Assembly: GCA_029204225.1 (NCBI GenBank) | Contig: MU832164.1 | Coordinates: forward strand, 19,964 to 83,963 | Origin: Diphasiastrum complanatum | Lineage: Eukaryota > Streptophyta > Lycopodiopsida > Lycopodiales > Lycopodiaceae | DNA: 64,000 nt | Direction of reading: 5' to 3' | Made by a program: the position numbers and the translations under genes | Part shown: positions 1 through 64,000 of the stretch, piece by piece | How the letters are laid out: each line of letters opens with the position of its first letter | Numbering within the stretch: the first letter of the stretch is position 1 | Notes under the pieces: generated by a model | The model's database searches: none | What the model saw: only the letters and a program-made list of their open reading frames with translations | What the model was told of the DNA's origin: nothing

Positions 1-14
1 GTAGCATCAAATGA

Positions 15-1001
15 CTATGACTCATCAAGCTTAGAAAGCTTTTTACCTGGTTCAATAAGAGTGTTTACTGGTTTGCAATCCTGCAACCTAAACTTGTGCA
101 GCAACTCTTTGACATACTTCACCTGTGTTAAACCCACTTCATGTCCTTTTTGCCACACTTCTACTCCAAGGCAGTAATGCATCAGGCTGAGATCTCTCAT
201 CTCAAATTGTTCCATGAGGTCTTTCTTGATCATGTCTATCATCTCTTGATTATTTCCCGTAATAGTCAAGTCATCAACATAAAGAGCAATCAAAGCAACC
301 ATACCATCAAAGCATAAGACATATAGATTTGGATCAGAATGTGTTCTCACCATCCCCTTTGAACGAAAGTAGGCATCAATCCTGCTATACCACGCACATG
401 GTGCTTGTTTAAGACCATAAAGCGCTTTCTTCAAGCGACATACTTTATTTTCTTGTCCTTTCATTACAAAGCCTTCAGGTTGATCCATGAACACTTCTTC
501 TTCTAACTCACCATTTAGAAAAGCAGATTTCACATCCATCTGATGCAAAGGCCAACCAAAATGTGAAGCTAAAGCAATAAGTAGACGTAGAGTATTCCAC
601 TTACAAACCAGCGCAAAGGTCTCCTCATAGTCAATGCCTTTGTTTTGTGCGTACCCTTTGAACACCAATCTTGCTTTGTGCTTTGCTATACTTTCATCTG
701 CATGGTACTTAGTGTTGTATACCCATTTGCAACCAATGGGTTTCTTGCTAACTGGTGGTTCTACTAAGTCCCATGTGCTATGCTTAGCAATTGACTCCAT
801 CTCCTCTCCCATGGCCTTGACCCAAATGTCATCATCCTTTGCTTCACCATAAGTCAAAGGTTCTTTGCTTTGAATAATGCTAGATAAAAGAGCATAATTT
901 GTTTCATACCTTTCAGGTAGTATCTTCTCTCTTGTTGATCTTGGTAGCTCTCCCTGGTTAGATGATCCTAGAAAGTCATCTATGTTGCGGCTCTCCATCA
1001 A
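15..1001 (-). CDS. copia reverse transcriptase, family E
   Basis: This is the longest open frame of the element, about 328 residues, and covers the Ty1/copia-type RT (RVT_2) that copies element RNA into cDNA in virus-like particles. Visible signs are the start-of-domain DIWVKAMGEEMESI, the GCKWVYNTKYHADESI block, HQMDVKSAFLNGELEEEVFM, LKKALYGLKQAPCAWYSRID, and the catalytic YVDD in ALYVDDLTITGNN. The linker LTQVKYVKELLHKF toward RNase H is present near the end. It stops at a termination codon near base 15, so RNase H is either in another frame or outside the window. Upstream it is separated by a frame break from 1062-1319. The domain looks undamaged, but expression from this broken polyprotein is doubtful. 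Confidence 0.9.
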   Translation of the reverse strand: MMESRNIDDFLGSSNQGELPRSTREKILPERYETNYALLSSIIQSKEPLTYGEAKDDDIWVKAMGEEMESIAKHSTWDLVEPPVSKKPIGCKWVYNTKYHADESIAKHKARLVFKGYAQNKGIDYEETFALVCKWNTLRLLIALASHFGWPLHQMDVKSAFLNGELEEEVFMDQPEGFVMKGQENKVCRLKKALYGLKQAPCAWYSRIDAYFRSKGMVRTHSDPNLYVLCFDGMVALIALYVDDLTITGNNQEMIDMIKKDLMEQFEMRDLSLMHYCLGVEVWQKGHEVGLTQVKYVKELLHKFRLQDCKPVNTLIEPGKKLSKLDES

Positions 1002-1061
1002 TCTCTCAAACCACTTAGGGAGCTTTTTGTCAGGTGATCGGCTTCCTGGTGAAAATGTATC

Positions 1062-1319
1062 TCACGGTACATCCATCTCCTTGCGTTTGTCACCTGCAAC
1101 TTCAATCCTTCTTGCACCAAAAGGTTTGTCCCTACCTCTCCAACCTATTTCTTGAGGTTGAGTAGTAGTATCTTGAGATGTATCCTCATGTTCATGACTC
1201 GGAAGGTCAATGAATGGATCATCATCAGGTGGTATCCTCACTATATCATCTTTCCCACTGGATGTGTCTATCTTCTCAGCATCCTCGTCTTCAGATTTCA
1301 GGGGTATAGTATGCTTCAC
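1062..1319 (-). pseudogene. copia integrase-RT linker
   Basis: An acidic, low-complexity stretch of 85 residues between integrase and RT (DIVRIPPDDDPFIDLPSHEHED). This spacer is variable in copia elements and no catalytic motif is expected. It is out of frame with the RT ORF at 15-1001. The bases between 1320 and 1773 hold the integrase C-terminal part in broken frames: the minus strand reads GCKAFVHIPKEERRK and CIFLGYDD-like motifs around 1550-1660. Confidence 0.7.
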
Positions 1320-1773
1320 TAAATCTGGAGGTATTACTTTCTGATCTGAATAATTCCAAGCGAATATGTGAGTATTGCATAGAACAAATGAAAAATAAAT
1401 AAATAAGACCTCTACACATGATAATCATGAGTCATGTTCCATCGATAAAATGCATGTCAAACTTAACATGCACTTCAGGTGTACAAACCGTAAACACCTA
1501 CTATTTCCCAATATATAATTTGTTTTCGACTGGATCAAAACATCTATAGCCCTTCACACGATCATCATATCCTAGGAATATGCACTTGATAGCTTTTACA
1601 TCAAGTTTACGTCTCTCTTCCTTGGGAATGTGTACAAAGGCCTTACATCCAAAGATTCGCAAGTGGTTCACCTTTGGCTTCTTCTTCGTGAATGCTTCCT
1701 CAGGTGTTATCTTTGGTATGGCAATGGTAGGACTTATATTTTGAAGATAGACTGTCGTGCCACATGCTTCTGA

Positions 1774-2585
1774 TCAAAAATCCTTTGGTAGTTTTATCTC
1801 AGCTAGCATAGATCTGGCACTTTCCACAATCGTACGATTTTTGCGCTTAGCTACACCATTGAGAGCAGGAGTATGAGCTTGCGTAAATTGTCTTTTAATC
1901 CCACATTGATCACAAAGATCATTAAAGTCATTAGACTTATACTCACCTCCACTATCTAATCTTAGGACTTTGATCTTCCTACCTGTCTGATTTTCGACCA
2001 AGTTTTTGAAGCTCTTGAAGTTATCAAATGCATCTGATTTCTTCTTCAAGAAGTAGATCCACGTCTTACGTGACATATCATCAATAAAGGTCATGAAATA
2101 GAAGACTTTACCTAAGGACATGGTCCTCATAGGCCCGCATAAATCTGTGTGGATTAAATCCAAGATGTTCTTTGCTCTTGCAACACCCCCTTTATTGAAC
2201 TTCTCTCGATGCTGCTTCCCATATACACAAGATTCGCACATCGATTTCAAGTGATCTTCTATGGTAGGCAATCCTGTTACCATCTCCAATTTTCTCATCA
2301 AACTAAGGCTTCCCAAGTTCAAGTGACCAAGCCTCTTGTGCCATAACTCAGTTTGCGAAGGAATGGACGATACAAGTCCATGTTGCCCCTTGATTGTAGC
2401 ATACAACTGTACAATTCTGTATTGGGCTCTCTTACTCCATCCGCAATAACATTGAACTTTTGGTTCGCATCCTTCACAAAGCAACGATCATGGACGAATT
2501 CTACTTTCAACTTTTGATCAGTAATGACTCCAACAGAAAGTAGATTTTTCTTCAAACCTGGTACGTAAAGTACCTCCCTGATCAT
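1774..2585 (-). pseudogene. copia integrase, catalytic Glu replaced by Lys
   Basis: Two overlapping frames (2319-2585 and 1774-2484) give the protease tail (VLYVPGLKKNLLSVG), the GAG-pre-integrase zinc motif (LWHKRLGHLN then CESCVYGK) and the integrase core. The first catalytic Asp is in IHTDLCGPM and the second in RLDSGGEYKS. The third position, normally Glu in NGVAERKNRT, reads NGVAKRKNRT here, a Glu-to-Lys change at about 1840-1850. Integrase joins cDNA to host DNA and needs this Glu, so the enzyme should be inactive. There is also a frameshift near 2400. Confidence 0.88.
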
Positions 2586-2634
2586 CCTCCTTTGCCATCA
2601 GGCAGTTGGATTGAAACTGTGCCTATCCCCTTGA

Positions 2635-3186
2635 TCATGCACACCTCACCATTTGCTTGTGAAACAGATGTTCCATTATCCAACACTTCAAACTACTGAA
2701 CCAATTCTTGTTACCAGTCATGTGTCTTGTGGCTCCGGAGTCAATATACCATGCTTGATCATCTTGATTAGATGACAATGCAGATATGAAGATGCTAGAG
2801 TCTTCAATCTCACCCTCATCGACAAGGTTACCTGCTTGTTTTGGCTTCCCCTTGTCTTGTTCCGCCAGGAATTTGCGACATTCACTCTTCCAATGGCTCT
2901 TTTTACCACAATGGAGGCACTTGCTTTTTTTCTTAGTTTTGCTGAAAGATCCCTCATCCTCCTGAGACTTGGCAAATTGCTGTTTAGACTTCTTCTTGCC
3001 CTTGCCCTTGCCTTGTTTTTGGCGTGTTGCAAGTGCCTGATCGTCAGTATTTTGACATCTAGCTTTCATCATTTCTCGTCGTTGCTCTTCCTGCATCAAG
3101 ATTCCTGTGAGCTCGTCAAAGTTGGCAATCTTTCTCATGATGCTATTCCGCTCACAAACATTTGATAGGATTCTGCAATGCCGCAT
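2635..3186 (-). pseudogene. copia gag C-terminus, zinc knuckle and protease start
   Basis: The 183-residue frame has a Lys-rich basic region, a CCHC zinc knuckle (CLHCGKKSHWKSEC, spacing CX2CX4HX4C) that binds element RNA, and the aspartic protease active site in AWYIDSGATRHMTG. It follows the Gag capsid part at 3311-3646 with a frame break between about 3190 and 3310, and runs into the integrase region through a second break. Recognition is by motif order; the protein is not intact. Confidence 0.88.
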
Positions 3187-3310
3187 AATGCATTATGCAC
3201 CAGCTCCACATCACGTATGCGCTCACCAATAGAATGCAGTTCATCTCTCATTGGCTTGATTCTGGTCATGTACGTCTGAATGTGCTCTCCTTATTCCATG
3301 CGGGCACTAT

Positions 3311-3646
3311 TCAACTTTGACTCAGAAACATGATTCTTGACGGATTTGACGTCTCGAACTGCTCCTTTAGCACATCCCATGCCTGTCTGGGTGTAATAGC
3401 ATCACAAATGTGGGTAATGATGTGATCCTTCACTGACAATTTAATGAAGGTCAAAGCTTTCCTCATCTTTTTGTCAAACACTTTGATGTCTGCTTCATTT
3501 GGCGGCCTTCTCTCATCACCTGTGACGACTTCCCACAAATCTTTCTCCATCAGTATGTTTTTCATTTTGAATTTCCACACTGCATAGTTGGAAATCTCGT
3601 CCAATTTGCTACTTTCACTCAAAATGGACTCTCCCATGTTTGCCAT
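3311..3646 (-). pseudogene. copia Gag N-terminal half (UBN2-type)
   Basis: The frame opens with MANMGES and contains NYAVWKFKMKNILMEKDLW and AWDVLKEQFETSN, the typical start of plant copia Gag, which forms the virus-like particle. It is the first coding segment after the leader. The rest of the capsid domain (MTRIKPMRDELHSIGERIRD) can be read around 3190-3300 in another frame, so a frameshift interrupts Gag near 3310. Confidence 0.87.
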
Positions 3647-5251
3647 TGCAAAACTGCTTGAAACTTCTGCCTTAGGCTAAGAACAGTATGCCGAAGTCAA
3701 CAGTGATGTCAGAAGTTGAAAATAATGACCTGCACTTTTTTCTTACCAGGCCACTCGCCGCCAATTTGAAAGCCAAATCGGCGTCGCCTTCCGAAATGCA
3801 CTCAGTCGTCAACTTCCAACAACGTGCCCAGTGGAATGGTAAAACCACTTCTGGCGTACTCCGAACACTTTCTCCACTGCAATCACTCTGTTTTGCTATA
3901 CCATACTTGCAGGTACAGTCCGAGTGCCCTTCGTTTGGAGGTTAAAGCCTTTCGTTTGGGTCAAAACGGGCAAAGGACCCAAAAATAGGGACTTTTCTAG
4001 TTTTTGAACTGTTTCTTCACCTTGAAGAAACTTCACTCTTCACTTGTGAAGGGACCCAACTCAACTTTCAGTATGAAATTTTTTAATGAAGTTGAAGGCC
4101 AGAATGCACTTCACTTCTTCAAGGCCCTGTTCAAAGCTCATCCAATGGCTGAACCAAATCTTGTGGTCCAAATTTCTTTCCCATCATAGATTCTGGACCG
4201 TCGATTCATTTGACACCTCATCCAAAGGTCCAAACTGCATCTGGGCATCGAACCATGCTCCTACAGTCGCTATGGTCTTTGATACACTAAGCTGACTATT
4301 GCGTTGGGCGTGCGAACAGCCCACGACCTCTCTGCCTGCGGCCGCGCCTCCCTTCTCTGAAAATTATCAGATCAAACTCTCCTATGAATCGTTTTGAGCA
4401 CGATCTAAGGCCTGGAGCAGGGTCGCCCTACTGAATCCAAGACTATAGAGTGTTCAGTCAAGAAATTCCGTGGAGAAACGGTGATTTTAGCTCAACTTGA
4501 CAAAGTGGCTTTTTTCACCTTTTTACCGCAAATCTGCTAGGTTAACTATCTGGAGACAAATCTCTGACATAAACCTCAGAATCTCTCCATGGCTGGTTGA
4601 CAATATGATTAGCTTCCTTCATGTCCTTACGGCATCCAAAACGGTGTGCAAACAGCGAAGAAATCACCAATTATGTATAAAAACCGTAACCCCAAGCCCG
4701 GTTTCAATTTTCAACTGGCTTCGAAATTGTCAATTTTTCACCAGATTTTTCCCTGTCTGATGCTATGCACAAGCTAATAATCCCTCTGCTGAGCTTAGCA
4801 AGTCTCTATAAATTAGAAACTGTGCACCAGTGCTTCTCTTTCCATCTTCAATCCGTCGTAAAACCTCGAACTCTCAGAAGACAGTTCTCCCGAAGCTCTC
4901 TTCAACGGCGACACTGTATAGTGTACACTCCCTGTACGGCTCTGATACCAGCTTAGAATTTGCTTTGCACAGGAACACAGATCATGCTACACAGTAACAC
5001 AGACATAAAACACTCTCCTCTGCAAGCTCACACAGCAACTGTATTTCACAAAATGAAATTACAATGTACATATAGTTGTTCACTCAGGCAACCCATGCAT
5101 GACCCAGGTTGTCGTTGGCGGGACGCGTGTCCCGTCAACTTGCCTTGTGACGAGGCCAACTGATCCTTATCCACCGATAGGACCCGTAGTACAGTAACAC
5201 AGTGATTCTAACTTTAATTCTAACTCAAACAAGCTTGCTACAGATCCGGTA
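3647..5251 (-). other. untranslated leader of family E
   Basis: About 1.6 kb between the primer site and the gag start. I see no conserved protein in either strand. Long leaders of this kind are known in plant copia elements. The local GC rises near 4310-4360. Confidence 0.6.
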
Positions 5252-5263
5252 TCTCTGATACCA
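5252..5263 (-). promoter_or_regulatory. primer binding site, initiator Met tRNA
   Basis: The plus strand reads TCTCTGATACCA directly before the LTR start TGTAGG. Its complement begins TGGTATCAGAG, the 3' end complement of plant initiator Met tRNA used to prime minus-strand cDNA. Confidence 0.9.
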
Positions 5264-5714
5264 TGTAGGAAAGCAAGAGTCAAGCCACCAAGATCTAGTT
5301 ATCAATCAATCTCCACAGAAAACAAGAGAGAAGAGGCTGGGTGCCCAACTCTAAGAGAGAGAGAGAGAGAAAACAACAACAAGAGCAATGGAGAGCAATG
5401 CTTAGCCAAACTGTATTAAATGGAATACACAATGAGCATCTAAGTACTCTACCTGGATGTGGCCAAATGACACCAAACCCTAAGGTTAACGACTTACTAA
5501 TATAGGGCACCCCCAAAAGTCAAGATAGGGCCCCTAAACAAAATTAGACCTCTAAGGACCCACGAGTCAGTACATGACCAAAATTGGGTCCAACTGAACT
5601 TAAGACAAACTTAAGATGGCCTAAATAACTAAATACCCATGGTTACACAAATCTCGACCTTTTGGGTCAAAGTAACCTCTGGATTAACTTTAGCATAGTC
5701 ATTTATTTCTAACA
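5264..5714 (-). repeat. 5' LTR of family E
   Basis: A 451-bp LTR starting TGTAGGAAAG and ending TTTCTAACA on the plus strand. It is nearly collinear with 61914-62360, including the Leu/Gly-free block GACCTTTTGGGTCAAAGTAA and a short (GA)n tract at 5346-5370. It abuts the primer site, so in element orientation it is the 5' LTR and should hold the promoter. Confidence 0.92.
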
Positions 5715-6284
5715 ATGAGCATGTTGTTCATGTACCATCGCTAGCTCACTCATTTGCTTACTCAATCTCCATCTCAAATCGAGTTTGCAGCCATACCTTA
5801 TCAGGCATGTCTTTGCTGTTTACTGCATCTCTGTTTGCTACTGTTACAAACTCTTATATCTATCACCTCTTTAATATATCATCACTCAATACTCTTTGTC
5901 CAACCTGGGTTAGTTATCACAAAACTTTAGAAACATATTATTTAGTTCCTCCTTTAGAAACATATCATGTAGTTTCATCCATTCTCTATGTCATCAAAGA
6001 GACTAATTTATCACGATTCTGGACATAATGAGGAGGCTTCTTTGAAAAGCCTGTACTCAGAGTTGTCAACTTATTACCCAAATAAAATTCAGCGTTCATG
6101 GTTGGAAACAAATTCTTTTTTGGATATGCAGAATTTTCTTGGTGGTTGGTTGGATTTTATGACCTTTGTAGCCTCAATATGGCATTTTTAAGCCATGACA
6201 AGCTTGCTGATGCTTTTGTGTTGAGTTTTTCGTCCATAAATCTATTTATTTTGACCAACAAAATGGGTCCTCTAGGAGCTCTCT
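5715..6284. other. unassigned spacer
   Basis: No family-level match seen. Short frames on the plus strand (5807-6191) lack recognisable motifs. Confidence 0.4.
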
Positions 6285-7370
6285 GCCTTGGACCCTCATA
6301 TTGTTTGTAGTCACCCTGGAAAGATTACCCTTGAAAAATGACGTCAACAAACATTCTCATTACCTTTGGCAACTTCAATCTACATCTTCAATTGTGGCAT
6401 AGCATTGAAACATCTCTATTTTGCAGTATCTTCTTTGGCAGCTTTAGTTCTATGGTGGAACTTTCTAACATCTTCAATTTTGTCTCATTTTTTACCACCA
6501 ACTTCATTCTGTGCAACATTTTCCACTTTTGATGGTCATCTCTATTAACAACAATTAGGACACTTTCTTTTGTGAGTCAAGGATATAGGCAGTTGCTTTG
6601 AGCCTTGTGACCCAACCCACCACTAGTCAAAGCTATTTGTTATTTCAAAAATTTATTCCAATTTCCAACCTCCAAATGAGCCTACTTTCATTGGTGCTCT
6701 GCAGGATTCTCATCAGCCACACAGCTCAGCACTTTGCATAAGCTGCTAAAAGAATTGTTGTTGATTTTGTCAACGTTTTAGACATGCAAGTTACTAGCTT
6801 TTGAAGACTTGACCTCCATCTATTGCATATAACAAGTGTATCCTTTCTGGTTACTATCAGTCAGCATTATAAGCCCGTGTTAACTACATTTATCATTACA
6901 ATATGTTCTGCGACTTCAATCTCAAAATGGACTCGCTCCTTATTCTTTTGCTCCCAAGCTCTTCTTAAAACTATCATATTTTTTCTCTTTGAAAAATCTT
7001 ATGAACGTTTTTATTCTTACTTTAGAAGAAATCAATTGTCTTCTTGATAATATTTGTGCTCATCTTGCTGGTGTTTACAGGTTCCTTTCATAGCAGAGCT
7101 TCTCCACGTGGACCATGTTAGCAGATCTAGAATCTGCAAAAATGGGCTTTGCGAGTGTAATTCTAAAGGAAACAGTGCCTCACTAAATGGACAGCCTTGT
7201 TGCTTCAAAGGCTGTCCATATGTATCATCTAGTTGTCCAGACAAACTTTTGGTTTACTAGCACAACTTTCTTGTTCTGGGAATGGGATTTGTCTGAATTC
7301 AACTGGACAATGCAGTTGCTTTGAAGGTAAATAATGATCTATACTATTCCAAGCTATGCTAGTGACCATA
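6285..7370 (+). repeat. dispersed repeat X, copy 1
   Basis: Collinear with 59850-61100 in the same orientation. Shared blocks include GTTTGTAGTCACCCTGGAA, AACATTCTCATTACCTTTGG, AGTTCTATGGTGGAACTTTC, CAGCTCAGCACTTTGCA and AACTGGACAATGCAGTTGC. The copies differ by many substitutions and small indels. Two blocks that begin right after pyrimidine-rich tracts ending in CAG (near 6703 and 7080) could be old exon pieces, but no protein family is recognisable. Element class is unknown. Confidence 0.75.
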
Positions 7371-8282
7371 CTTTTATTGAGCGAGTCTATGTACTGGAGC
7401 AAAAAAATTTCAGTTTGCTAGCTAATAATACAGATCCATTGAATATTTTTCCACTAAGCTGATTAGAACAAATTGCTAGTTTTTGTTTGATTTTCCATAA
7501 AATTAGCTTTGAATCTTAATCTTTGACATGCCATGACTGAGGAATGTTTCCATGTGAATGTTAAAGAGAACTAGGGGATAATAGACCAAGTCAAATTTAA
7601 AGTGATGTAGCAAAGAAAAAAAATGCATTTATTATAAACTATCCTTCAACAAGTTGTGAGCTTAAAATATTGATGCCTTTGACACACGAATGATAGCAAC
7701 ATTTGGCATACCAACAAACCAATAAAAATGTAGATGTTCTTTTGAAAGTATTTGATATTGCTAAATGATACCCATTTAAAAACCTTTAGTTTTGTTGCAC
7801 TCACTAAAATTCACGATTTATATTAAAATCACTTCGAATGTTGAGAATATTTAGAATAAAAGAGAGCATTTCTCTATGATAAATCAACCAACCCAGCACT
7901 TTGCTTTTATGTGTACAACTAATATGCTATGACTAACTAGCATGGCTAATAAGCTAATTTGAGATTTTTACCAAGTGCTTCCAATAATGCCTTGTGCTCA
8001 GTTGGCTTTTGCAAGACTAAAACTTCAATTCCATCTTTCACAAGCTTTCTCCATCTGCTGAGTGTGTACAACACAAAAATGAAAACTAATTTTCAACAAT
8101 CGATGATGGAGTTGATAATTCACATGCTGAAAGAGTCCTTAAATGTCTTTTTTACAGACCAAAACCTATCCACAATACTGTGTCTTGCTAAAAACCACAA
8201 AACATAGGTCACTGCTGGATTATTAGTTGCTTATGATTAAAAAGGCTTTTTGTGTGCACTCATCATTGTAATTTTTTGCTCG
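7371..8282. other. AT-rich spacer
   Basis: No coding motif, LTR end or tRNA signal seen. The 82-residue frame at 7959-8207 has no recognisable motif. Homology to the second copy of repeat X probably continues to about 7580. Confidence 0.4.
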
Positions 8283-8287
8283 ACTAA

Positions 8288-8762
8288 TGTAGGAAATAGA
8301 AGCCTAAGGATCCAGAATCTTAACTATTCAATCACACAAAGCATTCTCAAAAGAAAGAAATGGCTAGAAACCCTCTTGTAGAAACTTGTGGACAGTCAAG
8401 GAGAATAGTTAGTATTGCTTACAAAAGTGTCTCATACAAATGGGATGCACACATATATATAGTCCAAGATGACTATCTAACTTCATGACTATTGGCTATC
8501 CAACTACTTGACTATTGACTATCCAACTTTCTATAAGTTACATAAAAAGAATAAGGTACCTCTAATATGTCAAGTTGGGGTACTTAATGTCACAATTAGG
8601 CCTAGTGGACCCATGAGTCCCTACCAAGTTAATTTCATACTAACTTAGCTAACTCTAAGTTTAGTAGGCCTAACATAATAAATGACCATGGTTACACAAC
8701 TCTTGACCTTTTGGGTCAAAGTAACCTATGGTAATGTAAGCAATTCCATTTACATTCCAACA
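8288..8762 (-). repeat. 3' LTR of element D
   Basis: A 475-bp LTR from TGTAGGAAATAG to CATTCCAACA. It is followed by CCCTCCTTAAATGG, the complement of a polypurine tract. It matches 10976-11453 closely, with differences such as GGGGACCC-type single bases and an AGAGAG insertion in the other copy. Confidence 0.93.
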
Positions 8763-8879
8763 CCCTCCTTAAATGGAAATGCATAACATAACATGAAGTA
8801 ACTTTTCGAAAGAGAAAATGCAACTTGCTGTCCGAACTTCATGTCGCCAAATAAACTTCGCACCGAAGTAGTCAAAATC

Positions 8880-10625
8880 TCATCCCCAATCATGTCCAAC
8901 ATATAAAAGGAAAAGAATGCGTACTAATGAAGCATCAAGTCGAAGGGTGAGGATTTGCATGCTCCATCTGAAGTAGGAAACCAACATAAACTCGTTAATA
9001 AGTCGAAACATGGACTTATAATCCATTATAGGCTCCCACATCACTCGAAGAAACTTCTTACCATAAGGACAATGAAAAAGAGTACCAAACTCTTTTGGCA
9101 TCACATCCTCCCGAACCTTACCATCAATGACTTGCTCACATTGAATAGGCAATGTACCAACATCATGATGAAGAGTAAGTGTAGAACCAAAAAAATCAGC
9201 AAGAGGTACTGATTTTAAAGAGGCATATGCCTTTCCTTCATAGTAAGACATTTCTTTGTTGTCTTGCAAAGTCTCCAATAGCCGACAAGGAACTGTTATG
9301 GGCTGTTCAACACTTTGCTGCCCAAAAAGTTTCCAACATGGTCCATGTTGTCCATAATCTTCCGCAGGCCGTTCCCGAAGCATAATGGACTGCTCATGAT
9401 GTAAAATAGGTTGTAAATGGCCAAGACAAGATGACTGAACCTGATGTTCATCAACGTCTTCATCATAAAAATTTGGCAAACTATCAAGAGATGCATCAAT
9501 GATGGCGTCATCATAACTGTCCCTCGAAGAGGCATGGGATGACATAGAAGATTCTTCAAGTAATTAAAATTTTTCTCCAAACAAATTCTCGCTCTTAACA
9601 CTTTGAACAAAAGTACTAATTGACACATGTTGATTCCCTCCTCGATTAGTACAACATGCTTTTAAAGAGTGCTCGAATTTTTCAGCCTTTGCCAAAACAT
9701 CAAATTGAAAAGGTTTAGTATGAAACTTTTCACTAATGCATCCATCATATGCATCAACTTGCGGTGACTTGAAAAAAGGAAATTGTTTCAACATCTGCTC
9801 AATGTATTGTTGTTGAGAGATGAAGATTCTAGCCCCATGTGAAAGATTAACAAGAACCCAAGTGTGGTTCTTCACGAGTGAGTTGTACTCCTCTTGCATC
9901 GCATCCTCCCAACATATTACTCATTTGGCTTGTTCATAAAAAAACAGGTTCTATTACACCATCCTCAAAAGAAGCAAGAGCAAAATCAAAAAAATCAGCA
10001 AATTCTACCAATTTAGTAGAGGCATGAGTTTTCCCTTCATAGAAATGATCCACTATGTTGTCTTGCAAAGTCTGCAACAACCATTTAGGGACTGGTTTGG
10101 GCTGTCCAACAGCCTTACCTTTGTCAACACTTTGTTGTTCAAAGTGTTCCGAACTTGGACCTTGCTGTTTAATGTTTTCCGAACTTGGACCTTGCTGTCC
10201 AATGTCTTCAACGGGCTGCTGTTCACCATAAATAGGTTCTTCTTGATGAACTATGGCCTGCAAAATTGAAGTAGTGGACTATCCACTAAAAGTTGATGGC
10301 AGTCCCTTCTCTTCATGATATGAGTGGGCGCAACATCATAGGAGGTCTTTTCATGAAAATGAGTATCACGACTCACTATGATTTTATTAGTATCCATTTT
10401 AAACAACCTATAGCCCTTGCTTTCGCTACTATAGCCAACAAATATGCATTTAACTCCTTTATCATCAAGCTTGGTTCTTAGCTTATCGGGAATGAAAGCA
10501 TAAGTTGTGCAACCAAAGATGCGTAAGTGAAAAACAGTAGGCTTCTTACCATACCAAATTTCATAAGGAGTTAATACCTTCAAGGCTTTAGTAGGACACT
10601 GATTACTAATGTAAGCCGCAAAATC
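8880..10625 (-). pseudogene. scrambled copia pol remnant in element D
   Basis: From the 5' side (10625 downward): an integrase C-terminus (NQCPTKALKVLTPYEIWYGK, HLRIFGCTTYAFIPDKLRTK, GVKCIFVGYSSESKGYRLF), then a Gln-rich linker (9934-10263, with the repeated QQGPSSE motif). Next is an RT start fused straight to the RT-RNase H connector (MQEEYNSLVKNHTWVLV joined to ISQQQYIEQMLKQF, 9564-9899). The linker then appears a second time (8880-9545; LLETLQDNKEMSYYEGKAYA compares with LLQTLQDNIVDHFYEGKTHA). The RT catalytic core is missing. The repeated linker suggests template switching during reverse transcription. No single function can be assigned. Confidence 0.8.
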
Positions 10626-10963
10626 TATTCGAAGGGCAACAACCTCAAAGCCGAAATTATGAGCACAATAGATTGTAATACTCCATATGCAATTTGCTCA
10701 ATAAGTAATGAAATAGGTGGCTGATTTTTGCACAAAAAACAGAATGCTCACAAATAGGTAGACTTCTGATGAAGCCAAAACCAAAACCAGAAATTTGTGG
10801 CTAAAAAAAGTGCACACTATGTGCATATAAAGCTAATAGTAGCACCCTACTCCAAGCTCACCAACAGGAAAATTTCAGCAAGAAATGTGTCCAAAACTAC
10901 CAAAAGGGGAAGAAGATAGCTTCCTATTGGGCGCCCTCCTGCAAACAATATGATCACCTGAAG

Positions 10964-10975
10964 ACTCTGATACCA
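10964..10975 (-). promoter_or_regulatory. primer binding site of element D
   Basis: The plus strand reads GACTCTGATACCA next to the right LTR. Its complement TGGTATCAGAG matches plant initiator Met tRNA. Confidence 0.88.
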
Positions 10976-11453
10976 TATAGGAAATAGAAGCCTAAGGATC
11001 CAGAATCTTAACTATTCAATCACACAAAGCATTCTCAAAAGAAAGAGAGAGATGGCTAGAATCCTCTTGTAGAAACTTGTGGACAGCCAAGGAGAATAGT
11101 CAATATTGCTTACAAAAGTGTCTCATACAAATGGGATGCACACATATATATAGTCCAAGATGACTATCTAACTTCATGACTATTGACTATCCAACTACTT
11201 GACTATCGACTATCCAATTTTATATAAGTTACATAGAAATAATAAGGTACCTCCAATATGTCAAGTTGGGGTACTTAATGTCACAATTAGGCCTAGTGGA
11301 CCCATGAGTCTCTACCAAGTTTATTTCATACTAACTTAGCTAACTGTAAGTTTAGTAGGCCTAATATAATAAATGGCCATGGTTACACAACTCTCGACCT
11401 TTTGGGTCAAAGTAACCTATGGTACTGTAAGCAATTCCATTTACATTCCAACA
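10976..11453 (-). repeat. 5' LTR of element D
   Basis: A 478-bp LTR. Its first bases are TATAGG where the other copy has TGTAGG, a G-to-A change in the terminal dinucleotide. It ends CATTCCAACA and is followed by the target copy ACTAA. Confidence 0.93.
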
Positions 11454-11552
11454 ACTAATATCTTGAAGGAAGAAACTTTTTCTTAAAGACCTCACCACCA
11501 CGATGTAATAGCAAATGCCAATCAAATTTGGCTAATCCATCATAATGTCTTC

Positions 11553-12224
11553 CTTTGTTACGAGCACCATTGCGACAGGAGTTGAAATGGACACGAAGAA
11601 CCGTAATTATGGCAGTGTGCTTACTTTTAACATGAATTTTGTTTGTGTTATTCTCTTTCGATGCAGCCACCATTGCGGTGTTACCTGATAACTGGAATCA
11701 TAGTGTTAACATTTAGCACATCCATGTTGGGCGGAGCCGTATGACTTATGGTTATATGATTATTCACCTTGACTAGATTAGTAAGGCTTGTATTTTTATA
11801 ATGTTGCCTATTAACTGGAGTCATTGAGTGCCAACATTTAGCACATCCATGTTGAGTGGTGTCATATGTCTTACGGTTCTATACTTATGTAGTCAAGGTG
11901 AATAAGTATAGAATCATAAGACATACAGCTCCGCCCAACATGGATGTCTTAAATGTGACTCTCTATAATTCCAGTTATTGGGCAACATTTTATGAAATAG
12001 AAGCCTTATTAATTTAGTCAAGATAAATAAAAATAGAATCATAATACATACGTCTTTTCCTGCTAAATGTTGACACTCTATGGCTTCAATTATTAAGCAA
12101 AACTGTAATGATGGCCGTAACAAAAAAAAATAACACAAACAAAATTTATCTTAAAAATAAACATACAACCATAATTAAGGTTCTCTATGTGAATTCCAAT
12201 TTCGGTCGCAATGGTGCTTTGTAG
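11553..12224. repeat. long inverted repeat (foldback, arms about 330 bp)
   Basis: The left arm (about 11553-11885) and right arm (about 11893-12224) are reverse complements with many mismatches. Matching landmarks are AGCACCATTGCGAC with GTCGCAATGGTGCT, TTTTGTTTGTGTTATT with AATAACACAAACAAAA, and CATCCATGTTGGGCGGAGC with GCTCCGCCCAACATGGATG. The centre is near 11885-11893, leaving almost no loop. Each arm also holds two diverged copies of a block of about 130 bp (ACATTTAGCACATCCATGTT twice in the left arm). A transcript would fold into a long hairpin. The class is uncertain: a foldback or MITE-like DNA element, or an inverted duplication. Confidence 0.82.
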
Positions 12225-12309
12225 CAAAGAAATTGATGAAATGATAAACAATATGATAAAAGCTCTCTGTCATACCACATAATTCCATGTGAGATTCGAA
12301 GCAGTAGGG

Positions 12310-12760
12310 CGGCAACCCTAAACTAGGTTACACAATACTCCAAGTGATTCACACCTTCGTGGTCGAGAAGCAGCTTCATGAGATCAGAGTAGGAGTGTAA
12401 GACAGCAAATGCAGGGCCGATAATATGAAACCGTACCTTGGGGATTCCTTGTTTGGTGTCAGCGATTTCTTTAGTTTACTCACGTCAAGAAATCCCCCGA
12501 AAGATTGAAGTGCAGAGAAGAGTGCATTCCCGTGTGTCCAGGTATCCTTCAGGAGTGCCGCATTTCCAATGCTCTGCAGCAGCTCGATGCAACGGTGTGC
12601 GCCTCGCATCATCAACTGTGTTAGCGCACTCTTCTGATTCATCCGGAATTAACTGTAGAAGTTTAGAACACATTGCAATTATTGACCGAGCTCACGGTTG
12701 CGTGCAACGGAGTCATGCCCCAATTGTGAAGCATTTTGAAAAGAAAGGGCACAAGAGACG
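12310..12760 (-). pseudogene. ankyrin-repeat pseudogene fragment
   Basis: Minus-strand frames, none longer than 88 residues, contain ankyrin-type cores: GMTPLHATVS near 12700, DDARRTPLHRAAAEHW near 12590, and LMKLLLDHEGVNHLE near 12350. Ankyrin repeats are protein-binding helices found in many plant membrane and signalling proteins. Stops and frame changes separate the repeats, so this is a relic. It is too short to place in a subfamily; a non-TE origin is possible because no retroelement motif lies beside it. Confidence 0.55.
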
Positions 12761-13479
12761 GATCAGGGTCCTTGCCTCCTCAACGATACTCTGCACATCC
12801 TTAAATTTTGTTTTCCCTTTGCGCTCAACTATAATACTCTTCATAATTTTCACTTGTGATTCGCTGCGTAAGTCATCATCCAAAAGTAGTCTTTCGATCC
12901 TTCACCTTGAATGAGTGTAATATATGGAATGCAGCAACTACTCTTCGCGTTCAGAGCATCGTGCTTCAAACAAAGTTGCACGATACAAATACTCTCCTCC
13001 ATTCATTCATAATAATAATAATATATTATTATTGTAGGTATATTATATATATTTATTTTATGCTATTAAGTTTGCCATGTGCTCTCTAGAGAGGACATAT
13101 AGCACTATGCATTTTTATAGTGTTTATGCCATGTGCCATGTACTCGCACTATGCATTTATATAGTATTTATGACATTATTGATAATGTGCAACTTTCATT
13201 ACACAAATTGCATTGATGTGACATGTCTCACACTTTGCCACCCTCCTAGCAACAACTCACCCACCCATTAATAATGCACCTTATTTTTATTCCTACCACA
13301 ATATTTTAGTCCAAGCCCTCAATAATCTGAACTCCTTCCTATTTTGGGCCTTGCCTTGCAAAGGCAATACTATGTGGTGAGGTTGGTCAATGGAGTTAGA
13401 GAAAAAGTCAACATTAAAGAGTAATGATGGTGCCAGCCCAAACTTTAGAGACCTGAACCTTGGTTTAGGGCTAAAGTAG
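12761..13479. other. AT-rich spacer with (TAA)/(TA) tract
   Basis: It contains a short AT microsatellite (about 13009-13055) and a loosely repeated TATGCATTT/CATGTGCCATGT sequence near 13080-13165. No coding signal. Confidence 0.4.
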
Positions 13480-13660
13480 CATGCATCATGAGGCCAAAAA
13501 AAGCATTTGCTTTATTATGCATGTATGTTGCTTTAATATGCATGGATGTTGGTTTACTATGCATGAGTCGTGGTTCATGAGGCCAAAAATGCACAACCCT
13601 TTATAAAACCATTTGGTTTATTGTGACATGCATGAGTTTCACTTAATTATGCATGGGTGA
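13480..13660 (+). repeat. degenerate repeats around TATGCATG
   Basis: About five loose copies of a TTTANTATGCATGNNTG-like unit (13511, 13533, 13556, 13628 and 13648 areas), plus two copies of TCATGAGGCCAAAAA (13487 and 13577). Spacing is irregular, so this is decayed tandem DNA. Confidence 0.5.
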
Positions 13661-14683
13661 TGATCTCCAAAAGCAAAAGCATTGAAAAAGTCCTTGTTTT
13701 ATTATAAAAGAAGCGTTGTGAGGTAGGTGTGGTTCTCATTACTCAGTATCACCTCACATGTGATTGATGTTTCTCTGCCCTTCTCATTCTTTAGTATCGG
13801 CAGACTCTCGTTGTGAAGCAAGTGCGACAGATTTTGGTTGTGAAGCAGGTGCAATTGATAGTTTTTGCGCGCTTCTCGTTACTCAATATCAACAAACTAC
13901 GATAGTTTTTGCACCCTTCTTGTTACTCAATATCAACAAAGTACTTTGCCGAGCTTATGGTGAAATGCCAAGGAAAAAGCATTACCTTACCATCCGTCAT
14001 TGTTTCTTTCTACCATCAGCAAATTTCTATTGCATTACAACGTTCACAAGCGGTTTCCATTCTTCGACGGGCTCAGTTTGCAGGAGCGGATGCTTCAAAG
14101 CTTCCTGCATTACCTATTATGGAATCTCTTTTAGTTAGTGATTTACATCATGCTTACTTAACTATTGGGTAGTTTAATTCATTTTTGTTGTTCTACCGTA
14201 TCATTTTAAATACTTTAATCTTCTTGTCCAAAGCTCAGTGGGAGTGACAGCTTAGAATACTCATCACTTAATGGCAAATTTCTCCCGTAAAGGTGGCAGC
14301 GGCACTCAAAAAGTCAGGGGTAAAGACCATGGACAAAGGCAGGAACAGGAGCACGTGCCATGGCAGCTACACGATCCTGCTGTGTCCACAATGGGACGAA
14401 GTCATCTTTTTTTTTGCTACACCTTTTGGTGACATTTCTCCACAATCTAGGCCTACTCACAAGTCTTGTCGTTTCAGGAGGCGTAGGCCACATCAAATCA
14501 TCTAAGAAACGTGTTTCCTGCTACAGAGCCGCTCTTCCATCCACCTCAAGGTCATTCATTCCCCTCTGAAGGTTTAGACCTTTCTGTACAGTCTCCTCTT
14601 TCTGTACAATCATCCAAACAGCGTTGACCCAGGAGGGTGCCTTTTTCAGTACCTGCGCTATACTCTCATGCCATTGTTGATCT
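13661..14683. other. unassigned spacer with short unexplained frames
   Basis: Overlapping plus-strand frames (13764-14172) include a protein-like stretch (AVSILRRAQFAGADASKLPA), but I recognise no family. A repeated phrase TTCTCGTTACTCAATATCAACAAA occurs near 13875 and 13918. The sequence from 14280 to 14680 shows nothing. Confidence 0.35.
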
Positions 14684-14807
14684 TGTCGGAAAGTGGTGTG
14701 CAGAAGATAGGTCTAGTTCGAAAAGAAACGGCAATAGCACAATAGCAATCTTTAAAAACAACTCTAAGAAGTGAGCTAGAATGCTCAGAAGTGTTCAAGC
14801 TCGCAGG

Positions 14808-14871
<64 letters not shown>

Positions 14872-15460
14872 TGTGTGTGTGTGAGTGAGAGAGTGAGAGA
14901 GAGAGCTAACTATTCAAATGCTTTAGATAATCTTAAAATCTGATCGTTAAACTATGCGAATATGAACAACTATTTATACTAAGAAATTAGGTCATGAATT
15001 GTCTTTGCCAATTGGCTGGTGATCAATTGGCATCCATCCATTCCTTGTCATTGATTGTTGATAAGCGGTGAAATTGGCCGTAAACGTTTTGTCTACATAA
15101 ATGAACCAAAATTATAGCTCTGCAGAAATGAACTAAAATAGCCACAGGCGACACTGTCAGGTTTTTCGCGAAAAAGATGAAAAATGCGAAAAAGTAGAAG
15201 GTGCCCTTAAATCTCATTTAGGGCTGCCCCACACTTTGTCAGTGTCATTTTCTTAACATTTGAGTCTCTTTAGAAAAGCAAAAAATGTGACACTATGATT
15301 TTACACTAGACTTCTATTAGACGAAAAATGCGACACTATCGTAAACTCCGTGTAATTCTGCAGACTGTATAAAAACACGAAAAAATTTGCAAAACTGGAT
15401 AAACGATAGATGAAGATTAAAACTGATTTGTCAATTGGTAAGAAATAGAATTATCCAACA
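14684..15460 (-). repeat. 3' LTR of copia element A
   Basis: A 777-bp LTR from TGTCGGAAAG to TTATCCAACA. It is followed by CTCCCCCTTAATC, the complement of the polypurine tract. It holds a (GA)n tract and then (GT)n at 14811-14882, which are CT/CA-rich in element orientation. A truncated relative is at 35681-36052 on the plus strand (shared TTTATACAGTCTRCAGAATT and AATTACACGGAGTTTACGA). Confidence 0.87.
14811..14882. repeat. (GA)n/(GT)n microsatellite inside LTR A
   Basis: About 59 bases of GA run directly into GT, and GA continues in interrupted form to about 14905. Confidence 0.97.
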
Positions 15461-15467
15461 CTCCCCC

Positions 15468-16151
15468 TTAATCTGAACCCTTGAATGCCTTGACCTCCAA
15501 ACTTAGTTCTACATAGAATCTTCTATGTGACTCCAAACTTAATGTTTTAGTACAAACATTTGATGTCATATCTTGCATTCTACAGTATTGCAGTATAATC
15601 TCTTCGTTGAGAACTTTGCTTCTGACAAAATGATACTTCAGTTCAATGTGCTTACTCTTGGAATGAAATCTAGGGTTGGCTGATAAAGCGATGGCACATT
15701 GATTATCACAAAATAATATCGTCGAAGCAGATTGGTTCAGACCGATATTTGAGAGTAAGTTTCTCAGCCAAATTGCTTCATTTGTAGTTTGAGAGGTTGT
15801 GATATACTCTAATTCAATGGAAGATAGAACTATCGAAGATTGCTTGTGACTGTTCCAGGAAACTAGACCATTGTTGAGGAAGAATGTAAATCCAGAGGTG
15901 GATTTTCGAGTATCTACATCTCTTGGCCAACTCGCTTCTGTGTAACCACTGAGTAAATTGAGTTTGTCATTGCCAACTACTCCATAACAAATGCAAAAGT
16001 CCATAGTCGCTTGAAGATATCTCATGACTCTGATAAGAGCCTTCCAATGTGTTATATCAGGGCTAGTCATAAACTGATTGAGAGAGCTGACTGCAAAAGC
16101 TATGTCTGGCCTGGTACAGATCATGGCGTACATAAGAGATCCTATAATAGA
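15468..16151 (-). CDS. copia RNase H, element A
   Basis: A 221-residue frame giving the RT-RNase H connector and the RNase H domain, which removes RNA from the RNA:DNA hybrid. Motifs are MYAMICTRPDIAFAVSSLNQ, SGYTEASWPRDVDTRKSTSG (first acidic site, where a D is usual in YTDADWA), SSIELEYITTS, FCDNQCAIALSANPRFHSKS and KHIELKYHFVR. The end, ELSLEVKAFKGSD, stops just before the polypurine tract. The frame is open, but it is cut from RT by the G1 insertion at 16152. Confidence 0.9.
   Translation of the reverse strand, partial: SIIGSLMYAMICTRPDIAFAVSSLNQFMTSPDITHWKALIRVMRYLQATMDFCICYGVVGNDKLNLLSGYTEASWPRDVDTRKSTSGFTFFLNNGLVSWNSHKQSSIVLSSIELEYITTSQTTNEAIWLRNLLSNIGLNQSASTILFCDNQCAIALSANPRFHSKSKHIELKYHFVRSKVLNEEIILQYCRMQDMTSNVCTKTLSLESHRRFYVELSLEVKAFKGSD
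16147..16151. repeat. target-site duplication of G1, left copy
   Basis: ATAGA directly before TGTTTG; repeated at 24776-24780 after the right LTR. Confidence 0.93.
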
Positions 16152-17008
16152 TGTTTGAAGTATTTCTAGTTCGTACGGTGGCTAGATCTACTTACGGATG
16201 TAGTATAGGGATGTAGATGATCGTCCACTTTCTAAGTTTCTACAAGCTTCAACGGAAATACGGAAATAATCAACAAAGATGAGAGCACTAAGGCTTACCC
16301 AACTAGTGCTTGGAATAGAAACTGATTAAGGTGTGGCTAAGGCGGTACCCAACTAGCCACTACTTGGAAAGTAAATAAACTTGCTAAGGCAGTACCCAAC
16401 TAGCAAGGATCAACAATAAACTAGGCTTGCTAAGGCTTCCCAACTAGCAAACCGTAAAAGTAATACTAACTTCCAAAGGGAAATGAATTGCGGCTAACTA
16501 AATAATTAACAAATAAAGCATGCCACAATAATCCAATGAAAGGAGTCAAGAGGAGGCCCGAGCACCTTTTCTCAAGCTATGTACCTTCCAATGGGAACAC
16601 AAAGAAATAGAATGATAATCTCAAAGAGAGAGCAATTTAGCATAATCTTAGAGTGTTGCTTACAAGGCAAATACCTCTCGTTTTATGGCAAGGAGGGTCT
16701 TCCATAAATATCTACTAACTTATGGGACTAATCTGTTTCTAGCCTTTCTAGAACTTCTAACTTAGGATTTAGAACTCCAAAGTTTCTTAACTTAGAAAAA
16801 CTTAAGATAAAATATTTCTAATCTTAAGTTTCCTAAGTCTAAGTTCTAAATCTAAGTTTAAGCTATTTATTTATTATTTAAGCTTCTACTGATGGGCTTA
16901 CAAAACACATGCCATGGTTGAAGTTTATTGACAGATACTCATACGTGGACTTACAAAACACATGATTTATCTCTTTTTATTTTCTTTGTGTTAGCACAGT
17001 TGCTAACA
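16152..17008 (-). repeat. 3' LTR of G1
   Basis: From TGTTTGAAG to GCTAACA, followed by TTATCCCCCTCCTTATT (complement of the polypurine tract). It contains a repeated AAGGCGGTACCCAACTAGC-type phrase several times (16320-16450). It is highly similar to 23919-24775 with small indels. Confidence 0.94.
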
Positions 17009-17023
17009 TTATCCCCCTCCTTA
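17009..17023 (-). promoter_or_regulatory. polypurine tract of G1, overlapping ORF3 stop
   Basis: The minus strand reads TAAGGAGGGGGATAA then the LTR TGTTAG. The TAA stop of ORF3 lies within the tract. The same arrangement is found in G2 at 57504-57518. Confidence 0.88.
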
Positions 17024-19320
17024 TTGGATTTGTTGTCCCACACCAATCGAAGCCTTTTTATCCTGGATCTTTTGTGCTTCTTGGAGGCGAGACTGTTGAT
17101 GGCGGGAGTGGTAGATTGTAGTGCCGATGTCCTCCATCATTTGCCACTGTAGTTTGTTCAGGTTGGGGATGGGTTTGTAATAATGGAGCATACCCTATAA
17201 AAAGTTATGGGTTTTCCATAGCTCCACCATATCAACGTGCAGGGCAGAAGTTAGTGCAGCGCGATAATAGAGCCTTGCTACGTTGATATGGTCGTCTTGC
17301 GTTCGCAGGGATTTATTGATATCAAGGGCGATTTGGGGTAGCCCTCGATCCCAAAAACCTTTGAGTTTTTCTAAAAAAACTACCAGGCTGCAATTATCCG
17401 CAAAATATCTGACGTCGCAATCAGGATTGCCATGGTGCTTCTAGTAGAATACTCGACAGTTGGTGACCATGTCTTCGGCTAAGTTGCCGGTATCAATGCC
17501 TGTGAGCTTGGGCCAAAATATTCTATTCTTGACCTTGGTGGCAGGAAACGGTTCTCGCCTCACTACTGGATAGTAATAAGGATTTGTGCGCATGTAGGAG
17601 GGAGCTTCGATATACCATGCCATTGAGGTCTTACTTTGCAAGAAGAGCTGATGACGCCAGAGGTTTTGTGGATTCAGGAGTTTTGCTGCTTCTTTATGTG
17701 TTTGACTTTGGTCCAAATCTGGCAGTATGTAGCCACCTCGCTCTTTTGTTGTTGGATATTTCTTGGCAAACTCTTGAGAGACGCGCAACTCCTTGTTCAA
17801 TTCTATGGGCGTGATTTTTTGCCGGATGGGTGGTACTTCAGAGGCAATCTCGTGTTGAATTTGGAAATTGGGTTTAGGAGAGAGAGGAGGCGAGGGGTTA
17901 GCTTCAGCAATTCTTTGTGATTCAGGAGAAAATTGTTGTGGAATAAACAGGGGATGAGTGGTGTTGAGAGGGTTAGAAGCGGTGGAAGAAAAAAGATAAT
18001 GTTGAAAGCTGGTACCCCCAGAGCCTAACGGATTGGTTGGTGCTTCAGCTCCTTGCCCCAGGGGTTGGCTTTGAAATGAGGAGTCTTGAGTTGCAGGAGG
18101 AGGCTGCTGGAATCCAGCTCCATCTCCACCATCTAGTCCATCAAAGTGGTGCCCCGAATCATGGAATTGGACGTGCTCTGCATGAACCGACGATGTTGAC
18201 TGAACAGCTGCATTTAAGCGTTCTTCCAGGATGGCAAGGTATGATTTTTGTCATTTTGTGTGCTGCTCCATCGTGGCTTTCAACTTTTGGGCCAGCGTTT
18301 GATAGGCCACCACTGGAATGGCAGTTTCCTTAGGAATAGCTGGTGGTGCGAAATCGTTGAAGTCTACCAATTCCAACTATTCCTTCATAGCGAAATGTGC
18401 GGCTTGTGCATCTGCTACAGCCTCATCCCTTTCGGTTTTGAGGTTATCGATGGTATGCTGCATGTTGGATACCTTCAGTTGGAGCTGGTTCTGGAGGTGG
18501 AGTAGCATCTGCTGTTGTTGTTGATTATAATTGGTGAGGTCCTGGATCTGCAGCTGTTGTTGTTTATTTTCCTCCTCCAGCCTTGCTTTTTCTTTTTGAA
18601 GGTCTGCCATAGCACCATCATCAAATTGCCGCATAGTATATTGTCCCCCTAGGATGCCGAATAGATTGTATTGGAGCTCATTCACCAACCATACCACTTT
18701 TTGGGCTGCAAGGGGTAACTGCTCCCAAGGACCAATGTCAAGGAGGGTGCGTGTGTAGTTGGGATACGACATTGGGTTAAAGGGTAGAAAATCAGGAGCA
18801 GGGTTAGATGGAGATGTTTAAAAGGCAGGTGGAGGTGATTGAGGATTGATGGGTGAAAGAAGTGAGGAGATACTGCGGGGCGGAGATGTGTGGATTGGGT
18901 TAGTGGTGACGATGGTTGATGGAAGTGCGATTACTAATTGTAATGCAAAATAATCTACGTTGATTGTGGAGTCAAATAGGGTGGAGATTTGTACAGGTGA
19001 AGGCTTTTGTGAAATTGTGAAAGTGAAATCCGTGTTGAGAGTTAGTGATGGTGTGGAGGTGGCAGTACACTGAGCTGCCTACTGTTGTCGCTACTGCTTG
19101 TTTGCGTTGCTGGGCCTGGTGAAGTAAGGCCACCTGCTGCTCTAGGACCTCCTTTGGGACCTGAGAGGATTTAAGGCTCCCTCCGGATTCAACATACTTA
19201 GTCCTGATGTCGCTGGATAGAATGTCGTGAGGGACATCGACTTCTGTACTGATCGCCTTCCCTTTCTGCTTCTTAGTAGGTGGGGATGGTGAGACTAGTT
19301 CTACTATCGATTGGGGGGTG
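17021..19320 (-). pseudogene. G1 ORF3: coiled-coil, Pro/Gln-rich protein in the integrase position
   Basis: Minus-strand translation from about 19320 gives an NLS-like PPTKKQKGKAIS, a Gln-rich helix (EVLEQQVALLHQAQQRKQAV), a frameshift near 19080, and a Pro/Ser/Thr-rich stretch. Then comes MSYPNYTRTLLDIGPWEQLP at 18772, a strong heptad coiled coil (18380-18620, many Gln/Leu/Glu), and a Gly/Pro/Gln-rich spacer. A compact C-terminal domain follows (17441-17800 and on; WRHQLFLQSKTSMAWYIEAP, NRIFWPKLTGIDTGNLAEDM) and the end is KASIGVGQQIQ. One frame runs from 18772 to 17021, broken by a few stops of types TAG and TGA, consistent with CAG or CGA ancestors. No HHCC or DDE integrase motif appears. 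Function unknown; a structural or coat-like role is only a guess. Confidence 0.75.
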
Positions 19321-19329
19321 GCTCAACTT

Positions 19330-20551
19330 TTTGTGCTTGGACAGAGATCATCTAGCTCAGCAGCCACCCTAGACCCCAAATATTTAGTAATTTTTTTATC
19401 CCATATGGGTGTAGAGTCAACTTGGAAAAGGATTGCATCTGGTAAATCATCGTTGACGCCTTGATCAGGGGTAGGAAGGTTAGGAATTCGGGATAGATGG
19501 TTTGCTAGAAAATGTTGACCTCCCTTACGAACTACGATCCTAAACTCAAATTCTCACAGTAACAGGATCCATCTAGTAATACGGCTTGTGGTGTAGGTCT
19601 TGTTGATGAGATACAATAGTGCTTGATGATCAATGAAGAACGCAAATACTTTTCCTAGAAGATAATGACGAAACTTTTGAACCACATATACCATTGCCAA
19701 GGCTTCACGTTCGGTAGTGGTATAATTGACCTCAACATGTATCAATTGTCGACTAAGAAAACGGATTGGGTAGTCCTTTTTGAATTCTCCCAGTTGGGTG
19801 AGCACTGTTCCAATGGCATACTTGGATGCATCCGTATGCACATGGAACTCTTTAGAATAATCAGGAGCCCAGAGGATGGGTGCATTGGTAAGGGCTTCTT
19901 TGAAATGATTAAATACGACGTGTTGTTCATTCGTCCATTTGGGAACTACAACTACTTTGTAGATTAAGCGTGCTTTGTTAGCGAAATTGAAAATAAAGCA
20001 CCGATAGTAGTTGGCGTGGCCAAGGAAAGAGTAAACTTCACATATCGTACGTGGTTCCGGTAGATTTTGAATGATAAGAATCTTTTCAGGGTCAATGACA
20101 ATGCCATTTTGAAAAATAATACGTCCTATACCATGTGTTACCCAGATCTGGCATTTGTCAAGATTAAGAGAGATGTCGAAGCGTTGACATTGGATAAAAA
20201 AAATTTCAAGAACAGACAGGTAGCGTGTTTCTTTTGAATGGCTCCTAAATCGTCCAAGTAAACCTCTAAGGTATCTCCCATCTGCTGAGAAAAGGCCGCT
20301 TGCATAACATGTTGGAAGGTGCTAAGAGCATTGCAGAGACCAAAGGGCATGACTTTTCAGCAGAAGGTTCCCCATTCTGTGGCAAAAGCAGTTTTATGTT
20401 GATCTTCTTCAATGTTTTGGATCATATTGTATCCGCTAAAGCCATCTAAGAAGGAGTAAGCTACTAGATTTTCTAAGATGGATTCTCCAAAAGGTAATAG
20501 AAAATGATCACATTCAATGTAATTGAGTATTTGAATATCAGAAACATCCAA
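19330..20551 (-). pseudogene. gypsy RT and RNase H, G1
   Basis: RT pieces: FLDGFSGYNMIQN (20357-20551), MPFGLCNALSTFQHVMQAAF and the catalytic box VYLDDL (20138-20350). RNase H: MHTDASKYAIGTVLTQLGEF, NYTTTEREALAMVYVVQKFR, FFIDHQALLYLINKT (19554-19841), then the end block RKGGQHFLANHLSRIPNLP near 19480-19530. The wording is that of plant gypsy elements. The RT N-terminal part is shortened, since DISDIQILNYI joins almost directly to LPFGESILENLV. Stops and frameshifts separate the pieces, so the enzyme is not functional. Confidence 0.88.
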
Positions 20552-20566
20552 ATCTTCTGGGCAATT

Positions 20567-21615
20567 CTAAATTCGTAAGACATTCTCGTCATCGATGAAT
20601 AAATCGTCTGATGCATTAGTAGGTAGCCATGCAACATTTAGTAGCTCATCATGATGTGGAAGGATATCAATAAAATTGATATTGATGATAGGCGTATCCA
20701 GATCAGGTAATTGGTCGTAATCGATCGAGAGTTGAGAGGTACAATTATCCTGATGTTGAGCACAGTAATTGGCATTCACACAATCAATGGTAGCTAGACT
20801 GTGACTCCAGTTTATAATATCAGTAGATTTAACATAATGACCTTTTTCGTGGCTGGACTGGTATGGTTCAAATACTAAATTGGTGGTCGAAGACCCTTCG
20901 TTATGGATGCGCGCAGGTTTGAGTTTACCCATTGAATCAATGGTGACAGAATTGTCACGATTTCCAAAAGTGACTCGGCCTTTGCTCCAGTCATGAACAA
21001 CTCTTGCATTGGTGAGCCACGGACGACCAAGTAGTAATACATAAAAATAGGCATTATTGGGAATATCAAGTACTACGAGATCGACAGAGAACTTGAGACC
21101 TCCTAGTTCAATCACCACGCGTGGAAGGAAACTCGTAGGTCGCGGACCACACTTTGATCAGCCATCCGAAGCTGACAAGTGGGTTTGGGTAGCTTGTCTC
21201 TCAGATTCCATTCTATCATGAGGGATGTGGAAATGATATTGACACCGGAGCCACCATCGAATACTGCTAAAACTTCACGGGATTGATGATGGGTAGCAAA
21301 GATTTTGATGTTGCCTCGTTCGCTGAGTGGATTGATTAGATATAAGGGCATTTCAGGCAACTCGTCAGTAGTGGTGGTGTGATTAAATTGGATTTGTTGT
21401 TTCCACTGGCCAGCATGCTTCCAGAGTACATGGAATGGAAGAGTGACATTGGCTTGTAGTAAATCTCCCCAAACTTCGGTACCTTTAAGGGTTTTGCTTT
21501 CAAAGGGCTTGTGAGATACTTTATGAAAAGTGAAAGAGTGTTGGTCGGCATTGCAGATTTGCTGGCGATACTGATGATGGAGCTGAATTTCTTCAGATGG
21601 CTGAGGATAAACCAT
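20567..21615 (-). pseudogene. gypsy aspartic protease region, G1
   Basis: 21112-21615 contains the protease active site in VLAVFDGGSGVNIISTS and the strand LRMADQSVV. 20567-21118 continues with LGGLKFSVDLVVLDIPNNA-type sequence and the flap/end LLLGRPWLTNARVVHDW. It is followed by an acidic spacer (IININFIDILPHHDELLNVA). The protease matures Gag-Pol. The DGGSG active site is a variant of the usual D-S/T-G. G2 has the same region with DGGLG. Confidence 0.85.
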
Positions 21616-21799
21616 TGGGGTTGAATCTTTACTTGGAGGAATAGTCTGCGGCTGAGTTTTGTTGGGTGCAAGTGTAGGGGCTTGGCGTTGGGTTTATGCC
21701 CGAGTCAAGACCGAAGCAGGATGAGTTTTAATGGGTAAGGTTTCTACTTGCACTGAACAGATAGGAGCAGCTGGCTTAGATCGAGATGCGTAGTGCTTT

Positions 21800-23080
21800 A
21801 CGTGATGTTCAATACCACAGTTTTCACAAGCTGGAGGAAAACGGAGTTTATCTGGGCAGCAAATACTAGGATATTTACCTGCACAAATAAAACATCCTCG
21901 TATTGCGGGTAGTTGTTATGCGGCAAAGACAATTTGGTTTGGATTGTAAGCTTGGGCATTGGGATCCACTGTTTGAGCATTATAATCATAGGTATAATAA
22001 ACAACCGTTTCAGTAGAGTACTGCGGTTGAGTATTGTCTTCCACATAGTAGGTGGACGGATTGATGGTATTCAGATCAAGATAATGGACAGCGTTTTGTG
22101 GGGCAGGTTGGTTAACGACAAATTGTTGACATGGTGATGGGTATTGATTTGGTGCAGTTGGTCGTGTTTGGTAAACCCCTGGTCTTGGCACAGGCTATTG
22201 TGGAGGGTAAGGGCGGTAAGCTCGAAAGATGGTGGGTCTGGTGGCTGTTGGAAAATGGTTTCGCAGTTGAGGGCATTCATTAGCAGTGTGATGCTGTAAG
22301 CAGATTGGACACCAGACATTTTCCCTTGATGGAAAGGATTTCTCAGCAATCTGTTTCATGGCAATTTGGAAATCGGCAATGAGTTTATCCATATGAGATT
22401 GTTGAGTTTTTTGTCAGGTTTCCATTTGATGTAGAAGTTCAGAAGGTTGAGCAATATTGTCAAATTGCAGGTGATTAGGATGGTCCAGATTCTTAGATTT
22501 CTTTTCACGATGGTCAAAGTCATCGTCGGAACCTTCGTCTTTCTCACGGATAGCATCGGTCATCACATCTTTAAGTTGATCATAAAGGTCAACTAGTTTG
22601 AGTTCACGGCGGAGGTTTTTAGACAATCCAACTAAGAAAAGTTTTATGGCCATACGTTCGGTGATATTTTTATCAACACATTCTACTTTGAGACGTTTAA
22701 AATGCTCAATGTAGTTTTGAACAGACTCTTCGCGACGCATCTTGATATGGATAATTTGAATGAACGGGATCTAAGTCAGTTTGGATGGTTTGAAACACTT
22801 GATGAGAGCGTCCTTGAAGGTGGTCCAAGAAGCAAGATCAGGAGCTTCAAGATTCAAGTACCACTCCTTGGCGGTTCCATAGAGTACCATGGGAAATAGA
22901 CGAAGCTTTTCAATTTCAGAGGTATCTCCATAAAAATGGCATGCATTATCAAAGTCTTGGAGAAATCAGACTGGGTCACATTTTTCATTGTACTTTGGTG
23001 CATCGATATGTGGAATTCGTCATTCTAGTCGTGGAGGAGCTGGATTAGACGATTCAGCACAATCACGAGACATGATGCAG
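21800..23080 (-). pseudogene. gypsy Gag and zinc knuckles, G1
   Basis: Gag begins near 23060 (IDAPKYNEKCDPV, FLQDFDNACHFYGD) and continues through MRREESVQNYIEHFKRLKVE at 22414-22740. A first zinc knuckle WCPICLQHHTANEC (CX2CX3HX4C) is at about 22300. A Pro/Tyr/Gln-rich stretch follows (21916-22191). A second knuckle at about 21800-21830 has its last Cys changed to Tyr (CENCGIEHHVKHY); G2 keeps the Cys (HHVKDC). Gag packages element RNA. Frames are broken at several points. Confidence 0.85.
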
Positions 23081-23918
23081 AATACAGATGGGCAGGTCAG
23101 TACTGTACTTGGCAAAAGGCAGTTTGCTTACAGAATTGATAGTGTAAGAAAAAAAATTGGTCTTTCTGGTCGTGATAGAATTTGCGGACAGGTTGAGAAA
23201 TCGTGGAGAGGTAAATAAATTGAACTGTAATACTCGCAAATTCTGACAAGGAGTTCTGAATGTCAGAATAGTGATTTTTTTAAATTTTCTAGAAAAAAAT
23301 TGTATGTTCAGAATTTGCAGTAGGACAGAAAAATCGTACTCTTTGAGAATGATTTCTTAGGCTAGATGGCAAATTCTAACAGAGAGGTTTGATTGGGAGA
23401 TAGGAAATATGAAAAAAAAAATGTGACTTTCTGACAGTAAACAGGCAAAATCTATAAGATAGAATTCGCGGAGCTGTTGGAGGACTGATCTTGATGAGAT
23501 CTAGCCTCAGTAAAGCCGATGAATTCTAAAACAAAGATTTGGGTGAGAAACAAGGGATTTTGATAGTATATCAGACTGTCTTCTCAGAATCTAACCGTGG
23601 TCAGAATTTGTGGAGGTGATAAAATGAAAGATCAGGGTCTGTTAGAGTTGTAGACTGATTGACGAATTCTGATATACCTAGTAGGTTCGAAAAAATCACT
23701 TGGGTCACTTCTTTTCAAAGAAAATGCCCAAGTTGACTCTTTTGTTGTTTCCCCCTGGCTTGATAAGTTGCTCCGCAGCTCGTGTAGGACTTGGAGAGAA
23801 GCGCTGTTGTTGGAAGATAGAAGACAGACAAACAAGCAAACACACAACACGGAAGCAAGAAAACAAAAGGAAAAGAAGCTAGGTGAAAAAAATACTTAAA
23901 AAGCGGCAACGATGCTAA
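23081..23918 (-). other. leader of G1 with recurring GAATTCTGA-like motifs
   Basis: An untranslated leader of about 840 bp. It holds roughly ten degenerate copies, on both strands, of a short motif close to CAGAATTYGYRGA (for example near 23178, 23248, 23307, 23365, 23460, 23606 and 23667). It ends with a primer-site remnant beside the LTR (GGCAACGATGCTAA on the plus strand). Confidence 0.6.
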
Positions 23919-24775
23919 TGTTGGAAGTATTTCTAGTTCGTACGATGGCTAGATCTACTTACGGATGTAGTATAGGGATGTAGAGGATCGTCCACTTTCT
24001 AAGTTTCTACAGCAAGCTTCAACGGAAATAATCAACAAAGATGAGAGCACTAAGGCTTACTCAACTAGTGCTCGGAATAGAAACTAATTAAGGTGTGGCT
24101 AAGGCGGTACCCAACTAGCCACTACTTGGAAAGTAAATAAACTTGCTAAGGCGGTACCCAACTAGCAAGGATCAACAATAAACTAGGCTTGCTAAGGCTT
24201 CCCAACTAGCAAACTGTAAAAGTAATACTAACTCCCAAAGGGAAATGAAATAATAAATTGCAGCTAACTAAATAATCAACAAATAAAGCATGCCACAATA
24301 ATCCAATGAAAGGAGGCAAGAGGAGGCTCGAGCACCTTCCCTCAAGCTATGCACCTTCCAATGGGAACACAAAGAAATAGAATGATAATCTCAAAGAGAG
24401 AGCAATTTAGCATAATCTCAGAGTGTTGTTTACAAGGCAAATACCTCTCCTTTTATAACAAGGAGGGTCTTCCATAAGTATCTACTAACTTATAGGAATA
24501 ATCTGTTTTTAGCCTTTCTAGAACTTCTAACTTAGGATTTAGAATTTCAAAGTTTCTTAACTTAGGAAAACTTAAGATAAAATATTTCTAATCTTAAGTT
24601 TCCTAAATCTAAGTTTAAGCTATTTTATTATTATTTAAGCTTCTACTCAGGGCTTACAAAACACATGCCATGGTTGAAGTTTATTGACAGATACTGATAC
24701 ATGGACTTACAAAACACATGCCACAAAGTTTTATTTATTTCTTTTTATTTTCTCTATGTTAGACAATTTCTAACA
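23919..24775 (-). repeat. 5' LTR of G1
   Basis: From TGTTGGAAG to TTTCTAACA, 857 bp, followed by the target copy ATAGA at 24776-24780. It is collinear with 16152-17008. Confidence 0.95.
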
Positions 24776-24780
24776 ATAGA
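24776..24780. repeat. target-site duplication of G1, right copy
   Basis: ATAGA, identical to 16147-16151. Confidence 0.93.
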
Positions 24781-25868
24781 ATGGTAATGATACTCACGCA
24801 TCTGCTACTTCTCATGAATTGTTTGGGGACACTGGTCCTTTGACAACTTGAGTCCTGGTTCCATTGGTGAGAGAGCTAACTTGCTATTCATCAGATTATA
24901 TATGACTAACATGTTGTAGATGTACCTCTATTGTGTAATGTAGACCAACTTTTGTTTTCTGTCTCTATGGATTTGTATATCAAGACAGAAATGAGTTTTG
25001 CCCAGATCAGTCATGTCGAATTCGGAAGATAGCATTGTCTTGGCTTCTTTTATCAAATCGCTACTGTTGCTGAAAAGCACCGTATCATCCACGTACAAAG
25101 TGATAATGATAAAAGACTGCTGCACTGCTTTGAAGTAAACGTTTGAATCTGAAGAGCTAGGTATATAGTCGTGATCAATAAGAAAAGTATTGATTATTTG
25201 AAACCATGCTCGAGCAGATTGTTTGAAGTCATAAAGTGCCTCATGGAGTTTACAAACATGATTGTACTTACCCTCGATAATATAACCTTCGGGTTGCACC
25301 ATGTAAATGTCTTCTTCGATAACTCCTTTGAGATATGTTGTCTGTACATCCATTTGATGTATTTCCAAAGCTGCTGCAGCGACAAATGATAGCAAAAGTC
25401 GAATGGAAGAATGCTTGACTACTGGACTGAAGGTCTCAATGTAATCGACATTGTATACCTGAGAAAATCCTCTGGCTACAAGTCATGCCTTTTTTCTGTT
25501 GATGCTTCCATTTGTGTTATACTTGACTTTGAAAATCCATTTCCAATAAACTACGTTTCTGCTGGCAGGTAATTCGACAATCGTCGAGATGAATACTCTT
25601 TATCCATAGTTTTTTTCTAGAGATCTGAATCAGGCTGACTAAGTGTCTCTTGGACAGACGTCGATTCTTAAACAAGATAAGCTGCAGACCCATCGATATA
25701 CCGGTTAGGTGGTCTGCTAGTCCTTGAAGATCTTCTGGGTAATATAGGAAGTTGATTATTTTCATCATATTGTAGTTGCTGATTTGCAACATCATTATCT
25801 TTTGATTCACCATTGATTTGTTGTTCGTCAAGAGTAGAGGAGCTTGGACCTTCAATAGGAATAGTCGA
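24781..25868 (-). pseudogene. copia RT, element A
   Basis: 24928-25395 carries HQMDVQTTYLKGVIEEDIYM, HEALYDFKQSARAWFQIINT and the catalytic ITLYVDDTVLF, followed by FDMTDLGKTHFCLDI. RT N-terminal words occur in 25400-25560 in other frames. 25517-25868 is the linker. Downstream (24781-24927) the connector reads NMLVIYNLMNSKLALSPMEP in frame with the RNase H beyond G1. Frameshifts are present near 25400 and 25500. Confidence 0.88.
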
Positions 25869-26591
25869 CTAAGGAACTGGAAAGTTCAAAGCATCAGGAG
25901 AATCTGATAGGTCGGCTACATGGGGACTGCCCTTTCCTTTGAGGTCTTGAAACTGATCTTCGATGAAGATGACATCCCGGCTAGTGAATATCTTCAACTC
26001 GATGGGATCGAACAACTTGTCGGTTTGATCTGAAGTAGTGTAGCTGATGAAAACACACTTGATACTTTGGAAGTCAAGCTTCTTCCTGAGATCACGAGGT
26101 ATCTGCGCAAAAGTAGTACATCCAAAAACTCGTAAGTTTGATAAAGAAGGTTTGGTACCTGTCCAAACTTCGAATGGTGTTTTGCCTAAGAGGCCTTTAG
26201 TAGAACATATGTTTTGAATATAGGTTGTTGTTGAAACAACTTCAGCCTGGAAGCACTTCGAAAGTGTCGCATGTGATAGCATGCACTTTGCCAATTCAAC
26301 TAAGGTTTTGTTCTTTATCTCAACAAGACCATTTGACTGAGGTGAATAGGAAGTGATGTATTGTTGCTCAACGTCGTTGTTAAGGAAATAGTTCTTGAAT
26401 TTATTGGAGATGTACTCTCCCCTGTTCTCTGACCTCAGTGCTTTGATTCGTTTGCCAGTTTGATTCTTAGCATGCTCTTTGAATTGTCTGAATTTGATGA
26501 AAGCCTTTGATTTCTGTTTAATAAAATAAACAACTGTTCTTCTAGAGAATTTGTCAATAAAGGTAATAAAATACTTTGCATTGAACAACAT
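25869..26591 (-). pseudogene. copia integrase core, element A, first catalytic Asp deleted
   Basis: It reads NAKYFITFIDKFSRRTVVYF, the second Asp region (usually RTDNGGEY) as RSENRGEYISNKF, and the third site NGLVEIKNKTLVELA with Glu kept. The C-terminus is LSNLRVFGCTTFAQIPRDLR and KCVFISYTTSDQTDKLF. Upstream, DVLDVV (26560-26610) joins directly to NAKYF, so the segment holding the first catalytic Asp (normally HSDLCGPM) is deleted. Together with SEN for TDN, this integrase cannot be active. Confidence 0.87.
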
Positions 26592-27687
26592 CTAACACAT
26601 CTTTTGTTGCATGCATATAGTTTGATCTAAAAGGAATCCTAGCATGCCTTCCAAAGATGTAGCTATGACAGATAGAGAGATCGACATTACCAAAAAGATA
26701 GTCAAGATCAAGAACCATGGATTGTCTGGATATGTTCATAACAGATGCATGATTCAAATGTCCTAAGCAATGATGCCATAGTAATGCTTTATTGACCAGA
26801 ACAGAGGCTTTCAAAACTTGACTAGACTCAGAATAGCAATGTGCCAATCTATATAAGTAACCTTGCCTCTTGCCGAGTGCAAGGATGTTATTACTCCTAT
26901 CAACAATTTTGCATTGATCAGATTCAAATTCTACCTTATGACCTAAATCTGTCATTCTACTCACTGATAACAGATTTGTAGAGAGTTTAGGAGCATATAA
27001 AACTTTTGATAGTAATTTGAATTGATCATGATGGAATCGGAATCTTACAGTACCTTCACCTTCAATAGTGTGAGTGCTATTGTCACCAAGATGAACAAAT
27101 TTTTTTGTGTTGTAAAGAGTGTAGGAGTTGAAGATTGCACGTTGATTGGTCATATGTTGAGTTGCTCCAGAATCCAGAAACCATAAATCATCCAAAAATG
27201 TGCTTTGATCTTTGATCATGAATGCATATTTGTCCACTTCGACCTGGGGAGATGATGAAACTACGTTTGCTTGTTGATCAAGTTGCTTGGTTGCATTCTT
27301 CGCTTGAAGAATTTGGCAATCCTTGATCTCATGATTATTGCACTTGCAATAGCTGCAAAACATCTTATTCTTCGATTGTGGATTCAATGATTGTTCTTGA
27401 CCTTGAGTTAGCTTCTGATTTGTTGCAGCATTCTTGGAGCTTTTCTGCTTCTGTCGCTTTGAGCCTTTGTTGACATATAGAGCCTGAGAGGAGCAAATAG
27501 ACGAAGTGTCTTGACTTCTTCTATTATCTTCTTGCAGCAACATAGTGATAACTCTAGTAAGAGTTATATCTGAGTGTGTCGATATGATCATCACCCAGTT
27601 CTCATATGTAGAGGGCAAGCTTGAAAGCAATGTCATAATTGTGTCTTGATCGTCTATGACTGATCCGACAGTGGCCATCTGTTGCAA
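26554..27687 (-). pseudogene. copia Gag C-terminus, zinc knuckle, protease and pre-integrase, element A
   Basis: This 377-residue open frame contains QMATVGSVIDDQDTIMTLLS (Gag), the CCHC knuckle CSYCKCNNHEIKDC and the protease site LWFLDSGATQHMTNQ. It then has the protease end NLLSVSRMTDLGHKVEFESD and the integrase zinc region LLWHHCLGHLNHASVM with CHSYIFGRHAR. The second zinc-binding Cys is changed to Tyr. The frame then runs into the deletion described for the integrase core. Confidence 0.9.
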
Positions 27688-27699
27688 GAGATTCTTAAA

Positions 27700-28016
27700 C
27701 TAGTTTATGTGACTCTAAAGAGAATCACCAGTAGACATTTTGAATGTGAAGAATTTTCTTTGTAGATGTAACTTAGTAGTTACGTCCCTCACGTCATATA
27801 GCAAGTTCAAAATGTCCAAAAAGTCTCTTGGCGTTTTAGCTTTAGCTATGTGTCCAATTTTTGTATCTGATATATTGAGGATAATAAGTGTGAAAGCTTT
27901 ACCGTCCTTCGATTTCCACTTTGAGTCATCGTATATAGGTTGATACAGCTGGCAGTGACCAATAATTATATCTAAAATCCATCCGAATTGTTTTTTGCAT
28001 TCGCAATTGTCATCAG
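27700..28016 (-). pseudogene. copia Gag N-terminal part, element A, 5'-truncated
   Basis: The minus strand reads CKKQFGWILDIIIGHCQLYQ, SKWKSKDGKAFTLIILNISD, AKTPRDFLDILNLLYD and FFTFKMSTGDSL, typical Gag. The first Gag residues, leader, primer site and 5' LTR are missing. The open frame continues artificially to 28119 through antisense of element H. A short copy of the same Gag start lies at 36053-36125. Confidence 0.85.
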
Positions 28017-28029
28017 TGGTATCAGAGCC
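28017..28029 (+). promoter_or_regulatory. primer binding site of element H
   Basis: TGGTATCAGAGCC, a perfect plant initiator Met tRNA complement, on the plus strand directly at the junction with element A. Confidence 0.88.
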
Positions 28030-28109
28030 TACCTTGTCATAATCTGACATAACCAAAAGGCTATCAGATCCAGGAGGCCAAGCATTCAAACAAACACACT
28101 TCAAAAGCA

Positions 28110-28985
28110 ATGGCTTCAATCAGCAGCATACAAAGCAAGATCTGTATAGTTCTAGATTCTTCAGGATCTAACTTTCTAGTGTGGAAAGTTAAGACATCAT
28201 TGATACTAAAGGGTGAAGGGTTTATTCCCCTGGGTGGATGGCACAGAAGAGATGCCTACGACATCAAGCAACGAGCTATGCGAGTGGAGGGAGAAAAATG
28301 ATAAGGCAGTAGCCTTGCTATCTTCATTCATCGAAGATAGTCTCACACTTTGACCTGGCTACACTCTCCAAAGCTAAGGAGATGTGGAATACACTGCTCA
28401 TGAGATTTCAAATGAAATCAAGAAGTCAAATAATGATGTTAGAAGATCAGCTGAGCTCACTTCTTTTGTAAGGAAGATGAAGGATCTATTTCTGTCACTA
28501 CACAATTCTGGAGCACAAAATGCAACGTCAGCTGAGAAGAAGCTCACTTACCTGTTGAGAGTCTTACCCAGATCTTTCCAAACAACCAGAACTCTGCTCA
28601 CAAAAGATCCTACAATGATCCTCAAAAAGACAATTGTCGAGATTCGAGAGGAAGTCGAGCTAGAGAACACCTTGATCACAAGGATGGTTCTGACCAAGCC
28701 CTCTACGGCAACAAGAAAAATCCAAAAATCAATTCAAGCCTAAGATGGAGTCAAATCAAAGGTAAGGTTATGATCGGCAGGCAGAGAGGACCAACAAAGG
28801 CAACTGGAAGAGCAAAGGGAAGTCGAAACAACAAGGTGGAGAAAAGAAGACTTGCGTGAGATGTAGAAGAGATGGGCACACAATTGATACATGCTGGCTC
28901 AATCCGAAAATTGAATGTATCCACTGTCACAAGAAGGATCATGCAACCATGGATTGTCGTCTGAACCCAAGAAACAAATCAGCAC
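28110..28985 (+). pseudogene. copia Gag with two zinc knuckles, element H
   Basis: The start MASISSIQSKICIVLDSSGS, then NFLVWKVKTSLIL, is followed by a frameshift near 28300 and the second capsid part 28384-28743 (RSAELTSFVRKMKDLFLSLH, KKLTYLLRVLPRSFQTTRT). Near 28850-28960 there are two CCHC knuckles, CVRCRRDGHTIDTC and CIHCHKKDHATMDC. Two knuckles are less usual in copia Gag than one. Broken by stops. Confidence 0.85.
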
Positions 28986-29099
28986 ATAACAGATAGAAGA
29001 ACAACAACAGTTCGTCCTATGTCGAGGAGCTTGAAAGCTCAAAAATGGGTGAAGAGAGATCGAATAGAAATTGTTCGATCACCTATATTTGTGCAGATA

Positions 29100-30508
29100 T
29101 GTGTGCAGTGTCCCTAGATTCATGAGCCACCTCGCATTTCATGACATCAAAAAGAATTATGTCTGATTTCAGAAGTGCAGATCCTTCAAGATTCATTGTT
29201 CTTGGAAATGGATCCAAACATCAAGTGAACAGTATTGGTTCACTGTGGCTCAATACCAATGACAGAGACAGACGACTCGAGGACATTCTGTTCGTGCCTA
29301 CACTGCAGCAGGACTTGATTTCTGTGGCAAGGATAGTTGATGCATGGATGCATATGACGTTTTTTGACAAAGCATACAACATGGTTGATGCCAGTACCAG
29401 TACCTTGATTAGTCAAGACAGAAGAAAAGGTAATCTATATCACCTGAAGATACGCCTGCCTATAGATCAAATGCATCAGACTCATGATGATTCACCAGAC
29501 ACTCTATGGCACATGAGACTATGCCACATGAACTCAATGGCATTTTACCAAGCAAGTCATCATGGAGCAATGACAGGGGTCAGCATCTCGAATGCAACTA
29601 GTTCGACTACCTGTGATGCATGTCTGAAGGGTAAGATGTCATGCACTCCATTTGTCAAAGACTCCTACAGAATGACTAAGATTCTAGAGTTTGTGCGTTT
29701 TGACATCTGTGGGCCTTTCAATGTGATCTCAGTAGGAGGCTCAAAATATTACATAACCTTTATTGATGATTATAGTAAATTTGTCAGAGTGTACTTCATT
29801 CAGAATAAATCAAAAGCACTTGATAAATTCACAAAATATGTGAATTGGACAGAGAGATGCACATGCAACAAAGTGAAGCAGATCAGGATAGATCGAGGTA
29901 GCGAATACATCTCGAATTGCTTCATTGATTTCTACAATGATCATGGCATCATTTATAGAAGGACTACAGCCTACACACCGTAGCACAACGATGTTGCAGA
30001 GAAAAAAAATAGGACCCTGATGGAAGCTACTAGATGCATGATGGCCTACTCGAAGGCTCCAAGGGTATTGTAGACTAAAGCGGTAGCTACAGCTGCATAC
30101 ATCCAGAACATGACAGGGAAGTTTGGTGTCTCTTACATGACACCACACGAATTATGGTGGGATAGAGAGCCCAACCTGTCTCACATCAGAATCTTTGGCT
30201 GTGCAGTTTATGCACATATTCCTGATAAGCTTCGAAATAAACTTGATGAGAAAGCTGAACAGGGATTTTTGGTAGGTTATGACAACAATTCGTCATACTA
30301 TAGAGTCTATATGCCAGACACGAACACTTTGAAGATAGTGAGAGATGTCAGATTTGATGAGAGCAGGACAATTTCCAATGATCATCTTGTCGGCTATGAA
30401 GTTCTAGAGAGACAATACTATGATCTGCCACCAGTGATAGAGGGAGCAGAAGACGAACACGAAAATGAAGATTCTCGAGTCGCTTCACATTCGTGTGATG
30501 AATCATAG
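29100..30508 (+). pseudogene. copia protease and integrase, element H
   Basis: The protease site reads SLDS then a TGA stop where Gly is expected (DSGATSHF family), so one base change kills it. 29141-29983 is open and contains LWHMRLCHMNSM and CDACLKGKMS (zinc binding), the first Asp in VRFDICGPF, FIDDYSKFVRVYF, and the second Asp in RIDRGSEYISN. After a stop at 29983 the third site DVAEKKNRTLME is present. 30110-30508 gives the C-terminus (HIRIFGCAVYAHIPDKLRNK). All three catalytic positions survive, but stops cut the frame. Confidence 0.88.
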
Positions 30509-30557
30509 GCCGAAAGATTTGAGAGGCATCCTACTGCTACAATACCTGTAAACCAAG

Positions 30558-31321
30558 ATGGTTTTGGGACCTAGCAGAGCAGACAAAGACAAAGACATTG
30601 TTGTCCCAAGAGGATCTCCTAGAAGGTCGACAAGACCACGAAGAACGCCAGCAAGATACGTGCCATGTAACTTTGCTTTTACATTAAAAGAGTTTTGTGG
30701 ATTCAGTGACAAACTACAAACTTTCGAGGAAGCAATTGAACGTCCAGAGAAGGACATATGGATCCAAGCTATGAACGAAGAGATTGAATCCATGAGGAAG
30801 AACTAGGTATGGACATTGTAGCCATTACCACATAAGCGCAAGACTGTCAAATGCTAATGGGTTTTCAAGCTCAAGTATGGACCGGATGGGAATGTCTCGA
30901 AATACAAGGCAAGATTGGTAGCGAAGGGATTTTCTCAGAGATATGATATTGACTACTCTGAAACCTTTTCTCATGTCGTCAAACATTCATCCATACATTT
31001 GTTATTTGCATATGCAGCTACTTATGACCTCAAGATCCACATTTTGGATGAGAAGACAACCTTCTTGCATGGTGAGTTAGACGAAGAGGTCTGCATGGAT
31101 CAACCCCCATAATATGTCTCAAATTCTCTTCCTGATTATGCATGCAGAATGCATAGAAGTATCTACGGTCTGAAATAGTCAGCTCAACAATTGTACAAAA
31201 AGAAGGACCAAGCCTTGAAATCATTAGGATTCAAGCCACTGATGGCTGATTCCAATGTGTATGTCAGAATTACAGATGGGCAAATTTTCATGCATGATGT
31301 CTTTTTAGATGATGCATTGAC
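30558..31321 (+). pseudogene. copia RT, element H, decayed
   Basis: It reads RRTPARYVPCNFAF, DIWIQAMNEEIESMRKN, YKARLVAKGFSQRYDIDYSE, LDEKTTFLHGELDEEVCMDQ, RSIYGLK, and a catalytic box altered to FLDDA where YVDD is expected. Several stops interrupt it (for example after QPP and after YGLK). Confidence 0.85.
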
Positions 31322-32567
31322 TTCTTGGACCTTTTGGAGCTTTTGGCATGATGCTCTTCTCATGATATTTGGCCTTGAGGGTACCGTGTGCCATTGCTAC
31401 TTCTCATTCATGGGCCTTATAATTACCTTGGGCTTTTGACCATGTGGGTGCATATTTTTCCATTTAAATAAATAGAAATAAGTTGCGAGGGTCATGGCAT
31501 CCTGTGTGTGTAAGCCCATGGCCCAATGAGCACTTGTAAATAATTATTTTGGAATAAACTAGACTGTGGGCCATGTAATTAAAATAATATTGAGAAGCCA
31601 AAGTTTAAGCTTAACTTAAGTTTCTAAGTTTTGTGAAATGGTCAAAAGTCAAATAGTGGTAGGAGGGGTGTGTTTCTTTCTACACCATAGATTAGTTTGT
31701 GCTTCTTGTGCAGGGTATGGATTTCAATCCCACCTTCTTGCAAGTAGCCAATAGGAAGCAAGGGGCAAGGGCCACCCCAAAGATAAAAAGGCAACATTTG
31801 TAACCATTTTTCATGCTTAATGAGAGGAGGAAACTCTACTATTTTTTAGAGCCAAAGCTCATTTGCTAATCCCTCATGCTAATGTTATTGTTGTGTCTTG
31901 TTTTGATTAGTTATGGCTTTTCCATTAGCATGCACATTGAGCATTTGAGCTAACCTCCATCTCACCTCTCTCTCTTAATATCTCTCTCTTTCTCCTCTTC
32001 TCTTCCTCTTTTCACCCTCAATCATGATGAATGCTTGTGTTTAGAGTTAGCAGAAGTAGTGTTAAGGTGGGGTAGTATTAAAGTAGAGTTAGAATAGCAT
32101 ATAAACTAGCAACTAAGTATATTTAGGAACCTATTTTATGTTCTAACCCTGCTTGACAGGCGAAGGGCTGCTTATCGACTATCCTACACACCCTACAGGA
32201 CCATAGTGGTGCAAAGTGTTGCCCAACATTTGGGCTTTTGCAAGCAAAGAAAAGTTTGGAAAAATGTTGTTTGTCAAAGTAGAGCTTGGTTCAGCTACAA
32301 GAAGCCTATGACATTAGACAGCTTATCATTTTGCCAAGCTTACTACAAGTAAATCTAGCTTTAGATTAGAGAGAAGGTAAGAGAACTCTTTGGTTTTGTT
32401 TCTTCTTACAAAATTGCTTCCAAGTCAAAAAAAAATATTACTTGTTAAGGAGTGATGACAAGTTTGAGATCATTAAGCCAACAAGTTTGAAATTTAGTTG
32501 AGTGTTGTCACCAAGCAATAAAAATTTGTTTTTATTCAACACTTTGTTTATTTTGTAAGGGAAGAAG
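31322..32567. other. unassigned, possibly LTR-like
   Basis: No coding signal. The sequence has AAGATAAAAAGGC near 31778 followed by pyrimidine-rich stretches (CTCTCTCTTAATATCTCTC near 31966), as in an LTR promoter/leader, but I cannot define ends. Confidence 0.35.
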
Positions 32568-32742
32568 AAGTGCCACATGATTCTCTCATCTTATTTCTCG
32601 TTCAAGAAAAGTTGGAAGAAGGCAACATAGAGTTGGTGTATTGTCCAACTCATGAGCAAGTTGCAGATTTCTTAACAAAACCTCTCTTCGAGGATAAGCT
32701 TGATTTCTTTCAAGCTTCTTTAAATACTACCTACATCTAAAG
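32568..32742 (+). pseudogene. copia RNase H C-terminal fragment
   Basis: The plus strand reads IELVYCPTHEQVADFLTKPL followed by FEDKLDFFQASL and a stop. This is the conserved end of copia RNase H (HVPTKEQIADIFTKAL type). It could be the end of element H, with the intervening 1.2 kb unrelated, or an independent scrap. Confidence 0.8.
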
Positions 32743-32798
32743 CTTAACAAGAGGTGCTAGAAATAATAAGCCAAAAATGTGCTATGGTATGTCATGGG

Positions 32799-33404
32799 TG
32801 TCGGAAATTAGTGGAAATGTGCGGAAGCTGGTGAGCGGGCTTGATGTAGGATTGAAAGCATAATAAATAGTAGTAGAATATTCAAATTGAATGATTCAGA
32901 CAAATGTACAATCAAACGATACAATAGTGAGACTAAAAATTTGCACTCTGATTAATATCAAACAGTGAGTACAATGCTTGAAGTGATAACTTCAGCTTAT
33001 AGTCGTTGAAAGTGATAGCTCTAGTTACAAAAACTCGAATAATTAGAAGAAGTTTTCTAATGATGATTCTGGGATTGATATTCTACAAAATATCTACAAC
33101 TACCTTTTGTTGCATTTATTACAACCGCCTCATTATAGTTAATGCATGTACAAAGTGGGCAAACTATGAATCATTTGGTCAGACAGTATCAAAATCTACA
33201 AGTATTGAAAAATGTACAATGACTCAAAAATATATACTGACTCAAAAAATATAGAAAATTTTGAGTTGATCCGGTATCGAAGAATTCTAGAAAAATTCGA
33301 TCCTAAATTTTTCGATCCTTTGTTTAGAATTCAGACCTTTTGTTTTTGGTTTTTTAGGATGCTCATTATTGAATAGATTTGAGGCTGAGCATCGAATTCC
33401 AACA
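32799..33404 (-). repeat. 3' LTR of element B
   Basis: 606 bp from TGTCGGAAATTAG to GAATTCCAACA, with the same terminal style as the LTR of element A. It is AT-rich and no gene lies inside it. Confidence 0.82.
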
Positions 33405-34600
33405 CTCCCCCTGAATGTGCATCCTGGAAAATTTTGATTTTCAGATTCAAGATGTCGTTGAATATGAGGTGGTGCTCTTTTGACAGAGCTTTTGTGAAGT
33501 AATTTGTTGTCATTGATTTTGTCCTACAGTAGACTAAAGATACCTTTTTGCTTTGTACTTTCTCTCTCAGATAGTGATATTTGACCAACATGCATTTTGT
33601 TTCCTTTATCAGATTCAAATCGTTATTGAATAATAATGTATCATCTACATAGAGAGTGATGATGATGAAAAAATTTGATACAGACTTGAAGTAGACATTC
33701 GAGTCTGCTGAGTTGAAATGAAGCGATTTTTTGATTTTCTGAAACCAGGCCCTAGGTGACTGTTTCAGCCCATAAAGTGCCTTGTTTATTTTGCACACAA
33801 GGTGTTGTTTACCCTCAGCTCATATCCTTCTGGTTGTGACATAAAGATTTCCTCTTCAATGGTCATGTTGAGGAAAGCGGTCTAGACATCCATTTGATGG
33901 ACTTCGAAATCTGTTGAGTCTGCAAAGAAAAGTAATAGTCAGATCAAAGCATGTTTGACTACTGGACTGAAGGTCTCGAAATAATCTAGATTTGGAATCT
34001 GGGAATAGCCTTTGGCAACCATCTTGGCTTTGTATAGATTAAACCTTCCTTCAGCATCACACTTCGTTTTGAATATCCACTTGCATGGAATCGGATTCCT
34101 TCTCTTTGGCAGCTCAATGACTGTCCACGTTTGATTCTCTATCAGAGAATCGAATTCAGTGTCCATCGTAGCTTTCCATTGATTAGCATCAGGTGTAGAC
34201 ATCGACTCCAAAACTATGTAAGGTTTTTGCACGAAGTAGCAAGCTACATCGTCCATAAATCTGGATGGAGGCTGTCTTGGTTGATTTGATCTTCTTGGCT
34301 GAATTCCAACTCCTTGCTATTCAGACTCATTTTTCGAGCTTGTATCATTTTTCTGATTTGCAATCCTAGAGTCTTTTTTGATACATGGATCGAAAATTTC
34401 TTCGATACCTGTATCGAAAATTTCTTGAGCTTTTCCCTGATCTTCCACAAAAATGACATCTTTGCTCGTGAATGATTTTTCTATTTCTAGATTGTAGAGC
34501 TTTTATGTCTTGTGGTCTGGGGAGTAGCCAACAAAAATTGATTTTGTGCTTTTGTCATCCAACTTCTTCTTGAGATCTTTAGGGATCTCCACAGTCGAAA
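33405..34600 (-). pseudogene. copia integrase end, RT and fused RNase H tail, element B
   Basis: 34460-34600 gives EIPKDLKKKLDDKSTKSIFV and related words (integrase end). 34244-34459 is the linker. 33939-34256 is the RT start (DANQWKATMDTEFDSLIENQ, NPIPCKWIFKTKCDAEGRFN, LDYFETFSPVVKHALI). 33331-33798 has KINKALYGLKQSPRAWFQKI and the catalytic ITLYVDDTLLF. Then KETKCMLV joins straight to KYHYLREKVQSKKVSLVYC, the end of RNase H. The connector and RNase H core are therefore deleted, in frame. Confidence 0.88.
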
Positions 34601-34620
34601 GCTAGGTTGAATGAAGCATC

Positions 34621-35680
34621 ATCCTCGCAATAGAGAAGTCAAGTTAGAACATCAAAGAAAATTTGATTCTAATAAAAAAACATGCTCAATGTTATTACAC
34701 AAGTTATTCATAACATGATGAACACCTGCATGTGAACTGATATCAGCAAAAGAATATGAAACTTTTGAATGTTGATGGAATTTCGTCAGTGGATGTATCA
34801 CCTATTTGTTTCTCGTTTGTTTATGCTACGAAACAAAGCTATTTTATGGCATAACTATGGAACATTTTCAGCATCTTATCAAGCAAAATTGTTGGTGATT
34901 TCAGTAGCGTAATGCCAGTCAGTTTCACTGCTTTCTTTAAGCCGTTGGGTGAATGTAGAAGCTGTAATTTGGTGCAAAGCATAAGGCTTGAAATCACCTT
35001 ATTTCACTATGTGTAAAACATAAGCAGCAGAAACTCATTTTTCTGGGCAATAGGCAAGCTCATAACCAATTTTTCAGTTTGTTTCCTACTTCCTATGAGA
35101 AAAGCGATTTATGAAACTCTATTGTTATGTTTATAGAACACATTTTCTACATACTTATGGACAGAAAAGCAAACATATGAAACTCTTTTTTAAGGCCTGC
35201 AATGCTAGTTTCCAAGTGAAAGCTTGGATTTGCTTTGCTAGAAATTAGAGTTCACAAATTTGTGTTTGTAAATTTGCAAATCAAATTTTGAAGCATCTGC
35301 ATCTGTGGTAGGCATAAAAGCAATTAACAAAAAATGCACATTTTCTACATACTTTTGGACAGAAAAGCAAACATATGAAAGGCTTTTTTAAGGCCTACAA
35401 TGTTGTGTTTGTGGTGATCCCTCACAACATTAGCTGCTACAGTCCCACCAAGCACTACTTCCTCTACCTCTACAACTGTCGTACTCAGCTTCTCAACTTC
35501 TGCAATCGTCTTCCTCAAATTGTGGTTGTTCCAACTATCCATGACTTTTCCAAGCTAAAACATTGATTCTCAGCCCTTCCTCTATTGGGACAGCACCTTT
35601 CTCTATTGGGGTAGTAGAAAATGAATAATCTAGGTTGATGACCAATGATGGAGAGGAACTAGCAAGCTGCAAGAAGATCT
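34621..35680. other. unassigned spacer with a 65-bp direct repeat
   Basis: Two copies of a block with GGACAGAAAAGCAAACATATG and TTTTTTAAGGCCT lie at about 35141-35207 and 35336-35405. No protein motif in the rest. Confidence 0.5.
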
Positions 35681-36052
35681 GTTGGATTATTCTCTTTCTT
35701 ATCAATCGACTAATAGATTTTAATCTTCATCCATTTTTTATCCAGTTCTGCGGATTCTCCCATGTTTTTATACAGTCTACAGAATTACACGGAGTTTACG
35801 ACAGTGCCACATTTTTTGCCTGACAGAAATCTCATGTAAAATCACAATGTCGCATTTTTTGCTTTTCTAAAGAGCCTCAAATGTTAAGGAAATGACACTG
35901 GCAAAGTGTGGGGCAACCCTAAATGAGATTTAAAGGCACCTTCGTCTTTTTCACATTTTTCGTCTTTTCACGAAAAACCTGACAATGTCACCTGTGGCTG
36001 TTTTAGTTCATTTCTGCAAAGTTACAGTTTTGGTTCATTTATGTAGACAGAA
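35681..36052 (+). repeat. LTR fragment of the element A family
   Basis: It begins TGTTGGATTATTCTCTTTC and follows the reverse complement of 15460-15080 for about 370 bp (TTATACAGTCTACAGAATTA, CTAAAGAGCCTCAAATGTTA, GTTCATTTATGTAGACAGAA). It then breaks off before the LTR end. Confidence 0.85.
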
Positions 36053-36125
36053 CGTGATGACAATCGCGGACGCGAAAAACAATTAGGATGGATTTTAGAT
36101 ATGATTGTTGGTCACTGCCAGCTGT
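36053..36125 (+). pseudogene. short copia Gag scrap fused to LTR fragment
   Basis: It encodes KKQLGWILDMIVGHCQLY, matching the Gag start of element A (27945-28014). It is joined directly to a truncated LTR, with the primer site and leader missing. Confidence 0.8.
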
Positions 36126-36500
36126 ATCATTCCTAAAGTCCTCCCAAATGTAGATAGACACTGTTGAATTACATTTTAGATTAACACAACATTCAACAAA
36201 AAATCAATTAGTGTGCGGAATTGATAAAATGAGTGAATGAGATACACAAACGATGGCGGACAACAATTCATTCAAGATCATACAAGATAAGAGTGATATG
36301 TGCGTAATGGCTAGAATATCATCTATTGTTTTTCTCGTTTTTCGTGCGCTGTATGACAGACCCACACAACGCGTTGGCGTGAGAGAAGCGGCGCTCTCCC
36401 ATGAGTAATGTTTCGCTTACTAGCAGACTTCTCGGATCTTGCTTACAAAACTTGTCTTGCTTGTAGGCGGACTTCTATTTTGTATTTTGTTTGTCTATGT
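36126..36500. other. unassigned, possibly LTR end of element C
   Basis: No protein seen. If element C had its 3' LTR here, the boundaries are not readable. Confidence 0.35.
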
Positions 36501-37430
36501 GGTATGCAGCATCTTTTTCTCAATTGGATCCCTGATCAAGTGGTACTTAATCGTGATGTGTTTTGTCCTTGAGTGAAACACATGATCTTTCGTTAGATGT
36601 ATTGCAGATGTGTTATCTATCTGCAAGACTAGAGGCTCGGTCCTTGTTTCGTCCAATTCATCTAGGAATTGTTTGAGCCAGATTATTTCATTGGCCGTCT
36701 TTGCTCATGCAACGTGCTCTACTTCGTAGGATGACCAAGCCACAATGCTCTGCTCCTTGCTGACCCAAAGAATTGCCGCTCCTGACGCGATGGTGCATCC
36801 TCTTGAGACACTTTTACAATCGTCCTTGAGGGATGCCCAGCTAGCATCACTGTAGGAAAGCATCTTGAACCCTGCATCACGACAATAATACAAGCCATAA
36901 TCTCTTGTTAATTGAAGATATTGCAAAATTCGTTTTGCAATCTTCTAATGTGTCGAGCCTAGATTCGTGCAGAACTGGCTCATCCTGAACACTGCATAAG
37001 CAACGTCAGGGCGTGTGTTATCTGCAAGGTACATCAACGAACCTATCAGCTTCCTGTAAGGTGTGAGCTGCATTTGTTCTCTCTCTTCTTTAGTCCTCGA
37101 ACAATCATCGTTCGTCAGCACCGTTTCTGCGAGCATTGGAGTATTCGCTCCTTTGCAATTCAGCATCCCAAAATCCTCTAGGATTTTCTGGGTGTATCTG
37201 GATTGGTAAAGGTACAACTTACCTCCCTCATAGTCCCTATTAATTTGCAAGCCAAGTTAACACCTGGCTTCTTCCAGATCCACAATCTTGAAATGTTGTG
37301 AAATCTCTTCCTTCACTTCAGCAATCAACTTCTTACTCTTGTAGAGTATCAGAGTGTCGTCCACATATACAGCCACAATAATGATCATTTGAGCTCGCAA
37401 GACATGAAAAATAGCATAGTATTTCTTACC
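36500..37430 (-). pseudogene. copia RT end and RNase H, element C
   Basis: Minus strand from 37430: IIIIVAVYVDDTLILYKSKK (catalytic YVDD), LGLQINRDYEGGKLYLYQSR, YRKLIGSLMYLADNTRPDVA, MLSYSDASWASLKDDCKSVS, QSIVAWSSYEVEHVA, then VLQIDNTSAIHLTKD and HSRTKHITIKYHLIRD near 36550-36620. The order is intact over about 900 bp with a few stops, including one between 36927 and 36944. It starts abruptly at the RT active site, so it is a truncated copy. Its wording differs from elements A and E, so it is a separate copia family. Confidence 0.88.
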
Positions 37431-37545
37431 TCAAACCGGGGCACTTGTGGATCGACGGACTCCAAGAAAAAGCACTCCAAGAACTCCGAGAATCCAAAAC
37501 ACTTCAAGAACTCCAAGAATCCAAAACACTCAAAGAGTTCAGTTT
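37431..37545 (+). repeat. short tandem repeat, ACTCCAAGAATCCAAAACAC type
   Basis: Near 37455-37540 the words CTCCAAGAA, TCCAAAACACT and TCAAGAACTCC recur four to five times at roughly 14- and 29-bp intervals. Confidence 0.75.
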
Positions 37546-37915
37546 AGGGTTTTGATGCTCTGGAGTTTACACTTCAGCTCAAAAAAAGTGCTCGAGTGTG
37601 TAACCCTTTGATGTATATTGAGGCTCCTATAGTGAACTCTTACCATGTATTTGTTAAGTATATTTTTATGTTAAGTATATAAACCCAGCAAAGTGCTTCA
37701 TCAAATGGGACCACCACTTACGTTAAATTAGTTTTACGTCTTTTTTTTTGTTTTCTTTTATGAACATTGATTGACTAACAAGTTAGCAGTTAGGCCTGTC
37801 CTTTGATTTCTATTTTTTATACGTTAAGTGTCTTCTCTTGGGGAATAGCACCAAAGTTATTAATGTGGCAAATAGCCAAATCATATGATGTGGATAGCTT
37901 ACCTGGATAGCAGTA
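37546..37915. other. unassigned AT-rich spacer
   Basis: No motif seen. Confidence 0.35.
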
Positions 37916-38068
37916 TTTGGGCATGCTAAATCCCATCATCTTAATGATGTAGCCGAAATTCATTTAAATTCCACTAGAGCAATGATGATAACTTTGGGCA
38001 CGCTAAATCCCATCATCTTAATGATGTAGCCAAAATTCATTTAAATTCCACTAGAGCAATGATGATTT
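37916..38068 (+). repeat. tandem duplication, unit about 77 bp
   Basis: GGGCATGCTAAATCCCATCA (37919) and GGGCACGCTAAATCCCATCA (37996) start two nearly identical units that include TTAATGATGTAGCC and TTCCACTAGAGCAATGATGA. Only a few base differences, so it is fairly recent. It sits about 120 bp upstream of the MULE-type gene. Confidence 0.9.
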
Positions 38069-38192
38069 GTACTAGCTAGAAAATCGGTATGTCTTTTGTG
38101 GTAGTATTTTCATTTAATTTCGATGGAGCAATATTGGTTGATAAAGATGAAAATGCGATACATACCACTGGAATCGTGATTCTCCGTCCATT

Positions 38193-41100
38193 TTGTGTTG
38201 TTACAACTGCAAGAATCATTCCATCAACAAGCATGGATCAACAGGTCGATTTACCTTGACCACCTCTAGTGAGGATGAGAATGTTGCTCACATTACATGG
38301 ACAAATGTGGATAAAACTCATGTTATTCAGCCTGCGATATCGATTTTAAAATTGTTCAAAATGTTGTCTGTATCAAGCAAGTTGCGAAAGATCGTCAAAG
38401 TTTGTGGAGCTCCTAGAGAAGTGAAGGAAATGCCCAAAGAATACAATGGAGATCAGCTATTTGAGTTTCCACCATCACACATGACAAGCATGGAGGGCAT
38501 GCAAAGAGCATTTGACTGTCACAACTGGATTCGCTACACAACCTCCACAATGCAAGGATTTCCAGGGGTGGTTCGTTTATCTATGTGTGGTGGCGCATTT
38601 GAGTGTCGTAATATCAATTGCAGTTATTTGTTGTCGTTCCGGAAGAACAATTCCAAACACTTCTCTGGAAGATTGCTGACTAGGTGTCCAATAGGACTAG
38701 TTTCAAGTGGCGTTGGTAGCATGAAATGTCACCATTGTAATCATACACCCTACTGTGCAAGGCATTGTACAGGTAGGATTTATTATTGTATTCCAAATGA
38801 CACAATACACTAGAATGGTCATACACTTGGGTTTCCATGATCATGAGTTTGGTGTTGGAGATTCATATGTCAACATGGAGAAAGCACAAGATCTGGTGAT
38901 GAAGAAGGCCTCTCAGAACATTATGCATAAACCAAAGAGAATTCAAAAGGATTTGGCCAAAGAGTTGATTTCAGATCACTTGCTGGCAACATCATCGACA
39001 TCTCCTATAGATTCTACAAGGCTAGATGAATTGTTGTCTTTGATTGAACCCACTACAAAAAATCGAAGGTATGGGCATGCATAAATCTCTAACATGTCAT
39101 TTGGGCTTGAAATATCTATATATCTTTAATTTTTCTGATGGCTAATTATTGCAGACTGAAAAAATGGATAACATTGGCAAGAAAAGAATTGCAGCATGTC
39201 GATCTATCCCATGAAATAACTTCATTTTTATATTTAAAAGAACATTGTACATATCAGTTCTTTCATGGATCGTTGTTCCCTGGACAGTTGCATGACAAAA
39301 TAGATAGATGTCATATTTTCAAGATGTCAACTACTGGACCAACGTCAGGAGTGGAACTTGTACAAAGAATGCAACCAGGGAATGATCTAGCAAGATTTTG
39401 GTGTTTTTTTGATCATGTACACCGAATTAAAGATTGGGTCACAATGGCTACCCATGTATATGACATACAATATGAATTTCTACATTTCTTGCTTTTCAAT
39501 ATTATAGCAACTAAGTAGCTTATCCATTGTGCACTTTGTTTTCCAGAAACCAATCCATTCAAACTATTGCAATATGTGATATGATGGTTGAAGATGTTCA
39601 AGCACAAGTGCTATTTTGGGAGTTGTTGAATCGCGTTATGTCTGGCCATTTGTGTGATCCAGTCACATTTCGAGGATTTATGACAGATGAGGCACAAGCA
39701 AATTGGAATGCTGTGCACATTGTTTATGGAAATGATGCTAACACACCGATGATTGGAAAAGAAAGATCGTGTTTGTTTCATTTTATGGATAGTGTGAATA
39801 AACACACTACAAAGTACATAAAGCCATTGTTTAGAGATGATCATCTCGCTTTGTGCTTGCAGTGGCGAGATGCAACAGATCTTGATGCTGCAAATGCGAT
39901 TTATAATAAAATTACTGCATGTGGAAAATAGGCAATGCATACGAGAACTGCCTGAATGAATTGGAGAGCTGGCTTGCTTGGTGGAAAAATCGAATTCATA
40001 GATGGAAAAAATTTGTTGTCACGATATACTTTACATGTTGTTGTATTTTTTGGTGCAATTTGTTGCAGTAGAATTGGATTCCTATGATATGTGTAACTAA
40101 CAATTCTATATGCCACAGATGATGGATCATGGTGATGAGGCAGAGTTGCCAACGACAAATCTGTCTGAGGTGGTCCATAGTGTTTGGCAAAGAGTGGACA
40201 ACTACAATTCTAAACTAACAATTTATGAAGCTGCAGTGGGAGATTTGGCTAATGCAATATTGCAGAGTGCACGAGAGAAATCTTTCTTGTCTAGCCAATA
40301 CATTGGTCAAGGTCCGACATTTCAAAATCTGTTGGAGAGAGTGCGCTCGGGAAGGAGATCTTCAATTGTGGGTGCTTCTTTCTCTGAAAGAGTTAATGAG
40401 TTTGTTGAGCAGATTGACTTGACCAGGCAAGACCAAGATGTTAATGCACCAATTCAAATTGTCAGACGCAAAAGACCAGCACACCAATGGAATGTTGAAA
40501 ATGAGAACGTGTCTCATTGTCCAGATATAGAATACGTGCAAAAGGTTTCTCGAAAAAACAAATCCAATCTTCCAGATTGCAATCAATTAGGATTTTCAAA
40601 TACACCTCCAAACATGACAGGCCAAGCTAGTCTACAACTTTGCGAAGATATACGAGAAAGACAACTAAACAACAGCTGGTGGGCTATTCGTTGTCTAAGA
40701 ACCGGTAGTCAAGTGTCAAGGTATGAAGGCTGCCGGCAGAGGACTTGCAACAAGTTGATCAAATCAAGAATGGCACCTAGTTTTTTGGGAGGAGAAAACA
40801 TCAAAATGGATACACAAATCAATTCATGTGGTTTTGTGCTAGTGATATAACTTGTACTTGGAAAGCCAATCCCAATGTCACTATGTCACCTACAGAGAAC
40901 AACAATATTTGGTACGTGCAACAGGGAACAAGCTTTACGCAATCTGAAGTGGATGAATTGAACCAAGGGGGCTATATTCTAGAGACAACTAGTTCATGCT
41001 CCCACAATATTTCACAGCAAAAAAATACGATTGGAGAACCTCATGTAGCTTCCAATGTGGGTAGTGCCAGTGCTAATATGAACTTCACCACCAATCCAAC

Positions 41101-41488
41101 ATCAGAACGTGGAAATATGAGACAAAGATCAGGTGTGTCAAAATCTGCTAAAGATAGAATGAAAAGGGGATTGTCATTGAAAGGGCATGTACAAGAGATA
41201 ATCAAAATCCCTTCAGAACAAAAGGAGTTATATATCATTGAGGGTTTTGAAAGTAGTAAAACATGTGCAATTTACGAGGTCACAATTTCAAATGAGCCAT
41301 CATGCACATGTGCAGATTTCTCTAGAAATATGTCCATGAAAAAGTACATACCTTGCAAGCATATGTATTTTGTCTACTTACATGTCAAGGGGCTGGATGT
41401 CAATGAAAATATGTTCATACATCAACCCATCATTAGCTTGCAAGATCTTTTTCATATATTCGCTTTGCCCTCGAAGGGTTTGTCTTAG
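38193..41488 (+). pseudogene. MULE-type transposase with SWIM zinc finger, multi-exon, probably broken
   Basis: Segments in order: a Cys/His-rich N-terminus (38193-38813; CHHCNHTPYCARHC, then IHLGFHDHEFGVGD after a frame change near 38800), a helical part (to 39068), and a likely 86-bp intron (39069-39154, GT..TTGCAG). The transposase core follows (DVQAQVLFWELLNRVMSG, GFMTDEAQANWNAVHIVYG, LESWLAWWKNRIHRWKKFV), another likely intron ending in CACAG near 40109, and a C-terminal exon. The last part (40826-41488) has a SWIM zinc finger: CTCADF and CKHMYFVY, spacing CxC..CxH, as in MULE/FAR1-like transposases. At least three frame changes (near 38800, 39930, 40790) suggest decay. No terminal inverted repeats were identified. 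A domesticated relative cannot be excluded. Confidence 0.75.
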
Positions 41489-41737
41489 GCTATTCTAGAT
41501 CTAGACCTAGTTGTTTGAAAATTGTTTCTTTTTTGTCTATTGTGTTCGATGGACTTCTATTTTAATATGGTTTGTAATAAGTCCAAAATATTTCAAATAT
41601 GTCCAGTTAACATATTTAACGAAATTTTCTAGGGAGTCTGCTACAAATGTGACTGTGGAATGCCATGAAATGTGCATTGCTACTTTGTTACTGTTTTATT
41701 TTCTTTTGTTATTCTTTGATTATGGCTATCTAAAAAT

Positions 41738-42670
41738 CTAATGAAATAAAACTTGCATAACTCGCAATTTGTCAGGCCCCGTAGTTATTTGGCTCAAAGA
41801 ACACCATTGGATGAAATCAGATCGATTGAAGATCTGTCTACAAACTCTTTTGAAAGTTAACCAATTCTCAAGAAGAAAGTCGTGAACGATGTTCCACCAT
41901 GACTGAACACGTCCTTGGAAATACGATGAGGCAAAGAAAACCATACTATTGTCACCAATACATCCACTATAGCAGAAGTTATAATCCAAATCTTCTAGCC
42001 AATTGTCTACATTAATGGAGTGAATGCTTCCATCAAAGGTAGGACTAATGTATTCAATTAGTCGTTGGTTGTAACAATGAGGTTTTTGTTGAACAGTGAC
42101 TTTCCACCATTCATTGATATGGTTTGTAGATAAATGCTCCAGAGCAAGTGAACGATCCATCATATTGCATAACTCCATAAAACTAGCAGCATGAATGGAT
42201 TTGGAAGAATGTGGCTGAAGCACATTTTTTATAGGAGTTTGAAGAGAACTTAAATAGTAGCCCAAGCATTTTCTATACTCAAATTTTGTCTTCTGAACCA
42301 ATGTCAAGAATTGCTGATTAAATTGTTGTCCAGAACCAATTTATTTGAGAGAGTCAAATGATTTCTCATAAAATTTGGTAATACTATCAATGCAAGCAAT
42401 TTTGAATTGACTTCAAAGCTTTGTGTGTCGATGTGCTTGAGTATCCCACCATGTTTGAACTTGTCCTTGAAAGCACAATGAAGCGAAATAGATTTTATCT
42501 TCTTCATAATAATGGCGATGATGAAAATAGACTTCTAGCTTAGTCAACCAGTCATCAATGCTAATTGAACTTGGTTGTCCGTCAAATGCAAAGCCATAAA
42601 GTGCGATTTCAAATTGCATTTCATCAATAGATGGAAGATGAATGTTTTGACTATAACAGTAATCCATCAT
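41738..42670 (-). pseudogene. two tandem retrotransposon Gag-like domains
   Basis: Minus strand: the first copy DDWLTKLEVYFHHRHYYEED with CFQGQVQTWWDT (42413-42670), then a C-terminal Gag half (FLTLVQKTKFEYRKCLGYYL). A second N-terminal copy follows (DNWLEDLDYNFCYSGCIGDN, YFQGRVQSWWNIVHDF, LENWLTFKRVCRQIFNRSD, 41738-42307). This WL..L..YF....FQG..Q.WW pattern is that of retrotransposon Gag (PF03732-like). The two copies are clearly related but diverged. The upstream frame has stops near 42340 and 42410. No pol follows on the left. A duplicated Gag could be an element remnant or a Gag-derived gene; decay favours a remnant. Confidence 0.72.
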
Positions 42671-44718
<2,048 letters not shown>

Positions 44719-44730
44719 GCTCTGATACCA
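44719..44730 (-). promoter_or_regulatory. primer binding site of the Gag-remnant element
   Basis: The plus strand reads TGCTCTGATACCA, complement TGGTATCAGAGCA, matching initiator Met tRNA. It is separated by five bases from the putative LTR start, an unusual offset. Confidence 0.7.
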
Positions 44731-44735
44731 AGAAA

Positions 44736-45384
44736 TGTCATGTGCCAAATCCCAAACTAATAGCAATTACAATGGAAATAAAGCTAGAAGCAAGAAGAGA
44801 ACAAGACATTCATGATAGCATATCAATAGAAAGCTAGAAACATGGAGATCATGTTTGTACTTCACAAACTCACTTGGAATTGAATTTTCCAAAAAAGCAT
44901 ATAGCTTACAAATATCACTTTTGAATTCAAACAAACACTAGATCAACTAATTTTGGACTTTTCCCTTTTTTGTAGACTATTTTTTGAAAATGCCATCCAA
45001 AGGCCCCCTTTTCCAAGAATAACTAAAAATCAAAATTTTTCTTCAGTTATAGTCAAGCTGATATTAATCGTTAGACAAACAGATGTTTCAAAATAATTAT
45101 GATCATTTTGAAATCAATTAATGACTTCTTTTGTGCAACAACTAATATGTAATTGAGCTAATATACAATTACATTGAATCCAAACATTGTTTCACCAAGT
45201 TCATATACATTCGCATTGTTTGCAATATTTGTTATAATAACAATTGTAAAAATAATTGTTCAGATCACGACCGAACTCAGATAATTTGATATCAACAACA
45301 CAAATCTATATAGTTAAAAATATTTCAAAAAGGGACTATCTACGTACCCTTGTGTCAGACTACCTACCTACCTATGTTCCAACA
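44736..45384 (-). repeat. putative 5' LTR of the Gag-remnant element
   Basis: Starts TGTCATGTGCC and may end TGTTCCAACA at 45384, about 649 bp. Supported only by its place beside the primer site and the TG..CA ends; no second copy is in the window. Confidence 0.5.
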
Positions 45385-45400
45385 TTCAAAACAAATGCAT

Positions 45401-45534
45401 AGATAACATACAATCGATATAATAAATCCAGTTGAGATAACATGCAATCAATATAATATATCTAGTTGAGATAACATACAATTGATATAATAAATCCAGT
45501 TGATAGCATACAATCAAAATAATAAATCCAGTTG
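45401..45534 (+). repeat. 34-bp minisatellite, four units
   Basis: Units start at 45401, 45435, 45469 and 45503. Each resembles AGATAACATACAATCGATAT followed by AATAAATCCAGTTG; the last has lost two bases. The small frame across them (45386-45655, minus) is a by-product. Confidence 0.93.
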
Positions 45535-45859
45535 ATATTGTGAAAATACATAAATTCCACATTGCTATAAGGTATGCCTCAACAACTACAATAATTAACC
45601 AAACTTTGAATAATCTGACAACAACATAGAATGAGACTGGAACATTCTTATACACACTTTATTAAATTTAATGTGCATTTGTACATTGATGAAGATTCCT
45701 TTTGGGATCAAAAGCATCATGATTGATCATGATGGTCACTATAATAATTACAAAATATTACAAAAGTATGCATTATCAAGTACATGATTACAAGTCCTAT
45801 AATTACAATAATGGTTACTGACAATTGTAACTAGGACTCTTAGAGTCTCAGAATTGTAT
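45535..45859. other. unassigned AT-rich spacer
   Basis: No motif seen. In minus orientation it is just downstream of the DUF7869-like gene and could hold its 3' end. Confidence 0.35.
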
Positions 45860-48422
45860 CTACTTCCTAGTTTGAATCTATATCAGTTGCACATTCTTCA
45901 GGTGCTTTGGAAAAATGGTCCTTGATGTGTGCTACAGCTATTTCTGGGATAGATATTACTTTCTCCACAACAATTTTGTGTTGTTTTGTCATCTTCTTTG
46001 CCTTTGATTTCCATGCAAAGATCACGGTATCGACTTCTACATCTTCTGGTCCGCCGTCGTTGTTTGGAACCCATTATTTTGATAGGCAACCTTCGTACAA
46101 GACCTTGTTGTTGACCGAATTCTTGCCACATTTTCGACTGGACTTATTAGATTCAAACCATAGTGCTTTGTGACCATACCTTCAATGTCATTCTCAATTG
46201 CGATGGCCCTAACCACCCAAATTGGAGCATCATCTGCAGGCTGCACTACAATGTCCACTGCAACCTCCCTATTAGGTGTGAACTCAGATAATGGTACATA
46301 CGTTTTCGCCCACACAACCGTCGAGGCAGAAGTTCTACATCCATTTTGCTCTCATTTTTTGCCACCAGGACAGTTGCTCTAGCAAGTTCAAAGTTATTCG
46401 ACAACCATTGTGGCCAAAAAGCTTCTTGTGTGTATGCTGATGCCGACAAATTTTTTTGTTTAGAAAGTTATTCAAGAAGATTTGTACTTTTGACAACACA
46501 CGCATCATTTCGATCTCTATATTCTAGAAAGTTTCTACTCATATATCGGGCATACTCAATGAAAGACATTATTCCTTTTACTTCATCTTGATTTAGGTCC
46601 TTTGTGGGAGCTAGGAAGATTGCTTCATCTTTTCACGGTATAGATTGCAAGAGTTTGAAAGGTTCACTCCATGAGTTTTCTCCATCATTGGAATAGTACT
46701 TCCATTGCATGATTGACTCACCACTTGACATTTAGAAATGAAAGTAATGAGGATTAGTATGTCCTTCCAAGCCATCATTTTCACAAACAATTTATGGATC
46801 TATAAATCCTTTCTAATCTATCATTTGTTCTAATAACTTAACCTTGGATGTTTCAATACGGCCACCACCTATCTTTTGACCAATTTGTGCTAGCATATTT
46901 GGCATTGTAAGAATATAATTGAATTTCAATGCTCTAGACATGACACTAAAATCTTGATCAATGTCTTCATGTGTGTGGAAATCCCATCTCAACCATTTGG
47001 AAAATGTTATGTGCCACTAACATAGAACAAAGACCAAATATAAACATGTTCTTGTTCTCCCTCCAACAATTGTCTGCAAACTACCGCGTGATGCAAGCAG
47101 TGTCCTTATTGCTCCCATTACTGATGTGGCAACTTGGTTACTATCATGAAGATGCAAGGTATCGATCCATACATCAAACAACAATTTGTATCCATGAACT
47201 AGCACTCCACAAACATGAATTTTTAAAAATGCTTGCCCTCCAATTTGGGAGGCGTCCTCCTGAAACGGGGTAATGTTGTTGTATTTTGATCCATACTGTC
47301 AATGATAAGGCACACTGATTGGTCGGGATGTGATCTTGACTCTTCTTTCCAATAGGCATATGACTTTCTTGAATCAAAAACGTGTTGCAAGTGTCGACCT
47401 CTCCGTCCAATGTAGCGATCACGCATCCTACTGTCCGTAGTCTTCTCTATCACATTTTTGAGGTCATCACATGTCTTGCATTTGGACATTCTTTGTTTTT
47501 TTGGAGTCTTCACATGTCAAAACACTCGTCTCCACATTCGATAAAGTGTGGATTTGGAGACTGTGGATATGTTATTGTCTGTAAGTCATGTGTTTATTGT
47601 TTTGAAGACATCGCCTTTACGCATGCCAAGAGGAAGATGATGTTCGCGAAGAACAATACCATTCTTTGACATATGTTGCAGATGTGGTTGAGGCAGCGAA
47701 TGCTTTTCTAAAATCCCATGCATAACAACTAATCCTTGTGATGAATGTTCACACTGTTTGAAAGTGCCAATATTTCCATGAAATTTGTACACAATATTGT
47801 AACGTGCTTCCGCAATTACTTTCCAAAACATTCCATGGAAAAGTCCTAGTAAATCTTGATATGCTTTTAAGCACACAACTTTACCAGCAACTATAGGTCT
47901 GAAGCATAATTTAGGGTCCTCAAAAGTATTAGAAGGTTCTGAATTTGACTTATCTTGTTCATTAAGAACACCTGAGTACATTTGCAACAAGTGCTTATGT
48001 TTGTTAGCCCCCCGCTTTCTCCACACACCTAATCGCAAGTCTTCACATTCTTTGTAACTGCTCTGTCTAATGCACAATTTTTTACGACATGGTTGCATAA
48101 GAGTTTTGCGTATATTTGGTGATGTCAAAATATACTGAGCTTTTTGGGGAGTAACGTAAGAAAGTACACGCTTCCTCCTGAAACTGTGAGAACCACCAAA
48201 AGATACTGGCACTTGAGACTCTGTTGGTAAGCTTTCAGTTTGTGCTTTTGGTGACCATCTTCTACTATCTGTTTCATCATCTTTGTTAAAATCAAATGCT
48301 GCAAAATCTAAATTGCGTTCTATAAATGTGTTGATGCTTACCATAATGGATGCATGTGATGCCATTCTACATCGTTGAATGAATTGACAATTGTTGTCAC
48401 CAATGCCAATAGTTTGGCCCAA
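45860..48422 (-). pseudogene. decayed gene resembling DUF7869 proteins
   Basis: The minus strand encodes an N-terminal part (47586-48422; a basic Arg/Lys region, FRRKRVLSYVTPQKAQYILT, KCEDLRLG-like) and a Cys pair CKTCDDL with RDRYIGRRGRHLQHVFDSRK. Then come LIIDSMDQNTTTLPRF, HVCGVLVHGYKLLFDVWIDT, DSNQVATSVMGAIRTLLASR and FPHTHEDIDQDFSVMSRALK, followed by a long tail with FIEYARYMSRNFLEYRDRND (46500-46600) and a basic C-terminus. The words IDxMDQ..T.LP, HG and HTHEDIDQ are those I associate with DUF7869, of unknown function. Stops (two TGA from likely CGA near 47527 and 47607) and a frameshift near 47225 show decay. No retroelement motif is present. Confidence 0.62.
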
Positions 48423-49047
48423 AAGTGGTCATCTTTGCTTTCTACTGTCCTCAAATGTTGCCCCAACATCATTCACTCATGTCAAACAATCACTACAGTT
48501 ACTATTTGCAGGCATTCGTATACTATCATCGCCAAAATCGTCTACACATGTAAGGATATCTGAGCAATACATTGTTTTTGGTATGTTTCGATTGGCCCAC
48601 ATTTTCCACACTCGATTTTAATGATCTTCTAGTACCTATATCTTCCACACTAGTGTGGACATCTAAATTATATTTTTCAAATGTAGTTTGGCAAAAAACT
48701 TTGGCGCACTTCTTATTTTTTGATGTAAATTTTTTTTATGGCAGTTGAGATACCAAACTTTTAGAGTAATACGTAAAGTAACCATTCAATGTCTCATCAA
48801 ATGATGCTTGTTTTTCTTTTCTAGAGCACTATAAAGAAAGTCTTGATAAACACCACACCATAGACTAGTTCTACATGTAATAAGGACATCCATCCTCAAC
48901 AATGATTCCCTCTCTTGTTAGCGAAAGTAATTTCACAGTAGCAAGCAAGTGACCCTCATCGAGATGATAGCCTTTGAATCTAGCAGAACAAACGATTACC
49001 CCATCAAAATTCATGCAATCAACAACATCGTCGATGTTATATACATG
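48423..49047. other. upstream spacer
   Basis: Short frames without recognised motifs. It could contain introns of the gene read from 49389. Confidence 0.35.
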
Positions 49048-49389
49048 TCATTCAGTAACTATTGCAAGTTTATCCATCTTCACAATATCTGTATTATCCC
49101 ACAACATCCTATTTGGCATCACATGTATAGGGTTATCATATATGTCTTGAAGATGCTCAAGGTCCCCATGAAGGTATGGTAGGGGACAATCCATCTTTAA
49201 TACCTTGGAGATAGCGACCATGCCTTTATCCATTTCAATTGCTGGGGAAAAACATTTTTGACTGGGCTCAATGTTAATGACATGACCAAATGCAACTACC
49301 TCTTTATGAAAGAATAGAGCAACTTGAACATGTTCTTGTAGGTTGTCCATAAAAATGATCTTCCTAAAAATATGAAAGAACCACATCAT
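49048..49389 (-). CDS. unrecognised 113-residue frame, possible upstream exon
   Basis: The frame VALFFHKEVVAFGHVINIEP, then LPYLHGDLEHLQDIYDNPIH and HVMPNRMLW, has a protein-like composition. It faintly recalls the DUF8039-like tails of plant transposon ORFs (an aGrv...lp.p....l.da....i.WP pattern). It lies 0.6 kb upstream of the DUF7869-like gene on the same strand. Function unknown. Confidence 0.4.
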   Translation of the reverse strand: MMWFFHIFRKIIFMDNLQEHVQVALFFHKEVVAFGHVINIEPSQKCFSPAIEMDKGMVAISKVLKMDCPLPYLHGDLEHLQDIYDNPIHVMPNRMLWDNTDIVKMDKLAIVTE

Positions 49390-49439
49390 TCTTATTCTAT
49401 GATAAAATAGAGTAATTACAATAATATATTTGTCAAAAG

Positions 49440-51463
<2,024 letters not shown>

Positions 51464-51465
51464 GA

Positions 51466-52285
51466 TGTTAGCAATTGTACAAACACACTCAGTGAAAAAT
51501 ATAAAAAATAAAATAAAACTCTGTGGCATGTGTTTTGTAAGCCCACGTATGAGTAATTGCCAATAAACTTCTACTATGGCATGTGTTTTGTAAGTCCATG
51601 AGTAAAAGCTTAAACTTAGGATTAGAACTTAGACTTAAGAAACTTAAGATTAGAAAGATTCTAAATTATCTTAGGTCCCAAGTTAGAAACTTTTATAATT
51701 CTAAGCTCTAAGTTAGAAGTTTTTTAGAGGCCTTAAAATGGCTAGCTTAGAACTAATCCCATAAGCTAGTGGATGCTTATGGAAGGCCCTCCTTGCTATA
51801 AGAGGAGAGGTATTTCTCACGTACACAACACTTTTGAGATTATGCTAAATTGCTCTCTATTTGGAGATATCTTGCTATTTCACTTGTATTCCCATTGGAA
51901 GGTGCATAGCTTGAGGGAAGGTGCTTGGGCCTCCTCTTGTCTCCTTTCATTGGTTTTTATTGTGGCGTGTCTTATTTGTGTTATGCTTAGTTTAGCCACA
52001 ATTTATATTTCCATTTCCCTTTGGAAGTCAGAATTAGTTTTACGGTTTGCTAGTTGGGAAGCCTTAGCAAAGTTAGTTTAGTGTTGATCCTTGCTAGTTG
52101 GGTACCACCTTAGCCACACCATTTTTATTCCAAGCGCCAATTGGGAAGCCTTGGTGCTCCTTGTTTGTTTAATTTCCATTTGAAAGCTTTTAGGTAGATT
52201 CTTAAAAAGTGGACGATCCTCTCCAACACTATACTACATTTGTGAGTAGATCTAGCCACCACTTAGAATAGATTTACTTCCAACA
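51466..52285 (+). repeat. 5' LTR of G2
   Basis: 820 bp from TGTTAGCAATTG to CTTCCAACA, collinear with 57519-58228 for the first 0.6 kb. In reverse complement it is related to the G1 LTRs. The left flank is the end of a GA array. Confidence 0.92.
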
Positions 52286-52303
52286 TTGGCGCTGATGTCA
52301 CTT
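52286..52303 (+). promoter_or_regulatory. primer binding site of G2
   Basis: TTGGCGCTGATGTCAC directly after the LTR end CAACA. The TGGCGC start is typical of plant gypsy primer sites. G1 has a decayed counterpart. Confidence 0.7.
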
Positions 52304-53213
52304 TTTAAGATTTTTCTACCTAACTTTCTTGTTCTTTTTCACATTTTTAACGTGCTTGTGTGTATGCTTAACTATTTTTTTTTTCTCACTCCAGCACAAG
52401 ACTTCTCTTCATGTCCTAAACGAGTTACTAAGCAACCCATCAAGCCGGAGGGAAGCAACAAAAGTGTCAACTTGGGCATTTTCTCTTAAAGAAGTGACCC
52501 AAGTGACATTTTTTTTTCAACCAAACAGGTATATCAGAATTCGTCAAGCTGTCTACAGCCATAATAGACACTGCTCTTTCATCCTATCACCTACACAAAT
52601 TTTGAACTTGGTCAGATTTTCTGAAAACACCCTGATATATTGTCAAAATCCTTTGTTTTTCAACCAAATCTTGGTTCTAGAAATCGTCGACTTCACTAAG
52701 GCTAGATCTATCAAAGATCAGTCCTCTAGCAGTCTTGCGAATTCCATCTCAAAGATTTTCTTTGGTTTTTGTCAGAACATCATTTTTTCACTATCTATCT
52801 TACTTGTCCAACAAAACTCTGTATCAGAAATCGTCGACCAGACCACAAAATCGCCCATAGACTGAACGATTTTCTTGTACCCTTTACGAATTCCATCCCT
52901 TGAAAATTTTTCACAAAAACCAAACAAAAACAGTATTTTACAGTTAAAGACCCTATTAGAATTCGTGAATACTGTAAATTTGTTTTTCAGCCTATCCACA
53001 ATTCCTACCTTTGTTTGTGAATTTTATCACTACAAAAAACTCCAGTTTTTGTTAAGATCTCTTATTTCGCAAGAAAATTGTCTTTTTGACCTTTTGGCCA
53101 AGTACAGTACTGTATTGCTCACCTTTTTAGTTTTTCTACCCCTCATTCTACATCAAGTCTCGAGATTGTGCTGAATCTTCCAATCTTGCTCCTCGAAGAC
53201 TTGAATGTAGAAT
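52304..53213 (+). other. leader of G2
   Basis: Untranslated, with recurring AGAATTCGTNA/GAAATCGTCGAC phrases (near 52538, 52680, 52829 and 52959) like the G1 leader. The 178-residue frame at 52329-52865 has no motif. Confidence 0.55.
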
Positions 53214-54818
53214 CCCCGTATCGATGCACCAAAGTATGATGAAAAATCTGACCCAGTTAGATTTCTCCAGGACTTTGATCGTGCATGCCGTTTCTATGGA
53301 GACACCTCTGAAACTGAAAAACTTAGACTATTCTTGATGGAAGCTCCTAACTTGGACTATCCTCAAGGATGCTCCCATCAAGCATTTCAAACCATCTAAA
53401 CTGAGTTAGAGCCCATTCATCCAAATCACCCATATTAAAATGTGTCGCAAAGAGTCGGTTTGAAACTACATGGAGCATTTTAAACGTCTCAAAGTAGAAT
53501 GTGTTGACAAAAATATCACCGAACATATAACTATCAAATTGTTCTTGGTCGGACTGCCTAAAAACATCCGCCGCGAACTAAAACCAGTAGACTTTTATGA
53601 TCAGCTTAAGGATGTAATGAATGATGTCATTTGTGAAGAAGACGAGGGTTCTGATGACGACTTTGATCACAGAGAAAAGAAATCAAAAAAATTATGCTTC
53701 TTAATCATCCAAAGTTTGAAAATACCGTCTCAATCCTCAGAATTTCTACAACAAATGGAAACTTGGCAGAAAGCTCAACAAACCCATATGGATAAACTCG
53801 TTGCTGATTTCCAAACCACCATGAAACATATTGCTGATAAGTCTTTTCCAACAAGAGAGAATGTCTGGTGCCTGATCTGTTCACAGAATCACACTGTTAA
53901 TGAATGCCCTCAACTGAGAAATCATTATCCATTAGCACCCAGACCCATGTATCGAACATACTGTCCGTACCCTCCACAACCGCCTATGCCACAACCAAGG
54001 GTGTACCAACCACGACCAACTGCACCAACTCAGTACCACCACGTCACCAACCCGCTCCACAACCAGCTGTGCACCTCCTTGATCCCAACACCATTGATCC
54101 AGCCACTTATTATGTGGATGATACTGCTCAATCAATATGCTCTTCTGAGCAAATTACTGCTCAAGCGGTTGACCCCAATGCCCAAACCTATGATCCTAAC
54201 CAAGCTGTGTTTGTCATGCATCAACTTCCAACAATAAGAGGATATTTTATCTGCGCAAGTAAACATCCTAGTATTCGCTGCCTAGATAAACGCTTTCCAC
54301 CAGCTTGTGAAAATTGCGGCATTGAACACCATGTGAAAGATTGTCCTTCCCGATCTAAACCCGGTGTTCCTGTCTGTCCCGTGCAAGTAGAAACATTGCC
54401 AGTCGAAACTCATCCAACATGGGTCTTAACTTGTGCACAAACCCAACGCCAAGCCCCTAACATTGCACCTAGTAGAACCCAGCAGCATAATATACCTCCA
54501 AGTGAAGATTCGACACCCATTGTCTATACTCACTCATCCGAAAAAATTAGGTCGCGTCACCAGTATCGACAACAAATTCAAAACGCAAACCAACACTCTT
54601 CCACTGCCCATAAAGTGCCTCACACGCCTTTTGAGAACAAAACCCTTGAAGGCACTGAAGTTTGGGGGGATCTATTACAAGCTAATGTGACTCTCCCTTT
54701 CCATGTTCTTTGGAAACATGCAAGTAAGTGGAAACAACAAATCCAATCCATCGACACCACCACCTCTGACGAGCTGCCCAAAATGCCATTACACCTCACA
54801 AATCAGTTCAGTGAAAGG
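53214..54818 (+). pseudogene. gypsy Gag and zinc knuckles, G2
   Basis: The start RIDAPKYDEKSDPVRFLQDF lies near 53217. A deletion follows ALYGTAKEWYLNL-type sequence known from G1, then MEHFKRLKVECVDKNITEHI (53470-54237). The first knuckle is WCLICSQNHTVNEC and the second, CENCGIEHHVKDC, is in the frame 53904-54842. The end LHLTNQFSER is interrupted by the solo LTR at 54819. Gag binds and packages element RNA. A frame change occurs around 53950-54060. Confidence 0.87.
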
Positions 54819-56317
54819 TATTCGAATAAGGAGAGTGTGTGAGTGTGAGAGACAAAAATAAATTGCTCGAAAAGTAAACAAATACGAAAAAGAAGTGAAC
54901 TCGAAACTCGAACGAGAAACGAACTAGAACAGAATGTGTTTGTGCGCAGCGGAATGAGCTATATTACGGCTTCCCTAAGCATGACTACGTCTATAAAAAG
55001 CGAACTAACATTAGTAATAGAAATCACGGTCATTCTGATTACGTAGCAAAAAATGTAACAAAACACTGAGAACAATAATTTTTCGCCAACAGCTAGACAA
55101 ATTATATGTCACGAATGATTCGCGAAGAGTTAGACTGAGCTCAGCTAATAATCAGTCGCGAATGATTCGCGAAAGGCAAGAAACATTGTTTTAGTAATTT
55201 TGGGACAATTTCAAGTCCCATTCTTTTCTTTGATGAGGTCCTATGCTCCAAATTAAGTTCAATCACAAAAACTTGACAAAGAACTATGTTCGAACTTAAG
55301 TTCGAGCACATGCTCTTTTGTTCGAACTTAAGTTCGAGCACACAAGCATGTACTAGAGAGGATAGGGAGAAAAATTAATTCGTTCCAAAATCAAGAAATT
55401 TTTTCAATATTACTAAAACAGTGTTAAGACTAAATATTAGTCACGAATGGCTAGACTAATAATAACTTGCTAAAACAGATTATCGGATTGAACAACAAGA
55501 AAAGTCAGACGGATTGAAGAATAAGCATAGCAATATTGACCCAAATCTGAATGCAGAACAAAGAGCTGTTATCAGATTAAATATAGCAAAATATACATGT
55601 CAATAATGCGGTAGAGCACAAGACAATAACGGACAAAACCGCGTGCTCTACAAAGCTAATTCAATCTGTAAGAGGAATGCACCTATTATTGACAAATAAA
55701 GAATCAATGCGCAAGACATCTACTTCGTCTATCTCTGATAAGCTTTTAATGCTATATATACACACACTTCTTCTCTTGATCTCTCTCATCAACAATCAAT
55801 TTGAATACGCAAGTGGTATTCAGCATATATACACAATGTTACAGGTGTGCAGATGAAGAAAGTACAAAATGGATGTGTTGTCTATAGGAGATCGTGAGTG
55901 GCTGCTGTCGTTGTCAAGTTTGTTAGCACAGTTGCATGGGGTGAGCATGAAAAGGGCCGTGACGTCAGCCTTTGCTGAAATGAACGTTAGTGAAGATGCG
56001 AAAAATGCGTCACTCACACAAAATGCCTTAGGGTTTGATTTACAGGGTGCCTTCACTTTTCCTAGGGCACCTTTAGCATTTTGTAAGGTAGTGTCATCTT
56101 TTTCACCTGTCACAAAACACGTGGAAAAACACAGTTTCGTCTTTTCTTCGCCTGCGAAAATTTACTTGTATTTATGCAGACAGTCGTGTTTTATTCGTTT
56201 GTGTTATTTTACATGTAAATATGCAGACTATGCGACAACATGAGTAAAAATGCAACATGAATGGAGGCAGATTAAAATGGGATTTAGGAGAGTAGAGGAG
56301 ATAAATCCAACAAAAGG
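54814..56317 (-). mobile_element. solo LTR inserted in G2 with 5-bp duplication
   Basis: The G2 sequence GTGAAAGG|GGCAATATC is split here. The 1494-bp insert (54819-56312) runs from TATTCGAATAAGG to AAATCCAACA, flanked by AAAGG at 54814-54818 and 56313-56317. The minus strand begins TGTTGGATTTATC, like the element A LTR family, and its other end has CA changed to TA. No internal retroelement genes are present, so it is the product of LTR-LTR recombination. Minus orientation is inferred from similarity to the A-family LTR. Confidence 0.87.
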
Positions 56318-57098
56318 GGCAATATCAAGATTCTAGCTACTCATCGCCAATCTCGTGAAGTCTTAGTTGTACTAGATGGTGGCTTAGGTGTCAACATCAT
56401 TTCCACATCCCTCATGTTAGAATGAAATTTGAGAGACAAACTCACTAAACTCACTTGTCAACTTAGGATGGCTGATCAAAGTGTGGTCTGACCTATCGGC
56501 TTTCTACCACAAGTTTTCATCAAACTAGGAGGCCTGAAATTTTCTATAGACCTAGTCGTACTTGATATCCCTAGTAATGCCTATTCCTACAAGTTACTAC
56601 TTGGTCACTCATGGCTCACCAATGCAAGAGTCGTTCACGACTAGAGCAAAGGACGAGTCACCTTTGGTAATAGAGACAACTTTGTTACCATTGATTCATC
56701 TGGCAAACTCAAACCCGCATGTTTTCACAATGAAGAATCCTCTACTACTAATTCAATGTTTGAGCCATACCAGTCCACCCAAGAAAAAGGCCATAATGTT
56801 GAATCTACTAATCATAAACTAGAGTCACAGTTTAGCTACCATTGATTGTGTGAATGCTGATTATTGTGCTCAACATCAGGATGATTGTACCTATACTCCT
56901 CTGACCAATAACGAGCAATTTCTTGATCTAGACACACCTATCATTAATATCAATTTTATTGATATTCTTCCACACAATAATGAGTTGTTAAATGTTGCAT
57001 GGCTACCTATTGATGAATTAGAAGATTTATTCGTAGATGACGAAAATGTCTTACGAATTCAGAATTGCCCTGAAGATTTGGACATTTCTGATATTTAG
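56318..57098 (+). pseudogene. gypsy protease region, G2
   Basis: Directly after the solo LTR: NIKILATHRQSREVLVVLDG, active site DGGLGVNIIST, LRMADQSVV, then LLLGHSWLTNARVVHD near 56590-56640. The acidic spacer IININFIDILPHNNELLNVA is open at 56850-57098. Stops are scattered (for example TAG near 56643 where G1 has TGG). Confidence 0.85.
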
Positions 57099-57099
57099 A

Positions 57100-57506
57100 T
57101 CCTCAACTACATGGAGGCACTTCCACTCAAAGCCTTCCCGTAGTATTCATCCAAAGTGGAACCAGTTGCCAAGGTTACGGTCAAAAAATCTGATACCAAG
57201 CTATACCGTGTCAAAAGACCAAATTATCCATGGGATCTGTGTGAGGAGAAAACAATCTTTCAAATCAACGACAAGATCCTCCATGGTGTGCCACCACTTC
57301 CTCATCCGCACACCTCCTGTCCTCCAAAGCCACAACCTCGTGGCCATACCATGAAAGAAAATATGAAGAAACCCCTTCGGGTTTTTCAGGTTTTTTGCAA
57401 CAATGGTAGACTAACGTCGCCAACTTATCATCAACCCTATCTCGCCTCCAAGAAGCTGATCCCGGACGAAAAAGCTTCGATTGATGTGGGACTACCAATC
57501 CAATAA
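57100..57506 (+). CDS. G2 terminal ORF (C-terminal remnant of ORF3)
   Basis: The open part 57156-57506 encodes EPVAKVTVKKSDTKLYRVKR, a Pro/His-rich stretch and the end KASIDVGLPIQ. The end matches ORF3 of G1 (KASIGVGQQIQ), and the preceding TYHQPYLASKKLIPDE resembles G1 TIYHSRHQQSRLQEAQ. The stop overlaps the polypurine tract in the same way. The N-terminal half differs from G1, so G2 may have an alternative or rearranged ORF3. Function unknown. Confidence 0.6.
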
Positions 57507-57518
57507 GGAGGGGGATAA
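57504..57518 (+). promoter_or_regulatory. polypurine tract of G2
   Basis: TAAGGAGGGGGATAA followed at once by the LTR start TGTTAGC. Confidence 0.9.
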
Positions 57519-58228
57519 TGTTAGCAAGTGTACAAACATAGTGAAAAATATAAAAAAAGAAATAAAACTATGTGGCATGTGTTTTGTAAGCCCACGTATG
57601 AGTAATTGCCAACAAACTTCTACTATGATATGTGTTTTGTAAGTCCATGGGTAGAAGCTTAATATAATAAAATAACTTAAACTTAGAAATAGAATTTAGA
57701 CTTAAGAAACTTAAGATTAGAAAGATTCTAAGTTATCTTAAGTCCCAAGTTAAAAACTTCTAAAGTTCTAAGTTCTAAGTTAGAAGTTTTTTAGAGGCCT
57801 TAGAATGGCTAGTTTAGAACTAATCCCATAAGCTAGTGGATGGCCCTCCCTGCTATAAGAGGAAAATGGCTAGTTTAGAACTAATCCCATAAGCTAGTGG
57901 ATGCTTATGGAAGGCCCTCCTTGCTATAAGAGGAGAGGTATTTCTCACGTACACAACGCTTTTGAGATTATGCTAAATTGCTCTCTATTTGGAGATTTCT
58001 TGTTATTTCACTTGTGTTCCCATTGGAAGGTGCATAGCTTGAGGGAAGGTGCTCGGGCCTCCTCTTCCCTCCTTTCATTGGTTTTTATCATGGCATGTCT
58101 TATTTGCTTTATGCTTAGTTTAGCCACAATTTATATTTCTATTTCCCTTTGGGAGTTAGTATTAGTTTTACGGTTTGCTAGTTGGGAAGCCTTAGCAAAC
58201 CTAGTTTAGTGTTGATCCTTGCTAGTTG
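57519..58228 (+). repeat. 3' LTR of G2, truncated, with internal duplication
   Basis: It matches 51466-52105. A block of about 60 bp (GGCTAGTTTAGAACTAATCC, then AAGCTAGTGGATG) is present twice (57806 and 57867) where the 5' LTR has it once. It ends abruptly after GATCCTTGCTAGTTG. Confidence 0.92.
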
Positions 58229-58549
58229 AGGTGTGGGAAAGGGGATATAGGCCTTACTCCCTCATTCACCTGCTTCACTTTTCGGCATAGCTCTTGAAGA
58301 GCTTTTGGGACTTCTAGGCCTTTTGCTACCAAACTCTTGCCATTTCTTTTAACAAACCTTCCTTTGCGCATATTGGAGCCGATCATGCCTTCACCACCAT
58401 TAATATTTTGCATAATCAAATTTAGAAATGCAATCCAAACATGTGACATCCGAGAAAGAATGGCGAAGTTTTAGCCAATCTTGACCTGTCATCATGTACC
58501 CCATGTTCAACTTTTCTCGGGTAATAAAAAGGACCGACATCCCCTTCCA
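58229..58549. other. unassigned, weak Gag-like sequence
   Basis: A minus-strand frame (58222-58449) with a Lys-rich stretch but no recognised motif. Confidence 0.3.
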
Positions 58550-58690
58550 CATGGGACACTTTTCAGGATGCCTTCAAGGTGGCAATTTTAATGGTCTTGG
58601 ACGAGTTTGAATATTATCGTCAATTTTTTACCATATAGAATAGGCCGTTAGATGCCTATTTGCAGAATTTCAAGAAGTGTTATTTTCAGG
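58550..58690 (+). pseudogene. gypsy Gag scrap
   Basis: The plus strand reads DTFQDAFKVAILMVLDEFEY, QFFTI, stop, NRPLDAYLQNFKKCYFQAP, a typical Gag capsid phrase. It is isolated between the G2 break and copia scrap F. Confidence 0.6.
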
Positions 58691-58699
58691 CTCCAACAT

Positions 58700-59835
58700 A
58701 AGTTACTTAATTGCAGGTTGAGCAGTACTGAAAGAATCATTCAATATCTCACCAGAATTAACTCCTATAGAACTGAATTAAAGGAAGCAGGTAAGCTAGT
58801 CAAGGATGAGGATTTCATTCCTATGGTGCTGAATGGGCTTTCTGAATCATTTCATGGAGACTGGAGTAACAACAACCCTAATGTTTCTAAGCTAAACACT
58901 CACTTATGATCTTATTGACTTCAAGAGGAGGCTTTGCAAGATAATTATGGTAGAAATAAAGAGTCCAGTGATGCATTGATCACCACAAGCTTCAATTCTA
59001 AAACCATAACACAAGGCAAAGATAATAAGAAGTTTTGTAATTTTTGTGGAAAGACAATCCATTTAGAGAAAAACTCTTGGACAAAGAATAAGAAAACAAA
59101 AGATACAATTTCTGCCTCTACTTCTTCTTCACAAAAGTGTAATAAAGTTTGTCTTATTGCACCAAGGGAAGTGATACTGACGATGAGTGCAGGATTAAAA
59201 TAGCTACGAGTGCAATGACGGCCCTAGTCCTAAAGCAGAAGGAAGAGGCAAACCCTGCCTTGGATGATTCACTTTAGATGCTTTGTGACAAGAAAATAAA
59301 AAATTTACATATTCAAAAAAATCATTAAATAGTTCATGTTTAATGCACGAATCAATTTATTATTTAAAGTATCGTATTCAAAAACGTTTTTTTTGGGGCC
59401 ACTTCACAAGTGTTTTCATGAGTGGTTCTTTAACCCTACCAGAAGTGAGGCAGACAACAAGGTTGTACTAGGAGATTCTAGTACACATCATGGTGGGGGA
59501 AGGGAAATATAAATCTACAATGTTCAGATTCTAGCTTGAATTGTGTGATCAAGAATGCCCTGTTCATCCCAAATTAAACTAAGAATTGTTAAGCGTTGGA
59601 AGATGTACAGATGCTGGTCATAAAGTTGAGTTTGAGAGTGACAAATGCGTGATCCAGTCTCTCAAGACTTATGTTGTGGTCCCCAAGGAGTGCACAGGTC
59701 TAATCGGTTGGACAGGCCACATTTCTCAAGCTGAAAATTGCCTTAGCTGTAAAAACCTTAGAGGACTACCGTAATTCACTGTGGCGTCAGCGATATGGTC
59801 ACATTAGTCAAGGAGCAGTCATTTGCGTGTCTAGA
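58700..59835 (+). pseudogene. copia Gag/protease/pre-integrase scraps, element F
   Basis: EDFIPMVLNGLSESFHGDW (58790-58870) and EEALQDNYGRNKESSDALIT are Gag. CNFCGKTIHLEKNSW at about 59035 is a knuckle with its last Cys changed to Ser. MLSVGRCTDAGHKVEFESDK (59586-59650) is the protease end, and SLWRQRYGHISQGAVI near 59775-59820 is the pre-integrase start. The protease active site is lost in the broken stretch 59210-59560. It then passes into repeat X. Confidence 0.8.
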
Positions 59836-59849
59836 AGCTCTATGCCTTG

Positions 59850-61100
59850 GACCCACCCTCGTATTGTTTGTAGTCACCCTGGAAGAATTGCCTTGACAAT
59901 TGATGTCGACAAACATTCTCATTACCTTTGGCAATTTTCAATTGAGCCATAACATTGAAACATCTCCATTTTGCAGTATCTCTTTGGCAGCTTTAGTTCT
60001 ATGGTGGAACTTTCTAGCATCTTCAGTTGTCTCATTTTTACTAGCAACTTTATTCTGTGCAACATTTTTCACTTTTAAGTTATTTCTGTGAAAAAAAAAT
60101 GTGGACACTTTCTTTTGTGAGTCAAGGAGAGTTAATAGATAGTTGCTTTGACCCTTGTGACCCAACCCACTACTATTAAAAGTCATATGGGCTCTGTTTC
60201 ATAGATTTATTCTGACCTCCAAATGAACCTGAAAAGCTTACTTTCATTGATGCTCTTGCAGGATTCTCATCAGGGCCTCACAGCTCAGCACTTTGCACAA
60301 GCTGCTAAAAGAGTTGATATTGATTCTGTCAACGTTTTAGCCGTGAAGTTACATCATTGGGGCATACGATGATTTGTTTTGCAAATTATCTTCTAGCTGA
60401 GTTACTTTGTTTGAAAAATTAGTGTGCATGTACTTACCAACTTTTGGAGACTTGACCTCCATCTCTAGCATATAGCAATTGTATTCTTTCTGGTTACTAT
60501 CAGTCAAATTATAAGCCCTTATTCACTACATTTGTCATTACAATATGTTCTCTGACTTCTATCTCAAAATGGACCTTGCTCCTTACTTCTTTTCCTCCAA
60601 GATCTTCTTAAAACTATCATATATTTTCTCTTTGGAGAGTCTCATGAACGTTTTCATTCTTTCTTCAGAAGAAATCAACTGTTTTCCTGATAGAGATTTG
60701 TCCTCAGCTTGCTGTTGTTTGCAGGTACCTTTCAAAGCAGAGCTGCTCCACGTAGACCAAGTTAGCAGATCTGGAGTCTGCGGGGGATGGGCTGTGCGAG
60801 CGAGGTGAAAAGGTGTAATTCTGAAGAAAACAGTGCCTCGCTGAATGATGGCCTTGTTGCTTTAAGGACTGTCCATATATATCATCTAGTTGTCCATGAC
60901 AAACTTTTGCTTTACTAGCACAACTTTCTTGTTCTGGGAATACGATTTTCCTGGATTCAACTGGACAATGCAGTTGCTTTGAAGGTGAATCATGATCTAT
61001 ATTTTTCCAAGGTATCGCTAGTAACCATACTTTTACTGAGCGGACTCTATCTACTGGAACGAAAAAGATTCTTGTTGCTGGCTAAGTACTACAGATCCAT
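59850..61100 (+). repeat. dispersed repeat X, copy 2
   Basis: Same order of blocks as 6285-7370, for example CAGGATTCTCATCAG, AGCTGCTAAAAGA and TTGTCAACGTTTTAG-like sequence, then TTTCAAAGCAGAGCTGCTCC. A pyrimidine-rich TTGCTGTTGTTTGCAG precedes an open block VPFKAELLHVDQVSRSGVCG, and another open block reads DSHQGLTAQHFAQAAKRVDI, so old exons are possible. I do not recognise the protein. Confidence 0.72.
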
Positions 61101-61199
61101 TGAATATTTTTTCGCCAGGCAGATTTGAACAAATTGCTAATTTTTGTTTGATCTTCCATAAAATTAGCTTTTAAATCTTACTCTTTGACATGCATTAAA

Positions 61200-61490
61200 G
61201 CAAGAATGTTTCCATGTGAATGTAAAAGAGAACTACGGGGGGATATTTGGAATGGAACTGCAAGGAAGAATGTTTGACATGCCCATGAAGAATGTTTCCA
61301 TGTGAATGTTCAAGAGAACTATCGGATTTCACTGCTGATATTTTCCAATTTATGTCCAGAGCTCTTGGTATTTGTAATGGAGCTACAAATAGAGCTACAA
61401 GGCGTTCAGATTGAATAGAGCTAGCTCTTTGGTATTTGTAATGGAGCTACAAATAGAGCTACAAGGCGTTCAGATTGAATAGAGCTACAA
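61200..61490 (+). repeat. two local tandem duplications
   Basis: GAATGTTTCCATGTGAATGT plus AGAGAACTA occurs at about 61206 and 61290. A unit of about 62 bp (TTGGTATTTGTAATGGAGCT, then ACAAGGCGTTCAGATTGAAT) is repeated at 61366 and 61428, followed by a partial third unit at 61481. It lies directly left of the TRIM. Confidence 0.9.
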
Positions 61491-61523
61491 GGCGTTTCAT
61501 AATCAATCTGACAACTGTTAGAA

Positions 61524-61545
61524 ATCCATAAATCATAATATGGAT
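61524..61545. repeat. hairpin next to the tRNA-like 3' end
   Basis: ATCCATA, eight bases, TATGGAT: a perfect 7-bp stem placed right after the tRNA-like acceptor stem on the minus strand. In the right LTR the stem has one mismatch. Confidence 0.8.
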
Positions 61546-61617
61546 GGACAGACTAGGATTCGAACCCAGGACCTCCCTCATACCGGATGGGATGCTCTAC
61601 CACTGAGCTATCCACCC
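61545..61617 (-). tRNA. tRNA-like sequence in TRIM LTR, better preserved copy
   Basis: Minus strand: acceptor GGGTGGA pairs with TCTGTCC (seven pairs, three of them G-T). Then TA, a D arm GCTC-AGTGGTA-GAGC with four pairs, an anticodon-arm region starting TCCCATCCGGTATGAGG, and a T arm CTGGG-TTCGAAT-CCTAG with five pairs. The A box TAGCTCAGTGG and B box GGTTCGAATCC fit the RNA polymerase III consensus. The anticodon arm is imperfect (one mismatch and one extra base), so identity is unclear (CGG or CCG readings). No TTTT terminator follows inside the LTR. It may act as an internal promoter rather than as a working tRNA gene. Confidence 0.8.
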
Positions 61618-61660
61618 TGTTTGATAGTTCTCTCTAGAGTGTGGGATTGATATTCCAACA

Positions 61661-61667
61661 CCCCCGC
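61661..61667 (-). promoter_or_regulatory. TRIM polypurine tract
   Basis: Minus strand GCGGGGG directly before the LTR TGTTGGAATA. Confidence 0.75.
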
Positions 61668-61763
61668 TGAAGCCACACTGGTTGGGGTCCTAGTTGTCAC
61701 CTGCCCCACAGACTTGGGCCACCTAACCATGGCTTTGAGACCATGAACTGTTAGGTCTAACTT

Positions 61764-61776
61764 GGCTCTGATACCA
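61764..61776 (-). promoter_or_regulatory. TRIM primer binding site
   Basis: Minus strand TGGTATCAGAGCC directly after the LTR end, a 13-base match to the plant initiator Met tRNA 3' end. Confidence 0.9.
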
Positions 61777-61913
61777 TGTTAGAAATTCATAAATCATAAT
61801 ATGGATGGACAGACTAGGATTCGAACCAGACCTCCCTCATACCGGATGGGATGCTCTAGCCATTGAGATATCCGCCATGTTTGATAGTTCTCTCTAGAGT
61901 GTGGATTGGAATA
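61777..61913 (-). repeat. TRIM 5' LTR (right copy), cut by family-E insertion
   Basis: It matches the left LTR up to GATTGGAATA, where the expected TTCCAACA end is missing. TGTAGGAAAG of the family-E LTR follows at once. Confidence 0.88.
61806..61877 (-). pseudogene. tRNA-like sequence in TRIM LTR, decayed copy
   Basis: Same position as 61545-61617. The B box GGTTCGAATCC is kept. The A box is damaged (ATATCTCAATGG), the first acceptor pair is lost and two bases are missing before the B box. Confidence 0.8.
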
Positions 61914-62360
61914 TGTAGGAAAGTCAAGTCACCAAGATCTAGTTGTCAATCAATTTCTACAGAAAACAAGAGAGAAGAGACTTGGGCGCCCAACTCTAAG
62001 AGAGAGAAAAAAAACAGCAACAAGAGCAATGGAGAGCAATGCTTAGCCAAACTGTCAAAATGGAATACACAATGAGCATCTAAGTACCCTACCTGGATGT
62101 GACCAAATGCCACCAAACCCTAAGGTTAACCACTTACTAAATGTAGGGCACCCCAAAACTCAAGATAGGGCCCCTAAACAAAATTAGGACCGCCTAGGAC
62201 CCACGAGTCAGTACATGACCAAAATTGGGTTCCAACTGAACTTAAGACAAACTTAAGATGGCCTAAATAACTAAATACCCATGGGTTACACAAATCTCGA
62301 CCTTTTGGGTCAAGAGTGTAACCTATGGATTAACTTTAGCATAGTCATTTATTTCTAACA
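61914..62360 (-). repeat. 3' LTR of a second family-E copia element
   Basis: 447 bp, TGTAGGAAAG to TTTCTAACA, collinear with 5264-5714. It is followed by CCCTCCTTAAAGTG, a polypurine complement. It lies inside the TRIM right LTR. Confidence 0.92.
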
Positions 62361-62369
62361 CCCTCCTTA

Positions 62370-62940
62370 AAGTGACAATGGCAGAAAACTGAAATCTTCA
62401 CTATGTAACAAAATCAGACATGTGGTATCAAATTTAAAGCGTTTGCATAAAGCTTCAAATCTGACTCTAGGCAACACCTTAGTGAAGAGGTCCGGCAATA
62501 TATATCCTCTATAGGACAATATTCAAGTGAGATGGTCGCCATCATGAAGTCTCTCTCGAACGAAGTGTGTAATGGATCGTGATGTGCTTCGTCCTCCGCA
62601 TGAAAGAACAGGATTCAGTGCAAATGGCAATAGCACTTGACTATCACTCAAGAAAGAGTGGCTGAGGGCTCGCCAAACTTCATGTCAACAAGTAGTCTTC
62701 TCAGTCATAAATACTCTGTTGTGGCTGAAAATATCTCTCTATATTCTGCCTCACTAGAAGAAGTAGCAACAGTGGACTGCTTTTTACTTGACCAAGAAAT
62801 TGCAGAATTTTCATAGAAAAAGCAATGTCCACTTGTAGAGCGTCTAGTGTCTTGATCTCCACCCCAATCGAGTCACTAAAACCAACCAAACATGCATCAT
62901 CACAAGCAGGAAAAACCAGTCCATGACTTCTTGTTCCTTG
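62370..62940 (-). pseudogene. copia RNase H, second family-E element
   Basis: 62701-62940 reads GFSDSIGVEIKTLDAL with the frame-shifted RNase H active-site region (a GDQDTRRSTSG-like phrase in another frame), then words like EAEYR and TTEYL. Leftward, LRRLLVDMKFGEPSATLS, FVRERLHDGD and LPDLFTKVLPRVRFEALCKR end the protein before the polypurine tract. Many frameshifts. This supplies the RNase H end that is missing from the window's left element. Confidence 0.78.
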
Positions 62941-62943
62941 AAG

Positions 62944-63150
62944 GACTATGGTGTATTTTACAAAGAAGAAATCAAAAGCCTTCAACTACTTCAGAATCTT
63001 CAAGGAGCGTGCAGAGAAGGAGACTGGAACAACGATCAAGGCCCTCAGATAAGACAACGGTGGAGAATATATCTCTGTCGAGTTTAAGGAGTATTGCCAA
63101 AGCCAAGGCATTGAGCAGCAATTCATCACTCCTTATAGTCATATTTCAGA
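62944..63150 (+). pseudogene. copia integrase scrap, opposite orientation
   Basis: The plus strand reads MVYFTKKKSKAFNYFRIFKE, then TGTTIKALR, stop, DNGGEYISVEFKEYCQSQGI and QQFITPYS. It holds the second catalytic Asp region (DNGGEY) but ends before the Glu. It meets the minus-strand RNase H at about 62940, so a rearrangement joint lies there. Confidence 0.85.
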
Positions 63151-64000
63151 CATTAGAATTGAATTTGAACAAATGCAGGTAATAGTGCATTCTATTTGTT
63201 TTGAGAATTTATAGTTATTTAAAGATGTGAAAATATTAAATAAGAAAGCTATAAACAAGAAACAAAATCGACAATCTTGCAAGGATATTCGAAATCTCTC
63301 GAGAGGAGGTTACCAAAACAAAAGAATTTGTGCATTCAAGTAGGTATTTTGTAATTTATCTTAGATGCTTAATTGAATATTTCTTTGCAGGTTTGTTTTC
63401 TAATTTGTTTTCTCTCAATGCATATCTACATTGGTTGCAAATCAAAATATCAAAGATAATGATTCAATCGGAAAGACATTGGGTGGTATATTAACATGTA
63501 AATCAATTGAATCTATGTTGAGAATAATAAAAGTCCACATATAAAGTCTAAAATTGTAGAGGGCTTGATGATGGTCATACGAAAATTCTTAGATATAACT
63601 GTAATGCAAGGTGCTTGTGATTTTGCCGGGATAAGCAAGAAAGCATATGATACGATTTTTAAACTTATCATAGAAGCATTTAAGCAAGTTTGTATTGTAA
63701 AGGTTTCTCTTCCAAGGTCATATCATTTGAAACATGAGAGAAGTAGCTTAAATATATGAATGCATAAGATTATAGACACTTCATTTCATATTGAAGAGAC
63801 AAGGAAAATCAATTTCCTACAATGCATCAAATAACCTATTTGTGGATGTAAATCACTTACTAAGATATATGATTGTTTTTTATGAAATCACAATGGAAAA
63901 GGTAAGTGGTAAAATAATCATTGTGCTTAAGTTAGATGAGTTAGAAATAGTTAAAGGGCAAAAGATGGAGAGGGTTAGTATAACTCTCATGGATGGGGCA
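63151..64000. other. AT-rich end of window with an unrecognised frame
   Basis: A 64-residue frame at 63565-63759 (VMQGACDFAGISKKAYDTIF) looks protein-like but matches nothing I know. No other signal. Confidence 0.35.

What the first reader, a model, noticed from the sequence alone, without database searches (positions are those of the whole stretch)
61516..61913. TRIM element carrying a tRNA-like gene in both LTRs
Direct repeats, primer site, polypurine tract and a 116-bp interior define a TRIM. Each LTR holds a tRNA-like sequence on the element's sense strand. In the left copy, A and B boxes fit the pol III consensus and the acceptor, D and T arms pair. Cassandra TRIMs carry a 5S rRNA gene in the LTR in the same way; I do not know of a described family with a tRNA in this place. 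It could let pol III transcribe the LTR. The element is also only about 400 bp.
Basis: partly seen in the sequence, partly recalled or inferred. Interest (0 to 1): 0.88.

Follow-up and report, generated by a model that had tools for sequence, protein, structure and literature searches.

The report
tRNA-bearing miniature retrotransposon (Helenus type)
The finding is real: a tiny, protein-less jumping element carries a tRNA-like promoter in both of its ends and seems to spread by borrowing the machinery of larger Copia retrotransposons; this kind of element was first described in 2024, but here the genome also keeps hybrids that point to its carriers.

Summary
Confirmed, but of a known kind. Window 61516-61908 (sense = minus strand) is a worn TRIM copy: 145-bp 3' LTR, 116-bp interior, PBS TGGTATCAGAGC, short G-rich PPT. 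The 3' LTR's tRNA-like block scores 47.7 bits. The 5' LTR's block is decayed and abuts a Copia-type LTR, so this copy shows no TSD. Own genome: 1193 first-look candidates, 40 scored. Of 41 single units with intact ends and distinct flanks, 31 have perfect 5-bp TSDs. Rfam finds the tRNA in 84 of 86 LTRs in 40 loci. It fits Helenus (Kojima 2024), whose only listed plant is Selaginella. New here: a second tRNA-bearing TRIM whose LTR resembles the first clearly only in the tRNA block (57 of 73 positions), and nine distinct TRIM-Copia hybrids among 40 LTR matches, seven joined at an LTR/PBS border, four with perfect TSDs. They suggest TRIM and Copia cDNAs meet in one particle. Pol III transcription is inferred, not shown; within the young family the tRNA block is not more conserved than its flanks.

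The parts
61777..61908 (-). 5' LTR of the TRIM, first ~11 bp missing, decayed tRNA-like block
   Evidence: 92.6% over 135 bp to the other LTR; no Rfam match at E<=1
61661..61776 (-). Interior, 116 bp; PBS TGGTATCAGAGCC at 61776-61764, G-rich tract at 61661-61667
   Evidence: Sequence; the same 116-bp interior at fixed place in the fetched copies
61516..61660 (-). 3' LTR of the TRIM, 145 bp, TGTTGG...CTAACA
61545..61617 (-). tRNA-like block with A and B boxes; CAA at 61621-61623, just upstream
   Evidence: Rfam RF00005 47.7 bits; ARAGORN
61914..62360 (-). Copia-type LTR (relative of LTR-A of L081) that abuts the TRIM's broken 5' end
   Evidence: 91.4% match at 61922-62360; 61914-61921 by eye

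Best explanation
A non-autonomous miniature LTR retrotransposon of the Helenus kind. Shown: LTRs with a tRNA-like block at a fixed place, PBS, PPT, 5-bp target duplications, many young copies, tandem arrays, and integrated hybrids with Copia elements. Inferred: Pol III, recruited by the A and B boxes, starts a few bases before the tRNA block and reads through the element; the RNA enters Copia particles, is primed by initiator tRNA-Met, reverse transcribed and integrated by Copia enzymes. The block acts as promoter, not as a working tRNA. When TRIM and Copia cDNAs share a particle, the second (plus-strand) transfer at the PBS sometimes joins one element's LTR to the other's interior, which leaves the hybrids.
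For: 1193 first-look candidates, 40 scored, 46 matches. 31 of 41 deduplicated single units with intact ends have perfect 5-bp TSDs, 5 more have one mismatch. tRNA block in 84 of 86 LTRs, 31-53 bits. CAA 4-6 bases before the block in 56 of 56 LTRs. Between two TRIM families the block is 57 of 73 identical, flanks within the range of shuffles. Nine distinct hybrids with Copia among the 40 LTR matches; seven have an LTR/PBS border joint; L086, L083, L080 and L078 have perfect TSDs around the hybrid, and L086 and L083 have 144 of 144 identical outer LTRs. The Copia parts match Copia gag, integrase and related Pfam families.
Against: No transcript data. Within the family the tRNA block is not less variable than its flanks; 134 of 143 circular shifts were as low or lower. 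Lack of TTTT is uninformative: 73.6% of shuffles lack it too. Folding of the block is not stronger than shuffles. Hybrids were seen among the LTR matches closest to the window's LTR, not in a random sample. The second Copia family (L080) was not seen with its own LTR.
Confidence: 0.72

Rival explanations
1. The TRIM is transcribed by Pol II like other TRIMs; the tRNA-like block is an old SINE or tRNA remnant without a role.
For: No extra conservation of the block within the family; no terminator signal test in favour of Pol III.
Against: Block kept in 84 of 86 LTRs, and between two families it is the part that is clearly alike, above all around the A box. Only about 36 bp of LTR lie before the CAA, little room for a Pol II promoter (inference).
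Confidence: 0.2
2. The hybrids come from nested insertion, later DNA recombination or assembly error, not from co-packaged cDNAs.
For: The window copy itself abuts a Copia LTR with a broken end; L079 has an inverted, complex layout; the three L081-type matches are duplicates of one insertion.
Against: L086, L083, L080 and L078 have perfect TSDs around the whole hybrid and TRIM LTRs at both outer ends, with a TRIM LTR joined to a Copia PBS and no Copia LTR between. Nesting alone does not give that.
Confidence: 0.2
3. Chance tRNA pseudogenes in tandem, not an element.
For: A tRNA match by itself is common in genomes (general knowledge).
Against: The repeats extend beyond the tRNA, carry PBS and PPT, and form a family with TSDs.
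Confidence: 0.01

Closest known systems
Helenus TRIMs (Kojima 2024, PMC10886601)
   Same: TRIM with a tRNA-like sequence in each LTR, PBS, PPT, 5-bp TSDs as in fungi and plants; A/B-box region kept; 404 bp lies in the reported 311-1263 bp range; Copia as likely carrier, as in fungi
   Different: The paper's only plant is Selaginella moellendorffii (LTR 120 bp, interior 85 bp). In the parts read it reports no TRIM-autonomous hybrids; here they are integrated. PBS is at the 3' end of the primer tRNA, unlike most fungal Helenus
Cassandra TRIMs (PMC7215508, passages)
   Same: TRIM with a Pol III-type gene in the LTR, PBS TGGTATCAGAGC, tandem arrays
   Different: Carries 5S rRNA, not tRNA; terminators in the LTR, whereas none of 28 copies here has TTTT
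Template-switched complex LTR retrotransposons in Triticeae (Sabot and Schulman 2007, PMC1950507, outline and abstract)
   Same: Two parent elements fused during reverse transcription, then inserted
   Different: Here one parent is a tRNA-bearing TRIM and most joints lie at the LTR/PBS border

Membership tests
Helenus | tRNA-like sequence inside both LTRs of a TRIM | tested here: met
   84 of 86 LTRs in 40 loci; the window's own 5' LTR is one of the two misses
Helenus | PBS and PPT at the ends of a short interior without genes | tested here: met
   116-bp interior, PBS TGGTATCAGAGC, G-rich tract; pairing to initiator tRNA-Met is recalled
Helenus | 5-bp TSD (plants and fungi) | tested here: met
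   31 of 41 perfect, 5 with one mismatch, 5 without; not readable at the window copy
Helenus | A and B boxes kept, tRNA unlikely to work | tested here: met
   Boxes by eye; poor anticodon arm in the folds. Isotype models (tRNAscan-SE) were not run
Helenus | No complementarity of the tRNA-like block to the PBS | tested here: inconclusive
   By eye only: the block's 3' end does not pair with the PBS
TRIMp3 (TRIMs with a Pol III promoter) | Transcription by Pol III | not testable with these tools
   No transcript data
Cassandra | 5S rRNA sequence in the LTR | tested here: not met
   Only tRNA matches at gathering threshold in the window and in 80 scanned loci

The most novel reading that the evidence does not exclude
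This genome holds a clan of tRNA-bearing TRIMs that Pol III transcribes and that more than one Copia family carries; the PBS-joined hybrids are frozen intermolecular plus-strand transfers that record co-packaging, and some put coding Copia sequence behind a tRNA-type promoter.
Probability: 0.35. Interest if true: 0.65.

Novelty: new member of a known kind. Interest (0 to 1): 0.5.

Why it matters
In the paper that defined it, Helenus had one plant host, and its carriers were inferred from PBS and interior similarity. A young, abundant family, a second related TRIM in the same genome and integrated TRIM-Copia hybrids point to the carriers and make Pol III use directly testable. It is also a caution that LTRs can inflate tRNA gene counts.

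Tried and rejected
Chance tRNA match: rejected (and the family). Tandem tRNA pseudogenes: rejected, the repeats extend beyond the tRNA and have PBS and TSDs. Block more conserved than flanks within the family: tested, not met; the 116 LTRs were best matches to the query and had to align near both LTR ends, so power is low. TTTT depletion: uninformative. Folding energy: not exceptional (z -0.53 and -0.96). Viral contigs: an exact 25-base LTR pattern gave 0 matches; one scan only. Not testable because the genome search did not complete: true copy number, the parent tRNA or SINE, copies of the second TRIM family, host species. That the host is a plant rests on element types and recall; no call establishes it. 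That such elements are not reported from other plants rests on the listings of searches (30 of 44 papers listed; 3 of 3; 20 of 81; 20 of 222; 11 of 11), and on Gao 2016 (PMC4717578, passages), where 'tRNA' occurs 0 times in the main text. One search found no paper. Searches were on template switching and plant tRNA promoters.

Full report
What is there. In sense order (minus strand) the window carries a damaged 5' LTR (61908-61777), the PBS TGGTATCAGAGCC, a 116-bp interior, a short G-rich tract and a complete 145-bp 3' LTR (61660-61516). The 3' LTR holds a tRNA-like block of 47.7 bits. The block of the 5' LTR is decayed and not found at E<=1. Upstream the element abuts a Copia-type LTR (match 62360-61922), so no target duplication can be read here. 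Two further places, on C672 and C3, share the broken end and both flanks and are duplicates of this locus.

It is a family. The window's genome (1.74 Gb, unnamed) gives 46 matches to the whole element; 1193 first-look candidates, 40 scored, so counts are lower bounds. I fetched 40 loci, three of which are the window locus and its two duplicates. Of 32 with complete ends, 25 have a perfect 5-bp target duplication, 4 have one mismatch and 3 have none; some of the 32 are duplicates of each other. With more loci and duplicate flanks removed, 31 of 41 single units are perfect, 5 have one mismatch and 5 have none. Left out there: 18 chains not bounded by LTRs, 16 with damaged ends, 9 duplicate flanks and 1 at an edge. 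At least one of the five without duplication is a piece of hybrid L078. Tandem arrays occur: L026 has five LTRs and four interiors with a perfect duplication, L036 three LTRs likewise. L075 is a solo LTR with a perfect duplication. LTR pairs of 28 complete single copies are on average 98.1% identical. They are best matches, which favours young copies.

The tRNA block. Rfam finds it in 84 of the 86 LTRs of the 40 loci, 31-53 bits; the misses are the window's 5' LTR and one LTR of L036. ARAGORN reads tRNA-Thr(GGT) in the window. In the folds the D and T arms form in both copies tested, the acceptor arm in one of the two, and the anticodon arm is poor. A CAA stands 4-6 bases before the block in 56 of 56 LTRs, inside the -1 to -10 range reported as functional for plant tRNA genes in PMC11700998 (passages). 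The same passages say that only 36-45% of tRNA genes of basal angiosperms and dicots have CAA within 10 bases. The A- and B-box consensus is recalled. None of 28 copies has TTTT on the sense strand, but 73.6% of shuffled units lack it too.

Conservation, for and against. In 116 LTRs, changes other than C>T/G>A run at 0.0044 per base in the block and 0.0041 and 0.0039 in the flanks. C>T/G>A changes run at 0.0246 per G or C in the block against 0.0017 and 0.0074, which looks like decay of methylated cytosine (inference). Without this split the block is the more variable part. A second TRIM was met by chance in L067 (LTR 506-658, interior 659-715, second LTR from 716; PBS TGGTACCAGAGC; LTRs 97% over 148 bp; the right end lacks the last LTR bases, so no TSD). 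Its tRNA blocks score 51.9 and 53.0 bits. Between the two families the block is identical at 57 of 73 positions (0.78; 40 shuffles: mean 0.30, maximum 0.44), the 5' flank at 0.40 (mean 0.30, maximum 0.45) and the 3' flank at 0.48 (mean 0.35, maximum 0.50). A local alignment also shows a shared ACACTCTAG stretch upstream. Two families are few, one of them seen once, and a shared tRNA source would give a similar picture.

Hybrids with Copia. All 40 matches of the LTR-only search (the best 40 of 1066 candidates) were laid out and scanned for Copia pieces. Twelve of the 40 lie in nine distinct TRIM-Copia hybrids: L086 (two matches), L081 (three matches, duplicates of one insertion; L084 and L085 lack part of the Copia 5' half), and one each in L083, L080, L079, L078, L064, L053 and L093. 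Copia-A is defined by L081: 444-bp LTRs, 98% alike, unlike the TRIM LTR. TRIM LTR joined exactly to a Copia PBS and leader: L086, L083, L080, L079, L078. Copia-A-type LTR joined to the TRIM interior at the PBS: L086, L064, L053. L086 is 5335 bp: TRIM LTR, Copia-A interior (frames broken), Copia-A-type LTR, TRIM interior, TRIM LTR, with the duplication GATAC and outer LTRs identical at 144 of 144; both joints lie in the shared stretch ACATGGTATCAGAGC, one base of which differs in the 5' joint. L083: TRIM LTR, Copia-A leader and part of gag, then TRIM interior, LTR, interior, LTR; duplication TAGAT, outer LTRs 144 of 144. L080: the same plan with a different Copia gag; duplication CTCTG, LTRs 136 of 144. 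L078: TRIM unit, Copia-A leader and part of gag, then an array of five LTRs; duplication GTGCT around the whole. L081 is a Copia-A element with a TRIM piece between gag and integrase parts. L063 and L088 have foreign sequence before the TRIM interior that I could not assign. The PBS serves the second strand transfer (described in outline in PMC10886601, and recalled), so joints at the LTR/PBS border are what intermolecular plus-strand transfer between co-packaged cDNAs would leave. That reading is inference; DNA recombination is not excluded for each case.

Compared with the known. Kojima 2024 (PMC10886601; text parts 1-4 of 6 and figures-and-tables section) defined Helenus: TRIMs with a tRNA-like sequence in the LTR, PBS, PPT, and 5-bp duplications in fungi and plants; it proposed the name TRIMp3 for TRIMs with a Pol III promoter and lists one plant, Selaginella moellendorffii. 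The present family meets the structural definition. A 2026 meeting report mentions Helenus without new hosts in the passages seen. Cassandra is excluded by the lack of 5S in the scans done. In the listings of searches I saw no report from another plant.

Verdict. The added value is an abundant young family, a second tRNA-bearing TRIM in the same genome, and integrated hybrids that point to Copia as carrier. Pol III transcription is likely but unproven.

Noticed in passing
L067:506-863: A second, distinct TRIM with a tRNA-like block in its LTR (LTR about 153 bp, interior about 57 bp); only one copy seen because the genome search did not complete.
   Followed up: partly
L079 (C6:14175700-14185650): Copia-A interior behind a TRIM LTR, with inverted TRIM pieces on both sides and a short palindromic stretch of the Copia-A LTR; perhaps an aberrant integration product.
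   Followed up: partly
TRIM LTRs, tRNA block (116 LTRs): C>T and G>A changes are concentrated in the tRNA block, often at CG or CHG sites, which suggests that copies are methylated there.
   Followed up: partly
window 61500-61515 and 61937-61950: The bases on either side of the TRIM and its damaged end look like an inverted repeat (AATCAATCTGACAAC / GTTGTCAATCAATT); seen by eye.
   Followed up: no
window 61365-61487: A 59-bp exact direct repeat, 64 bp apart, lies just beside the TRIM.
   Followed up: no
window 43337-43755 and 49048-51570: Long GA/CT tracts, visible as RERERE/SLSLSL frames.
   Followed up: no
window 38151-41488: Frames that look like a Mutator-type transposase with a SWIM-like zinc finger (by eye, no family search).
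   Followed up: no
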